Shown here in pieces: positions 1-53,928 of a stretch of DNA of 53,928 bases. The stretch is from Deltaproteobacteria bacterium (GTDB lineage Bacteria; Desulfobacterota; WTBG01; CAIYCZ01; CAIRTM01): positions 1 to 53,928 of the forward strand of contig JAJRXD010000115.1 in the NCBI GenBank assembly GCA_024276465.1, read 5' to 3'. The translations under genes were made by a program, and so were the position numbers. Numbering within the stretch: the first letter of the stretch is position 1; each line of letters opens with the position of its first letter. Below the pieces are notes generated by a model. That model was not told where the DNA came from. It was given only the letters and a program-made list of their open reading frames with translations, and did no database searches.

Positions 1-377
1 TTCTTTATAAATTCAAGAAGCTCCAGAATGTCAGGATAGATCAGAGGTTCGCCTCCTGAGAGATACAGGGTTGGCTTAAAACAGCTGATTTCTTCCAGAA
101 AACTCATAAGGTTTTCAAAGGAAAGATCTTCTGTTTTCTCTGGTTCTTCCTCCTTGATTAGCTCGCTTAAGTCTTTCCCAAACTCAAAGCAGAGCTTGCA
201 TCTCAGGTTGCATCTATAGGTTAGATCTATTCTTACTGTATCCGGCAGGAAGCTGTAGCCATTTAAAAATCTGTGGTCAAGCATGAAAGCATCTTTTAAT
301 CTCCCTGAAAAGCTGTGCCAGGCATAAAGCGGATTTCTTAAGCTGCTTTTTAAAAGATTTGTTAATCTTCCATTCAT
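1..377 (-). CDS. Radical SAM protein, N-terminal part (3' end outside window)
   Basis: The minus-strand frame opens with ATG at 377 and runs off the window edge after about 125 codons. Residues 56-63 read CNLRCKLC, the CxxxCxxC motif that binds the radical SAM 4Fe-4S cluster, and about 50 residues later comes LSGGEPL, the usual SAM-binding GGE motif. The family generates a 5'-deoxyadenosyl radical for many different reactions; the substrate cannot be deduced here because the C-terminal half (a possible SPASM domain) is missing. It lies upstream in the same direction as the flippase at 607-2055 and a second radical SAM gene at 2124-3068, so a role in the polysaccharide locus or an associated peptide/sugar modification is inferred. 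Confidence 0.85.
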   Translation of the reverse strand, partial: MNGRLTNLLKSSLRNPLYAWHSFSGRLKDAFMLDHRFLNGYSFLPDTVRIDLTYRCNLRCKLCFEFGKDLSELIKEEEPEKTEDLSFENLMSFLEEISCFKPTLYLSGGEPLIYPDILELLEFIK

Positions 378-606
378 AACTTTTGGTTCATTCGTAAAAA
401 AGTTATATTAACCACAGATGCACACCCGGCAGTTTCGCTGCAAAGAATAACTGTAAAGGAAAGAGTAGTCTGTTCTGAGTGTAATACCCATTCTTAAGTC
501 TGTGTCTGTCTGTGGTTTCAAAAAAGCGCTTGTTGATTTTCGACTTAAACACGAAAAAGTTAAAATTTTTATTCTATGTTTCAAAAAATGATAAGGCCAA
601 AAACAT

Positions 607-2055
607 CTATGAGCGTTTAAAAATATCTTTAAACATCCTGATATCTTCCCTGCTTACCTCTTTTAAAATCAGCAGGATAAAAACATAAAGGCTAAACAAA
701 AGAATATATTGTAATATTATCCACAGTCCATGGAAGGGGTACAGGAGTGAGAGGATATAAATTATAACTGAGGCAAACAGAATTTTCAAAGAAGATGCGA
801 AATTCATCAGGGTCTTGAACCGTGTATATATATAAAGCCCCACCATCACGCAGCCACATAGAAAAGTCATGGTTGTGGCAGACGCAGCACCAGCAAGCCC
901 GTATTTTGGAATAAGAAAATAATTCAAGGCACAATCCATGGGAAGAAGAATCAGGGCAAATGTCATTGCCACACGGGGAGAGCCACTGCCTATGACTACT
1001 GTTGACAATACACTGAGTATAACAGCAAAAGAAATCCCAAAGACCAGAATGCTGAATGGGATGGCTGCGCCGGAAAAATTTCCTGAATATAAAATCTCCA
1101 TTACTTCTTTTGCACTGGAGCTTAAAAGAAAGATTAAAGGAACAAGCCCAAGAAGCATGTACCTTAATGTCTGGTGAATATATTTTTTGAACAGCTCCAT
1201 GTTATTTGCAGATATAGCCTGGGAAACAGAGGGGAGAAGCACAGTTGAAAAGCTTGAAAAAAGCATAAAAGGTAACTTTGCCACATTAGCTGCTGATGTG
1301 TACAAGCCAGTTTCCACATTATCCTTGAGAAGTGATTTGACAAACAGGAGGTCCAGATTTGTTATTGAAGATATGCAAAAAACGTAGATAAGAACCGAAA
1401 CAGCAAAAGCAAGAAGTTTTTTCATCTCAAACACTTCATCACTTCTTTCATACTGACAAAAATGTCTTGCTATAAACATTGCAATAACAGTTGAAATTAT
1501 CAGCCCTGAGATGACTCCCTTTATTTTAAACCCAAGCATCACAATAATAAAAATTATCAGGACCTTTATCACAGAATGCGCTGTTACTGAAAAAGCCTGT
1601 TTTCCGAAGAGTTTAGCGCCATTCAATGAGCCAAGATATATTGTGTTCAAACCCATTGGTATGGTGATTAAAACCGCTAAACGAATATACGATGATAATG
1701 ATGGGTCTTTGAGAAGTTGTGCTAAAAGGGGGGCACAAAAAAAGATTATCAGAGCAAAACAGATCGTCAGGATGACCTGAACCCTTAGCCCGGTTTTGAG
1801 TATGGGGCCGGCTGTCTCAATATTTTCTGAAGTGAACTTTGTGACTGCTGTAAGGATACCAGGCTGATAGAGAATGTAAGCAATACCCATAAGGGCCATA
1901 ATTACCCCATAGGTACCATATTCTTCAACCCCTAAAAGTCTTGCCAGTCCTACATGAAGTATAAATCCGCTAAAGGCAAAGGTTACCCGGCTTGCTGTGA
2001 GATAAATTACACCCCTGCCCATGGATTTCTGATTTGTTTGAGTTGTTTTATTCAA
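607..2055 (-). CDS. Wzx-like oligosaccharide flippase (MOP superfamily)
   Basis: The 482-residue protein is almost entirely hydrophobic, with roughly 12-14 predicted membrane segments. Its N-terminal region contains LLGVEEYGTYGVIMAL, typical of polysaccharide-export MATE/MOP proteins. Proteins of this type move undecaprenyl-linked oligosaccharide repeat units across the inner membrane. Length and hydrophobic pattern fit the family. It lies between two radical SAM genes on the same strand and inside a glycosyltransferase-rich region, which supports a Wzx role in O-antigen or exopolysaccharide assembly. The exact substrate cannot be read from sequence. The ATG at 2055 starts just before the short cytoplasmic leader and first membrane segment. 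Confidence 0.9.
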   Translation of the reverse strand: MNKTTQTNQKSMGRGVIYLTASRVTFAFSGFILHVGLARLLGVEEYGTYGVIMALMGIAYILYQPGILTAVTKFTSENIETAGPILKTGLRVQVILTICFALIIFFCAPLLAQLLKDPSLSSYIRLAVLITIPMGLNTIYLGSLNGAKLFGKQAFSVTAHSVIKVLIIFIIVMLGFKIKGVISGLIISTVIAMFIARHFCQYERSDEVFEMKKLLAFAVSVLIYVFCISSITNLDLLFVKSLLKDNVETGLYTSAANVAKLPFMLFSSFSTVLLPSVSQAISANNMELFKKYIHQTLRYMLLGLVPLIFLLSSSAKEVMEILYSGNFSGAAIPFSILVFGISFAVILSVLSTVVIGSGSPRVAMTFALILLPMDCALNYFLIPKYGLAGAASATTMTFLCGCVMVGLYIYTRFKTLMNFASSLKILFASVIIYILSLLYPFHGLWIILQYILLFSLYVFILLILKEVSREDIRMFKDIFKRS

Positions 2056-2123
2056 ACTAACATTCCCTGTATTAAATGGAGATACCAGATTCAGCTAAAG
2101 AATAATTTGGGTAAGATTGATCC

Positions 2124-3068
2124 TCAATGCTCGCAATCCCGGCATAGCGCTATCTCTCGCCGTAATCCTCCTAACATCTTGCTTATCATCAACCGTCTCT
2201 GATTTAGATGATAGATATCATAGAGCTTTTGATTGCTCAAATCTCCGAGAGGACAGCGGGTATTTATATCATAACAGCAGGGGCTGACACGTCCGTCCCA
2301 GTGGACTGCCAGATTTCTCATAATCATATAACAAGGTCCCTGCTTTTGAGCGCTTCTTTCTATATCTACAGGCAGTTTCCTGCTTCCGTCCCAGTTATGG
2401 AAACCCCTGGGAAGATACTGATCTATGTTTTTTTTAAGAGCCAGAAATTCATTTGAAAATTTCATTTTCGGGTCAACTATTGAAACCAGTCCGGTCTTAA
2501 GTCTTTTTCCTGACTTCATGTTTTTCGACAAAAAATCATTTACATTTTCAAGAATATTTTCCCACTTTGCACCGCTCCTTAATGATTCAAAACTCTCTTT
2601 TGTTCCGCCATCAATGCTGAACATTACACAATCAACAGCATCAGTTTCCAGTATTGCATCAGTTCTTTCCCCATGCAGTAAAGTTGCATTGGTTAACAGA
2701 GTCACATATGGAAAATCTTTTGCTTCGTTCCTTTTTACAGACAAAATCTCTAACATCTTTGCAAACTCAGGATGCAGAAGTGTCTCACCTCCAAGCCAGA
2801 GAGATATGTTGTCGACTTTCAACTGCTCTGATCTGTTTATTTCATCAAATATCTTTTCAAATAACCTCTTGTCCATAAATCCCTTTGGCTGCGACCTGTC
2901 AAGCGCGCACATCTTACATTTCAAATTGCAAAGGGAAGTAAATTCTATATTAAGCCACAAAAGCCTTGCCCTGGTTCCATACTTATAATGCAGCCTGCTG
3001 ACTATATCGTGATATAGAACCTTGGTAACAAGTTTATTCTGTTTCAGTTCTCTGAAGAATTTCCTCAA
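2124..3068 (-). CDS. Radical SAM / SPASM domain protein
   Basis: This 314-residue protein has CNLKCKMC at residues 47-54 (CxxxCxxC, radical SAM cluster), a GGE motif (LWLGGETLLHPEF), and a cysteine-rich C terminus. The C-terminal cysteines lie in GPCYM, SPCCYD, RCPLGD and CRDCEH, the layout of a SPASM domain binding auxiliary Fe-S clusters. SPASM proteins modify peptides, or sugars as in aminoglycoside-type dehydrogenases, and are frequent in surface-polysaccharide loci. The neighbouring flippase and the partial radical SAM protein at 1-377 suggest they act together. No precursor peptide is visible nearby, so a sugar or lipid-linked substrate is more likely, but this is inference. Confidence 0.88.
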   Translation of the reverse strand: MRKFFRELKQNKLVTKVLYHDIVSRLHYKYGTRARLLWLNIEFTSLCNLKCKMCALDRSQPKGFMDKRLFEKIFDEINRSEQLKVDNISLWLGGETLLHPEFAKMLEILSVKRNEAKDFPYVTLLTNATLLHGERTDAILETDAVDCVMFSIDGGTKESFESLRSGAKWENILENVNDFLSKNMKSGKRLKTGLVSIVDPKMKFSNEFLALKKNIDQYLPRGFHNWDGSRKLPVDIERSAQKQGPCYMIMRNLAVHWDGRVSPCCYDINTRCPLGDLSNQKLYDIYHLNQRRLMISKMLGGLRREIALCRDCEH

Positions 3069-3111
3069 AACAACCTTTTGCCATTAATGATATTAGTTTT
3101 TTTACCTGAAT

Positions 3112-3158
3112 TGAGAGATTCTAAAAAACATGATGCCACACGGGATTAGTGTAACAGC
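3112..3158. repeat. Partial copy of the nested palindromic repeat seen at 19763-19960
   Basis: The stretch contains GATTCTAAAAAACATGAT followed by CGGGATTAGTGTAACAGCA. Both blocks reappear in the reverse complement of the structured intergenic element at 19763-19960 (GATTCTAAAAAAACATGAT and, on the other arm, GTGTAACAGCA). This looks like a degenerate or internally deleted copy of the same dispersed element. It sits in the 246-base gap between the genes at 2124-3068 and 3315-4022. Confidence 0.55.
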
Positions 3159-3314
3159 ACCCCCTCTCCCCCCCTTACCTGAAAATTTCATTATAACACT
3201 TTGTGTCCCTGTGCTTTTGCAACTTTGTACCTCAACAACTAACCAGCATTATTCATCAACCCCCTTAGCACACACTGTCTTTATCTGAAAAACAGCTCAA
3301 CTTAGATGTCGGTT

Positions 3315-4022
3315 TTATCGCTTTGGTCTGAACTCATAGATCAAAACAACTTCAGTCATTATGTCACGCTGTTCTACCTTTATAATCTCCAGCCCGTTTC
3401 GCGCCAGTTCTTCCTCCATTCCGGGATAATCGGCAATGGTTGACCAGAGCATTCTGACCCTGCCTTCAGGTGTCAGGTGGTTTTCTACATTACTGAAAAA
3501 CTTATGGCACACATGATCCTCTCCTTCTCCGCCTTTGAAAGCTGTTTCATGCCAGTCTCTTGCTTTTCCAAGATAAAAGGGAGGTGTATAAAGGATGAGA
3601 TCAAATTTTTCTCCTTCCACAGGTTCAAAGAGATCACCTAACCTTGCATCAATCCTGTCAGCTGCATCATTAAGAAGTGCATTAATCCGGGCACACCGGA
3701 CAGCATTGGGATTAATGTCAGTTGCCACAACATGTTTTGAGTACTCAGATGCAAAGACAGCACCCACACCAGAGCCTGTTCCTAAATCAAGAACCCTGTT
3801 ATCTGTTTTGATATTTGCGTTGGAAATACTTTGGGCAAAATATGGGCTTGTATTGTACATGCCGGGATGAAACACTTCCGGTAGTACTATCAGTGACTTT
3901 CCTCTCAGGCTAAACAAAACAGGTTTGTTTTTCCTGAATATTAACAGCTTGTTAATCCTGTATTTGAAAAATTTATAGATCCGTCTTTGCAGGCTTAGTT
4001 TTTTTCCACCTTTCATAGCCAA
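3315..4022 (-). CDS. Class I SAM-dependent methyltransferase, HemK/PrmC-like core
   Basis: The 235-residue protein carries a clear SAM-binding motif I, VLDLGTGSGVGAVFA (about residues 77-90), an acidic motif II loop (VVATDIN), and YTPPFY near residue 146. The latter takes the place of the NPPY/NPPF motif of N-methyltransferases such as HemK/PrmC and TrmN6. The first residue of that motif is threonine rather than asparagine, so the acceptor may differ from glutamine or adenine. The start is either TTG at 4022 or ATG at 4016; a purine-rich AAGGAG lies just upstream of both. It is surrounded by polysaccharide genes on the same strand, but its target is unknown. Confidence 0.85.
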   Translation of the reverse strand: MAMKGGKKLSLQRRIYKFFKYRINKLLIFRKNKPVLFSLRGKSLIVLPEVFHPGMYNTSPYFAQSISNANIKTDNRVLDLGTGSGVGAVFASEYSKHVVATDINPNAVRCARINALLNDAADRIDARLGDLFEPVEGEKFDLILYTPPFYLGKARDWHETAFKGGEGEDHVCHKFFSNVENHLTPEGRVRMLWSTIADYPGMEEELARNGLEIIKVEQRDIMTEVVLIYEFRPKR

Positions 4023-4268
4023 CTAATCTCCTTCTCCTTTTACATTTATCCATCGCGGATATCATCTGTATAATCTACTCAGCCTTGCATACCAACCCCA
4101 GGACCTCGCTATTATAGCACTATCGATATCGGGTTCTATTGTTTTATCTTTAATCGGGAATTTGCAGTGAAAATCTTGTATTGTACAAATCCCCCTGCTG
4201 CGATTACTACAACAAAATCCGGACTTAACCTGCGCTGAATTTTTCTCCTGATACTGCTTCTGGCTCAA

Positions 4269-5783
4269 TCAATATTCATGGGGTCTAAGCTCATCGATGA
4301 GAATGGGGTCAAACTCCAATAGATTTATCCCTGTCTTGTTTTTAGTCGATTTTAATGCGCATGGCAAATAATATAAATTTTTCTCTCTAAGTATCTTCAT
4401 TATCTCTTTGCGACTCATACCATGCAAGGCTGCTGAATTTGTAAAATATATATCCCTTGCTTTATCATAAACAACATCTAATGGAATTAATTTATTGTCC
4501 TCAATCCTGTACTGCCCGCTTTTCAGTATCTCATATCTGTTGAAAAAAACATATGCCATCTGGTATCGATGCCACACAACAACGGAGTGGTATTTTATTG
4601 CACCAGATTTAATGAATTCCTTAACCCTGATCAAATCTCTTCTTTTGTCAACATCTTCAAGAAGGGTTCCCTTGCCAAAGGCATTGACATCAGAAAAGAT
4701 TTTCCCATGGGGGGTAAAGTTTATTTTTACATTAGGAAAAACTAAAAAACCGTTTAATATTGACAGGAGAAAAAAGATAATGAATGTCTTTCTGTTAAGT
4801 ATATGACTCAAAAGAATGAGAGCACTTGGAACAAGGGGTAGCATATATTCCTGCTTGAACGGATATTTGGCAAAAAGCAGTGCGAATATTAATACAACAA
4901 TAGATGAGAATACTATTTTTTCATCTCTGTTTCTCAAGGAGGCAAATAATCTTTTTATCCCATAAACTTGAAAAATCAAACAGCCTGCAAGAAAGACTGC
5001 AGCATCAATACCAATAAACCTGTAAATTCCTCTATACCCTGCCTTTAAAATATACATCCAGAAATTTGATTTCAGAATTCCCACTTCTTTGTAACGCTCA
5101 AGCGTTGGTATGCCGCAGGAGGTCAAAAAAGGAATCAGGAAAACAAAGGTCAAAGAAAAAAATATTACAAGAAACCTTAGAGCATCTTTTTTCTTAGAGC
5201 TGGTTTGTGATAAAATCAGATATAACATGGGCACAATCATGATTCCGTTCTGAAATCGTGCGCCGCATGCTAAACCCAGGGCAATGGCTGATAAATTATA
5301 TCTGTTTAATATGGCAAGATACTGCGAAAGAAGCAGGAACATAAGGGTAAGCATAAAGTCGACTGTCATGGCGCTGTTCTTCCATATAACAGGCAAAAAA
5401 CAGAAGAAGATGGTGAGGAGATTCTTCCTCTCTATCTTCCATGAATCCAATATCCTGTAAAAAAAGATAACGCACAAAAGAAATATGAGGAAATTTGCTG
5501 AATTTGTAATAATCCATTCTGAGGAGAAAAATCTCTCATCAATTTTCAGAAGTAATGTGATCAGGAGTTCATAAAGGGGGTGTCCCAAACCTCGTGATGG
5601 AATATATTCCAGGGTTTGGACAGTATGGAAAGCGCAGTTTACTTCAACCCATCCGTCTATATCATACCCGAATCCTAAACCGAATAAAGGCAGGCGTGTT
5701 ATTATTAACAGCAGAAACAAAGGGACAAAATATAATGGTCTATTAAAATCCAGATCTTGCAGGGTATCTAAAATTTTCTTCAT
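4269..5783 (-). CDS. GT-C-like membrane glycosyltransferase (ArnT/PMT type)
   Basis: This 504-residue protein has about ten hydrophobic segments and an N-terminal GFGYDIDGWVEVNCAF region. The acidic residues before a long first external loop are the arrangement used by GT-C enzymes, which take polyprenyl-phosphate sugars as donors. The C-terminal third (about residues 370-504) is hydrophilic and probably periplasmic. Members add sugars to lipid carriers or glycans on the outer face of the inner membrane. Placement in the polysaccharide locus fits, but sequence identity to a named enzyme was not tested, so a non-catalytic membrane protein remains possible. Confidence 0.7.
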   Translation of the reverse strand: MKKILDTLQDLDFNRPLYFVPLFLLLIITRLPLFGLGFGYDIDGWVEVNCAFHTVQTLEYIPSRGLGHPLYELLITLLLKIDERFFSSEWIITNSANFLIFLLCVIFFYRILDSWKIERKNLLTIFFCFLPVIWKNSAMTVDFMLTLMFLLLSQYLAILNRYNLSAIALGLACGARFQNGIMIVPMLYLILSQTSSKKKDALRFLVIFFSLTFVFLIPFLTSCGIPTLERYKEVGILKSNFWMYILKAGYRGIYRFIGIDAAVFLAGCLIFQVYGIKRLFASLRNRDEKIVFSSIVVLIFALLFAKYPFKQEYMLPLVPSALILLSHILNRKTFIIFFLLSILNGFLVFPNVKINFTPHGKIFSDVNAFGKGTLLEDVDKRRDLIRVKEFIKSGAIKYHSVVVWHRYQMAYVFFNRYEILKSGQYRIEDNKLIPLDVVYDKARDIYFTNSAALHGMSRKEIMKILREKNLYYLPCALKSTKNKTGINLLEFDPILIDELRPHEY

Positions 5784-6108
5784 AAAAATAATATAGAGGC
5801 CGATTCACAATTAAAAAACTATTGTAATTTGTTCGGATCAAATATAGTTTTCTTAAAGAATAAAACAATTAATCATATTATACTGTAAAGCTGTCAGGTT
5901 TTTATTGAAATTTTTCTAATGTCTCTCATTACATTACTCCTCAAGCTGCCGGTGTTGTAATCAGTTTGTTTCATCTGAAGGCAGTTGCAGCTTTGCGGAA
6001 GCCCTCATAATTTTTTATGCTGACATGTAAACTTTCAATAAAAATGCCGGTGTAATTTTACAACATAAAATATTAAATGGAAAACTTTGAGCAGGTCTGA
6101 TCCAGAAT
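5784..6108. other. 325-base divergent intergenic region
   Basis: This gap separates two divergently transcribed glycosyltransferase genes and must hold promoters for both. It is AT-rich. I see no convincing -35/-10 pair, no long palindrome and no open frame with coding character in it. Confidence 0.5.
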
Positions 6109-7242
6109 ATGAGAATAGGAATAAACGCATTGTATTCAATCAGCAGCGGTGTTGGTGGTATGGGAACATATCAGAAAAACATTGTAAAAAGCCTCTTGAG
6201 AAGAGACAAAGGAAATGATTATGTAATTTTTGCAAACAAAAAAAATTATGACTCCTTTAATATTGAACAGGACAACTGTGAAAAAGTTTTATGTTCAGTT
6301 AAAAAGGGATTAGGCCCGAAAAAATTTTTCTGGGAACAATGTGTGCTCCCGTTTCAAGCTGCTAAAAATAAAATAGATATTTTATTCTCACCAGCCTATA
6401 TCTCCCCTGCTTTTTTACCCTGCAAGTCTGTTGTTACAATTCATTGCATGAAATATGATCATCATCCGAAAGACTTCGCTAAAATTATTTTGCCTTATTT
6501 GAAGTTATTTATACCTTTGTCAGCACGAAAAGCTGATAGAGTTGTAACTGTTTCACATTATACGAAAAATGAATTAGTTGAAAATTTAAATTTAAATGAT
6601 AAAAAAGTTTCTGTAATTTATTATGGCGTAGATCAAGGGTTTAATCTGAATTTGGACTTTGATGTAAAAAAGGAGTTAAGCCGTAAATATGCCATTAAAA
6701 ACAAGTACATTCTGTCTGTTGCTGCCATAAAATCTCACAAAAATGTTCTGTCAGTTATTAAAACCTTTAGTGTTTTGAAAAAAAAATACGGCCTTGGGCA
6801 CAAATTAGTCCTTGTTGGACAAGCAGGGGAGGAACTTTCTACAATAAATAAATTTGTACGGGAGCTTTCACTTGAAAGTGACGTTTTATTTACAGGGGGG
6901 ATACCTAATGAAAACTTAGCGCCTCTTTATTGTGGGGCTGATCTGTTTGCTTTTCTCTCATTGTATGAATCTTTCGGAATGCCACTGACAGAAGCTATGG
7001 CATGCGGCACCCCGGTAATTTCCTCAAACAGGACAGCTATGCCTGAAATTGTAGGTGATGCCGGAATTTTAGTTGACCCATATAGTATCGACGAAATTGC
7101 TTTTCAAATAAACAGGATTTTAAGTGACCAACATCTGAGAAATGACTTAATTGAGAAAGGACTAAAAAGGGCAAAATCCTTTTCGTGGGATATTGCTGCA
7201 CAGAAATTACTTTCCGTATTTTACGAAATGGCTGGCAGTTAA
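6109..7242 (+). CDS. GT4-family glycosyltransferase
   Basis: The 377-residue GT-B fold protein opens with MRIGINALYSISSGVGGMG, the glycine-rich acceptor-domain loop of mannosyltransferase-type GT4 enzymes. Near the C terminus it has ESFGMPLTEAMACGTPVI, the EX7E donor-nucleotide motif. The VVTVSHYTKNEL and VGQAGEE segments are also typical. It would transfer a sugar from a nucleotide donor to a lipid-linked glycan at the cytoplasmic face of the membrane. It is transcribed alone on the plus strand, divergent from the GT-C-like gene. Donor and acceptor are unknown. Confidence 0.92.
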   Translation: MRIGINALYSISSGVGGMGTYQKNIVKSLLRRDKGNDYVIFANKKNYDSFNIEQDNCEKVLCSVKKGLGPKKFFWEQCVLPFQAAKNKIDILFSPAYISPAFLPCKSVVTIHCMKYDHHPKDFAKIILPYLKLFIPLSARKADRVVTVSHYTKNELVENLNLNDKKVSVIYYGVDQGFNLNLDFDVKKELSRKYAIKNKYILSVAAIKSHKNVLSVIKTFSVLKKKYGLGHKLVLVGQAGEELSTINKFVRELSLESDVLFTGGIPNENLAPLYCGADLFAFLSLYESFGMPLTEAMACGTPVISSNRTAMPEIVGDAGILVDPYSIDEIAFQINRILSDQHLRNDLIEKGLKRAKSFSWDIAAQKLLSVFYEMAGS

Positions 7243-7268
7243 TATTTGACGGCTTCGCAAAAAGCTGA

Positions 7269-7288
7269 GTTATTCATGAATGAATAAC
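7269..7288. terminator. Palindrome between convergent genes
   Basis: GTTATTCATGAATGAATAAC is an almost perfect 20-base palindrome (one central mismatch), 27 bases after the stop of the glycosyltransferase at 6109-7242 and before the convergent methyltransferase at 7358-8215. It could end transcription, but no T-tract follows. Just upstream, GACGGCTTCGCAAAAAGC resembles an end of the dispersed repeat at 10602-10734. Confidence 0.35.
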
Positions 7289-7357
7289 CATGTCCATCTG
7301 CTACAATGTTGCCCATTGGAATTTCTGTTAAGTTCAGAACCTTATTAATATTGATTG

Positions 7358-8215
7358 TTATTGTTTACGAGGTTGCATGTAGAACCATTCCATAATTGCA
7401 GGTCTATGTTCAGCTAACAGAGTTTTTCGGGTTTCCAAATCATAATCATCAAGTTCCTCACAGAAGCAGGTCTGGGCTTTCTTTATATCGTCAACACTTT
7501 GAATTGTTTCGATTTCATGTGTTTTCTCAAAACGCTGGCAAATAAGAGACGATATATTAATATCTATGAAGTCATGAATCTCTATCAACAGATCATGACC
7601 TGTAAGGAAGGGGATAAGTTCTTCAACAAAAAGTTCCTTTTCGTATCCTTCGCAATCACAGATTATTAATCCTTTTTTTGTGAAAGGGATGGATTTTAAG
7701 GTTTCAACATCACAAAAGGATCCTGTAATAATTCTTTTATCAACATTGTTTAGTTTGGCCATTTTTTCACACAGGCGTATTGCTTCCTTATTGATGTCGT
7801 AAGCAAAAACCTTAGCAGTTGAAATTCGCATCGCCAGGCCAACTGCATAATAGCCCTCAGCGCATCCGATATTAACTATTTCCGTGTAGTTGTCTCTACA
7901 GATTTTCTCAATTACAGGTTGAATTTCTTTTTCATACAACCCGAAAAGTTTCGGTGATAAAGCACCACTGGATGATTTCAGCTCAGGATATTTCATTCCA
8001 CTGAAAACACCACTCTTTACTGTAAAATCCGAGAACTTGTCTTTCATGATATCAGCAACTTCAGCGTACCTTTTTGAATAAAGATTTGAGTACAAACCTT
8101 GTCGCCGAACCCGTTCTGCGTAACGTGTTGTTTTTAAAATCGTGGCATTGAACAAAGCCCAGATGTAGTCATTTTGAACTGCGTGGAAAATTAATTTTTT
8201 GATTAGCGATTCCAT
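7358..8215 (-). CDS. Class I SAM-dependent methyltransferase
   Basis: The 285-residue protein has a basic, helical N terminus (about residues 1-90). A Rossmann methyltransferase core follows: IVNIGCAEGYYAVGLA (motif I), VFAYDINKEAIRLC (motif II with acidic Asp) and LIICDCEGYEKELF (motif IV region). The last resembles the DCEGYE/DVEGAE motif of FkbM-like sugar O-methyltransferases. In a polysaccharide locus a sugar-methylating role is the simplest reading, although the acceptor is not known. It is divergent from another methyltransferase at 8406-9179. Confidence 0.82.
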   Translation of the reverse strand: MESLIKKLIFHAVQNDYIWALFNATILKTTRYAERVRRQGLYSNLYSKRYAEVADIMKDKFSDFTVKSGVFSGMKYPELKSSSGALSPKLFGLYEKEIQPVIEKICRDNYTEIVNIGCAEGYYAVGLAMRISTAKVFAYDINKEAIRLCEKMAKLNNVDKRIITGSFCDVETLKSIPFTKKGLIICDCEGYEKELFVEELIPFLTGHDLLIEIHDFIDINISSLICQRFEKTHEIETIQSVDDIKKAQTCFCEELDDYDLETRKTLLAEHRPAIMEWFYMQPRKQ

Positions 8216-8405
8216 TCTTGTTTTTTAAAGAACACGTTCTATTTGAAACTTGAAATAATGGCTCTCCCATGGTCTGTCGCAAGACAAAAAACGCGTAAGA
8301 CAGGCTAAAATTAAACAACAGGCAAAATAAAAAAGCAAGAAAAGGTTTTGAAAATATTGGTGGAAAATTTGACAACCTTAATCTTTTCAAGATAGAATCC
8401 ATTTT

Positions 8406-9179
8406 ATGGAAAAGGATGTATATTCAGAATTTTTAGATCTGGAGCAAAATCACTGGTGGTTTATAGGCAGGAGAAAGATATTTTTCACTCTCCTTGATCA
8501 GTTTTTTAACAAAAAAGAAGATATTAAAATTCTTGATGTTGGTTGTGGCCCCGGTGAAATGGTCCAGCCCCTGTCAAAATACGGGAAAGTTTTTGCACTG
8601 GATTTTTCAACAGATGCTCTGGAGTCTTGTATGGGCAGGGGATACAGGCTGCTTATAAATGGTGATGCAACAACCCTGCCTCTGAAAGCCGGCACTTTTG
8701 ACTTGATTTCTCTGTTTGATACAATTGAACATATTGATAATGACACAGGGGCACTGAGGGAGTGTTACAGGTTGTTAGCTGATGATGGGTTAATTATAGT
8801 TACCCTGCCTGCTTATAATTTTTTATTCAGCAATAATGACAGGGCTGCTCATCACAAGAGAAGGTACACCACTTCTGAAATAAGAAGAAAGGTCAGGAAT
8901 GCCGGCTTTCGCGTAAGGAAACTCACTTATATCAATACATGGCTTTTTCCTGTAATCTTTTTTGCTCTTTTTTTTATTAAACTGAAGGAGGCTCTTTTTC
9001 CTGTCAAAAATCCCGACAAAACCAATATTTCATTTCCTGTTCCAAAAATTGTACATACTGTTTTAGCTAAAATATTTTCTTCCGAAAGCTGTCTGCTGAA
9101 GAGGATATCTTTTCCCTTTGGACATTCACTTGTATGCATAGCAGAGAAAACAGATGGATTCCCGCTTTCGCGGGAATGA
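8406..9179 (+). CDS. Class I SAM-dependent methyltransferase
   Basis: The 257-residue protein begins with a DLEQNHWWFIGRR segment typical of glycan-locus methyltransferases, followed by ILDVGCGPGEMVQPL (motif I), VFALDFSTDALE (motif II) and LISLFDTIEHIDND (motif IV). The region around residues 180-200 is hydrophobic and may bind the membrane. The last eight codons and the stop lie inside a palindromic repeat (9158-9177), so the native C terminus has probably been replaced. The substrate is unknown; neighbours suggest a lipid-linked sugar. Confidence 0.87.
   Translation: MEKDVYSEFLDLEQNHWWFIGRRKIFFTLLDQFFNKKEDIKILDVGCGPGEMVQPLSKYGKVFALDFSTDALESCMGRGYRLLINGDATTLPLKAGTFDLISLFDTIEHIDNDTGALRECYRLLADDGLIIVTLPAYNFLFSNNDRAAHHKRRYTTSEIRRKVRNAGFRVRKLTYINTWLFPVIFFALFFIKLKEALFPVKNPDKTNISFPVPKIVHTVLAKIFSSESCLLKRISFPFGHSLVCIAEKTDGFPLSRE
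9158..9177. repeat. dRS3-like palindrome ATTCCCGC-TTTC-GCGGGAAT
   Basis: This is a perfect 8-bp stem with a 4-base loop, embedded in GGATTCCCGCTTTCGCGGGA followed by ATGAC. Sequences of this form are dispersed in many proteobacterial genomes. The last T of the palindrome begins the TGA stop of the methyltransferase at 8406-9179, so the repeat supplies that gene's C-terminal codons. Confidence 0.75.
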
Positions 9180-9258
9180 CAGTGGAACATAGGAGCACTT
9201 TTTTGAAACCACGGCCACTCATAGGAACTTCCATCCCGACAGATTGGTATAAAAACAT

Positions 9259-9381
9259 ATGGTTATGATTGTTATGCCTGACAAAGATCCTCGTTGCAAA
9301 CAGGAAAGGGCATGTATGTAAACATACAGACAAGTCGTCCGTATGTTTGTCTGCGTAAGTCAGCGTGTGTCTGCGGTTAAT
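9259..9381 (+). repeat. Dispersed repeat, copy A
   Basis: This stretch shares a perfect 38-base block (9344-9381) with the reverse complement of 15806-15843, plus weaker matches further out (ATATGGTT, GGGCATGTATG, ACAAGTCGTC). The two copies are inverted relative to each other and enclose five genes. Confidence 0.8.
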
Positions 9382-9406
9382 AAAAGCTTATTTGGAATCA
9401 CAAAAA

Positions 9407-9423
9407 CTTTTTACTTTGCCATC
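9407..9423. repeat. Left arm of 17-bp inverted repeat flanking the nucleotidyltransferase gene
   Basis: CTTTTTACTTTGCCATC is the exact reverse complement of 10602-10618. The arm overlaps the stop codon of the nucleotidyltransferase-fold gene at 9422-10525. Confidence 0.8.
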
Positions 9424-10525
9424 AAGGTTCAACAGATTTAGACGCATCAAGCTTAACCTTATGTATATAAGTTTCATCGTAGCAAAATAATTGTTCCACT
9501 AAATTTTTGAATCTTATTTCAGATGATTCGCTTTTGCACTCATAGCCTGTTAATTTGGCTAAAATTATTTCAGCTTCGTGGAGCTTTCCCTCATCAAACC
9601 TGTTGACACCTTCAACTGACATCAACAACAGATATGCTGCATTAAAATAATTTTTTGTGGAATTAAAAAACGGGTCAGGAAGTTTTCGTCCCTTTATATT
9701 GAATGTCAGGTAACGAATATAATCGTTTATCTTGAAACCCGGCGCGCAATCAAGATAGAGTTTTTTTAAAAAAACTTTTATGAGACTAAACTCCTCAAAT
9801 CCAGGTTTTTGCCTGACTGACCCTCCTGTCAATTCTTCAGTTAAGACCTGTTTAAGCAGCTCGCAGGTGTGGTTACCTAAATATTCTCTGTAATTCTCAG
9901 CAGCCTGCAAATCATATCTCAGGCTGTAGAAATTTTTCCAAACCTCATATCCTGAATTTTCTTTTTTTGCTGATAATAAAAGCAGAACCTGAAAAGCCTG
10001 TATTATTGACTTTCTCAAAAATTTTCCCTGATTCTCTGTTTCAGAAATTCCTCGCAGCAGAAATTTGAAAGCCCGCTTCAGGTTGTTGGCAGATTCCGGA
10101 ATTGAGAGATGATTCAGAATTTTTTCTCCCCTCTCTTTCCCCACCAGGATATCGCCCGCAACTGTGGTGAGATTCAAACTGAGAACACCTTCCCAGACAA
10201 ATACCAGTTCCAGTGAGTTAGAAAGACTCTGCTTTGAAAGGAGATTTTTGATTTGTTTTGATGTTAAAGCAAGTATGGTTTTATATAATGATGGTACAAT
10301 CACAAAAAGATCATAATCACTGAGGACAGCTAAATCCTCACCTGTTTTCAGATATTTCCCCTCACCATAAGCAAGACTGCCTCCTAACACAATTACACAA
10401 TCAGGAATTCTGCTTTTAACTGTTTCAATAATTCTCTTTAAATCTGAAGCAACTATATTGTTTAGAGCCTGATTCTTATGTAAAAAATAATTTCTTTCAA
10501 ACAGATTTTGCAGATCTTTCTTCAT
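9422..10525 (-). CDS. Nucleotidyltransferase-fold protein of unknown substrate
   Basis: Residues 48-50 are GGS in the context VIVLGGSLAYGEG, and residues 70-72 are DYD (LSDYDLFVIV). Together these form the GGS...DxD signature of the DNA polymerase beta-like nucleotidyltransferase fold, so metal-dependent NMP transfer is chemically plausible. The rest of the 367-residue protein is mainly helical with no motif I recognise. It is bracketed exactly by a 17-bp inverted repeat and is transcribed opposite to the neighbouring methyltransferase and FAD oxidoreductase genes. A role in activating or nucleotidylating a sugar intermediate is inference only. Confidence 0.72.
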   Translation of the reverse strand: MKKDLQNLFERNYFLHKNQALNNIVASDLKRIIETVKSRIPDCVIVLGGSLAYGEGKYLKTGEDLAVLSDYDLFVIVPSLYKTILALTSKQIKNLLSKQSLSNSLELVFVWEGVLSLNLTTVAGDILVGKERGEKILNHLSIPESANNLKRAFKFLLRGISETENQGKFLRKSIIQAFQVLLLLSAKKENSGYEVWKNFYSLRYDLQAAENYREYLGNHTCELLKQVLTEELTGGSVRQKPGFEEFSLIKVFLKKLYLDCAPGFKINDYIRYLTFNIKGRKLPDPFFNSTKNYFNAAYLLLMSVEGVNRFDEGKLHEAEIILAKLTGYECKSESSEIRFKNLVEQLFCYDETYIHKVKLDASKSVEP

Positions 10526-10601
10526 TCACAAAAGCTTCTAAATATTTGACAAAATTTATCGATAAGATAAGATTGATGAAGTCTAAAAAAGTGAAAATTC
10601 G

Positions 10602-10734
10602 ATGGCAAAGTAAAAAGCTTTAAATTCAAGGCGCGCAAATTCTGAGGAATGATGCGTACTTACTGTATCCCGATTAATGCCGGGAAAGGATGCCGCACAA
10701 CGCCGTCCCGCCTGGCGGGATTTACGAAACCATC
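10602..10734. repeat. Dispersed intergenic repeat with imperfect terminal inverted repeats
   Basis: The element starts GATGGCAAAGTAAA and ends TTTACGAAACCATC, imperfect inverted termini (10 of 14 positions). It contains a perfect 7-bp hairpin TCCCGCC-T-GGCGGGA at 10706-10720. Its first 17 bases are the right arm of the inverted repeat at 9407-9423. The layout resembles non-coding repeats common between genes in sulfate-reducing Desulfobacterota; that comparison is from memory. Confidence 0.65.
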
Positions 10735-10774
10735 AAGAATAACATATCAGAAACCCTGAACTTATTCAAAGGAT

Positions 10775-12175
10775 ATGAAGAAAAAAGCCCTGATACTTGG
10801 AGCAGGTCTGGCAGGATTATCCTGCGGATATGAACTTGCGAGGCACGGACTGGATGTCACCCTGATTGAAAAAGAGAATGAAGCAGGCGGGCTTGCAAAA
10901 AGCTTCCGGAACAATAAGTTCACATACGACCTGGGGCCTCATCGATTTCACTCAGAAAAAAGCTATTTAATAGAACACATAAAGGAGATTTTAGATAATA
11001 AGGTAGTCATAAAAAAAAGAAAAAGTGAGATATTTTTAAAAAATCGTTACTTTGATTATCCATTACGAACAGCCAATATAATATCCAGAATGCCCCCTCT
11101 CATTCTGTTAAAAATCTTCTTTGACTATTTTACGACTCAGGTAAAGAAAAGATTTAAAGATGTTCCGGACAACTCTTTTGAAAACTGGGTTACCAATCGT
11201 TTTGGCACAACTCTTTATGAAATATTTTTCAAGGAATATACGGAAAAAACATGGGGGCTATCGTGTTCTGAAATATCATCAGACTATGCTGCACAAAGAA
11301 TAAGCCTTCTTAATCTATGGGATGTGGTTGTAAAATCTGTTTTTAAAACAAAAAATATCCCCAGGACATACGTATCCCAGTTCTACTATCCTCAGGAGGG
11401 TGGCATAGGAAATATTGCAGAAAAATACATGGAGAAAATTGCCGGGCATGGGGCAAAGATATTTCTCGGATCTGAAATCAAAACAATTAATGTCAGCAGC
11501 AGCGGAGTGACATCTGTTGTTTTTGAGTCAAATGAAACAAGCCATTCAGAAAGCTACGATTATGTCTGTTCTACAATACCCATGACAGACCTTGTCTCCC
11601 TTATAACACCACAGGATGACAGTAAAGTTAAACAGGCTTGTTCAGAGCTGTTTTTCCGTTCTATAGTCTTTGTATATCTCATAATTAATAAACCAAGATT
11701 AAGTGACAACCACTGGATTTACATTCCGGGCAGGCTTTTTTTAAGCAACAGGATCTCTGAATTTAAAAACTTTAATGAAGATTCTTCTCCTCCTAAAAAA
11801 ACAATAATCTGTTCGGAGGTGACGTGCTTCTGCGGGGACAGAATATGGAACATGAATAATGAGAGGCTGGCAGACAGGGTGACTGAAGATCTGGTACAGC
11901 TTGGACTGACAGGAGAAAATGAGGTTGAGGACTATTTCACGTACAAAATGAAACACGCTTACCCCATCTATGATATCTACTACCAGGAACATCTTGGTGT
12001 CATCAGAAATTTCTTAAATCAATTTGACAACCTTTACTCTTTTGGAAGAAACGCCCTGTTCAGGTATAACAACATGGACCACTCTGTGGAGATGGGATTG
12101 AGTGTTGCAAAAAGTATAATAAAAGGTGAAAAAGCTAATCTGGAAACAGCAACCCAGAAAAAATGGTTCGGGTAA
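10775..12175 (+). CDS. FAD-dependent oxidoreductase, UDP-galactopyranose-mutase-like superfamily
   Basis: The 466-residue protein starts with ALILGAGLAGLSCGYELA, a GxGxxG dinucleotide-binding loop, and continues LIEKENEAGGLAKSF and YDLGPHRFH. These are the FAD-binding motifs shared by amine-oxidase-type proteins and UDP-galactopyranose mutases. The C terminus has SFGRNALFRYNNMDHSVEMG, the second FAD-contact segment. Enzymes of this group in polysaccharide loci isomerise or oxidise nucleotide sugars, but many are uncharacterised; assignment as a true mutase would need the active-site arginines to be aligned. It is convergent, 11 bases apart, with the B12 radical SAM gene. Confidence 0.85.
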   Translation: MKKKALILGAGLAGLSCGYELARHGLDVTLIEKENEAGGLAKSFRNNKFTYDLGPHRFHSEKSYLIEHIKEILDNKVVIKKRKSEIFLKNRYFDYPLRTANIISRMPPLILLKIFFDYFTTQVKKRFKDVPDNSFENWVTNRFGTTLYEIFFKEYTEKTWGLSCSEISSDYAAQRISLLNLWDVVVKSVFKTKNIPRTYVSQFYYPQEGGIGNIAEKYMEKIAGHGAKIFLGSEIKTINVSSSGVTSVVFESNETSHSESYDYVCSTIPMTDLVSLITPQDDSKVKQACSELFFRSIVFVYLIINKPRLSDNHWIYIPGRLFLSNRISEFKNFNEDSSPPKKTIICSEVTCFCGDRIWNMNNERLADRVTEDLVQLGLTGENEVEDYFTYKMKHAYPIYDIYYQEHLGVIRNFLNQFDNLYSFGRNALFRYNNMDHSVEMGLSVAKSIIKGEKANLETATQKKWFG

Positions 12176-12186
12176 CCACCAGCCAG

Positions 12187-13623
12187 TCAACCACCTTTAG
12201 TTAATAAAAACTTTACAGACAACTTCACAAACTCCCCAAAATTCAACTTTACGGGAAATATCCTGGATTTAAAGGCATAACCTTTCCAGATCTTTCTTGC
12301 CAGCTCATAGAAATTCATTAAAGGCAGTTTGATTAAATATTTGACAGATCCTGCAATCCATGGGAATTCCACAGCCAGAGCAAAAAGCTTCTGAAGATTT
12401 TCGAATTCCTTTTTGTCAGGTATATTCATGGGTGAGCCCAGGTGGTAGGTAAATGAGAAAGAATTCACATTCCCATCAAACAATCCCATATCTTTTGCCT
12501 TCTCACCAAGAACAGTATTTGGATAAGGGCTGTACAGGCTCACCCATGCATAATCAGGCCTGCACTTTTTATTAAGCTCTAAAGTCTCAAAGGCATTGTC
12601 AAGACTTTCTGTGGGGAGCCCTATCATATTTTGTGTAAACACCCTGATACCACCACTTTTAAGCATCTTACATGCTTCGATTATTTGATCATTACTCATT
12701 CTTATTTTCAGAACTTCACTTCTAATCCTTTCATTACCGCTTTCCAGTCCCATTGCAACTGAATGACATCCTGCCCTTTTCATATACCTCACTCTCTCCG
12801 GTGTAATCATATTGGCGCGTACTATAGCATAAAAGGGCAAACCTATTTTCCCTGGATATTTTTCTGCAAATTCTCTTATCCATTCATTCTTGAAAAAAAA
12901 GATGTCATTGACAAATTTTAAAAACCCCAAAGCATATTTTTGTTTTACCTGCACAATCTCTTTTATTACATTATCAACGCTTCTTATTCTTACTATCTTA
13001 CCTTTACCCTTATAAATAGCATCAAAATAGTGGTTGAAACAATAAGTGCATTTAAAAGGACAGCCACGGTTGCTTATAAAGAACTTTATCTTATTATCCC
13101 TTGAATCCCTGAACCTGTCATAGATTAACTGCCTGTCAGGAAATGGAATGGAATCAAGATCCTGAATCAGTTTTCGCACCGGATTGCGGAAAATTTCACC
13201 ACCCTGCTTAATCCATAAATTTTCTATATTACTTATATCCTCATCCTTCTCCATGTGGTTTGCAAGATCAGCAACTGCCTCTTCACCCTCACCGATACAT
13301 ACTCCATCTACGCCCTCCTCTTTTATGGTCTCAGGGAAAAATGTAGTGTGGGGTCCGCCAAAGAGAGCAAAAAAGGATGAATTTTTTTTCAATCTCCTGT
13401 TCAGATCCAGCAGCTCTTTATGCATTCCAGTGGTAATACTGTAAGCTATAATATGGGGCTTAAACTCCATGACAGCTTTCTGAACTTCAGCCAGCCTGGA
13501 ATTTGCAAAACAGGTGGCATGGCCATATTTTTTGAGCGATGCCGATAGATATAAAATGCCGAGTGGCTCATAATTTGAAAACTCTATTAACAGATTGCTG
13601 ACAAATAAAATTCTACGCTTCAT
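12187..13623 (-). CDS. B12-binding-type radical SAM protein
   Basis: This 478-residue protein has an N-terminal Rossmann domain (about 1-130) with LFGGPHTTFFPE and VCIGEGEEAV, typical of cobalamin-binding-domain radical SAM enzymes. The radical SAM core follows, with cysteines 188, 192 and 195 in NRGCPFKCTYCFNHYF. The classic DxHxxG cobalamin ligand is not obvious, so B12 may be bound base-off without a histidine ligand, or not at all. Relatives carry out methylations, rearrangements and other radical steps. Its start overlaps the upstream glycosyltransferase stop by 4 bases, indicating one transcript with the genes at 13620-14741 and 14767-15729. Confidence 0.87.
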   Translation of the reverse strand: MKRRILFVSNLLIEFSNYEPLGILYLSASLKKYGHATCFANSRLAEVQKAVMEFKPHIIAYSITTGMHKELLDLNRRLKKNSSFFALFGGPHTTFFPETIKEEGVDGVCIGEGEEAVADLANHMEKDEDISNIENLWIKQGGEIFRNPVRKLIQDLDSIPFPDRQLIYDRFRDSRDNKIKFFISNRGCPFKCTYCFNHYFDAIYKGKGKIVRIRSVDNVIKEIVQVKQKYALGFLKFVNDIFFFKNEWIREFAEKYPGKIGLPFYAIVRANMITPERVRYMKRAGCHSVAMGLESGNERIRSEVLKIRMSNDQIIEACKMLKSGGIRVFTQNMIGLPTESLDNAFETLELNKKCRPDYAWVSLYSPYPNTVLGEKAKDMGLFDGNVNSFSFTYHLGSPMNIPDKKEFENLQKLFALAVEFPWIAGSVKYLIKLPLMNFYELARKIWKGYAFKSRIFPVKLNFGEFVKLSVKFLLTKGG

Positions 13624-14741
13624 CTAACAAAATCCTCAATTTTTTCCACAAGCAAATCCCAGGAAAATCTGTGGTTTTTCTTTTTGATATTTTCAATCAG
13701 CTCGTCCTCACTGCTTTCATAAAATCGCAGGACAGCGCTGGAAATTTCAGAAGAACTCTTTGGAGCAACCAGAAAACCTGTTTCTTTGTCAATAACTATC
13801 TCGGACAGAGAGCCAATATCAGTTGCAATAACAGGTTTATTAAAACCATACGCCATTTGTACAAGCCCGCTTCCAGTAACAGCGGTATATGGCAAAACCA
13901 CAATGTCAGAGGCGTAGAAATAGAACGGCAGTTCTTCATTCGGTATATATTTATCAATAACAGTTACATTTCCCCCTGTTCCTGAATTCTCAATCAGTTT
14001 CAGATATTCATCTTTATCATCCCAGAACTCACCTGCCACCAGAAGCCTTACATCTATTTTTTTTAATATTTCAGGCATGGCTTCCAGTAAATACTTCAAC
14101 CCCTTATATTCCCTCACAAACCCAAAAAAAAGTACGATTTTCTCATCATTTATCCCAATTTTTGCTTTTGCATCATTCTTGGAAATTTCCCCTGTGTTAA
14201 AAAATTCATAAGTGGGGTGGAAAGTTACTTTAATCGGCCTGTTTCCAATAAGATTTATTAAATTTTTCTTTTCTTCTGCAGAATGAACAATATAATAATC
14301 CCCCTTTGAAAGCACCAGCCTGGAAAGCAGAGTCTTGGTAAAATTAGCTTCATGTTCTGCTACATTATGACAGATAAAAAGAATCCTGGTTTTTGAAAAT
14401 ATTTTCAGGAGAAAAATTATGGTTAAAAACTGAGGGGTCCAGAAAATCACCCACCAGGGAATAATCGTGATATCAGGATTATCTTTTATTATCTTAAAGG
14501 CAACTTTTATCCAGGTAAAGGGATTAAGTGAATCCAGAATTGAATTCACATTGTTATCATTTAAAACAAAGCCACTGCAATCCTTATCTGTTTTACCAGG
14601 AAACAGAAAACCTGGATATTGTCTCTTGAATGAACAGAACTCAACATCATGTTTCTTTTTCAGGGTTTTATACAACAGTGTTGTATAATGAGCTATTCCT
14701 CCTCTAAAAGGATATGTTGGTCCAATCAAATATATTCGCAT
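13620..14741 (-). CDS. GT4-family glycosyltransferase
   Basis: The 373-residue protein opens MRIYLIGPTYPFRGGIAHYT, an acceptor-domain start often seen in GT4 enzymes. It has LFFGFVREYKGLKYLLEAMP (donor-domain strand and helix) and VVLPYTAVTGSGLVQMAYGFNKPVIAT, an atypical EX7E region in which the usual first glutamate is replaced. That change is reported in some family members, but it makes catalysis less certain. It is the middle gene of a tight minus-strand operon: 25 bases after the GT2 gene and overlapping the radical SAM gene by 4 bases. Confidence 0.87.
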   Translation of the reverse strand: MRIYLIGPTYPFRGGIAHYTTLLYKTLKKKHDVEFCSFKRQYPGFLFPGKTDKDCSGFVLNDNNVNSILDSLNPFTWIKVAFKIIKDNPDITIIPWWVIFWTPQFLTIIFLLKIFSKTRILFICHNVAEHEANFTKTLLSRLVLSKGDYYIVHSAEEKKNLINLIGNRPIKVTFHPTYEFFNTGEISKNDAKAKIGINDEKIVLFFGFVREYKGLKYLLEAMPEILKKIDVRLLVAGEFWDDKDEYLKLIENSGTGGNVTVIDKYIPNEELPFYFYASDIVVLPYTAVTGSGLVQMAYGFNKPVIATDIGSLSEIVIDKETGFLVAPKSSSEISSAVLRFYESSEDELIENIKKKNHRFSWDLLVEKIEDFVR

Positions 14742-14766
14742 CTGTCTGTAACAGTTGTATTGTTTT

Positions 14767-15729
14767 TTATAACAACAGATCTAAAACCGCGCTTTTTATT
14801 CCGTTTGAATATTGAAAATAACCACAGGTTACAAATTCTCTCAATACAGCAAAAAAACGTTGCAGCCGTTTGTCAGGTAAATTTCCCCGAATTTGCAAGT
14901 GCCTGATTTTTTCCAAAACCAGACCTGTTTCTTCTTCTCTGTTGCCTATTGATTTAAGCCTCTCAAGCAAAGGATTAAACTGCTCAGCCTCCTTAAGAAA
15001 TATTGATCTGTCAAGCTTTTCAGCTTTCCACAGATAATCTCTCAGTGTTTTTCTGCCTGCACCAATCTGATTATCTTCATGCTGCCGGTATTTAATCAAA
15101 GGGTCTTTCAAAAAAACAAGCTCTGCTGCAGCTGAAACCAACAAAGCAATCCAGCCATCATGCACCCAGTTTTTTGGTATGGGCAATATGAAATCCCTGT
15201 ATATACTACGAAAAGCCATGGCAGCGCCTGTAACTACACTGGTTTTAAGTAATATTTTAAAATACCTGTTTTTTTTAATGAACTCCTGACATGAGCTGTT
15301 AAATCCTGTTGATTCCCACAGCCGATATCCAACTGGGTTGGAAAATTCATCAATAACCTGCGCATCTGTAAAAACAGCGCCAATTTCTGTTCGACTTGAT
15401 AAAATTGTCTCTATACGTTCTGTTTTTTCCGGATACCAGATATCATCCTGATCAGCCAAAAATGTAATATCCCCTGTACACATTCTGATTGCATTTTCAA
15501 AATTCTTTGTAGAGCCCAGATTTGTTGGGTTAATCTGTATATGCACAGAAAATGGAACTTTTTCTGCAAAGGAATTCAAAATCACAACTGTATCATCTTC
15601 AGACTTATCATCACAGACTATCATCTCATCAGGTTGTCTTGTTTGTGCTGCAATACTGTCAAGCTGTTCCTGTAAAAACCTGGAGCCATTATATGTACAC
15701 ATTGCTATTGAAATACGCTGTTTTTTCAT
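14767..15729 (-). CDS. GT2-family glycosyltransferase
   Basis: I take ATG at 15729 as the start, giving about 320 residues beginning MKKQRISIAMCTYNGSRFL, the canonical GT-A fold beginning. An upstream ATG at 15822 adds 31 residues that do not match the family. The conserved acidic motifs are CDDKSEDDT and FLADQDDIW (the DxD metal-binding region). The protein resembles rhamnosyl- or other deoxyhexose-type transferases that use a nucleotide sugar in the cytoplasm. It leads an operon with a GT4 gene and a B12-type radical SAM gene. Confidence 0.9.
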   Translation of the reverse strand: MKKQRISIAMCTYNGSRFLQEQLDSIAAQTRQPDEMIVCDDKSEDDTVVILNSFAEKVPFSVHIQINPTNLGSTKNFENAIRMCTGDITFLADQDDIWYPEKTERIETILSSRTEIGAVFTDAQVIDEFSNPVGYRLWESTGFNSSCQEFIKKNRYFKILLKTSVVTGAAMAFRSIYRDFILPIPKNWVHDGWIALLVSAAAELVFLKDPLIKYRQHEDNQIGAGRKTLRDYLWKAEKLDRSIFLKEAEQFNPLLERLKSIGNREEETGLVLEKIRHLQIRGNLPDKRLQRFFAVLREFVTCGYFQYSNGIKSAVLDLLL

Positions 15730-15805
15730 TTTGTTTTGATATGATTTTGTTGAAACCGCAGTCCTCATGATGCAAAGCATCACCCTGAAAACACGAAAAA
15801 GCATG

Positions 15806-15905
15806 ATTAACCGCAGACACACGCTGACTTACGCAGACAAACAGACAGACGACTTGTCCGTATGTTACCATACATGCCCTCCGGGCATAATAATCAACAA
15901 CCATA
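15806..15905 (-). repeat. Dispersed repeat, copy B (inverted relative to copy A)
   Basis: The first 38 bases (15806-15843) are the exact reverse complement of 9344-9381. Homology continues through ACTTGTC, CATACATGCCC and CCATATG. It lies in the divergent gap between the GT2 gene and murB. Confidence 0.8.
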
Positions 15906-15986
15906 TGTTGGTTTTTTCTTTATAAAAAGAGGAAATTATTCTAACATAATTTGTATTAACATTAAAATATAAACCAACCACAAGCA

Positions 15987-16925
15987 ATGGCCACAGAAAA
16001 AATTATCCATCCTCCCGAGTTTTTAAAAAAAGATTATCCACTGGTGTCAACAAACAGAATCAAAACAGGGGGCCTTGCCTTATACTTTGCTGCACCTGAG
16101 GACATACCACAACTTCAAAAAACACTTGGCTTCTGCCAGGATAATCACATCCCCTTCTATATCCTGGGTAATGGTTCAAATGTTCTCATCAGCGATGATA
16201 TTTTTCATGGTGTTGTAATTAAACTTGAAGGTAATTTTAAATCCGTGTCGCTTGATCATTACAGTCAAACAGTTATTGCAGGAGCAGGAGCCTCATTGAT
16301 GAAGATGGGCAGTGATCTGGCAGAGCTGGGATATACAGGTTTTTCATATATGGGAGTTATTCCAGGCACAGTTGGTGGAGCAGTAAGAATGAATGCAGGG
16401 ATAAAAAAAGGGCAAGAAATAAAAAACAGTTTTTTAACTGCTTTGGTTCTTGATCCTGACACAGGCATCATTGCTGAATACAAAAAACAGGAAATGGCAT
16501 TTGCTTACAGGGAGAGCATGCTTAAAAAATCAAAAAAAATAATACTGCAGGCAACATTTAAACTTCCCTGCCGTAAAGAAACACAAAAACATGCAGCCCT
16601 GGATACCTTGAAAGAGCTCCTTGAACTGCGCCGCAACAAACATCCAAAAAACCCCTGCACTTTTGGCTCAACATTCAAAAACCCGAAAAACCGCATGCAT
16701 CCAGCTGGCTGGTACCTTGAAAAGGTTGGCATGAAAGGCATGCAAGCCGGGGGTGCAATAATAGCTGAAGAACATGCCAACTGGATACTTAATACAGGCA
16801 ACGCAAAAACAGGCGATGTGAAAAAACTGATAGAAACCGGTCAAAAACGCGTTTCAGAAAAATTCGGCGTTCAGCTTGAACGGGAAGTAATTTATCTGCC
16901 TGAGGATATTGAGGGCTGGGTTTAA
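15987..16925 (+). CDS. murB: UDP-N-acetylenolpyruvoylglucosamine reductase
   Basis: The 312-residue protein shows the MurB signature. FYILGNGSNVLI is the FAD pyrophosphate loop, YMGVIPGTVGGAVRMNAG is the glycine-rich FAD motif, YRESMLK carries the tyrosine-arginine pair, and GSTFKNP is the loop holding the catalytic serine. AGWYLEKVGMKGMQAGGA follows. It reduces UDP-GlcNAc-enolpyruvate to UDP-MurNAc in peptidoglycan synthesis, using NADPH. Normally murB sits among cell-wall genes; here it is alone inside a polysaccharide locus on the same strand as the downstream initiating transferase. It may be the sole chromosomal copy or a second, recruited copy; this window cannot tell. Confidence 0.95.
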   Translation: MATEKIIHPPEFLKKDYPLVSTNRIKTGGLALYFAAPEDIPQLQKTLGFCQDNHIPFYILGNGSNVLISDDIFHGVVIKLEGNFKSVSLDHYSQTVIAGAGASLMKMGSDLAELGYTGFSYMGVIPGTVGGAVRMNAGIKKGQEIKNSFLTALVLDPDTGIIAEYKKQEMAFAYRESMLKKSKKIILQATFKLPCRKETQKHAALDTLKELLELRRNKHPKNPCTFGSTFKNPKNRMHPAGWYLEKVGMKGMQAGGAIIAEEHANWILNTGNAKTGDVKKLIETGQKRVSEKFGVQLEREVIYLPEDIEGWV

Positions 16926-17148
16926 TTTGAAACGATTTCTCCTCGATTCTGTCAAAAATATTCCTCTAATTTGTGAGAAACACCCGAAAATATAAGGCTC
17001 ATCTCCTATAGTATTGTCTTTACATTTGTGCAACCATACTCACCATAAAAACGTTGTAATTTTGTTATTTTTTCAGCACACCAAATAAAATGGTGTAATG
17101 TTCATCTGATCTTCAGCAATACTAACATAAATAATTTCTGCTCTGAAA

Positions 17149-18558
17149 TTGAAGACTTTGAATGTTATGTTGCCTATATTCATATATGTTTTCATCTTTT
17201 CATTTATTGTAAGCATTGCCTGTGTTTACTTTTTCATGGGCATTGCTGTCAGGCTGGGTTTTGTTGACCATCCTGAGGAACGAAAAATTCACAAATCCCC
17301 AACTCCTCTCTTAGGCGGTGCAGCAATATTCACAGCAGTCTATTTTACAATCATCTTTCATTATCTGTCTCAACAGGCTGGCCTGCAAAATTACATTGCG
17401 GAAAACATCTGTTCATTTACCGTATGCAATGAATTAAAGCAGGCAGTCCCCAAAGCACCAAAAATATTAACCTGTTTTTTAGGCGGTGTTCCTGTATTCC
17501 TTTTGGGGCTTTTCGATGATAAAAAGGGACTAAGCCCCTTTGTCAGGCTTGCTGGAGAAACAGCTGTGGCAATTGCCATTGTAGCTTCAGGTATCAGGCC
17601 CGGCATTTATGAAGCTTCGCACATCCTTGGATTCGCAATAGCAGTTGGATGGATCGTTGCCATAACAAACGCCTTCAACCTCATAGATGGTGTAAACGGG
17701 CTGTGCGCTGGAAACGCCATTGTTTCATCCATTATATTATTCATGATTTCAATAAAAGGCGGGCATAATCTGACAGGCATGCTTCTTGTAATATTTACAG
17801 GTTCACTTGCAGGCTTTTTCATGTTTAACTTTCCAAAGGGCAGAATATTTTTAGGCAGTTCCGGAAGTATGTTTATCGGGTACACCCTGAGTGTTCTTGT
17901 CCTGTTTCAGTCTTACGGCAGCTCCTCCTGGCGGGGAAACCTGCTGCCCATGGTAATGCCGGTACTTATTCTTTCTGTTCCTTTGGTTGACATACTGCTA
18001 ATAGTTTACAGGCGCTTAAGGAACCGTGTATCGATTTTCAAGGCTGACACCAACCACATTCATCACAGACTGTTACGTCTTAGAATGACCGACAGGGAAG
18101 TTGTCTTTATTGTTCTTCTTTTAACCTTTGCCATAGGAATTAATGCCACTCTTCTTTACAAGTCAACACTGACTGAGAGTCTGATTGTACTAATCCAGGC
18201 ATTTATCATTTTTTTCATCCTGGAATACCTGGTCAGGATAAAAGAGAGGAGGGTTAACAGGAGAAAGTCAGCAAACGGACTTCTGACTGTTCATGTTGAC
18301 TGCGATGAGGCCAGAGATCTGACATTTGAAGGATTTATTGTAGATCTCAGCCCTAAGGGAATAAATTTCTGTCTGTTAAACTTTAAAAAAAATTTCACTG
18401 AAAAAGATTTTTTTGTCGGCAGGAAAATGAAACTTGAGTTTCTGCCTGCAAAACAGACCTTTCATATAGAAAAACCGTTTCAGAACATCAGCGGAAAAAG
18501 TGTGTCACAGGAAAAAGTTGCAGAAAATGCCGTAAGGATAGGGTTTGAAATTGATTAA
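17149..18558 (+). CDS. WecA/TagO-type phosphoglycosyl transferase with C-terminal PilZ-like domain
   Basis: Residues 1-365 form a polytopic polyprenyl-phosphate N-acetylhexosamine-1-phosphate transferase. It has GLFDDKKGL (D123-D124, metal binding), NAFNLIDGVNGLCAG (174-188, active site) and TNHIHHRLL (301-309, the HxxHR nucleotide-contact motif). It would start glycan synthesis by making undecaprenyl-PP-sugar. After the last membrane helix comes a cytoplasmic tail of about 100 residues. The tail has arginines at 367/368 and 371/372 (RxxxR) and DLSPKG at 399-404 (DxSxxG), the two c-di-GMP contact motifs of PilZ domains. The TTG start at 17149 is used; ATG at 17167 is an alternative. The next glycosyltransferase gene overlaps its end by 14 bases. 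Confidence 0.9.
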   Translation: MKTLNVMLPIFIYVFIFSFIVSIACVYFFMGIAVRLGFVDHPEERKIHKSPTPLLGGAAIFTAVYFTIIFHYLSQQAGLQNYIAENICSFTVCNELKQAVPKAPKILTCFLGGVPVFLLGLFDDKKGLSPFVRLAGETAVAIAIVASGIRPGIYEASHILGFAIAVGWIVAITNAFNLIDGVNGLCAGNAIVSSIILFMISIKGGHNLTGMLLVIFTGSLAGFFMFNFPKGRIFLGSSGSMFIGYTLSVLVLFQSYGSSSWRGNLLPMVMPVLILSVPLVDILLIVYRRLRNRVSIFKADTNHIHHRLLRLRMTDREVVFIVLLLTFAIGINATLLYKSTLTESLIVLIQAFIIFFILEYLVRIKERRVNRRKSANGLLTVHVDCDEARDLTFEGFIVDLSPKGINFCLLNFKKNFTEKDFFVGRKMKLEFLPAKQTFHIEKPFQNISGKSVSQEKVAENAVRIGFEID

Positions 18559-19765
18559 AATAAGCCGCATTTGCGAACAGTTTCCACCGGCAGAGGGCGG
18601 CCTTTCTTCAGGGATGTTTGACCTCAGTATGGCACAGCATAAGCTGGGACATGACATCACAGTATTTGCACCTTTGTCAGAAAATTCCTCTGAATTTGAT
18701 TCTAAAACTCCATTTACAGTAACAAGAATACCTTCAAAAAGGATTTTTGATTTCAGCTGGAAAGCTTGCGATGCACTGACAAAGCTTTCCACCCCTCCCG
18801 ACATTGTGCATACACATGGACCTGCAGCATTTAATTATCTTATCAGGCGTACCAACACAGACCCTCCTTTAGTTCACACCATGCATGCTGTAAGAAAATA
18901 TCAATACAATCTCCTTAAGCAGCTGCCTGAAATGGTTAAATCCTTTGAAAAAAAGTCTGGGTTGCAGGTAATACAAAAGCCAAAAAGTTATAACAGAATA
19001 TCACCCAATATTTTCAAAGCTTTCTTCCTTGAAAAATATATTTGTCGGAGAGTGAACCATATTGTTGTTGTTTCAAAATATTTTGCTGATCAGATAAACA
19101 GTTACTATGGTGTGTCTTATGAAAAAATTTCCGTAGTCTATAATGGGAGCAAATTCAACCCACAAAAAGTTTGCAGTGCAGATAATTCCAAATTCCATTC
19201 ATATGGCATCAACACACAAAATGATGTTATCCTGTATGTCGGAAGAACTGACTGGGCTAAACGTGTCCATATTCTGGTTGAAGCAATGCCTGAAGTACTG
19301 AGAAAATACCCGCATGCCTGCCTTATTATTGCAGGGACAGGCGACCAGAACAGAGATCTGTCACAGCTCGTTAAAAAATTAAGACTCAGTAATTCCGTTA
19401 AACTTCTGGGTTGGGTCCCTCACGATGACTTGCCTGAATTATACAATATTGCCAGATGTTTCTGTTTGCCGTCATACTGGGAAGGACTTTCCAAGGCTAT
19501 TCTGGATGCCATGAGTACAGGGGTTCCTGTAATTGCAACAGATAATCTTTCTAACAGGGAGATTTTGCATAATGGCAAGTTTGGCTGGCTGGTAGAAGAA
19601 CCCACACCTGAAGCATGGAGCAAAACAATGGAGGTTGTCCTGTCCGGCAGAGTTGAGGTTAAGGTCAACAGGGCGTCTAAATTGATCGACACAATGTATC
19701 GTTGGGAACATGTTGCTGAAAGGATCGATGTGGCTTATCAAAAAGTTTTAAAACACCTAAGCTGA
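18545..19765 (+). CDS. GT4-family glycosyltransferase
   Basis: The 406-residue GT-B protein begins with a TTG codon inside the end of the PilZ-fused transferase gene (14-base overlap), so the two are translationally linked. The N-terminal EQFPPAEGGLSSGMFDLS holds the glycine-rich loop. DIVHTHGPAAFN, VVVSKYFADQI and VGRTDWAKRVHILVEAMPEV follow the GT4 order. The C-terminal YWEGLSKAILDAMSTGVPVIAT is the EX7E motif. Position directly after the initiating enzyme suggests an early sugar addition, but the sugar is unknown. Confidence 0.92.
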   Translation: MKLIKISRICEQFPPAEGGLSSGMFDLSMAQHKLGHDITVFAPLSENSSEFDSKTPFTVTRIPSKRIFDFSWKACDALTKLSTPPDIVHTHGPAAFNYLIRRTNTDPPLVHTMHAVRKYQYNLLKQLPEMVKSFEKKSGLQVIQKPKSYNRISPNIFKAFFLEKYICRRVNHIVVVSKYFADQINSYYGVSYEKISVVYNGSKFNPQKVCSADNSKFHSYGINTQNDVILYVGRTDWAKRVHILVEAMPEVLRKYPHACLIIAGTGDQNRDLSQLVKKLRLSNSVKLLGWVPHDDLPELYNIARCFCLPSYWEGLSKAILDAMSTGVPVIATDNLSNREILHNGKFGWLVEEPTPEAWSKTMEVVLSGRVEVKVNRASKLIDTMYRWEHVAERIDVAYQKVLKHLS

Positions 19766-19960
19766 GCGATTTTTCTGATAAAGACAGTTAGTGTAACAGC
19801 ATTTCACTCATTCTCAGCAGACATCCATGTCTGCTTCCGAGGTAAGCATTACACTTCACCATCCAGGTGAAGCTTATGTAATGCTTAAATCCGTTCAATG
19901 CTATTACACAAATCTCGACACAGCGGGATTTATGTAATCATGTTTTTTTAGAATCGCTCA
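19763..19960. repeat. Nested multi-hairpin intergenic element
   Basis: The outer arms are TGAGCGATT (19763-19771) and AATCGCTCA (19952-19960). The next pair is GTGTAACAGCATT (19791-19803) and AATGCTATTACAC (19897-19909), with one mismatch. Inside lie two separate hairpins: AGCAGACAT-CC-ATGTCTGCT (19816-19835), and 19844-19886 with arms AAGCATTACA / TGTAATGCTT enclosing CTTCACC / GGTGAAG. The whole folds as a multi-branched structure, and the plus strand crosses it in the gap between two glycosyltransferase genes. A partial copy lies at 3112-3158. Confidence 0.75.
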
Positions 19961-20038
19961 ATTTAGGAAACAATAAATGCACATTTTCATGATAAAAAAA
20001 CAGGAGTTTACATTCCTGGTAAAAAAACAATTAAAAAA

Positions 20039-21181
20039 ATGAAGATAGGCATTGTTTCACCTTACATTGCATCATCAGCAAACCTGCAGTACTACCAGAG
20101 CCAGCAGATAAATCTTGCTGCTGAGTTGACAAAACTTGGTGTCCAGGTTGATATCATTACTGCACATAGAGATTCCAACCAACCTGAGTACGAGGTAATA
20201 GGCGGCCAGATAAAAATCTTCAGGCTCCCTACAGTAGCTACATGGACCGAACGTTTCTTTAACCAGTCTGTAATGGCTGGGCTCTGGAAAATGCTGAAAA
20301 AAGGGGCTTATGACCTTATTCAGAGCTCTGATGACTATGCTCTCAGCACGCTCGTTGCAGGACTGTATGCCCTGTTCAACAAGTCCCGTTTAATCATTTA
20401 CCAGGGTATTTACCACTACAGCTTAAGAAAAACTGTAAAAGCACTTATGTATGTTTATGATTTTTTTACAGGTTTCATCATGAAGCGCACATACTGTATG
20501 GCTGTCTGTAAAACAAAGACAGCGGGTAAATTTTTGCAGAAAAAAGGATTCAACAGGATCCGGATAATTTCTGCTGGAGTAAACACTTCTTTATTCTATC
20601 CCGGGGAAAGGAGAAGAAATAAGGATTTTGAATTGCTGTCCGCAGGGCAACTAATACCCCAAAAAAATTACTGCTTTATGCTTAAGGTGTTTGAACATTT
20701 AATTAAAGTTTATCCAAATGTCCGATTAACTATTATAGGATCTGGTCCCGACAAGGAACGGATCGAGCATATTGCTCGAGAAACAGGGGTAACCGATAAA
20801 CTGCGGTTAATTGAAAATGTGCCTAACAGGCAGATGCGTGATTTTTATACTCACTCTGATCTGTTTCTTCTGTTCAGCAAAAACGAGATTTTTGGCATGG
20901 TAATCCTTGAAGCCATGGCCTGTGGATGTCCGGTAATGTCAACCCCTACACCGGGTGCAGTGGATATTATCTCTGATAACGTTAACGGCTATATTGTTTC
21001 GGGTTTCTACGAAAAAGACATTGCTGAACAGATTAACCGGATACTTCAAAACCAGGATAAACTGTCACTTGTCCGCCAGAGAGCTCTTAAAACCTCGGAG
21101 CAATATTCCTGGGCTGCCATTGCCAGACAATACTATGAACTTTACCTTGAAGTAATGGCTGAAAAAGATAAAAAACCGTAA
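20039..21181 (+). CDS. GT4-family glycosyltransferase
   Basis: The 380-residue protein begins MKIGIVSPYIASSANLQYYQ. It has LLSAGQLIPQKNYCFMLKVF at the start of the donor domain and NEIFGMVILEAMACGCPVMST, a clear EX7E motif. The arrangement matches alpha-mannosyl/glucosyl GT4 enzymes acting on lipid-linked intermediates at the inner membrane. It lies after the structured intergenic element, within a plus-strand series of four such genes. ATG at 20039 follows an A-rich leader with no strong ribosome-binding site. Confidence 0.92.
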   Translation: MKIGIVSPYIASSANLQYYQSQQINLAAELTKLGVQVDIITAHRDSNQPEYEVIGGQIKIFRLPTVATWTERFFNQSVMAGLWKMLKKGAYDLIQSSDDYALSTLVAGLYALFNKSRLIIYQGIYHYSLRKTVKALMYVYDFFTGFIMKRTYCMAVCKTKTAGKFLQKKGFNRIRIISAGVNTSLFYPGERRRNKDFELLSAGQLIPQKNYCFMLKVFEHLIKVYPNVRLTIIGSGPDKERIEHIARETGVTDKLRLIENVPNRQMRDFYTHSDLFLLFSKNEIFGMVILEAMACGCPVMSTPTPGAVDIISDNVNGYIVSGFYEKDIAEQINRILQNQDKLSLVRQRALKTSEQYSWAAIARQYYELYLEVMAEKDKKP

Positions 21182-21232
21182 CACAAACATATCTCAACAG
21201 GCCTCTTTTAAAGCCCTGAAACATTAGAAAAA

Positions 21233-22354
21233 ATGAAAATTATTCAGATCACCCCTGATTTCCCGCCCTGTGGTGGCGGTATTGGTTCATATGTATACTA
21301 TCTGTCCAAAGAACTCATTAAACTGGGGCATGGCATAAATGTTATTTTCCGAGGAACCAGGGATAAAATTTACGATTATAACAATATCAAAGTAAATGAG
21401 GTTAAAGTTGCCGGCTGGCCACCGCTTAATTTAAATATTTTCAAAAAAAAAATTGAAAATATTCTCACCATGGAAAAAGCTGATATTATACATATTCACC
21501 ATGGGGCTATGCCGATAATAAAAAGCAAAGCTCCTGTGCTTGTTACTGCTCACTGTTGCAACAAGGAATTAATACGATCTTTCCATCGTCCAGTCAGAAA
21601 CCTTGATGCTCTTTACCGTAATGCATTATTCCCGGTTTATGTAAAGGCAGAAACCAGGCTGTCTAAACTTTGTGATAAATTGACAGTTGTCTCAGAGTCG
21701 CTCCGCAGGGAATTTTCAAAACATTATGATGTAAGTTCCAGCGTCTTACATAACGGCGTTGATACTAATTTATTCAAACCCAATGAAAATGGTGACAGGG
21801 AAGATGCTGTCATTTTTACCGGGAGCTTAAACAGGGGCAAAGGGGTTCTGGATCTCCTTGAAATTGCCCAACTCTTAATAGAAAGTCATTCCAAAATACA
21901 AATATATATTGCAGGCAATGGCCCTCTAAAAAATAAACTCATCAGAAGAATAAAGAATAAAAATCTGTCTAATGTAAAACTTACAAATCACCTGCCTCAC
22001 CCCCAGTTGGTTCAGTTTTATCAACGCTCCCGGATATTCGTCCTGCCAACCTATTATGAGGGCCTTCCCACTGCAGTATTAGAAGCTATGGCATGCAAAC
22101 TGCCTGTTGTCTCAACAAACATCTCAGGAATACCTGATCAAATTGAAGATGGCATTAACGGTTATATGGTTCACCCTGGCGACATACATGGTTTCTGCGA
22201 AAAGATAGTTGAACTGCTTAATGATGAGATTAAACAAAAAAGTTTTGGTGAAATGGGCAGGAAAAAAATTATGAACAGATTTACCTGGCCATCCATAGGA
22301 AATCTGTTCGTAAAAGAATACAACAACCTTTTAAAGACTTCAGTAAAAACATAG
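21233..22354 (+). CDS. GT4-family glycosyltransferase
   Basis: The 373-residue protein opens MKIIQITPDFPPCGGGIGSY, the glycine-rich acceptor loop. It has ADIIHIHHGAMP, VVSESLRREFSKHYDV, IFTGSLNRGKGVLDLLEIA and YYEGLPTAVLEAMACKLPVVST (EX7E). It follows the preceding glycosyltransferase by 51 bases and precedes the next by 50, consistent with one operon. Donor and acceptor specificity cannot be read from the sequence. Confidence 0.92.
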   Translation: MKIIQITPDFPPCGGGIGSYVYYLSKELIKLGHGINVIFRGTRDKIYDYNNIKVNEVKVAGWPPLNLNIFKKKIENILTMEKADIIHIHHGAMPIIKSKAPVLVTAHCCNKELIRSFHRPVRNLDALYRNALFPVYVKAETRLSKLCDKLTVVSESLRREFSKHYDVSSSVLHNGVDTNLFKPNENGDREDAVIFTGSLNRGKGVLDLLEIAQLLIESHSKIQIYIAGNGPLKNKLIRRIKNKNLSNVKLTNHLPHPQLVQFYQRSRIFVLPTYYEGLPTAVLEAMACKLPVVSTNISGIPDQIEDGINGYMVHPGDIHGFCEKIVELLNDEIKQKSFGEMGRKKIMNRFTWPSIGNLFVKEYNNLLKTSVKT

Positions 22355-22404
22355 AATACTATCCGCTCAATACAGAGAAAACAGACGATTGAGGTAATTT
22401 TGTC

Positions 22405-23634
22405 ATGCACATTCAACTTATAACACCGTACTATTACCCTGAAGTTTGTGCAACGTCTTATCTTTACCAGGAACTATGCCAGAGCTTCCATGATTTGGGT
22501 CACGATGTGGTGGTTATTACTGGATATCCGCGTTACAGTATCAAAAATATTCCAGAAAAATATAGAAACACCCTCTGGTTAAGAGAAACGTTTGAAGGAG
22601 TAGATGTTTTGCGGATCAAAACAGCAAAGCTGCCCAGAAATATCCCCGTTGCCCGTGGCGTGGAATATTTGTGTATTGCTGTAGTATTGTTTCTCAGAGC
22701 ATTATTTTCAAAACGGCCGGATATAGTGTTGGTTCATCCTGCTGCATTGTTTGAAGGGTTAAGCGCCATGTGCCTACACTTTTTAAAAAAAACGCCTTTT
22801 GTTTTAAACGTTCATGACCTCTTCCCTCAGACCGCCATAGATTTAGGGTTGCTTACCAATAAAGCACTAATCAGATTTTTCAGAAAACTTGAGAAGTTTC
22901 TATACAAAAAGGCCAACTGGGTGACAATACATTCGCCGGGAAATCGTGAATGGGCTCTGGCACATGGAGCAAATCCTGATCGCAGTACGGTAATGCCAAT
23001 ATGGATGGATTCGAAAAGATTGCACCCCGGACCTTCAGAAAACCCCTGGCGGCAACGCCATGGCTTAACAAAAAAGTTTGCCGTCATTTTTGCCGGGACA
23101 CAGGGATACAACCAGGATATGCAGGTCATACTCAATGCTGCAGACCGTCTTAACAGTTACCAGGACATCCAGTTTGTCATAATCGGTGACGGCGTCCAGC
23201 ACAGTGAAATGGTTAAACGAAGTAAAGAAATGGGACTCTCTAATTTAATGTGGCTTGACTGGCAACCCAGGGAACAGTATTCGATGATCATGCATACCGC
23301 TGACGTAGTACTTGCAACCCTTAAAAAAGAGGTGAGCACACCGGTAGTGCCCTCTAAAATTTTAAGTGCTATGTCTGCAGGCCGTCCATTGATTACGTGT
23401 ATGCCATTAGAAGGTGATGCTCCTAAACTTGTTCTTGAAGCACAAGCTGGGATTGCCCTGCAACCGGGTGATGACAGTGGCCTTGCCAAATCCATTTTAA
23501 AACTTCACAACGACCGCTCTCTTGTAAAAAAGTTTGGAACCAACGGGAGACAATATGTTGAAAAACACCGGGATGTAAATCTGTGGGCTAAAAGATACAT
23601 AGAGCTGTTTTCAAGCCTGATCGAGAAAGGATAA
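22405..23634 (+). CDS. GT4-family glycosyltransferase, WcaI/WbuB-like
   Basis: The 409-residue protein begins HIQLITPYYYPEVCATSYLY and has GHDVVVITGYPRY and a hydrophobic AVVLFLRALFSKRPDIVLVHP segment. These are features of WcaI/WbuB-type transferases (colanic acid or N-acetylfucosamine transferases), which carry a membrane-associating helix in the N-terminal domain. The donor side has VIFAGTQGYNQDMQ and VVPSKILSAMSAGRPLIT, a variant of the EX7E region. A GAGG element lies 8 bases before ATG. Six bases separate its stop from the ATG of the downstream epimerase. Confidence 0.88.
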   Translation: MHIQLITPYYYPEVCATSYLYQELCQSFHDLGHDVVVITGYPRYSIKNIPEKYRNTLWLRETFEGVDVLRIKTAKLPRNIPVARGVEYLCIAVVLFLRALFSKRPDIVLVHPAALFEGLSAMCLHFLKKTPFVLNVHDLFPQTAIDLGLLTNKALIRFFRKLEKFLYKKANWVTIHSPGNREWALAHGANPDRSTVMPIWMDSKRLHPGPSENPWRQRHGLTKKFAVIFAGTQGYNQDMQVILNAADRLNSYQDIQFVIIGDGVQHSEMVKRSKEMGLSNLMWLDWQPREQYSMIMHTADVVLATLKKEVSTPVVPSKILSAMSAGRPLITCMPLEGDAPKLVLEAQAGIALQPGDDSGLAKSILKLHNDRSLVKKFGTNGRQYVEKHRDVNLWAKRYIELFSSLIEKG

Positions 23635-23640
23635 TTATAA

Positions 23641-24617
23641 ATGAGAGTCTTAATAACCGGCAGCTCCGGTTTCATAGGTTCAGCACTGATGACAGAACTT
23701 ATCAAAAAAAAATTCAGGTAAAAGGAATTGACACTAATTCCCCCCGCTACGAAGAACATGAAAATTATTGGGAACAGACTGATCTTCTCGATAAAACTTC
23801 TTTGTTTGAGTCAGTTGTTCCGTTTAAACCTACTCACATGCTTCATCTGGCTGCAAGGACTGATTTGGGTTTAGATGATGACATAAATGGATTTTCAGCC
23901 AATACAGATGGAATTCGTAATATTCTTAAAGTCTCCCGGAAAATACTGTCTCTGAGGTTTGCAGCCTTTGCATCAACGATTCTCGTGTGCAAACCAGGCT
24001 ATGAACCAACCAATGACTATGATTATCACCCAACAACCCCCTATGGCAAAAGCAAGGTAATAGGCGAAAAACTTGTTCGGGAAGCAGCCGGCAACCTGCA
24101 CTTTAACTGGTGCATCATCAGACCGACATCAATCTGGGGGCCGGGTTATGGCTCCCATTACCTTGATTTTTTTCGTACCATTGCCAGAGGCAGATATTTT
24201 CATCCGGGCAAAGCCAACAATCAGGCAGTTTACGGTTATATCGGAAACTTTGTTTATCAAATTGAAAAGCTCATGGCTGCCCCATCTGAAAAAGTACACC
24301 AAAAAGTATTTTATCTTGGCGACTATTGGCCAACAAGACTCAGGGAATGGACAGATATGATTCATAATGAAACAGGCAGGAGAAAAGTTCGGGTTCTCCC
24401 CAACTGTCTTGCTCGTCTGACTGCTATGTCTGGTGATGTTTTATGGTGGCTTGGCTTGAAAAAAGTACCTTTGACATCATTCAGGTTAAAAAACATGTCT
24501 ATTGACCGTCTATACGACACCTCGTTAATTCAGACAATTGCCAATGATCTTCCATACACTCTTGAAGATGCGGTTAAAGAAACAGTTGCATGGTTAAAAG
24601 CTAATGGAGAAATATAA
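23641..24617 (+). pseudogene. NAD-dependent sugar epimerase/dehydratase, frameshifted at a 9-A tract
   Basis: Translation from ATG 23641 gives MRVLITGSSGFIGSALMTEL, the GxxGxxG NAD loop, then reaches TAA at 23719-23721 just after a run of nine A residues (23704-23712). Restoring one A puts the reading frame into IQVKGIDTNSPRYEE and the rest of an extended SDR protein to 24617. That part includes the catalytic YGKSK motif and the downstream RPTSIWGPGYG. The enzyme would act on a nucleotide sugar. Either the gene is recently broken, the run length is a sequencing error, or polymerase slippage on the A9 run makes some full-length product. Confidence 0.85.
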
Positions 24618-24645
24618 ATAAATTCTAAAAGAGAGTCTTTAAAAA

Positions 24646-25635
24646 ATGAAAAAAATTTTAGTTACCGGCGGGGCCGGCATGATTGGATCAAATCTTGTAA
24701 AACAGCTTGTAATGGATGATGCTAATGATGTATGGGTCGCTGATAATCTTTGGCGTGGTCATCGTGAATACCTCCAGGACGAAGAGGGGCAAATGGTTAT
24801 TGACATGGAAAAGAATTTTTTTGAGGTCGACTTGAGAGATCCTGCTGCATGCCAGCGGGTTGTTGAAGGTGTAGATGAAGTCTATCATCTTGCCGACATT
24901 GTGGCTGGTATCGAATATGTTTTTGGCCATCAGACCACGGTTTTTCACGATAATTGTTTAATTGATACCAATATTTTGAAAGCATCAGCAGAAGCGACTG
25001 TCAAACGTTTTCTTTACGTTGGGACGGCCTGCAGCTATCCTAAAGCAATGCAGCTTGGCGTTGATGCTCCACCGATGGTCGAAGAAGATATCATTCCGGC
25101 AGAGCCTGAGTCTGCTTATGGATGGAGCAAACTTGTCGGGGAGTTGCAGACTGAACTCTATGGCGGGGAAACGAAAATGCTAACATGCATCATGCGGTTT
25201 CACAATGTTTATGGCACTCCCACCGACTTTTCCTCTAACCGGTCACAGGTAATTCCATCGCTGATAACAAAAGCTGTCAGATATCCGGCAGAAAAATTTA
25301 TTGTTTGGGGCAGCGGTGCGCAGGGTCGCTCTTTTATCCATGTGGATGATGCTGTAGAAGGAGTGCTGCTAATGATGAAAAAAGGGGTTAACAAAGGCGC
25401 CATTCAGCTTGGCACAAATTGCTGCACAAGTATTCGCGAACTGGCACAAATCGTTGTTGAAATCAGCGGAAAAAACATCGATATTTATTATGATCTTACC
25501 AAGCCGGAAGGTGACAGGGGACGTTGTGCCGATTGCAGTAAGGCAGAAAAGATCCTGGGTTGGAAACCTAAAGTTAACCTGGAAGAAGGCCTGAAAAGAA
25601 CGTATGACTGGATCGAAACACGATTAAGCATGTAG
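24646..25635 (+). CDS. NAD-dependent epimerase/dehydratase, GDP-mannose 3,5-epimerase-like
   Basis: The 329-residue extended SDR protein has ILVTGGAGMIGSNLV (NAD loop), YHLADIVAGIEYV, GTACSYPK with the catalytic serine/cysteine region, and AYGWSKL (YxxxK). The ACSYPK plus PAEPESAYGWSKL arrangement resembles GDP-mannose 3,5-epimerase, where a cysteine next to the serine is part of the mechanism; other epimerases of this subgroup remain possible. An AGAGAG element lies before ATG. It ends the core plus-strand operon, 17 bases from the convergent O-antigen ligase gene. Confidence 0.87.
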   Translation: MKKILVTGGAGMIGSNLVKQLVMDDANDVWVADNLWRGHREYLQDEEGQMVIDMEKNFFEVDLRDPAACQRVVEGVDEVYHLADIVAGIEYVFGHQTTVFHDNCLIDTNILKASAEATVKRFLYVGTACSYPKAMQLGVDAPPMVEEDIIPAEPESAYGWSKLVGELQTELYGGETKMLTCIMRFHNVYGTPTDFSSNRSQVIPSLITKAVRYPAEKFIVWGSGAQGRSFIHVDDAVEGVLLMMKKGVNKGAIQLGTNCCTSIRELAQIVVEISGKNIDIYYDLTKPEGDRGRCADCSKAEKILGWKPKVNLEEGLKRTYDWIETRLSM

Positions 25636-25652
25636 AATAATAATTTTTATGG

Positions 25653-26936
25653 TTAGGCCATCTGATTATTGTTTATCACACCTTGTGATTCATTAAGAGC
25701 ATGTTCGTTCTGGAAAATTTTCTCTGCAACAATGGGCAGTATAATCATAATCCAATATAAATAAGTTTCCTGGAAATTAATAAACAGTGAAACAATTATC
25801 ATCCCAATCAAACCAATCTGAAGATACAATGCAAATTCACTGAAAAATTTACTCTGTGTTTTTTTTAATTGCAACAGAGCCCTGAAAGAAATAAAAAAGA
25901 TGGCTGCAAAAGCAGAAAAACCCATTAGTCCCTGCTCAACCAGGACCTGCATAAATGTATTATGCACAACATAGCCATGCCTTCTGTGGCCTAACTCTTC
26001 CCGGACTGCTTTTGTGTATTGAGCCGGCCCTACCCCCAGTAAAGGATGACGAAGCCATAATCTGAATGAATATTTAACGTTAATGATACGACTGCCAGCA
26101 CTATCCTCAAATCTCGTTCTCCCTCCAAGAGATGTTTGTATTGTTGCCTCCCTGCTCTCAAACAAAGCCTGTGCAAAGCTGAAAAAAAACAACAAAACAA
26201 GTCCTGCAATAATTATGGTTGACTTTTTTTTTATGTTTTTAGCAAATAGACATATCGAAACGAAAAACAGCCCCAGGAAACCAGAACGTGAGACAGTGCA
26301 TAAAACTCCGCCAAACAAAACACATACTGTTACAATATAAGACCCTTTTAAAAACTTGTTTTTACCATGCAAAAAGAAGCAATATGCAAGGGGGATGAGA
26401 ACAATCAGCATGGCTGCTAATTCATTGGGGTCGGCCTGGAAGCCGCAACTGCGGTCAAGTATCAGCAGGCCTCTGCCAGACGGCAAGCTGAAAATACGCT
26501 GAATGAGAGCAAATATAGCATTGCAAAATCCGGCAAAGACCATAACTTTAATAAACAGCATAAAATCCTTCATGTTATTTATGTAATTTAAAATAATGAT
26601 TGAGAATAAAACGCATTTAGTAATTGTAAACAGAGACAAGTTAACATCACTGCCTTTATCCAGACTGCTTAAAACAGCAGATAAAATACCTGACAATAGA
26701 TAAAATACTGCCAAAAACATGACTCCCTTTTTGCTGAAGTCCCTGCGATGAAGAAAAGAAGAAATGAATAAAATTATGGCAACAAATAAATTTGTGCGGT
26801 ATTCACTTATTATTGGAACATAATTTTCAGGTCTGAGGTAAAACAAAAGGCTTAAAGAACATATCCGTGCAACAGGCCATATAATCTCAAAAAAAACAAC
26901 CAGTCCTAATATAAATAATGTTAGTATTGTTAACAT
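25653..26936 (-). CDS. O-antigen ligase / Wzy-type polymerase-like membrane protein
   Basis: I use ATG at 26936 (427 residues), where the protein starts MLTILTLFILGLVVFF. A longer frame opening at 27014 would overlap the divergent gene. It has about ten membrane segments. A large periplasmic loop holds GRTRFEDSAGSRI, LWLRHPLLGVGPAQYTKA and HGYVVHNTFMQVLVEQGL, the conserved HxxH/NxF pattern of the Wzy_C (WaaL/Wzy) superfamily. Such proteins polymerise repeat units or ligate glycan to an acceptor on the periplasmic side. Which of the two jobs applies cannot be resolved from sequence. Confidence 0.9.
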   Translation of the reverse strand: MLTILTLFILGLVVFFEIIWPVARICSLSLLFYLRPENYVPIISEYRTNLFVAIILFISSFLHRRDFSKKGVMFLAVFYLLSGILSAVLSSLDKGSDVNLSLFTITKCVLFSIIILNYINNMKDFMLFIKVMVFAGFCNAIFALIQRIFSLPSGRGLLILDRSCGFQADPNELAAMLIVLIPLAYCFFLHGKNKFLKGSYIVTVCVLFGGVLCTVSRSGFLGLFFVSICLFAKNIKKKSTIIIAGLVLLFFFSFAQALFESREATIQTSLGGRTRFEDSAGSRIINVKYSFRLWLRHPLLGVGPAQYTKAVREELGHRRHGYVVHNTFMQVLVEQGLMGFSAFAAIFFISFRALLQLKKTQSKFFSEFALYLQIGLIGMIIVSLFINFQETYLYWIMIILPIVAEKIFQNEHALNESQGVINNNQMA

Positions 26937-26958
26937 AATTATCAAAACATTTTGCAAA

Positions 26959-28248
26959 ATGATAAACTTAAAACTATCTCCTGAAGAATCCCTTGTTCTT
27001 CTGTGTTGCTGCACAGATTCATCAGAAAGCAGAATAGAAAAAATCAGGACTATCGTTTCACTGGAACTTAACTGGGATTATATTCTTAAAATTACATGCG
27101 TGCATGGCATATCAGGGCTTGTTTTTAAAAATACTAAACATTTTCACAATAAAAACGTTATTCCGAACAATTTTACAGAAAAACTGGAGAAAGAATATCA
27201 TAAAACAGCCTACAAAAACTCTTTACTTACACAAGCATACAACAATATCCTGAAGGAATTCAACAGCGAAAAGATTAAAACAATGCCGCTTAAAGGCATA
27301 ACTTTGCTCAGCCAGCTATACCATAATATAGGCCTGCGTTCGATCTCTGATATTGATATCCTTGTAGAAAAAAAAGACTTGCACTGCGCAGAACAAATAT
27401 TAATGGGGATGGGGTACGCCAAAAAAAAAGAATCTGCTTCAAAAATAAAACGCCACTTTCACTCGATTTATTGGAAAAAAATTGGCCCTGTTACTATTCC
27501 TGTGGAACTGCACTGGGATATCGATTTTTTGGATTCCCCTTTCAGTATAAGGATTGAAGACTTTTGGCACAGAGCAGAACTGCTGCATAACAACAATCAA
27601 ACTTACTACAAACTCTCCTTGGAAGACTGCCTCATCTTTAACAGCTTTCACATTCTTAGAGATGGCCTCAAGACATTATATTTAAAAAATTTTTGTGACC
27701 TGTCAGAAATAATAAAAAAATCAGGCACAGAAATTAACTGGGGGGAATTAGCTTGCAGATCAAAGGAATATAAGGTTGAACGACCGGTTTTTTTAGTTTT
27801 ATTACTGCTTAAAAAACTTTTGCAGATTTATATTCCTCTTCACTTTTTTCATAACATCAAGATAGTGGAAAAGGAAGAAGAAAAAATATTTTTTGTGATT
27901 GTCAGCGAAAATATTTTCTTAAAAAAAAGAGATAATATTTACTTTCCGAAGGGGTTACTGGATTTAACATCTGAAAAACATCTGACTGGTAAGTATAGGG
28001 TTGTTTTGGGCATGTTTAAAAACTTTTGTCTTGAGTTTAAGCAGCAGTATTACTCAGACTTCAATCATTCTGTTTTGAAAGGAGCTCAAAGGTCTTCCGT
28101 GAGACACTTCAGAACTTTAAAAAGATATATAAAAATATTTATCTTTTCTCGGTTTAATACACAAAAGGCCAATAACCTTCGCTACAGGAAGGTAAAGAAG
28201 CAAGCGGGAATTGAGGAAATAAATAAGTGGATACGCGAAGATTCATAA
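26959..28248 (+). CDS. Nucleotidyltransferase family protein (PF14907-like)
   Basis: The 429-residue protein begins NLKLSPEESLVLLCC and contains MPLKGITLLSQLYHN followed by RSISDIDILVEKKD. The KG...DIDILV pattern is the hallmark of the uncharacterised nucleotidyltransferase family found in exopolysaccharide and exosortase-type loci. HSIYWKK and VELHWDIDF further on are also typical. The DxD pair probably binds metal; no substrate is known for the family. The gene is divergent from the ligase gene, with only about 22 bases between the two proposed starts, so both promoters must lie within coding sequence. Confidence 0.88.
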   Translation: MINLKLSPEESLVLLCCCTDSSESRIEKIRTIVSLELNWDYILKITCVHGISGLVFKNTKHFHNKNVIPNNFTEKLEKEYHKTAYKNSLLTQAYNNILKEFNSEKIKTMPLKGITLLSQLYHNIGLRSISDIDILVEKKDLHCAEQILMGMGYAKKKESASKIKRHFHSIYWKKIGPVTIPVELHWDIDFLDSPFSIRIEDFWHRAELLHNNNQTYYKLSLEDCLIFNSFHILRDGLKTLYLKNFCDLSEIIKKSGTEINWGELACRSKEYKVERPVFLVLLLLKKLLQIYIPLHFFHNIKIVEKEEEKIFFVIVSENIFLKKRDNIYFPKGLLDLTSEKHLTGKYRVVLGMFKNFCLEFKQQYYSDFNHSVLKGAQRSSVRHFRTLKRYIKIFIFSRFNTQKANNLRYRKVKKQAGIEEINKWIREDS

Positions 28249-28485
28249 CAAATAGCGTTTTATCACTGTTGACCAAAACAGAATGAATCCTGTTGATGCC
28301 GTTTTTAAAAATAACTGATTGGAAATATTTATTTACACTCAAAAAGCTGTTTCATATACTTCCCCTATCCAAAGGCAAAAGTTCACAGCAGTGGGCGGTT
28401 TTTTTGTACCTTTTTGCGTCAGGCTCAGGGTTTCGGACAAACAATTGATCTTAATCATTTCTTTAATTTATTGTGATATTATTTC

Positions 28486-29253
28486 ATGAAAAATAATAAA
28501 AAAAACATTATTATAATTGGACACGGCAGAGCCGGGTCTTCCATTCTGGCTGGCTTAATTTCGAGAAATGGCTACTATATTAACAAAGAGGCTATTAAGG
28601 CAAGAAAGAACTACCCCCATGGTGATTTCGAAAACCCTGATCTGATTCCACTGAATGAGGCAATTTTCCAATCAGCTGGATATAAATACACAATGAAAGC
28701 ACTTTATAAAAAAGTAAATACAGAGTGTATTGAAGCAGTTGCAAAACAATGTGACATTAAAAAATATCAAAATTTTATTAACACATGCAACAGCAATGCT
28801 CCATGGCTCTGGAAGGATCCCCGTCTTATATTCACAATATTTTTCTGGAAGCATTTACTTGATCTGAAAAATATTCATTTCATTCTTATAAACCGGGATC
28901 CATATCAAATATTTAAAAGTTATGCAAAGGGTTCAATCATCTTCACCAAAAAAGAAATATTTAAATGGTACCAATATCGATTAGAACTGATCGAGAAGTT
29001 TCTTGCTGAAAATAACCTTAAAGCATTTCAAATAGATTATGCCCAGTTATGGCAAAGGGATACCATTAATACAGCATTAAGTGGTTTAACAGGAACTGAC
29101 ATTTCAGAAGTTGATTATAATTATATTGTAAAGAAAAATATAAAGAAAAAAGAGTCGGGGATTTCTTTTTTGTTGAGATATTATTTTGGAATTTTTTTGC
29201 TCCCCGTTAGAAGAACATATCATTATGTTAAGGCCTGGCACAACAAATCATGA
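28486..29253 (+). CDS. PAPS-dependent sulfotransferase family protein
   Basis: The 255-residue protein starts with IIIIGHGRAGSSILAGLI, a 5'-phosphosulfate-binding loop. It continues with PWLWKDPRLIFTIFFW and FILINRDPYQIFKSYAKG, where arginine and serine match the 3'-phosphate-binding motif of sulfotransferases. The family moves sulfate from PAPS to a hydroxyl or amino group, commonly of a carbohydrate. In this locus, sulfation of the exported polysaccharide or a lipid is the natural inference. A basic/hydrophobic C terminus (about residues 225-250) may contact the membrane. Confidence 0.85.
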   Translation: MKNNKKNIIIIGHGRAGSSILAGLISRNGYYINKEAIKARKNYPHGDFENPDLIPLNEAIFQSAGYKYTMKALYKKVNTECIEAVAKQCDIKKYQNFINTCNSNAPWLWKDPRLIFTIFFWKHLLDLKNIHFILINRDPYQIFKSYAKGSIIFTKKEIFKWYQYRLELIEKFLAENNLKAFQIDYAQLWQRDTINTALSGLTGTDISEVDYNYIVKKNIKKKESGISFLLRYYFGIFLLPVRRTYHYVKAWHNKS

Positions 29254-29255
29254 TA

Positions 29256-29337
29256 TAATACCGAGCTGAACAGAAATGCGCATTATGTTAGAAGGCAGCA
29301 CCGACTGTTATACGAATTTCTGTTCAGCTCGGCATTA
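29256..29337. terminator. Bidirectional terminator-like hairpin between convergent genes
   Basis: The arms at 29256-29277 and 29316-29337 are complementary over 22 positions with one mismatch (core CCGAGCTGAACAGAAAT). They enclose 38 bases. The hairpin sits directly after the sulfotransferase stop and its right arm includes the stop codon of the convergent glycosyltransferase at 29335. A 10-base direct repeat CATTATGTTA occurs at 29221 and 29281. Confidence 0.7.
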
Positions 29338-30456
29338 TGCATACTCTAAATATCTTCGGCTTATATTTTCCCAGCTGTAATTTTTCGATTTATTAAAATT
29401 TTCAAGACCAAAACTGTTTCGCAGTGATTTATCAGCTGATAGCTTATTCAGAGCCTCAGCCATTCCATCAAAATCACCTGGTTCAACAACAATTCCATTT
29501 ATTCCTGTTTGTATCATATCCTGGCTTCCGCTGACATCAGTGACAACCACTGGCAACCCGGATGCCATTCCTTCTAAAACAACAAGGGGGCAGAGCTCTC
29601 TGATTGAACAGGAAAAAAAAATGTCTGCCTGCTGATAGGCAGCTACCAGTTCATCATCAAACAATCCCTGCACAAATATAACTCCCCCCCCCACCCCTAA
29701 CTCATCTGCTAAAAAAAGCCACCTGCAGGTTCCCTTCCCTACAATTACATAGTAACTATTTGGCACTCTGGCATGAAATTTTGCAAATGCTTTTATCCCT
29801 GTACTGAAATCTTTAGCTGGATTTTCCCTCCCAACACTCAAAATTACAACCGCATCCTGAGGTATGCCAAGTTTTAGACGCAAATCAAGGTTAACTTTCT
29901 TTTGAAACCTCTCAACATCAACACCATTTGGGATATCAACAATTTTAGCCGGTTCTACCCCCATCTCTTCCATAAGTTTACGGGCATAGCTGCTGATAGC
30001 AATAGCCCTCAAAGACTTGTTCAATCCTTTGGACAGAAGAGCATCTATTTTGTACCTGTTTCGGAAACCATGTTCCAGTTTTGTCAGATCAGCGCCATGG
30101 CAAGTAATAATGAATTTGGGCACTGGTTTCATCTTACTAAGCCAAATTGCAACAGGATATGCCATATGTGCCGATACAAAATCAGGATTATACTCTTTCA
30201 ACAATCGTCCAATTTTACGTATAGCATCCAATCTGAACGGAATCTGGTGAGGACCTAAAAAACGGGAAGATCCGCGCAAAATGGTATATTTTTGAACGTC
30301 ATATCCATCTTCCGGGTGTGTTTGTTTGTCTGATATAATATTTATAACACAAACCTTATGCCCCTGAAAAACCCAGTGACGAGCAAGATTATGAATAACA
30401 AATTCTGCTCCACCAATTGCAGGTAAAAAAGTAGTGCTGACTAATGCAATCTTCAA
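29335..30456 (-). CDS. GT4-family glycosyltransferase
   Basis: The 373-residue protein starts MKIALVSTTFLPAIGGAEFV (acceptor glycine loop) and has PDFVSAHMAYPVAIWLS, AISSYARKLMEEMGV and ILSVGRENPAKDFSTGIKAF. The donor motif region is RELCPLVVLEGMASGLPVVVT, where E(x7)E is preserved. It is transcribed toward the sulfotransferase gene, with a shared terminator hairpin. Immediately upstream lies the remnant of a REP-associated transposase. Confidence 0.9.
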   Translation of the reverse strand: MKIALVSTTFLPAIGGAEFVIHNLARHWVFQGHKVCVINIISDKQTHPEDGYDVQKYTILRGSSRFLGPHQIPFRLDAIRKIGRLLKEYNPDFVSAHMAYPVAIWLSKMKPVPKFIITCHGADLTKLEHGFRNRYKIDALLSKGLNKSLRAIAISSYARKLMEEMGVEPAKIVDIPNGVDVERFQKKVNLDLRLKLGIPQDAVVILSVGRENPAKDFSTGIKAFAKFHARVPNSYYVIVGKGTCRWLFLADELGVGGGVIFVQGLFDDELVAAYQQADIFFSCSIRELCPLVVLEGMASGLPVVVTDVSGSQDMIQTGINGIVVEPGDFDGMAEALNKLSADKSLRNSFGLENFNKSKNYSWENISRRYLEYA

Positions 30457-30499
30457 ATATTCCTCATCTCTTTATCCAGCAAAAATTGAAAATTGGGGT

Positions 30500-30953
30500 C
30501 ACATCTTCATATATCATAGAACATGCTTTCTATTTTTCTTCTCACTTTTTTATTTTTTAAAAGGTAGTATTCACCCCTCTTTGCTGATCCGGTAACAGCA
30601 GTATAGCCGACCCCGAATACCTTTCCGATCTCTGCATTCGTATATGCGCCCAACATGGTCATAAGATAAATAGTCATATCCCGTATGGGTCTTTTCCGGC
30701 AGCGGCAGCTTTTTAACTGCTGTCCCGGAAAATCTTCTCCCAATAGCTTCATTATTTCAATTGCTGTCAGATCCGGATCCCGTCCCCTTAATAAACGCCG
30801 TATCTGTGGCTTTTCAGGGCTCTGTTCAGAACATGGCAGAAGATGTCGGGAGATTCCAGATTCCAGTCTCAGTGCACGTGCCATAACAAATGAATATTAA
30901 TTAATATACGTAAAGTTTGCCTGTCAAGGCAAATTATGATATATGAAGATGTG
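30500..30953. repeat. 19-bp perfect inverted repeat enclosing the transposase remnant
   Basis: Left arm CACATCTTCATATATCATA at 30500-30518 and right arm at 30935-30953 are exact reverse complements. The 454-base segment holds only the RAYT remnant, and the left arm contains its stop codon. No target duplication was seen outside the arms. Confidence 0.8.
30507..30884 (-). pseudogene. REP-associated tyrosine transposase (RAYT) remnant, catalytic domain deleted
   Basis: The open frame begins MARALRLES, which matches the usual RAYT start. A tandem duplication of AGATTCC (30851-30864, plus strand) then shifts the frame; one copy removed, translation reads ESPDIFCHVLNRALKS, the conserved N-terminal strand. 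The rest of the 125-residue frame is a DnaA-C-terminal-like helix-turn-helix: RDMTIYLMTMLGAYTNAEIGK and GVGYTAVTGSAKR. RAYTs often carry such a tail. The central HUH/tyrosine catalytic domain (normally about 120-150 residues) is missing. The product, if made, could still bind DNA but could not cut it. Confidence 0.75.
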
Positions 30954-31043
30954 CTTTCTTTTATTCTGTAAAAGCACTTATGCTGTCCAAATAAAAACCG
31001 ATATCAATGGTGATATTTTAATCTAACAAAGGAGAGATTAGGC

Positions 31044-32030
31044 ATGATAAAAGTATTATTAATTATGGCGGTTTTGTTTTTAATGTTTTTGTCAATACCA
31101 GCTCATGCAGCAACATTCTGTGTAAACAACGCCACCGGGCTTCAGAAGGCTCTCACAACTGCAGCCGGTAATGGACAGGATGATACTGTTAAGATTGAGC
31201 AGGGAACTTATGTGGGGGAATTTACCTACACGTCAACTGAGGAACACGGTATAACAATTGAAGGTGGATACACTTCTGATTGTGTTTCAAGAAACATAGA
31301 CCCTGCCAACACGCTTCTGGATGAGAATCATGCTGGGAGAATTTTTGTATTATCAACTACTGATGATAAGGTGACAGTAGATGGAATAACTTTTCAGAAC
31401 GATTATGTTCCTGGAGGTGGCAGGGAAGTTTATGCTGTCGTTAGAGGCATGATTACTGATGGAGACGGAGTGCCTGATGACGAGGACAACTGTCCCAACG
31501 CGTATAACCCTGACCAGATCGACTCAGACGGTGACGGCATAGGTGATGCTTGCGATATTAATGATAATGAAACTAAGGCCTGTTGCCTGCCTGACAAATC
31601 ATGTGTTGAGGTGACTGCTGACAATTGCACAGCTTCGGGGGGTGTTTCGCTAGGTGCTGGTACAACATGTCAAACTGTCATATGTGATGCTACCTTTGCA
31701 GAAGAAATCACTTTTTCTGCAAAGACAGGCAATAAAAAAGTCATCCTCAACTGGACGGCTGTCTCTGAGGAAGATGTGTTGGGCTATAATATCCTCCGTA
31801 AAGACAGTATGGGCGGCACATACGAACAGATCAACGACAACCTCATTGCTGGCAAGGGAAGCATTGAGAACACAGTTGAGTATGAATATGTTGACAATAA
31901 TGTACAAAACCGCAAGCTGTATCTGTACAAACTTGTTGAAGTGGAAACCAATGGAGACACAAAAGAGCATGGACCTGTTAAGGCAAAACCGAGGATGGTT
32001 TATCCCTATATCAGGCAGATAAAACAGTAA
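31044..32030 (+). CDS. Secreted protein: beta-helix start, thrombospondin type 3 repeat, Fn3-like end
   Basis: An AAGGAG element lies 9 bases before ATG 31044. Residues 1-23 are a signal peptide ending AHA. Residues 24-125 resemble the start of a right-handed beta-helix with a GGYTSDC motif. The segment with [18 protein letters not shown] and [12 protein letters not shown] is a calcium-binding thrombospondin type 3 repeat. A cysteine-rich stretch follows (CCLPDKSC...CQTVIC), then a C-terminal Fn3-like domain ([18 protein letters not shown] and later [14 protein letters not shown]). The beta-helix stops abruptly at [13 protein letters not shown], suggesting an internal deletion. It would be exported and may bind surface glycan, which is inference. 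Confidence 0.87.
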
Positions 32031-32034
32031 AAAT

Positions 32035-32053
32035 CCGGGTCCAGAGGACCCGG
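32035..32053 (+). terminator. Hairpin after the secreted thrombospondin-repeat gene
   Basis: CCGGGTCC-AGA-GGACCCGG is a perfect 8-bp GC-rich stem 4 bases after the stop codon. No direct U-run follows (a T-rich stretch begins about 25 bases on), so efficiency as an intrinsic terminator is uncertain. Confidence 0.6.
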
Positions 32054-32251
32054 CATTGATAAGCCCTGGAAGGGTGTGCTTTTTGTTTTTCAAATCCCAT
32101 GCAACGCAGCCTTGCTTGTCGTATTTGAATGCGGATTAAGGGTCCAAACTGTCTGAGTTCCGCCCCAGCGGAACGAGTTTTTGGACCCGCCGCAGGCAAA
32201 TACACAAGCGGGGGCAGCCGAAGGCCAAAGTTGCGGGCGGCCTTTCTTTTG

Positions 32252-32284
32252 CTTCATTTTCTTTGGCCGTCAAAGAAAATGAAG
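32252..32284. terminator. 14-bp perfect hairpin, also part of a common proteobacterial repeat
   Basis: The arms CTTCATTTTCTTTG (32252-32265) and CAAAGAAAATGAAG (32271-32284) are perfectly complementary around GCCGT. Preceding bases (GCGGGCGGCCTTTCTTTTG) match a repeat type I recall from many proteobacteria. It ends one base before the stop codon of the convergent glycosyltransferase at 32286 and could terminate both sides. Confidence 0.7.
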
Positions 32285-32285
32285 G

Positions 32286-33485
32286 TTAGCGGTCATTTCT
32301 TATTCCCAATAAATCATCATAATATTCCTTTAACAACCGGCATACCATCCTGTGATCCCACTTTTCTCTGATATTCCTCAGCGCATTTTCAGCCAGCTCT
32401 TTACCCAGCTCAGGGGAGCACAGCAGCAGCTCCATCTGTTTTTTAAGGGCACCAGCATCTCTGGGCGGAACAATAAGTCCGGTTATCATATGCTCAATTA
32501 TATCCTGGCAGCCCCTGACATCAGTTGCTATACATGGAAGCTCCATTGCCCCTGCCTGCAAAAGTGCATTGGGAAACCCCTCATGATAGGTCGGATGAAC
32601 CATTATGTCAGCAGCAGCAAGATACCCTGGAACATCATCTGTCCATCCGGTCAGGTGAATCCCGGGGTGTTCATTAATAGTTTTGACTGTGCCCTGGGAC
32701 AGGTGTGCCCTGTTTGATTCCAGGCTTCCGATAAGGATCAACCGGATATTTTTTTCTCCGATTGCCAGAAATGCTTCGATTAACTCTTCTATGCCTTTTT
32801 CTTTTGAAAGCCTTCCCAGATATGCAAATACTTTTTCATTGTCTTTTATTCCCAAACAGCTTCGGTAAAATCGACCGGATTTTAATACCGGATCATTTCT
32901 TGAAAAACGTTCAAGGTCCACACCATTTGACGAGCCAAACCCTATAATGTCCGCATCACCCTCTTCAATATAACCCTGATGTATAAGAAAATTTCTTAAA
33001 GAAAAACTGTTTGGAACAAGCCGGTGTGCAAGTCGAAACGTGATTTTTTCACCGGCAAGAACAACTTTTTTTCTGAAATCATTCATTTCAAAAGCACTGA
33101 AACCTGGGATTGAATGCACACAACAGGGAACACCGGCCAGCCTTCCTGCAATCATGCCTGTCACTCCTCCTTTTGAGGTGTGAGTATGCAGAATATCAGG
33201 CTTTATTTTTTTCAATAAAAAGAAAATTTGACAAACAGCAAGCAGGTCTTTAACAGGTGAGATGCTTCGCGTCATTAAAACAGGGTGGTGGATGCATTTT
33301 TCTTCTGTGGCAACCTGAACTGCATCAGGTGATGGTGAGGTTATTAAATGGACATCATATCCGCTTTCGGAAAGAAATCTGATCTGACCTTTAAAAATGC
33401 CTGGGATTGTAAAAAGAACAGGTGTCAGGCGGCAAATTTTGGGTTTTTTGTCATTCTTTATATTAATATTATATTGCTTCAACAT
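32286..33485 (-). CDS. GT4-family glycosyltransferase
   Basis: The 399-residue protein has a basic N-terminal extension (about 15 residues) before ICRLTPVLFTIPGIFKGQIR. The central HTHTSKGGVTGMIAGRLAGVP is the hallmark of the subgroup that includes N-acetylgalactosaminyl- and bacillosamine-type transferases in capsule and glycoprotein loci. AYLGRLSKEKGIEELIEAF starts the donor domain, and YHEGFPNALLQAGAMELPCIAT is the nucleotide motif with glutamate replaced in the second position (LLQAG), as in several relatives. Early addition of an N-acetylhexosamine is plausible but unproven. Confidence 0.9.
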   Translation of the reverse strand: MLKQYNINIKNDKKPKICRLTPVLFTIPGIFKGQIRFLSESGYDVHLITSPSPDAVQVATEEKCIHHPVLMTRSISPVKDLLAVCQIFFLLKKIKPDILHTHTSKGGVTGMIAGRLAGVPCCVHSIPGFSAFEMNDFRKKVVLAGEKITFRLAHRLVPNSFSLRNFLIHQGYIEEGDADIIGFGSSNGVDLERFSRNDPVLKSGRFYRSCLGIKDNEKVFAYLGRLSKEKGIEELIEAFLAIGEKNIRLILIGSLESNRAHLSQGTVKTINEHPGIHLTGWTDDVPGYLAAADIMVHPTYHEGFPNALLQAGAMELPCIATDVRGCQDIIEHMITGLIVPPRDAGALKKQMELLLCSPELGKELAENALRNIREKWDHRMVCRLLKEYYDDLLGIRNDR

Positions 33486-33687
33486 AAACCAGATGCCTGC
33501 TGAAATATATAAGTTTTTAACCGTTCAGCACACTTTTTTTAATTCTGTTGATGTATCCCCTTCCAAAACCTTTAACCTCACATCCGTCTCAGTCTCAGTA
33601 AAACTGCGTAAAATAAATTTATTGAAATTTTTCTATTTTAATTTTACGCCCATCAGAATCTGGCAAAATAATTCTCAAAAGAATATC

Positions 33688-34647
33688 TTAAAACAGTATG
33701 GCACGAACCAGCCTGAAAGCTATCATTGCAATGCCAAGCCCTAATACAAATGAAAAATACTTGCGGATGCGGCGGCCACCAATGCGTCCGGCAGTAAAAA
33801 CACCTAACTGAACCCCTATCATCGACCCCGCTAACAGCAAACCTACAAGCTTTAGTTCAACATGATCAGCCCCGAAATGTGCATAAGCTCCGTATCCTGT
33901 AGAAAAAAGGATTCGAAAAGCGCTGGTACCTACTGCTATGGTTGTCGGGATGCCTATAACGTACACCAGTACCGGAAACATGATAAAACCTCCTCCCACA
34001 CCCATAAGGCCAGTGAGGATTCCGATCAGAAAGCTGATAATAAACGGCCACCATACGCTTAAAGCGCTTATATGGCTTGTGGGTAAAGCAATAACAGGGG
34101 GCACCCTCAGACTCTGCAGCCATCTTGCAACTGACGTTTTAACCTCCTCATCAGAATCTGAGCCAGATGATGGCTCGCGCAAAATAATTACCATTGCCGC
34201 GCTCAACAGGATAAGGAAAAGAATATCCAGGGTCAGCTGCAAAACTGAATGTTGATTGCCAAAAAACATAACCGTGTTCTGGGCTGTTTCGCACCCCCTT
34301 TCCAGCAGGTCCATAATTGATTTACCCACACCTGCTCCTGCCATGGCTGAAGCAGCCATGACAATCCCCAATCGGATATCAACGTGTCTTCTCTGCCAGT
34401 GTTTGAAAGCCGAAACAGAGCTCGTACAGAAAATCTGCAGCAGGTCACTGCCCACTGCCACTGGATAGGGGATACCGAAAAGAATGTTCAGCGCCGGGGT
34501 CAACAGAAACCCTCCGCCCACCCCAAACAGGCCGGTTAAAAAACCCACGAACATTCCCAGAAAAATAATTCCTGGCGCCCAGACCGTTATATTGCCGGCA
34601 AGCGGCAACGCTATCTCAAACATCAAAGTACCTCGGTCAGCTAACAT
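33688..34647 (-). CDS. TauE/SafE-family sulfite/sulfonate exporter-like membrane protein
   Basis: The 319-residue protein carries two copies of the family signature: GLFGVGGGFLLTPALN near residue 40 and GLMGVGGGFIMFPVLV near residue 220. Each is followed by GIPxxxAVGT/S. Hydrophobic segments number about eight. A hydrophilic central insert (about residues 120-175) includes EPSSGSDSDEEVK. The family exports small anions such as sulfite or sulfonates, but most members are uncharacterised. Proximity to a sulfotransferase in the same broader locus might hint at sulfur handling; this is a weak inference because the two are not co-transcribed. Confidence 0.9.
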   Translation of the reverse strand: MLADRGTLMFEIALPLAGNITVWAPGIIFLGMFVGFLTGLFGVGGGFLLTPALNILFGIPYPVAVGSDLLQIFCTSSVSAFKHWQRRHVDIRLGIVMAASAMAGAGVGKSIMDLLERGCETAQNTVMFFGNQHSVLQLTLDILFLILLSAAMVIILREPSSGSDSDEEVKTSVARWLQSLRVPPVIALPTSHISALSVWWPFIISFLIGILTGLMGVGGGFIMFPVLVYVIGIPTTIAVGTSAFRILFSTGYGAYAHFGADHVELKLVGLLLAGSMIGVQLGVFTAGRIGGRRIRKYFSFVLGLGIAMIAFRLVRAILF

Positions 34648-34707
34648 CTGGTTTGTATAACAGTATTGAACGGATTTAAGAATTACAAAAACTTCATCCC
34701 TCTCTTT

Positions 34708-34782
34708 CCCCCCTTACCAAGGGGAGATAAAAGGGGGGTTGGTAACCCGTAACACGTAACACGTAACACGTAACACGTAACA
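34708..34782. repeat. C/G-rich palindrome followed by five CGTAACA heptamers
   Basis: CCCCCCTT (34708-34715) pairs with AAGGGGGG (34731-34738). Immediately afterwards, 34748-34782 is five exact tandem copies of CGTAACA. A related 12-unit CGCAACA array is found at 47653-47736. This fills most of the gap between the TauE/SafE gene and the UDP-glucuronate epimerase gene. Confidence 0.85.
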
Positions 34783-34929
34783 AATATATAATAAACCCAT
34801 TACGGGTTCAATACCTTTTGCCACTGCGATTTTTACAGCTATTTCTGCTTGACATAACAAGCTTTGTTCTCTTAAACTTTGAGAAGCTTTTTCAGAAAAT
34901 ATAAATTTATAGCCATCTGGTAAATTACT

Positions 34930-35988
34930 ATGCCGCAAAAAATCCTTGTAACCGGGGCTGCCGGCTTTATCGGCTTTCACCTCACTCAAAAGCTTATAGA
35001 CCGTGGGGATAAAGTCGTGGGTCTTGACAATATTAATGACTATTACGATGTCCGCCTTAAGCATAACCGGCTTGCTGCCACGGGCATTGACACAGCCGAT
35101 ATTGCCTATGGAATTTCAGCACAAAGCAAAACATACGCCAGCTACAGTTTTCTGCAACTCAATATAGAAGACAGGGAGGGAATTTCCCGTCTCTTTGAAG
35201 AGCAGGAATTTGACGTGGTTTGCAACCTTGCAGCCCAGGCAGGGGTAAGATACTCCCTCACAAACCCTTATGCGTATATTGAGTCAAATATTGCCGGTTT
35301 TACAACCCTGCTTGAATCCTGCAGGCATAATGGCATAAAACATTTAGTCTATGCAAGCAGCTCGAGTGTTTATGGCCTTAATGAGCATATGCCTTTTTCA
35401 ACCCATCACAATGTTGACCACCCTGCAAGCATCTATGCAGCAAGCAAAAAAAGCAATGAGTTGATGGCCCACAGCTACAGCCATTTGTATAATATTCCAA
35501 CCACAGGTCTGCGATTTTTTACAGTTTATGGACCCTGGGGCAGGCCTGATATGGCACTGTTCATGTTTACAAAAGCCATTATTGACAACAAGCCGATTGA
35601 CGTTTTTAACCATGGTAAAATGGAGAGAGATTTTACATATATTGATGACATCACAGAAGGTGTAATTAAAATAATGGACAAACCGCCCCGGGGGAACATG
35701 GACTGGGATGCCGTAAACCCGGACCCATCCTCAAGCATGGCACCTTACAAAATATACAATATAGGCAATAATAATCCTGTAAAACTAATGGACTTTATTG
35801 AGGCAATTGAAGAAAACCTCGGGAAAAAAGCAAAAAAAAACATGCTTCCTTCTCAGCCCGGGGATGTCCCTGCCACATGGGCCTCAGTTGACGATTTAAT
35901 AGAAGAAACAGGCTACAAACCTGACACACCTGTAAAAGAGGGGATAAAAAAATTTATTGAGTGGTACAGAAGGTATTACAAGGTGTAA
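34930..35988 (+). CDS. UDP-glucuronate 4-epimerase-like SDR enzyme
   Basis: The 352-residue protein has [19 protein letters not shown] (NAD loop) and [49 protein letters not shown] and [19 protein letters not shown] (YxxxK) follow, then [17 protein letters not shown]. These diagnostic segments are shared with bacterial UDP-glucuronate 4-epimerases, which convert UDP-GlcA to UDP-GalA. Length is normal. It would supply galacturonic acid to the polysaccharide. The ATG at 34930 has only a weak ribosome-binding site. It is the last clear polysaccharide gene of the locus. Confidence 0.95.
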
Positions 35989-36065
35989 GGCAGTGCAAAA
36001 GATATGTTTGATTCCTTAAGGTACGCTGCACTGATCCCGGAAGCAGACAATAATTTGCCGGGATT

Positions 36066-38723
36066 TTACTTACTGAAAACCAGTCTGTCAAGTATCTCAA
36101 ACACAACCTCCCTTTTAATTGGCTTTGGGACATAGTCATCCATTCCTGCTTCAATACATTCTTCTCTGTCACCTTTCATTGCATTGGCAGTCATGGCAAC
36201 TATTGGTACGTGAGGCCGGGCTTTGGATTTACCGGAAGCCTGTTCAAATACCCTGATTTTTTCTGTTGCTTCAAGACCGTCCATCTCTGGCATCTGTACA
36301 TCCATGAAAATCAGGTCAAAAGTCTCAGGGGCTGCCGTGTACTTTTTACATGCATCTATGCCGTTTACAACTGTCTGCACCTGGTAGCCTGCCTTTGTCA
36401 GCATCTTCTCTGCAAGCTTCTGGTTAACCGGATTATCCTCTGCAAGAAGGATCCTCACGGATCTCTTATACTCTTCAGCAACTGTATGTTTGGTTATGAT
36501 ATGCCTTTCTGTCTCAGCAGCCTCTACCTGTTTTGCTTCACTGTTTCCAAGTATACTTTCAAGCATCCTGTAAAGGTTTTTTCTGCGAATAGGTTTTGTC
36601 AGAAATGCGTCAAACCCTGCCTGCTCACATTCCTTTGCATCCATTTGGGAAGATACGGCTACAAGAGGAATATCTGTCAGATGATTTTTTGGATCACGGA
36701 TCTTTCCTGCAAGCTCAATACCGCTCATACCGGGCATCTGAATATCAGTAAGACAAATATCAAACGGTTCATGCATCTGCAGAGCTTTTTGCAGGGTCTG
36801 AACTGCCTGCTCTCCCCCGGTAAGAGCAACCACACGCACATTGACAAGCCCTAAATAATGTTTCAATATGTCAAGGTTTGTCAGGTTGTCATCAACTATC
36901 AGGACCTTTTTCCCTGAAACAGAAACCGGGACAACCCTCTTTTTATCCTCCTCTTTTGTTTTCTCAAGCCATGCCGTAAAGTGGAATGTGCTTCCAGTGC
37001 CTGTTTCACTTTCTGCCCAGACATCACCGTTCATCAACCTTGATATCGTCCTGCAAATGGTAAGGCCAAGACCAGTACCACCGTACTTTCTTGTGGTTGA
37101 CCCATCAGCCTGAGAAAAAGCTTCAAAAATGCCTGCTTCCTTGCCTGCAGGGATTCCTATGCCGGTATCCCGGATTGTTGTGTGAATCTTTACCCTGTTT
37201 TCATTTTCCTCTTCAATGTCAAGACCTATCTCAATTTCTCCGGATTCTGTAAACTTGGAAGCATTGCCCATGAGATTGGTAATAACCTGCCTGAAACGCG
37301 TTGGGTCTCCCTTTACCTGCGAGGGCAGATCATCACCAATATGGCATAGTATCTCAACCGGCTTGCCTGCAACCTTGGGCCTGATTATCTCGCAGATATC
37401 ATATGCTAAAAGCTCAGGGTCAAAATCTATCTTTTCCATATCCATCTGCCCGGCCTCGATCTTGGAAAAATCAAGGATGTCATTTATCAGGGTAAGAAGG
37501 GCCTCTCCGCTTCGTTTAATTGTTTTTGCATACTCTATCTGCTCCCCGTCCATGCCGGTGTCAAGCATCAGATCTGTAAACCCTATTACACCGTTCATGG
37601 GTGTTCGGATCTCGTGACTCATATTTGCTAAAAATTCACTTTTGGCCATATTGGCCATTTCTGCCTGCAGGGCCATCTCGTTAGACTTGGCAACTGCCTG
37701 TTCAAGCTGCAGGTTGATGTTTTCGGTGTTAATCTTTTCCTGTTGCAGCTTTTCCTCAGCCTTCTTACGGCTGTTCACTTCATTCTGAAGATCAGCGTTT
37801 AATGCTTTCAACTCTCTGGTCCTGTCAGCCACACGCTGTTCTAAAGATTCACACACTGAGTGCAGTTTCTCAACCATAACATTGAAACTCTTTGCCAGTA
37901 TCCCAATTTCATCATTACCACAGTCATCTAAAGGTTTAATCAGCGAGTCATCTTTTTGCTCGGCAGCATTTCTAAAATGATTGGTAAGCAGCACAATTTT
38001 ACTTTCAATCAGGGAATAGAAGAGCAGATACAGAGCAACCAGCAGAACAAACAAACCAATAATCATAACAATAGAATTTGCAGCAGTATGTCTAATAGCA
38101 GCTGATCTGTATTTTGAAACCGGAACTGCAACACTATCCAGCGCAATAACATCACCTGAAGAGCGATAAAAACCGTTTTTGTCACCATATCGTTCCAGCA
38201 GAGATTTTGGAGCATCCTTTGGGTCACCGTGGCAGCGAAGACACTTCTGCCTCATCCGTATTGCATGAAAATGAGCCTGGTACAGTTCCCCATCCAACTC
38301 AATCTGTCCTGACCATTCTTCAACTTTTGGGTTTTCGTTGAAATAATTGATCATTTCAAGTTCCCTGGCACTTGCCTGGTTAAGAGGATTCCTGGGATTA
38401 TCCGATGAAAACTTGATAATATAATCTGGAAACTGCTTTCGGACTTTATCGAAAATACTTCGTGCAACAAAATATGTTGACATTATTTCAGGTATGAATT
38501 GGTCATGATCAACATGTTGCTCATCGAATGGGCTGATGGTTTCTGCAACATATTGGCGAACAGCAAGGTTAAAGCTTAATACAAGCTCATCCTGTAAAAG
38601 CAGCAACTCATTAGTATGAGACTGGTTTTGGGACCATGTTCGAAAAAGAATAAAACCTGAAAAAATAAGTGCAAATATCCCGACTATGATTAAAAACTTA
38701 CTTCTAATAGTACAGGGAATCAT
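36066..38723 (-). CDS. Hybrid sensor histidine kinase with periplasmic DUF3365-like CxxCH domain and two receivers
   Basis: The 885-residue protein begins with a membrane helix (about 10-28), then a periplasmic domain (about 30-212) with CLRCH at 161-165, a c-type haem attachment motif, in a DUF3365/Tll0287-like context. A second helix (215-237), HAMP (about 238-295) and coiled coil follow. HisKA has its histidine at 370 in [15 protein letters not shown]. The ATPase has DTGIGIP and GGTGLGL. Receiver 1 contains [11 protein letters not shown] and receiver 2 contains [11 protein letters not shown]. The layout suggests redox or ligand sensing through haem and a phosphorelay. No HPt domain is fused, so a separate HPt protein or direct receiver output is needed. 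Confidence 0.93.
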
Positions 38724-39031
38724 TTTTATGCCCTTTGTTATAGATTGTTACTCATTGTTCATGTTTATCAAAAATTTCTATTTGTGATTTTTGTCATTTC
38801 AGAGTCGCCAGAAAATATCGGAATTAATCTGTTATATCTTTAAATTATTTTTCTATTCCGGATTTTGCAGCAGGAATTACAGCAAGGCACAGCAACCATC
38901 ATCAAAACGCTTTGCTGCCACGATTTCGCAACGCAGACATCACTGGAAAATTCAATATACAGGTTGCTTCTTGAAACAAGGGGGGATATCAGGGGGTTGA
39001 AATAAAAAGAAATGTTCAGGGAAAAGATTTA
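38724..39031. other. 308-base intergenic region
   Basis: This lies upstream of the histidine kinase and downstream of the small gene at 39032-39331. I find no palindrome, coding frame or clear promoter here. A promoter for the kinase must be present, given the gap. Confidence 0.5.
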
Positions 39032-39331
39032 TTAATCCAGGGCAAGGAAAAGAACCCTTTTACTTTCAAGTTGATGTATTTCAGAAGCAGTATAAGTATC
39101 TTCTGAAATTTTACTTTTAAGCTTGTAAACTTCTTCTACAGCCTTCTTAAAGTCAGGCAATGCTGTTTCAGAAGCTTTTCTGTTTTCTTCCATCACCTGT
39201 TTTTTGTTATTGTTTGACAAAGCAATGATATCTTCTGTTCTATCTGTTTTTTCAGCTTTTGAACGTCTTTCAGGTGTTTTGTCTTCGTTCTTCATCTGCT
39301 TTATCGGAAAAAATTCTGCATTGATCTTCAT
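39032..39331 (-). CDS. Small charged hypothetical protein
   Basis: The 99-residue protein is rich in Lys and Glu and predicted mostly helical. Its layout is a disordered N-terminal half with KTPERRSKAEKTDRT, then DIIALSNNNKKQVME, and a C-terminal helix-turn pattern ending LESKRVLFLALD. A CCGGAG element sits 10 bases before ATG, supporting translation. The order of segments is loosely like anti-sigma factor FlgM, but key FlgM residues cannot be confirmed by eye, so the function is left open. It lies alone between the kinase and a spermidine-synthase-like gene on the same strand. Confidence 0.7.
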   Translation of the reverse strand: MKINAEFFPIKQMKNEDKTPERRSKAEKTDRTEDIIALSNNNKKQVMEENRKASETALPDFKKAVEEVYKLKSKISEDTYTASEIHQLESKRVLFLALD

Positions 39332-39427
39332 TAATAATGTCTCCGGAAAACAATTGTTTTTAAAGATTCCTGCACGCTGTACTTATCGACAGTTTTTATA
39401 ATATCTGAAGGATAATTACAAACAGTT

Positions 39428-41803
39428 TTACTGTGCTCCAGCCAAACCCCTCCTTAAATTTATTACAAGAAAGCCCACACAGGTCAATTTCAGCAGGGCA
39501 ATAAAAAAACATGTATTCTGAATTCCGAAAAGAGGCAAAAGAACAACACCGGTTAAAAAAGATCCGAAGCACGCTCCAAAATGGTCCGCAGCATCAACTG
39601 AGCCTGCTGTAGAACCACTCTCACAACCACTGCTGATAAGCAGATGGCATACCAGCGGAAACTCCATTCCTGTAAACAGGGCTATTACAAATATAAGTAC
39701 AAAATAGAAGTATTCTGTTAAAAAAAATGGAGTTATGCCGGCATTTGCAGTTTTAGAAATCAGCGAAAGTATGAACGGGGAAGCTGCAGCATAAGCAAAT
39801 ATTATAATCTCAAGTGTAATAAGGAGTTCAAACCTGACAAACTGCGATCTTTTCAGCCATCTGCGCATAAAAAGGCTTCCAACAGCAATCCCCATCATGA
39901 AAAGTGCAACCACAACCCCAATTTTTTCATATATATATCCAAAAAAACTCTGGAACATAAAAACAAGGACCATCTCCATAGCCATACCAGCATACCCTGT
40001 AGTACCAATCGCCCAGAGACAACTGAAACGAATCATTATTTCTCTGTTTTTCACTAAAAAACCCATACATCCTGAAAGAAAAATAAGGACGATCGCAATA
40101 TAAAAACACCAGACGCCTTTCTCCTTAATATCCCGGAAAAAACCAATCTCTCCCTTTTCTCCTGAAAGCATGTCCCATAGAACAAGATTATAAAAATAAG
40201 TAACAGGATGAAAGTCTGTATTAATATGCAGGTCTTTTTTTGCAGTCAGTGCATTTTCCAGAAACTCAATTCTGTCTTTCTGCAGCAGCCATTCAAAAAG
40301 CAGGGGTGAAAAGTTTTCTGTATTAATATTTCTCTTCTCATACCGCATGGAAAGAACACCCGGGTCTTTTGTAAAAAGCCCATCTGCAGTACCGGCAAAA
40401 AAATAATTTCTTTCGCCCGGAACAACCATAACAAAAGGGAAAACATTTGAAAGTCCAGCATAAAGAGATCCATTGTAATCAGCAATTTCACGGCTGATAT
40501 AATTTGCTGTTGATGACATCCCTATTATCAGGACACCTTTATCCGAGAGAATTTTTCGTACCTCATTAAAAAAATCCACTGTATAAAACCTGTTCAGGAG
40601 GGCTGTTGAAGGATCGGGGGTCAAAACAATAACCAGATCATATTTCCCCCCAGCCTCTTTAACAAACCTGCGGCCATCCATATGAAAAACCTCTACCCTC
40701 CTGTCTTTGACTGCTTTTTTGTCACCTGGTTTTAAAAAAGGGTAGATTATCCGGACAAATTCAGGGTCAAGCTCAACATAGTCCACAGATTTCACAGGGT
40801 GTTTGAGCATCTCCTTCAAAAAACCTGTTATTCCTCCTCCTATTAACAGAACCCGCCCGGGATCAGGATGCTCTGAAAGGAAAAAATGGGCTCTGAGAGC
40901 TGACTGATATTCATCAGGATATGTGCCTGACAAAATTCCATTTCCAAAAATACCATACTGCTCCTGGGCTTCGGCAAGAACAATGTTCTGGTACTGCGAA
41001 TCCCTGCTTACAATAAGCTTCAGACCGGTTTGAAAGGTATTCCACCTGAGCTTCTCCAGATATCTGTCAAAATCCCGGGGGCTTCCTCTAATGATGACAA
41101 TTAGAACAACGAGTGACAGGAAAAACAATAATGCTTTTAAAAAACCCGAACCCTGCCTGACATAACATGCAAGTAAAAAAGAGGTTGAGAAAATCAGCAG
41201 GCAGCCCCATGCAAAAACAACCATCGGAGGGTACATGGGAATCAGCAAAAAAGAGATAATAATACCGCCTGCCAGGCTGCCTGCTGACTCCCAAATATAA
41301 ACCCATCCTATTTCAATACTCCCCCTTGAACTGTTCCCGATAAGCACCCGGCATGCCAGGGGGAAAACAACACCCACCATAAAACTGAAAGGAGTTATCG
41401 AAATAAAAGTTGCAGCTGCAATATGAGCTGCTGATGCATATCCACCCGGAGGAACTTCGAATATTGCTCTAACCACTCTCATAACAGGTATTAACAAAAA
41501 GGGGAGCAGGCACAGGAGAACAACGAAAACAAGGAAAACCGGTATTACATGGTCTGTTTTTTTACGGATCTTTCCCCCGACACAGGATCCTATCCCTATA
41601 CCGGCAAACCATCCTGAAAATATTATTCCTATACAAAGTTCATTCCCCAGAAACACCACAAGCAGTTCACGAATAAAATAGATCTGGGCAGCAATAGAGT
41701 ACGCGCCTATCAAAACAAATATTAATGTTAACAAATAAATGTTTGACCTTTTGGTTCTAATTCTGTTACTAACTTTATCTATCTTCCTGGAACTTTTTTT
41801 CAT
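39428..41803 (-). CDS. Membrane-embedded spermidine-synthase-like protein
   Basis: The 791-residue protein has about six to seven N-terminal membrane segments (about 20-235), a soluble domain (about 240-530) and a second membrane bundle (about 560-785). The soluble domain reads RVLLIGGGITGFLKEML and VDYVELDPEFVRI (SAM/decarboxy-SAM-binding Rossmann loop), then VFHMDGRRFVKE and YDLVIVLTPDPSTALLNRFYT, the aminopropyltransferase core. Fused transporter-like/spermidine-synthase proteins are widespread but mostly uncharacterised. The catalytic aspartate is replaced by TPDPS (normally DxxDP), so polyamine synthesis is not assured. Its 5' end is divergent from the PilZ gene, 49 bases away. Confidence 0.85.
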   Translation of the reverse strand: MKKSSRKIDKVSNRIRTKRSNIYLLTLIFVLIGAYSIAAQIYFIRELLVVFLGNELCIGIIFSGWFAGIGIGSCVGGKIRKKTDHVIPVFLVFVVLLCLLPFLLIPVMRVVRAIFEVPPGGYASAAHIAAATFISITPFSFMVGVVFPLACRVLIGNSSRGSIEIGWVYIWESAGSLAGGIIISFLLIPMYPPMVVFAWGCLLIFSTSFLLACYVRQGSGFLKALLFFLSLVVLIVIIRGSPRDFDRYLEKLRWNTFQTGLKLIVSRDSQYQNIVLAEAQEQYGIFGNGILSGTYPDEYQSALRAHFFLSEHPDPGRVLLIGGGITGFLKEMLKHPVKSVDYVELDPEFVRIIYPFLKPGDKKAVKDRRVEVFHMDGRRFVKEAGGKYDLVIVLTPDPSTALLNRFYTVDFFNEVRKILSDKGVLIIGMSSTANYISREIADYNGSLYAGLSNVFPFVMVVPGERNYFFAGTADGLFTKDPGVLSMRYEKRNINTENFSPLLFEWLLQKDRIEFLENALTAKKDLHINTDFHPVTYFYNLVLWDMLSGEKGEIGFFRDIKEKGVWCFYIAIVLIFLSGCMGFLVKNREIMIRFSCLWAIGTTGYAGMAMEMVLVFMFQSFFGYIYEKIGVVVALFMMGIAVGSLFMRRWLKRSQFVRFELLITLEIIIFAYAAASPFILSLISKTANAGITPFFLTEYFYFVLIFVIALFTGMEFPLVCHLLISSGCESGSTAGSVDAADHFGACFGSFLTGVVLLPLFGIQNTCFFIALLKLTCVGFLVINLRRGLAGAQ

Positions 41804-41852
41804 GGTAAATTCAGGTTATAATAGGAGATTCAACAAAACAAGAGTCTTATTT

Positions 41853-42215
41853 ATGGAAAGAGAAAAAAGAGCACGTACAAGAATTCCTCTGCATTTTGAT
41901 ACAGTTGTTGAAGTTAACGGAAAAAAGGTCTCTGCTAAGACATTTGACCTCAGCATGAGGGGTATCCAGTGTTCCCCTGACCCTGAATTTAAAGCGGGCC
42001 GTACATGCCGCGTTGTCTTTATACTCAGCCCTGAAATAAGGTTCAAGGTTGAAGCTGTAATTGCAAGGGCATCCGGAGATAAAACAGGATTTTTTTTTGT
42101 AAGCATGGGAGAAGACAGTTTTTACCATCTTAAAAAACTTGTGCAGTACAATTCGAATGATCCTGACAAAATAGAAAATGAAATGGCAACACCAGTTAAA
42201 AACAGACAAAAATGA
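41853..42215 (+). CDS. PilZ-domain protein (c-di-GMP receptor-like)
   Basis: I choose ATG at 41853 (120 residues, MEREKRARTRIPLHF). A longer frame from 41739 overlaps the divergent gene and adds a family-foreign leader. R6 and R10 form RxxxR and D32-G37 is DLSMRG (DxSxxG), the two c-di-GMP-binding motifs. The rest is a compact beta-barrel typical of stand-alone PilZ proteins. Its stop overlaps the ATG of the MscS-like gene (ATGA), so the two are translationally coupled, suggesting c-di-GMP input to, or co-expression with, the channel. Confidence 0.88.
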   Translation: MEREKRARTRIPLHFDTVVEVNGKKVSAKTFDLSMRGIQCSPDPEFKAGRTCRVVFILSPEIRFKVEAVIARASGDKTGFFFVSMGEDSFYHLKKLVQYNSNDPDKIENEMATPVKNRQK

Positions 42216-43348
42216 GCTTTAAGGTATTCATCAAAGAATTTCTCAGTCTCTTCAAAACAGACAGTGTTATTCTGGGCATACCCGGCTTAACAATTATTGC
42301 CGTTGCAGCCATACTTACTATAACATTGCTTTTTCGAAGGCTGTTTTCACTTGTAGTAATAAAATATTTCCAGACACTGGCCAGAAAAACAAAAACAGAG
42401 CTTGACGATACTTTAATACAAGTTCTTGAAAAGCCGCTGAACTCATTAATAATTCTTCTGGGTTTTATAGCCAGCAGAATGCTTCTGCTATCATACATCA
42501 ACCCTAATCTTGACAATACTCTTCAAAGCCTTCTGCAGTTCTCTCTTGTCATAATTTTGTGCTGGTTTTTTTACTCCAGCGCAGACATTATCTCAGGGTT
42601 CCTGTAAAAATTTGCCCTTAGCACCAAAACTGAGCTTGATGATATCCTGGTTCCCTATATTCGCCTGGTGATAAAAATTGCAGCTGTCATTATTGTCATG
42701 ATGAAGGCTGCCGAGCTTTTCCTTGGCATGTCTGCTGCATCTCTTATAGGGTTAGTCGGTGGCATGGGCCTGACCATAGGGCTGGTTTTCAAAGACATCC
42801 TCTCTAACTGGGTCGGCTGCAGTATTATCTATGTTGACAATCTGTTCCGTGAAGGCGACTGGGTACAGCTTGATGACGGTAAGATTGTGGATGCTGATGT
42901 TGAAACCATAGGGATTCGCAGCACAAAGTTCCGCAACTTTGACAAAACCATTTCTGTTGTACCCAACAATACCATTGTCAGCTCGGTGGTTAAAAACTGG
43001 TCAAAAATGTACAAACGGCGTGTGAAATACAGCTTCAAAATTGACGGCATAACAGTAGTAAAGCTTGAACGTATCCTTTCGGGAATTCGTGAGATCCTGA
43101 CAAGCGATGAGGATGTCCATCAGGAATTTCACATGGTAAATTTCAGGGAGTTTGAGGGGAATGCCCGCATTATTCGACTGTACTATTTTTCCAGGACAAC
43201 ACTATGGAAAGAGCATGAGCAGGTTCGCGAAAACATAAACATTAAAATATTAAAACTGTTTGAAAATGAGGGGATTGAAAGGCTGGCCTATACAATTGTT
43301 GACCTGAGCGAAGACCGTCCACACGATTTTGAAGTAACAAAGGCATAG
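42212..43348 (+). pseudogene. MscS-family mechanosensitive channel interrupted by in-frame TAA
   Basis: Residues 1-131 (ending at TAA 42605-42607) contain the N-terminal membrane helices. The same frame continues without shift as KFALSTKTELDDILVPYIRL into the pore helix AASLIGLVGGMGLTIGLVFKDIL, the beta domain (REGDWVQLDDGK, VETIGIRSTKFRNFD, VVPNNTIVSS) and the C-terminal alpha/beta domain. The 3' part has its own ATG at 42668 and would make a 226-residue protein retaining the pore helix but lacking outer helices. A single base change would restore the full 378-residue protein, so this is either a fresh nonsense mutation, read-through, or a split gene. Confidence 0.88.
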
Positions 43349-43518
43349 ATGGTTGACGTGTGTTGCGAGTTAAAAAAATATTTCAACCCGTAACACGCAA
43401 TTAGTAACATTTGGCTAACAAAAGATGATATGAAGTAAATATTATTATTTACTTATAAGAAAAGTCTTTACAACAATAAACCAGACACAGAATAAATACC
43501 TGTGAAACAGTTAGCAGG

Positions 43519-44259
43519 TTATTCTGAACTGTTTTTAAAATACTCCTTCTGAACCTTCTGCATATCAATCCATGTTTCCCTTTTTTTATCCGGATTTCTC
43601 AATAGATATGACGGGTGGAAAGTAGGCATAACTTTGATGTCACCAAACTGATAAAACGTACCCCTGAGTTCTGTTATTCCCCTGTCGGTTTCAAGAAGAG
43701 CCTTTGCAGCAATTCTGCCTAAAGTGCAGATAATATCCGGTTTAATGACTTTCAGCTGTTTTTTTAAAAACGGGATACAAGCCCGGACTTCATCATCTCC
43801 CGGATTCCTGTTTTGAGGCGGGCGGCATTTTATGATGTTTGCTATATAAACATCAGCCCTTTTCAGGTTTATTGCGTTTATAATTTTTGTAAGCAACTGA
43901 CCCGCTTTGCCAACAAATGGCCTGCCCTGCATATCTTCATCAGCACCCGGTGCTTCTCCTACAAAAACAAGCCGTGCCTCAGCACTCCCCTCTCCAAAAA
44001 CAATATTTTTCCGTGTTGTATTGAGCTTGCAGCGCCGGCAATCCCCAAGTTCATCCCGCAGCTGTTTCAGCCGGTCTTCCCTGGTTTCCTGGTCATTCAG
44101 ACAGGCAGGACAATGTTCTCTGGATGAACTTTCAGGTTTCTGCAGATAAAACCAGTTTAGCCCTGAAAGCTTCTGGTATTTAAAATAAACTTCAAGGTCG
44201 GAAACAAGATCAAGCAGATCATGGCGTAATTTATCGGTGTAAGTCATAGTCATAGTCAT
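43519..44259 (-). CDS. Family 4 uracil-DNA glycosylase
   Basis: Start set at ATG 44259 (246 residues); the reading frame is open to 44289 and two more in-frame ATGs follow, in a GTCATA triplet repeat. The core has CRRCKLNTTRKNIVFGEG (cysteine pair of the 4Fe-4S cluster), VFVGEAPGADEDMQGRPFVG (motif A, with E in GEAPG), ANIIKCRPPQNRNP (motif with further cysteine), CTLGRIAAKALL and TFHPSYLLRNP (motif B, catalytic His). It removes uracil from DNA. The N-terminal 80 residues contain a CPACLNDQE cysteine pair, seen in longer members. It is downstream of coaBC but separated by a repeat-rich gap. Confidence 0.92.
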   Translation of the reverse strand: MTMTMTYTDKLRHDLLDLVSDLEVYFKYQKLSGLNWFYLQKPESSSREHCPACLNDQETREDRLKQLRDELGDCRRCKLNTTRKNIVFGEGSAEARLVFVGEAPGADEDMQGRPFVGKAGQLLTKIINAINLKRADVYIANIIKCRPPQNRNPGDDEVRACIPFLKKQLKVIKPDIICTLGRIAAKALLETDRGITELRGTFYQFGDIKVMPTFHPSYLLRNPDKKRETWIDMQKVQKEYFKNSSE

Positions 44260-44626
44260 AGTGAAAACAAAACAGAAAAACACGGGCACAGAATTTCTTT
44301 TAATACTAACCGCCCGCTCTCTTCGTTCGCTTAAGACGCTAAGATAATGGATTCCAGGGGTCGAGGATTCAAGGGGTCCAAGGGGTCAAGTGTTTTTCTT
44401 CCGTATCCTTCTGCTATATTACTACATACTGAGACTGCTGCTCTCCTTATCCATATCTTTCTTCTTCAGGAAATCCTTTTGTTGTTCTGTAAATTTCCAA
44501 ACACAGCTTATAGGATTTCTGCCAAACTTTTAACTCTTTATAATTTTTAAACATTTCACTTGACCCCTCGAACCCTGGACTCCTTGAACCCTTTATTTCC
44601 TTTATTCCTTTACAAAACCAATCCCT
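44260..44626. repeat. Repeat-rich gap with inverted termini
   Basis: AGGGGTCAAGTG (44381-44392) is the exact inverse of CACTTGACCCCT (44557-44568). Surrounding AAGGGGTCC / GGGTTCAAGG-type blocks (44349-44392 and 44557-44591) extend the imperfect match. The 160-odd bases between the arms have no coding frame with conserved character. This looks like a non-coding dispersed element. Confidence 0.65.
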
Positions 44627-45841
44627 TCACTTTAGCTCACTTTTTTTCACTATCTGTGCTATTTTGTCCAGTATCCTGTCTGCCAGTTCATCTTTTCCCA
44701 TTGCAGGCAAATCCTCAACTGATCCATCAGCCATAATAATTTCAACCTTATTTATGTCAGTGCCAAAGCCAGTATCATTTCTGCTGACATCGTTTGCAAC
44801 AATCATGTCAAGATTTTTTTTCTTCAACTTCACAAGGGCATTTGAAAACAGATCCTGTGTCTCAGCAGCAAATCCGACAAGAATCCTGCCTGCTTTTTTC
44901 TCTCCTAACGCGGCAAGAATATCACGGGTTTTTTCCATCTCCAGCACCAGGCCTTTATTTTCTTTTTTTATTTTCTGTAATGCAGTATTTGCGGGTCGAT
45001 AGTCTGCCACTGCTGCTGCCTTGATAACAATATCTGTCTGTCCAAATTCGTCCTCCACCGCCAAAGCCATCTCTTCAGCTGTTCTCACCGGAACAAACTT
45101 AACATTCCGTGGCGGAGAAAGGGCTGTAGGCCCGCTTACAAGTGTTACATCAGCTCCCCTGTAAATCAAAGCCCTGGCAATCGAAAATCCCATTTTCCCT
45201 GAAGAGGGATTGGATATGTACCTTACAGGATCAATGGATTCACAGGTAGGGCCTGCAGTAACAAGTGCCCGTTTCTGCTCAAAATCTTTTGTTGAAAGCA
45301 TACATGTTATTTCATCCAGAATATCATCTGCTTCTGCAAGCCTTCCCTCTCCCTGAGCCCCGCACGCAAGATCTCCCCAGCCTGGATTCACAAAATTATA
45401 TGAAAGGTTTTTAAGTATTTTCAGGTTTTTCTGCAGGATGGGATTTTTCCACATGCTCTCATTCATTGCAGGAGCAAACAGCACCGGTGACATGGAAGCC
45501 ATGATAACAGTGGATAAAATGTCATCAGCAATACCACCCGCCACCTTTCCAATAATATTTGCTGTTGCAGGAGCTACAACAATTACATCAGCCCTTCTGG
45601 CAAGAGAAATGTGCCCTATCTCTTTCTCTTCATAGAGTTTGAAAAGGCCTGTTGTTACCGGACTGCCCGAAAGCGTCTGAAAGGTCAGGGGCGCAACAAA
45701 TTCCCGTGCGCTGTCTGTCATAACAACATGAACACACGCACCCTGCTTTACAAGATGTCTTACCAGTTCCGCTGATTTATAAGCTGCAATACAGCCTGTA
45801 ACACCCAGAACTATTTCTCTGCCTTTCAGACTACTCATCAA
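44627..45841 (-). CDS. coaBC: Bifunctional phosphopantothenoylcysteine decarboxylase / phosphopantothenate-cysteine ligase
   Basis: The 404-residue protein has the CoaC flavodoxin half (about 1-185) with IVLGVTGCIAAYKSAELVRH and VLFAPAMNESMWKNP (PXMNXXMW motif). It then has the CoaB half with RALVTAGPTCESIDPVRYISN, SSGKMGFSIARAL, AAVADYRPA and KLKKKNLDMIVANDV (nucleotide-binding lysine motif). It condenses phosphopantothenate with cysteine using CTP and decarboxylates the product, both for coenzyme A synthesis. Length is normal. Its start overlaps the pgsA stop by 4 bases. Confidence 0.96.
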   Translation of the reverse strand: MMSSLKGREIVLGVTGCIAAYKSAELVRHLVKQGACVHVVMTDSAREFVAPLTFQTLSGSPVTTGLFKLYEEKEIGHISLARRADVIVVAPATANIIGKVAGGIADDILSTVIMASMSPVLFAPAMNESMWKNPILQKNLKILKNLSYNFVNPGWGDLACGAQGEGRLAEADDILDEITCMLSTKDFEQKRALVTAGPTCESIDPVRYISNPSSGKMGFSIARALIYRGADVTLVSGPTALSPPRNVKFVPVRTAEEMALAVEDEFGQTDIVIKAAAVADYRPANTALQKIKKENKGLVLEMEKTRDILAALGEKKAGRILVGFAAETQDLFSNALVKLKKKNLDMIVANDVSRNDTGFGTDINKVEIIMADGSVEDLPAMGKDELADRILDKIAQIVKKSELK

Positions 45842-46389
45842 CTCTCAGCCTTTTCATTAATAATCTTCATGCCCCTTAAAATATAATGAACACCGGTTGC
45901 AATAGTTAAGCCCCCTGTTGCCCAGTATATCAGCTCTACTGGAAATGGACTCCTGCCTAAGACACTAAACAGCAGGCTTATTCCTATAGCTAAAATCTGC
46001 AAGAATGTCGTGCATTTACTCACCAGACTCGGCTTGATCTCGATCTGAAAAAGATTCAGCCTGAGGATCAGGATCCCCATAGATATTATAACATCCCTGC
46101 TTACAACAAGAATTGTAAGCCATCTGGGAATAAGGTTCAGCAGGGCAAGGGCAACAAAAGAGCTTACAAGAAGAAGTTTATCTGCAATTGGATCAAGATA
46201 AGACCCAAGAGTAGTCTTTTGCTTAAACAGACGGGCGAAAAATCCATCAATAGCATCTGTAAAAGCCGCAACCACAAAAACAGAAAGAGCAGCAAGGTGC
46301 TTATCATAGCTCAAAAGTATTATAAACAGAGGGATCGAAACAATTCGCAAAACAGAAAAAAAATTCGGAATGTTCATCAGCATCATCAA
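45838..46389 (-). CDS. pgsA: CDP-alcohol phosphatidyltransferase, PgsA-like
   Basis: The 183-residue protein begins with NIPNFFSVLRIVSIPLFIILL, the N-terminal membrane helix of PgsA. It has DAIDGFFARLFKQKTTLGSY followed by LDPIADK, the full DxxDGxxARx8GxxxDxxxD catalytic motif. It makes phosphatidylglycerolphosphate from CDP-diacylglycerol and glycerol-3-phosphate; a related acceptor is possible because the family motif is shared. It is translationally coupled with coaBC and lies 39 bases after the FlgT-like gene. Confidence 0.9.
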   Translation of the reverse strand: MMMLMNIPNFFSVLRIVSIPLFIILLSYDKHLAALSVFVVAAFTDAIDGFFARLFKQKTTLGSYLDPIADKLLLVSSFVALALLNLIPRWLTILVVSRDVIISMGILILRLNLFQIEIKPSLVSKCTTFLQILAIGISLLFSVLGRSPFPVELIYWATGGLTIATGVHYILRGMKIINEKAES

Positions 46390-46428
46390 AATTGGTCCTG
46401 AACAAAACCACGGTAAGAAATTAAATGG

Positions 46429-47640
46429 TTAATTCCTGGATATCATAAGTTTTATCACATCATCATTCACAGACACAACCTCAGTTTGATAGCCCTCACA
46501 GCCTGTCTCAAACATTTTCTGTAAAATATCAGCAGATTCAATCCGGCTTAATAATTTTACAGACCATATCTGTTTTTTTCTGTTGTTTTCAACCTCTGTC
46601 ATCTCAATTTCAGGAAAAGCAGTTAGAAAGGCATCCAGCCATCGCCTTACTTCAGTGTCGGTTACCGGTTTATCAAAAGCAAGCTCAAACACATATTCAT
46701 GCCTGTTTCTAATGGTAAGATAAACTGTATCCATAATCTGTCCGGATAAGTGCCTGCTTGCTTTGTCAATAGCATCCAAAGCTGCAGATGATTCATCAAC
46801 ATGTATGCCAAGAGCATAGGTCGCAGCCTGTACAACAATGGATCCATTATGTACATCTATCACACGCACGCCCATATCACACTGAATGCTTGCAAGAGAA
46901 GAAAGCTTCTGTGCATCAACCCTTGTAAGCTCGGATTTGCCAACGACAACTAAACTTGCTCCCACCCGGGATGCCAGCCATATTGCTTCTTCTATAACAG
47001 GTTCAGAACTCTGACCGATTTTTTCAGAATAAATGCTTTCCGGTATTTGTGAAGGGTCTATTACGTATGCCCCTTTTTCAATAAAATATTTTTCCAGATT
47101 ATGCTGCGACCTGTACCGGGAAGAAGAGAATTTTTCGTTTGAAGACCACCAGAATGTTTCGTCAGGAGAATCCATACCCTTCTCTGCCAGCATTAACAGA
47201 ATCTTCACCTTCTTCCGCCCGGAACCGATAACTCCCATTGTCGACAGATCATTCCTGAGCTGGTCATACTGTACAAAACCCTGTATGGTCACATTATATG
47301 AATCAAACAATGCATTCTCAGTAACAATTTTAAAGCGTTGAAGGTAAATTTCAGGATGGTCAATAAAGAGGTTCTTAAGTGTAAGGTAATACTTTGTTAT
47401 ATCTTCAAGAGACAGGCCGGCACAAACCGCTTCCATCACAACCTTCTTCTTGGCATCTTCAAGAGCGCCAAGCCTTGCACTTGCCATGTCCCCATCAACA
47501 ATTTTCGAAACCCCTCTCCCGGTAAACCCCTCACTGAAAACATCCTGTGAAAACACGGAAGATACACCGAAAAATATTAAGTGGAGTGCTGAAACTGCCA
47601 ACAGCAGTATTGAACTATATTTTCGCCTTTTCATTTTCAT
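46429..47640 (-). CDS. Envelope protein with FlgT/LPP20-like N-terminal domain
   Basis: The start is set at ATG 47640, which has GGAG 9 bases upstream; the frame stays open through the heptamer array (to 47745) but that part encodes only CCVLRVA repeats. Residues 1-30 form a signal peptide (SILLLAVSALHLIFFGVSSVFS). Mature residues 35-130 show the FlgT/LPP20 pattern: GRGVSKIVDGDMASARLGAL, EDAKKKVVMEAV and later VTIQGFVQYD. The C-terminal portion contains a sensor-like mixed alpha/beta domain without a known motif. A periplasmic or outer-membrane location is expected. Function is unknown. Confidence 0.8.
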   Translation of the reverse strand: MKMKRRKYSSILLLAVSALHLIFFGVSSVFSQDVFSEGFTGRGVSKIVDGDMASARLGALEDAKKKVVMEAVCAGLSLEDITKYYLTLKNLFIDHPEIYLQRFKIVTENALFDSYNVTIQGFVQYDQLRNDLSTMGVIGSGRKKVKILLMLAEKGMDSPDETFWWSSNEKFSSSRYRSQHNLEKYFIEKGAYVIDPSQIPESIYSEKIGQSSEPVIEEAIWLASRVGASLVVVGKSELTRVDAQKLSSLASIQCDMGVRVIDVHNGSIVVQAATYALGIHVDESSAALDAIDKASRHLSGQIMDTVYLTIRNRHEYVFELAFDKPVTDTEVRRWLDAFLTAFPEIEMTEVENNRKKQIWSVKLLSRIESADILQKMFETGCEGYQTEVVSVNDDVIKLMISRN

Positions 47641-47652
47641 AGTAAACATCTC

Positions 47653-47736
47653 CGCAACACGCAACACACAACACGCAACACGCAACACGCAACACGCAAC
47701 ACGCAACACGCAACACGCAACACGCAACACGCAACA
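47653..47736. repeat. Tandem array of twelve CGCAACA heptamers
   Basis: Twelve 7-base units (47653-47736) are in register; one unit (47667-47673) reads CACAACA. A partial unit follows. It lies between the FlgT-like gene and miaA, and its reverse strand reads TGTTGCG repeats with an open frame encoding CCVLRVA. Related arrays are at 34748-34782 (CGTAACA x5) and, degenerate, at 43389-43409. Confidence 0.95.
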
Positions 47737-47758
47737 CGCAAACAATTGTAGTTAAGTT

Positions 47759-48673
47759 TTATACAATGTTCAAGAACTTTCTGGCTAACACTTCCACCTC
47801 TTCAGCCTGCTCAGGAAGCTTAATCCATATCAGATCAGGCTCATTCCTGAACCATGTAAACTGCCTTTTTGCAAACCGCTTTGTCTGCGTCTTGATCTGC
47901 AAAACTGCATCCTGAAAAGATATCTGTCCCAAAATATATTCCTTAATCTGCCTGTAACCAATACTCTGGAAAGGCCTGGCATTAAGAGAACAGCCCTTTT
48001 CCATAAGTTCCTTCATCTCCTGCAAAAGGCCATTTTCTATCATCTGGTCAACCCTCTTTTCAATGCGCATATACAAATTCTCCCTGTCCCTTGTAAGGCA
48101 TATCTTCAAACAGTCGTAAATGGCATCCTGAAATTTGTGTTTTCTGTGATGCTCGGAAAGGGGTATGCCTGTGAGATAAAAAACCTCAAGTGCCCGTATA
48201 ATACGGACAACGTCATTTGGGTTAATTCTCTGCGAAGCCTCAGTGTCAACATGTCTGAGTTTTTCAAAAAGTGCCTTTTTGCTTTCCGCCCTTAACTGCT
48301 TTCTCATGTTTTCATCTTTTTCAGGGGCAGAAAAAAGACCTTTTGTAAGGGCCTTCATGTACAGGCCGGTACCTCCGACAACAAGAGGAATTTTTTTTCG
48401 TAATGCAATATCCTCTATTACCTGTCTGCCCATCTGCATAAATCTGGCAGCATTGAAACTTTCATCAGGCTCGACAACCGAGAAAAGATGATGCGGGGCA
48501 ATCTTCTGCTCTTCAGGGGTTGGTTTTGATGTCCCGATATCCATATGCCTGTAGAACTGCATGGAATCGGCATTTATAATTTCAACAGGAAGTTTTTGTG
48601 CCAGACACAGGGCTATCCCGGTTTTTCCAACACCGGTTGGTCCCATTATTACTATTATCTTTTGTTTTTCTAT
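47759..48673 (-). CDS. miaA: tRNA dimethylallyltransferase; canonical start displaced (ATA at expected site)
   Basis: The P-loop is GPTGVGKTGIALCLA, followed by INADSMQFYRHMDIGTSKP (substrate-binding D), VGGTGLYMKALTKGL and IVRIIRALEVFYLTG. The enzyme adds dimethylallyl to adenosine-37 of tRNAs. The first ATG (48646) lies in the middle of beta-strand 1. Nine codons upstream, ATA at 48671-48673 follows an AAGGGAAGGG purine run by 8 bases; starting there gives IEKQKIIVIMGPTG, the normal family N terminus. No ATG, GTG or TTG exists between the in-frame stop at 48692 and 48646. Confidence 0.9.
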   Translation of the reverse strand: MEKQKIIVIMGPTGVGKTGIALCLAQKLPVEIINADSMQFYRHMDIGTSKPTPEEQKIAPHHLFSVVEPDESFNAARFMQMGRQVIEDIALRKKIPLVVGGTGLYMKALTKGLFSAPEKDENMRKQLRAESKKALFEKLRHVDTEASQRINPNDVVRIIRALEVFYLTGIPLSEHHRKHKFQDAIYDCLKICLTRDRENLYMRIEKRVDQMIENGLLQEMKELMEKGCSLNARPFQSIGYRQIKEYILGQISFQDAVLQIKTQTKRFAKRQFTWFRNEPDLIWIKLPEQAEEVEVLARKFLNIV

Positions 48674-48691
48674 AAAAGAGCCCTTCCCTTT

Positions 48692-49921
48692 TTACCTTTT
48701 TACTTTCAAATTCTTTTCCCCTTCGCTTCTTGCGATAATTACAGCTCCGCAGGTATCACTCCACACATTTACAGAAGTTCGCATCATATCCAGAATGCGG
48801 TCAACAGCCAGGATCAACCCCACCCCTTCAAGGGGGAGGCCAACAGCACGAAGTATTATAACAATCATGACAAGACCTGCCATGGGAACAGCAGCAGCAC
48901 CAACGCTTGCAAGCAGAGCAGTAACCACAACTGTTATCTGCTGCACAAGGCTCAGTTCGATACCATAAGCCTGTGCTATAAAAATTGCTGCAACGCACTC
49001 ATACAGGGCTGTTCCGTCCATATTAATGGTTGCCCCTAAAGGCAAAACAAAACCACTTACATCACAGGAAACACCAGCATTTTTTCTTACCGAATCAATT
49101 GTTAAAGGAAGGGTTGCAGAGGATGAAGCAGTAGAAAAAGCCGTCATAAGCGCACTGGTTACAGCCTTGAAAAGAGCAAATGGTTTTATACCGCCTGTCA
49201 GCAGCAGAAGAGCCGGCAGTGTAATGCAGGCATGTATCATCAGCCCGATAACAACCGTAAGCATATAACTTCCCAGGGGAATAAACACACCGGGACCGTT
49301 TTTAGCCGTGACCTCTGCAAGCAGCGCAAAGACTCCAAGAGGAGTAAATCGGATAATAAACTGCGTAAAAAGCATCATCACTTCAAAAACACCCTGGAAA
49401 AATTTTCTCAACTGATCTTTGTATGGATCTGATGCCCGTGTTATGAAAAAACCAAAAAGAAGTGAGAAGAAAATTACGGGGACTATTTCTCCCTTAACCA
49501 TCGATGCAAGCGGGTTGGTTGGAATTATTCCAAGAAGGATATCACCGAATTTTGCTGCATCTGCGGGGAGCTCCACAGGCTGAGCCCCCAGACCTAACTG
49601 AGCACCGACACCTGGTTTGATCACATTGGCAAGCGTGAGGCCAGTGACAATGGCAAGAAGGCTGGTAATAACATAATAAAAGAGAGCTTTCAGACTAAGC
49701 CTGCCAAACCTTTCTGCAGAACCTATTCCAGCCACGGAAGATATGATGGATGATACAATCAGGGGAACAATTATCATCCTGAGAGCACGCAAAAAAACCG
49801 TTCCTATAACTGAAACATAGTTTAGAACAATTTCCTGAAAACCGAATATTCTGGACAGGATACCCAGAATAAAACCAAGGCACAGGCCAAAAAATATTTT
49901 CCAGTGAATTTGTAAATTCAT
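48692..49921 (-). CDS. Dicarboxylate/amino acid:cation symporter (DAACS family)
   Basis: The 409-residue protein has eight or so membrane segments. The family motifs are TAFSTASSSATLPLTI (serine-rich re-entrant hairpin 1), GATINMDGTALYE (NMDGT motif, substrate and sodium site) and ASVGAAAVPMAG (hairpin 2). It moves C4-dicarboxylates or glutamate/aspartate with protons or sodium at the inner membrane. Substrate cannot be separated among these by eye. It is upstream of miaA on the same strand, with 18 bases between its stop and the proposed miaA ATA. Confidence 0.95.
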   Translation of the reverse strand: MNLQIHWKIFFGLCLGFILGILSRIFGFQEIVLNYVSVIGTVFLRALRMIIVPLIVSSIISSVAGIGSAERFGRLSLKALFYYVITSLLAIVTGLTLANVIKPGVGAQLGLGAQPVELPADAAKFGDILLGIIPTNPLASMVKGEIVPVIFFSLLFGFFITRASDPYKDQLRKFFQGVFEVMMLFTQFIIRFTPLGVFALLAEVTAKNGPGVFIPLGSYMLTVVIGLMIHACITLPALLLLTGGIKPFALFKAVTSALMTAFSTASSSATLPLTIDSVRKNAGVSCDVSGFVLPLGATINMDGTALYECVAAIFIAQAYGIELSLVQQITVVVTALLASVGAAAVPMAGLVMIVIILRAVGLPLEGVGLILAVDRILDMMRTSVNVWSDTCGAVIIARSEGEKNLKVKR

Positions 49922-50005
49922 GTGATTATCTGCACATTCTTTGCCTGTTGGAAATCCCGTCTTTAACAGGGAAGGCTAAGGTTAAATTCCTGAAGGAGAC
50001 AATAA

Positions 50006-50046
50006 AAAAGGGTGCTCCATAACAAAAGCTCAATGGAACACCCTTT
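50006..50046 (-). terminator. Intrinsic terminator after the cold-shock gene
   Basis: On the minus strand, AAGGGTGTTCCAT pairs with ATGGAGCACCCTT (one internal mismatch) around a 12-base loop and is followed by TTTTTTATTG. This is a textbook rho-independent terminator positioned 20 bases after the cold-shock stop codon. Confidence 0.9.
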
Positions 50047-50066
50047 GATCTTTCAAAAACAATCAG

Positions 50067-50267
50067 CTAATCTATAGTAACATTTACTGCAGATGGACCT
50101 TTTTGCCCCTGCTCTATGTCAAAAGTGACCTTGTCGCCTTCATTGAGCGCCTTGAACCCATTTGAATTTATTGCCGAATAATGCACAAACACATCCGGAC
50201 CTTCTGCCTGTTCAATGAATCCAAAGCCTTTGCTGGAATTAAACCATTTTACAGTTCCATTAGCCAT
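50067..50267 (-). CDS. Cold shock protein, CspA family
   Basis: The 66-residue protein is [20 protein letters not shown] plus VFVHYSAI, the RNP1 (KGFGFI) and RNP2 (VFVHY) nucleic-acid-binding motifs of an OB-fold cold-shock domain. It acts as an RNA chaperone/transcription antiterminator. An AAAGGAGGAAG ribosome-binding site precedes ATG. A promoter near 50397-50425 predicts a leader of about 120 bases, as usual for cold-shock genes, and a terminator follows, so it is monocistronic. Confidence 0.97.
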
Positions 50268-50571
50268 AGTGACTTCCTCCTTTCAAAAAACTTTTCATAA
50301 AGGTCCCAAACTTCAGGTCGCCACTTTTTACAAATGGAATTTTTCCCTCAGTGCGAAACCGAACCCGCAAAATTGAGTGCGGGCCTAACCTAATTTATTT
50401 TAATATACTATAAAGGCTTTAACAAAACAAGATATTTTTGTATTTTTTTTTTATGAGTTCATCTTTTTTTGAAGCATTGAGATAAAATGCCTGGCACAAT
50501 TGCTTTGCTCTGACTGCAGGTTTCGGTACGCTTTTTTACCTCCCACTGCGATTTCTGCTGCAGGGTAAGGG
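50268..50571. other. Leader and upstream region of the cold-shock gene
   Basis: This 304-base gap contains the predicted promoter at 50397-50425, a leader rich in unstructured A/T, and an upstream stretch toward the convergent-side methyltransferase. No coding frame or strong palindrome was seen apart from a short CTGCAG pair near 50513-50562. Confidence 0.5.
50397..50425 (-). promoter_or_regulatory. Predicted sigma-70 promoter of the cold-shock gene
   Basis: On the minus strand TTGTTA (50420-50425) and TAAAAT (50397-50402) are spaced by 17 bases. This is close to the -35/-10 consensus and leaves a leader of roughly 120 bases before the ATG at 50267. No transcription data support it. Confidence 0.55.
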
Positions 50572-51123
50572 TTAAACTTTCCGGGCAATAAGGCTTGCAA
50601 CTGCTCTTTTTTCTTCTATTCTTTCGTGATAAAAAATAATAAAAAACTCAAGAAAAAAAGTAAGGAGTTCTCCGGGTTTGAGCAGAAAATCATAATTTTC
50701 CGGACAGCGAAAACGTGAATGTTCAGTTGTATAGGTTTCAAAAAAAACAAGACCGTTTTTTTTGAGTCCATTTTTAATTTTTGTTATAAGGTTCCTTTCA
50801 AGAAAATAAAAATTCAGAATTACGTCAAAACAATTATGCTTTATGTCATATTTTAAAATGTTTTCTTCAACAGCAGTTACTGAAACACCCCTCTTTACTG
50901 CAACTTCCGAGGCCAGTAAAACAGCTGAAGGAGAATTGTCAATACCTGTAACATCATAGCCGCATGAAGCCAGGTAAGCAGCATTCTGTCCCATACCCAT
51001 GGCAATATCAAGGGCTGTACCCCCTGACAAAAGGTGCCTGTTTTCAACAAGCAGAGAAGGTACTTCCGGCTCTTCACCAGGGTTTTTAGACTTGTATTTT
51101 TTATCCCACTCCTTTTTGTTCAT
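50572..51123 (-). CDS. TehB-like SAM-dependent methyltransferase
   Basis: The 183-residue protein starts NKKEWDKKYKSKNPGEEPEV, the N-terminal pattern of TehB/thiopurine-type small methyltransferases. Motif I is ALDIAMGMGQNAAYLA and motif II VTGIDNSPSAVLLASE; ILNFYFLERNLI takes the motif IV position. TehB-type enzymes methylate tellurite and related metalloids or small thiols. The motif I glycines are partly replaced (MGMGQN), common in this group. Ribosome binding is weak. It may be a detoxification methyltransferase; the substrate is unproven. Confidence 0.85.
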   Translation of the reverse strand: MNKKEWDKKYKSKNPGEEPEVPSLLVENRHLLSGGTALDIAMGMGQNAAYLASCGYDVTGIDNSPSAVLLASEVAVKRGVSVTAVEENILKYDIKHNCFDVILNFYFLERNLITKIKNGLKKNGLVFFETYTTEHSRFRCPENYDFLLKPGELLTFFLEFFIIFYHERIEEKRAVASLIARKV

Positions 51124-51241
51124 GGTCCTGACCTGTTCATGCTTTCAAATTAGTGCTGCAAGTTTCCCTGAAACTGCAAAAGGAGTCTCCTAAAGCAGAT
51201 CTTCACCAGGTAAAGACAGCATGGGTGACTGTAACTGCTGT

Positions 51242-51742
51242 TCAGGGTTTGCCGTTATCAATGATAATCTCATGAGCAGTAATGGTTGTCGTGGTTTGAG
51301 AAGTAGTAATGACAGATACAGTCGTGGTTGTGGAAGCAGGGATTGTGTATGAAATTTCATTACAGAATGCACTCTCCCTGGCATTTGTATTGTAGGCCTT
51401 TAAGCTGAAATAACAGGTCTGTCCCGCTATCAGGGTTGGATCTGAGAGTGTAAATCTTGTCACATTTCCCACATCAATACAGTTTGAATAAGAACCTGCA
51501 GAGAACCCATAGCATATCTTATAACCTGCAACATCCGGTTCGGGGTTTGGGTCCCAGGCAAAAACAATTTCAGCTGCATGGGAAAATCCGGCCCAAAGTA
51601 AATAATAAAACAACAAAACAAAAACAATGTATACAGGAGAGGGAAAAGAAAAAGAAGGGAGCGGCCGTATTTTGATTTTCAGAGATTCCTTTGACAATTC
51701 CGGTGCCATAGATTGATTCAAATTATACCCTCCGGTTTTCAT
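51242..51742 (-). CDS. Secreted Fn3-type protein, probably truncated by a nonsense codon
   Basis: The 166-residue protein has an N-terminal hydrophobic signal/anchor (about residues 36-56), then a fibronectin type III domain: AEIVFAWDPNPEPDVAGYK, YGFSAGSYSNCIDVGN and TCYFSLKAYNTNARESAFCN. A Thr-rich linker (TTTTVSVITTSQTTTT) follows. It ends IIIDNGKP then TGA, exactly where longer relatives carry the DNGxPGT motif of a following carbohydrate-binding-like domain. Reading through TGA continues TAVTVT before another stop. It would be a surface or secreted protein; present function is doubtful. Confidence 0.7.
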   Translation of the reverse strand: MKTGGYNLNQSMAPELSKESLKIKIRPLPSFSFPSPVYIVFVLLFYYLLWAGFSHAAEIVFAWDPNPEPDVAGYKICYGFSAGSYSNCIDVGNVTRFTLSDPTLIAGQTCYFSLKAYNTNARESAFCNEISYTIPASTTTTVSVITTSQTTTTITAHEIIIDNGKP

Positions 51743-51872
51743 GTAAATCTATCAATCGTCTTAACATAGGAAAAATTAATACGATTTTCTTTTTTTTAGT
51801 GCTTAAGCAATCTCAAGTCAAGAAAAAAAATAAAAACATACAAAATATATAACTTTTTCTATTAAAATATTT

Positions 51873-52430
51873 TCACTGATTAAGTATTGACTCCTCATTT
51901 AAAAGGTTCCCTTTTTCATCATATTCCCGATGGCTTATTGTTTTCCCGTTTTCATAAACATTTACATGCCTTATTTTGCCACTTTCAAAATATTCCCTGC
52001 TCACACCATCCCTTTTCCCGTTTTTATAATTCATTTCAAACCAGATGTTGCCGTTTTCAAAATATTTCCTTCTTGCGCCTTCATATTTTCCGTTCCTGTA
52101 GTTCCACTCATACATTAAATTCCCCTTTTCGCCGAACATTTTCGATACTCCGTCAGGTTTACCCTGCCTGTAATTGTTCTCATATTGTAATTTTCCGCTT
52201 TCATAGTAAATTTTAGTCAGGCCATCCTCTTTCCCGTCTTTATAGTTCACTTCCATCATTATTTTGCCGCTTTTAAAATATTTTCTGCTTATGCCTTCCA
52301 GTGTTCCTTTTTTATAATTCCACTCTGCTTTTAATTTACCATCAGGATAATACTCTGTTTTTACTTCTGCTAAAACCTGCAACGCACTGCCTGAAATCAC
52401 TAATAATAAAAAAACCACTATTTTTTTCAT
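51873..52430 (-). CDS. Secreted MORN-type repeat protein (YwqK-like)
   Basis: The 185-residue protein begins with a signal peptide (KKIVVFLLLVISGSALQVLA). About seven repeats of 23 residues follow, in the pattern YYPDGKLKAEWNYKKGTLEG, later YFENGNIWFEMNYKNGKRDG. These are MORN_2/YwqK-type repeats, which fold as an open beta-meander sheet. No catalytic residues are apparent. Similar proteins in bacteria are annotated as antitoxin-like, but that rests on loose homology; a structural or envelope role fits the signal peptide. Confidence 0.9.
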   Translation of the reverse strand: MKKIVVFLLLVISGSALQVLAEVKTEYYPDGKLKAEWNYKKGTLEGISRKYFKSGKIMMEVNYKDGKEDGLTKIYYESGKLQYENNYRQGKPDGVSKMFGEKGNLMYEWNYRNGKYEGARRKYFENGNIWFEMNYKNGKRDGVSREYFESGKIRHVNVYENGKTISHREYDEKGNLLNEESILNQ

Positions 52431-52797
52431 GTTCCCTGTCTCCCTGTCAGCAATAAATTGATTTTATCATGTTCAAAAGATTTAAACTATTTTTTTTCGG
52501 GATTTCATATTGTATTTTTAAATGTTTAATGAAAAAAAGGGGGAACATGAACCACAGAGCTCTCAGAGAAACACACTGTGGTTTGTTTTCTGACAATACG
52601 TTTATATCCAAAGGAGACAATAATACAATTTTTCGTTGTGATTCATGCTTTAAAATCAGGGATTTGGCAAAAGTTATGTAAAAATATACCACAGCTTTTT
52701 TTACACTTTTTTGAATTGCATTTCAGTTCAAATCAGATAACTTGTTTATTGACTGGACAAAAATTCGCATTTGGCACACAACACAGGACAACAGGTG
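52431..52797. other. 367-base gap with a short palindrome
   Basis: AACCACAG (52550-52557) and CTGTGGTT (52576-52583) form an 8-bp hairpin with an 18-base loop. The context (GAACATGAACCACAGAG) resembles ends of common dispersed repeats. The rest is AT-rich, with short open frames lacking any family resemblance. The promoter of the MORN-repeat gene presumably lies here. Confidence 0.55.
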
Positions 52798-53785
52798 ATG
52801 ACAGTAACAAGAAGAGAATTTTTTAAAACTTTCACATCAGGCCATCATAATGCCTTGTCTTCATCAAGATATGTCTTGCCGCAAGTTGTTGTTAAAGATG
52901 GTCTGGAACCCTATAAACCTTCTTTATCCAGTCCCTGGGACAGGACAAAGGCAGCACATCTTTTGAGACGCGTCAGGATTGGTGCTCCTAACCGCAAAGG
53001 GATGGCGTACCCGCTTTGTCGGATGCAGTAAAAATTCCTCCTCTTTTGATCCTCAAATGTTCGATGACGGAATAAAAACATTCTACAACAGAACAGGAAA
53101 CTGGGGGGCAGATGATATTGTTGACATAATTTTTGATCGTGAAGAGACAGCCCTTTTCCTTGCCCGAAAGCTCTACCGCCATTTTGTGTATCATATTCCT
53201 GATGAACAGATTGTAAGTGAACTGGCTGATGTTCTTCGCACCGGAGGTTATGAGCTGGAGCCTGTACTGAAAACCCTGTTTAAAAGTGCTCATTTCATGA
53301 ACGATAATTTTATTGGATCCGACATAAAAAGCCCCCTTGATCTGATTCTGGGTTTTATTCGCCAGTTCAGGGCAACAAATGTTAACAAGCAGATGATGGA
53401 GTATGTTCTTTTTCAACTCGGGCAAATACCCTTCAACCCTCCTAATGTGGCAGGGTGGAAGCAACATCAGGAGTGGCTGAATACTTCCACCCTTCCGTTA
53501 AGACAGATATTTGGAACTTACATGCTGAACTCTGAAGAGGAATGGGTATCCATCGATTTTCAGGAGTTTATCAACACTTATCCCGCCCCTGATGATCCTG
53601 AAAAACTGGTTCATGATATTTTAGGGGATATTTTGCCTTTGTCTGTTTCCTCTGACGTGGAAGATGAGCTGGTGGAAATCCTGCAGGGTTCTGGAAAGTG
53701 GTCGCCAAATGGCCCCGAAATGGAGGCACGGATTAAAACTTTAATTTCAGCAATAACACAAATGCCTGAATATCAGCTTAAGTAA
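52798..53785 (+). pseudogene. DUF1800-family protein, internally deleted and frameshifted
   Basis: Translation from ATG 52798 gives TVTRREFFKTFTSG and then WDRTKAAHLLRRVRIGA, the family's N-terminal motif, but ends at 53031. The second frame (52979-53785) starts at GWRTRFVGCSKNSSSFDP, the family's FTGW...FDP region, then TFYNRTGNWGADDIVDIIF, ALFLARKLYRHFVYH and QIPFNPPNVAGWKQHQEWLN, the C-terminal half. About 200 residues between the two parts are absent, and the frames differ at the junction near 52980-52995. DUF1800 proteins are exported; the neighbouring gene in genomes is usually DUF1501, absent here. Confidence 0.85.
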
Positions 53786-53839
53786 GCAGTGTCTGAACGA
53801 AAAGTCCTGATTCAGGTTAAAATCTGATCAATAATTTTC

Positions 53840-53911
53840 TGTAGGAGCGCCTTCAGGCGCGATATTACGCAGCAACAGGTCTGTTTTTCGCGGCTTTCGC
53901 TGGCTCCTACA
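53840..53911. repeat. REP pair (BIME-like) of two inverted units
   Basis: Unit 1, TGTAGGAGCGCCTTCAGGCG (53840 on, ending CGAT at 53863), and unit 2, the reverse complement of 53888-53911 (TGTAGGAGCCAGCGAAAGCC then GCGA), share TGTAGGAGC and a hairpin core. They face each other about 24 bases apart. This is the pattern of a bacterial interspersed mosaic element, the substrate type of RAYT transposases. Confidence 0.8.
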
Positions 53912-53928
53912 TACGCCGCGCTAACAAA

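Follow-up and report, generated by a model that had tools for sequence, protein, structure and literature searches.

A WecA-type polytopic phosphoglycosyl transferase homologue with a C-terminal PilZ domain and two replaced active-site acids

The window, which is the whole 53,928-nucleotide stretch of DNA analysed here, represents a surface-polysaccharide region, in which many glycosyltransferases accompany Wzx- and Wzy/ligase-like genes. Among them lies a gene for a WecA-type membrane protein that carries a C-terminal PilZ domain. The fusion gene and the neighbours discussed here are arranged as follows.

607-2055: Wzx-like flippase.
15987..16925, + strand: murB, directly upstream of the fusion gene and the only MurB_C gene found in the genome.
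17149..18558, + strand: PilZ-tailed WecA-type polytopic phosphoglycosyl transferase homologue of 469 aa, a single open frame with TTG as its listed start.
18545..19765, + strand: glycosyltransferase (GT4/GT-B type); counted from its listed TTG start, it overlaps the 3' end of the fusion gene.
25653-27014: Wzy/ligase-like protein.

The initial annotation described a protein of 469 residues at 17149-18558, and the open reading frame check confirmed it as one frame except for the start codon, which is uncertain. The alignment with the orthologue from another genome begins at ATG 17167 (residue 7) instead of TTG 17149, suggesting that this ATG is probably the conserved start; residue numbers are nevertheless counted throughout from the listed TTG (17149). 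The fusion of a polytopic phosphoglycosyl transferase (PGT) with a C-terminal PilZ domain is real and very rare. The glycosyltransferase gene at 18545..19765 is probably co-transcribed with it. The genome harboring the orthologue (G004) belongs to another genus of the same family, and its genes are ordered murB, Wzy/ligase homologue, nucleotidyltransferase homologue, transposase and fusion. Thus, the same four kinds of gene are found together in both genera, in rearranged order. G004 likewise possesses one MurB_C gene, which is located near the fusion and beside a polysaccharide cluster.

The membrane core and its active-site positions are distributed as follows.

17149..18222, + strand: Glycos_transf_4/WecA membrane core, residues 1-358 (PF00953, E 1.9e-28; 11 hydropathy-predicted spans).
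17515..17520, + strand: D123-D124, the conserved DD motif, equivalent to D90-D91 of E. coli WecA in the homologue alignment.
17695..17697, + strand: N183, replacing an Asp (D159 of E. coli WecA) that is present in 33/33 other homologues.
17857..17859, + strand: S237, replacing the metal-site Asp of xGDxGS (D217 of E. coli WecA; D265 of MraY), which is Asp in 32/33 and Glu in 1/33 of the others.
18055..18069, + strand: HIHHR, residues 303-307, conserved in the homologue alignment.

The Pfam match to Glycos_transf_4 covers residues 109-252 and reaches 99.9 bits against a cut-off of 27. The best NCBIfam model for the fusion protein is WecA, but its score of 130 bits stays below the cut-off of 326. 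The last of the 11 predicted spans ends near residue 362. In this simple hydropathy estimate, DD123-124, N174-N183, G236-S240 and HIHHR303-307 all lie in odd-numbered loops, and the tail counts as odd-numbered too, which places it on the catalytic side. The PilZ domain is therefore probably cytosolic, on the same membrane face as the active-site loops. The motif set of the polytopic PGTs, namely DD, NxxNxxD and HxHH(R), is complete in the fusion protein, with NxxNxxD formed by N174/N177/D180 (residues 174-180) in the homologue alignment.

E. coli WecA was among the 33 homologues with which the cores of the window protein and its orthologue were compared. The fused pair retains 23 of the 28 near-invariant positions, and the five altered ones are K133R, Q137 (Glu in the window protein and Val in the orthologue), D183N, P230K and D237S. 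Both N183 and S237 are common to the two fusions, and the alignment with solved MraY gives the same xGDxGS site at S237. The earlier statement that every catalytic motif is present was thus incorrect, because N183 takes the place of WecA D159 and S237 that of D217, while DD, NxxNxxD and HIHHR are there. The assignment to the WecA/TagO type holds in terms of homology, as given by PF00953, but the enzyme is non-canonical, having two near-universal active-site acids replaced in both known copies.

Solved and assayed relatives indicate what the two replacements could mean. In MraY, D265 has been described as a catalytic residue near the bound Mg2+ (PMC5039524). In human DPAGT1, D252 chelates Mg2+, and the D252A variant keeps 7% activity while D252N shows 5-fold higher activity (PMC6218659). 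The same enzyme is active and contacts uracil through Asn191 (PMC6218659), a residue that by its spacing would correspond to N183. N183 alone is thus compatible with activity, and its use as the mark of a dead enzyme was dropped.

The C-terminal region of the protein contains the following features.

18235..18555, + strand: C-terminal PilZ domain, residues 363-469, predicted cytosolic (profile, shuffle, alignment, fold and hydropathy).
18250..18264, + strand: RxxxR, R368-R372 (c-di-GMP motif 1), which aligns with the Arg pair that is invariant in 19 PilZ domains.
18343..18360, + strand: DLSPKG, D399-G404 (c-di-GMP motif 2), which is DLNSKG in the orthologue.

The RxxxR and DLSPKG motifs noted in the initial annotation are both present, and the Arg motif can be read as R367/R368xxxR371/R372. 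Among shuffled tails, 41% contain RxxxR and 3.3% contain [DN]xSxxG, whereas only 0.3% have both motifs ordered and spaced as in PilZ. The profile search proposed for this region supported the PilZ assignment in part. With the whole fusion protein as query, no PilZ family was listed in Pfam at E 0.01. The tail alone returned PilZ (PF07238) as the sole family, with an E value of 0.012 and a score of 16.4 bits, lower than the curated cut-off of 22.5; this cut-off is set by the database and does not mark a biological property. This E value was computed over 24,736 models and is therefore strong for a single hypothesis named beforehand. Moreover, when an HMM built from the PilZ domains of the window genome and the orthologue genome was run against 20,000 composition-matched shuffles, the score of the window tail was equalled by 1 shuffle and that of the orthologue tail by 0. 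Profile-profile comparison by hhalign gave 94.5% for the two tails against 19 PilZ domains encoded by these genomes, one pair reaching E 8.3e-8, and R368, R372 and G404 are invariant in 21/21 rows of the joint alignment of tails and PilZ domains. When the two-row tail profile was searched against PDB sequences, only chance matches were obtained (Numb, E 0.67).

Structure prediction is in line with the expected fold. The AF2 model of the tail, calculated with PilZ rows in the alignment, is a six-stranded beta-barrel with a pLDDT of 80, whereas the prediction from the two tails without PilZ rows is unreliable (pLDDT 37). The best 17 Foldseek matches in the PDB are all PilZ proteins, with BcsA first and VCA0042, YcgR, Alg44 and PlzA also among them. 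The sub-threshold Pfam score and the low-confidence fold obtained without PilZ rows would suit an ordinary WecA homologue whose basic tail resembles PilZ by chance. Such a coincidence is very improbable, as the profile, shuffle and fold evidence converges, and the tail is conserved across two genera and ends in the last-strand pattern of PilZ (IGFEID). We therefore regard the PilZ homology of the tail as established with high confidence.

PilZ proteins that bind no nucleotide and dock partners are found in type IV pili. Similarly, the fusion could be an active transferase whose PilZ-fold tail docks partner proteins without binding c-di-GMP. This is unlikely in our estimate, given that both motifs are complete in the window copy and that the two fused copies share the same Arg cluster, KERRVNRRK. 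The docking alternative draws on the weak Pfam score and on motif 2 of the orthologue, in which Asn replaces the Ser of DxSxxG. Motif 2 is thus not conserved between the two fusions, which is the strongest point against a nucleotide switch being conserved.

The orthologue shares 55% identity with the window protein over the full length, tail included. Synonymous differences between the two fusions are saturated (pS 0.70-0.78), and non-synonymous differences (core, 0.26; tail, 0.34) are lower than the 0.71-0.72 obtained under random pairing, indicating that both parts are under purifying selection. Two tail-less homologues fall together with the fused pair (99/99) in the maximum-likelihood tree; at the metal site, one of them (L065) keeps Asp and the other (L031) has Glu. 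Since these sisters keep the acids, tail gain and acid loss would have occurred on the same branch, which leads to the fused pair, as far as the sampling resolves.

The proposed survey of related genomes revealed this one orthologue. Of 395 genomes from the window's phylum (taken as Omnitrophota), the tail profile detected the fusion in just these 2, and the others gave neither a matching full-length protein nor a matching tail. Distant WecA homologues that acquired a PilZ domain independently could have escaped this survey. A third tail match (E 2.7e-4) comprises 47 positions within a 67-residue frame with internal stops. A contig scan with the full protein gave two relatives, both tail-less. 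In 296 genomes of a second phylum, none of the matches listed reaches the tail, and among plasmids, none of the 35 records with a WecA-like match spans 80% of the query.

The main alternative arising from the replaced acids is a PilZ-controlled pseudo-transferase, the core of which would bind undecaprenyl phosphate, a UDP-sugar or partner enzymes without transfer, and which would serve the cluster as a regulator or scaffold that responds to c-di-GMP. The acids at the D159 and D217 positions are missing in both fusions and in none of the 33 homologues (with Glu once at D217), their loss sits with the fusion branch, and canonical WecA-like paralogues are present in both genomes, while the protein is under selection nonetheless. 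However, we consider a loss of transfer less likely than the favored reading below, as the remaining active site is largely preserved, including DD, NxxNxxD and HIHHR, and the Asn at D159 is paralleled in DPAGT1, in which moreover the substitution of the Mg2+ ligand by Asn boosts activity.

We favor the reading, with a probability of roughly 45%, that the fusion is a c-di-GMP-responsive, non-canonical initiating transferase, for which nucleotide binding, catalysis and gating are all inferred. Besides the fusion, the window genome has 15 Pfam matches to PilZ and 8 to GGDEF, which makes c-di-GMP signalling plausible, and an Rfam scan of the window gave zero matches, hence no known c-di-GMP riboswitch. 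In the proposed mechanism, c-di-GMP would bind R368/R372 together with D399LSPKG404, and the PilZ barrel would then shift relative to the cytosolic loops, as in BcsA, and would thereby switch whether UDP-sugar or undecaprenyl phosphate can reach the core. BcsA provides a precedent for PilZ gating, but only by analogy. The Ser at the metal site and the DPAGT1-like N183 at the uracil position suggest that basal activity is probably low or the donor unusual. Control of the first committed step by c-di-GMP, as put forward in the initial annotation, would thus be conditional twice over, on nucleotide binding and on transferase activity. Besides motif 2 of the orthologue, the sub-threshold Pfam score and the dependence of the fold on PilZ rows, two more points count against the favored reading: the canonical WecA-like genes of these genomes could perform initiation, and the fusion has lost the Mg2+-site Asp, without which DPAGT1 is only 7% active. 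In evolutionary terms, we more tentatively propose a lineage-specific protein, either a regulatory pseudo-transferase or a metal-site-altered transferase, in which sensor gain and Mg2+-ligand loss fell on one branch and c-di-GMP may gate initiation via one polypeptide.

The fusion shares features with several known systems. E. coli WecA, TagO and WbcO, polytopic PGTs of the PNPT superfamily, have the same Glycos_transf_4 core, DD, NxxNxxD and HIHH motifs and 11 predicted spans, but the fusion differs from them by N183 for D159, S237 for D217 and an extra PilZ tail of 107 residues. Human DPAGT1 (UDP-GlcNAc:dolichyl-P GlcNAc-1-P transferase) belongs to the same superfamily, and its Asn191 would match N183; it retains D252 as the Mg2+ ligand, a position occupied by Ser in the fusion, and is without PilZ. 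The cellulose synthase BcsA, the best structural match of the tail, is likewise a membrane protein for sugar transfer that has a PilZ domain at its C-terminus, in the cytosol. However, it is a processive GT2 polymerase rather than a lipid-linked phosphoglycosyl transferase, and the two cores are unrelated. BcsA is allosterically gated by c-di-GMP, the binding of which to the PilZ domain frees a gating loop (PMC8461298). The closest regulatory precedent is the EpsW-EpsZ pair of Myxococcus xanthus, in which an initiating PGT is under post-translational control (PMC12802240). In contrast to the fusion, EpsZ belongs to the large monotopic PGTs and is activated by a second protein, the phosphorylated response regulator EpsW, and no PilZ has been described in either of them (PMC12802240).

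Control by c-di-GMP is well documented for the synthase-dependent polymerases of cellulose, alginate and Pel (PMC8461298). Post-translational control of Wzx/Wzy-type pathways was described in 2025 as incompletely understood, regulation being known for few initiating PGTs (PMC12802240). In a literature search covering few subscription journals, no description of a polytopic PGT with a PilZ domain was found. A PilZ domain covalently attached to a PGT would place a switch at the step that commits undecaprenyl phosphate, and the fusion offers a single-protein system for testing such a switch. In addition, the linked loss of the metal-site acid constitutes a natural test of the role of this residue in the superfamily.

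Other genes of the window also encode PilZ or sensory proteins. A stand-alone PilZ protein of 158 aa (PF07238, 1.3e-8) is located at 41739-42215 (+) on the same contig, followed downstream by an MscS-type channel at 42668-43348. A hybrid histidine kinase at 36066-38723 (-) combines a Tll0287-like sensor domain with two receiver domains. Furthermore, the region 23635-24617 (+) contains an epimerase-like ORF at 23802 without its N-terminus, and MRVLITGSSGFIGSALM... immediately precedes it in a different frame. Both frames extend across an A9 run near 23705, where they overlap, and the split reflects a frameshift or an assembly error.

Other WecA homologues of the window's phylum (L003, L004, L008, L021, L070 and L072) are fused to CoA_binding_3 (PF13727), the assignment of L070 and L072 being based on tail sequence and tree position. 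The CoA_binding_3 module is typical of large monotopic PGTs, and its occurrence on polytopic PGTs is worth a survey. These Omnitrophota proteins (for example L070, L004 and L008) resemble the PilZ fusion in joining a polytopic PGT with a C-terminal add-on, but the add-on is of Rossmann type and the active site is canonical. Four further WecA homologues (L005, L007, L012 and L023) possess C-terminal tails of ~140-170 residues. The tails of L005, L012 and L023 were scanned and had no Pfam match, and those of all four may represent another sensory add-on.
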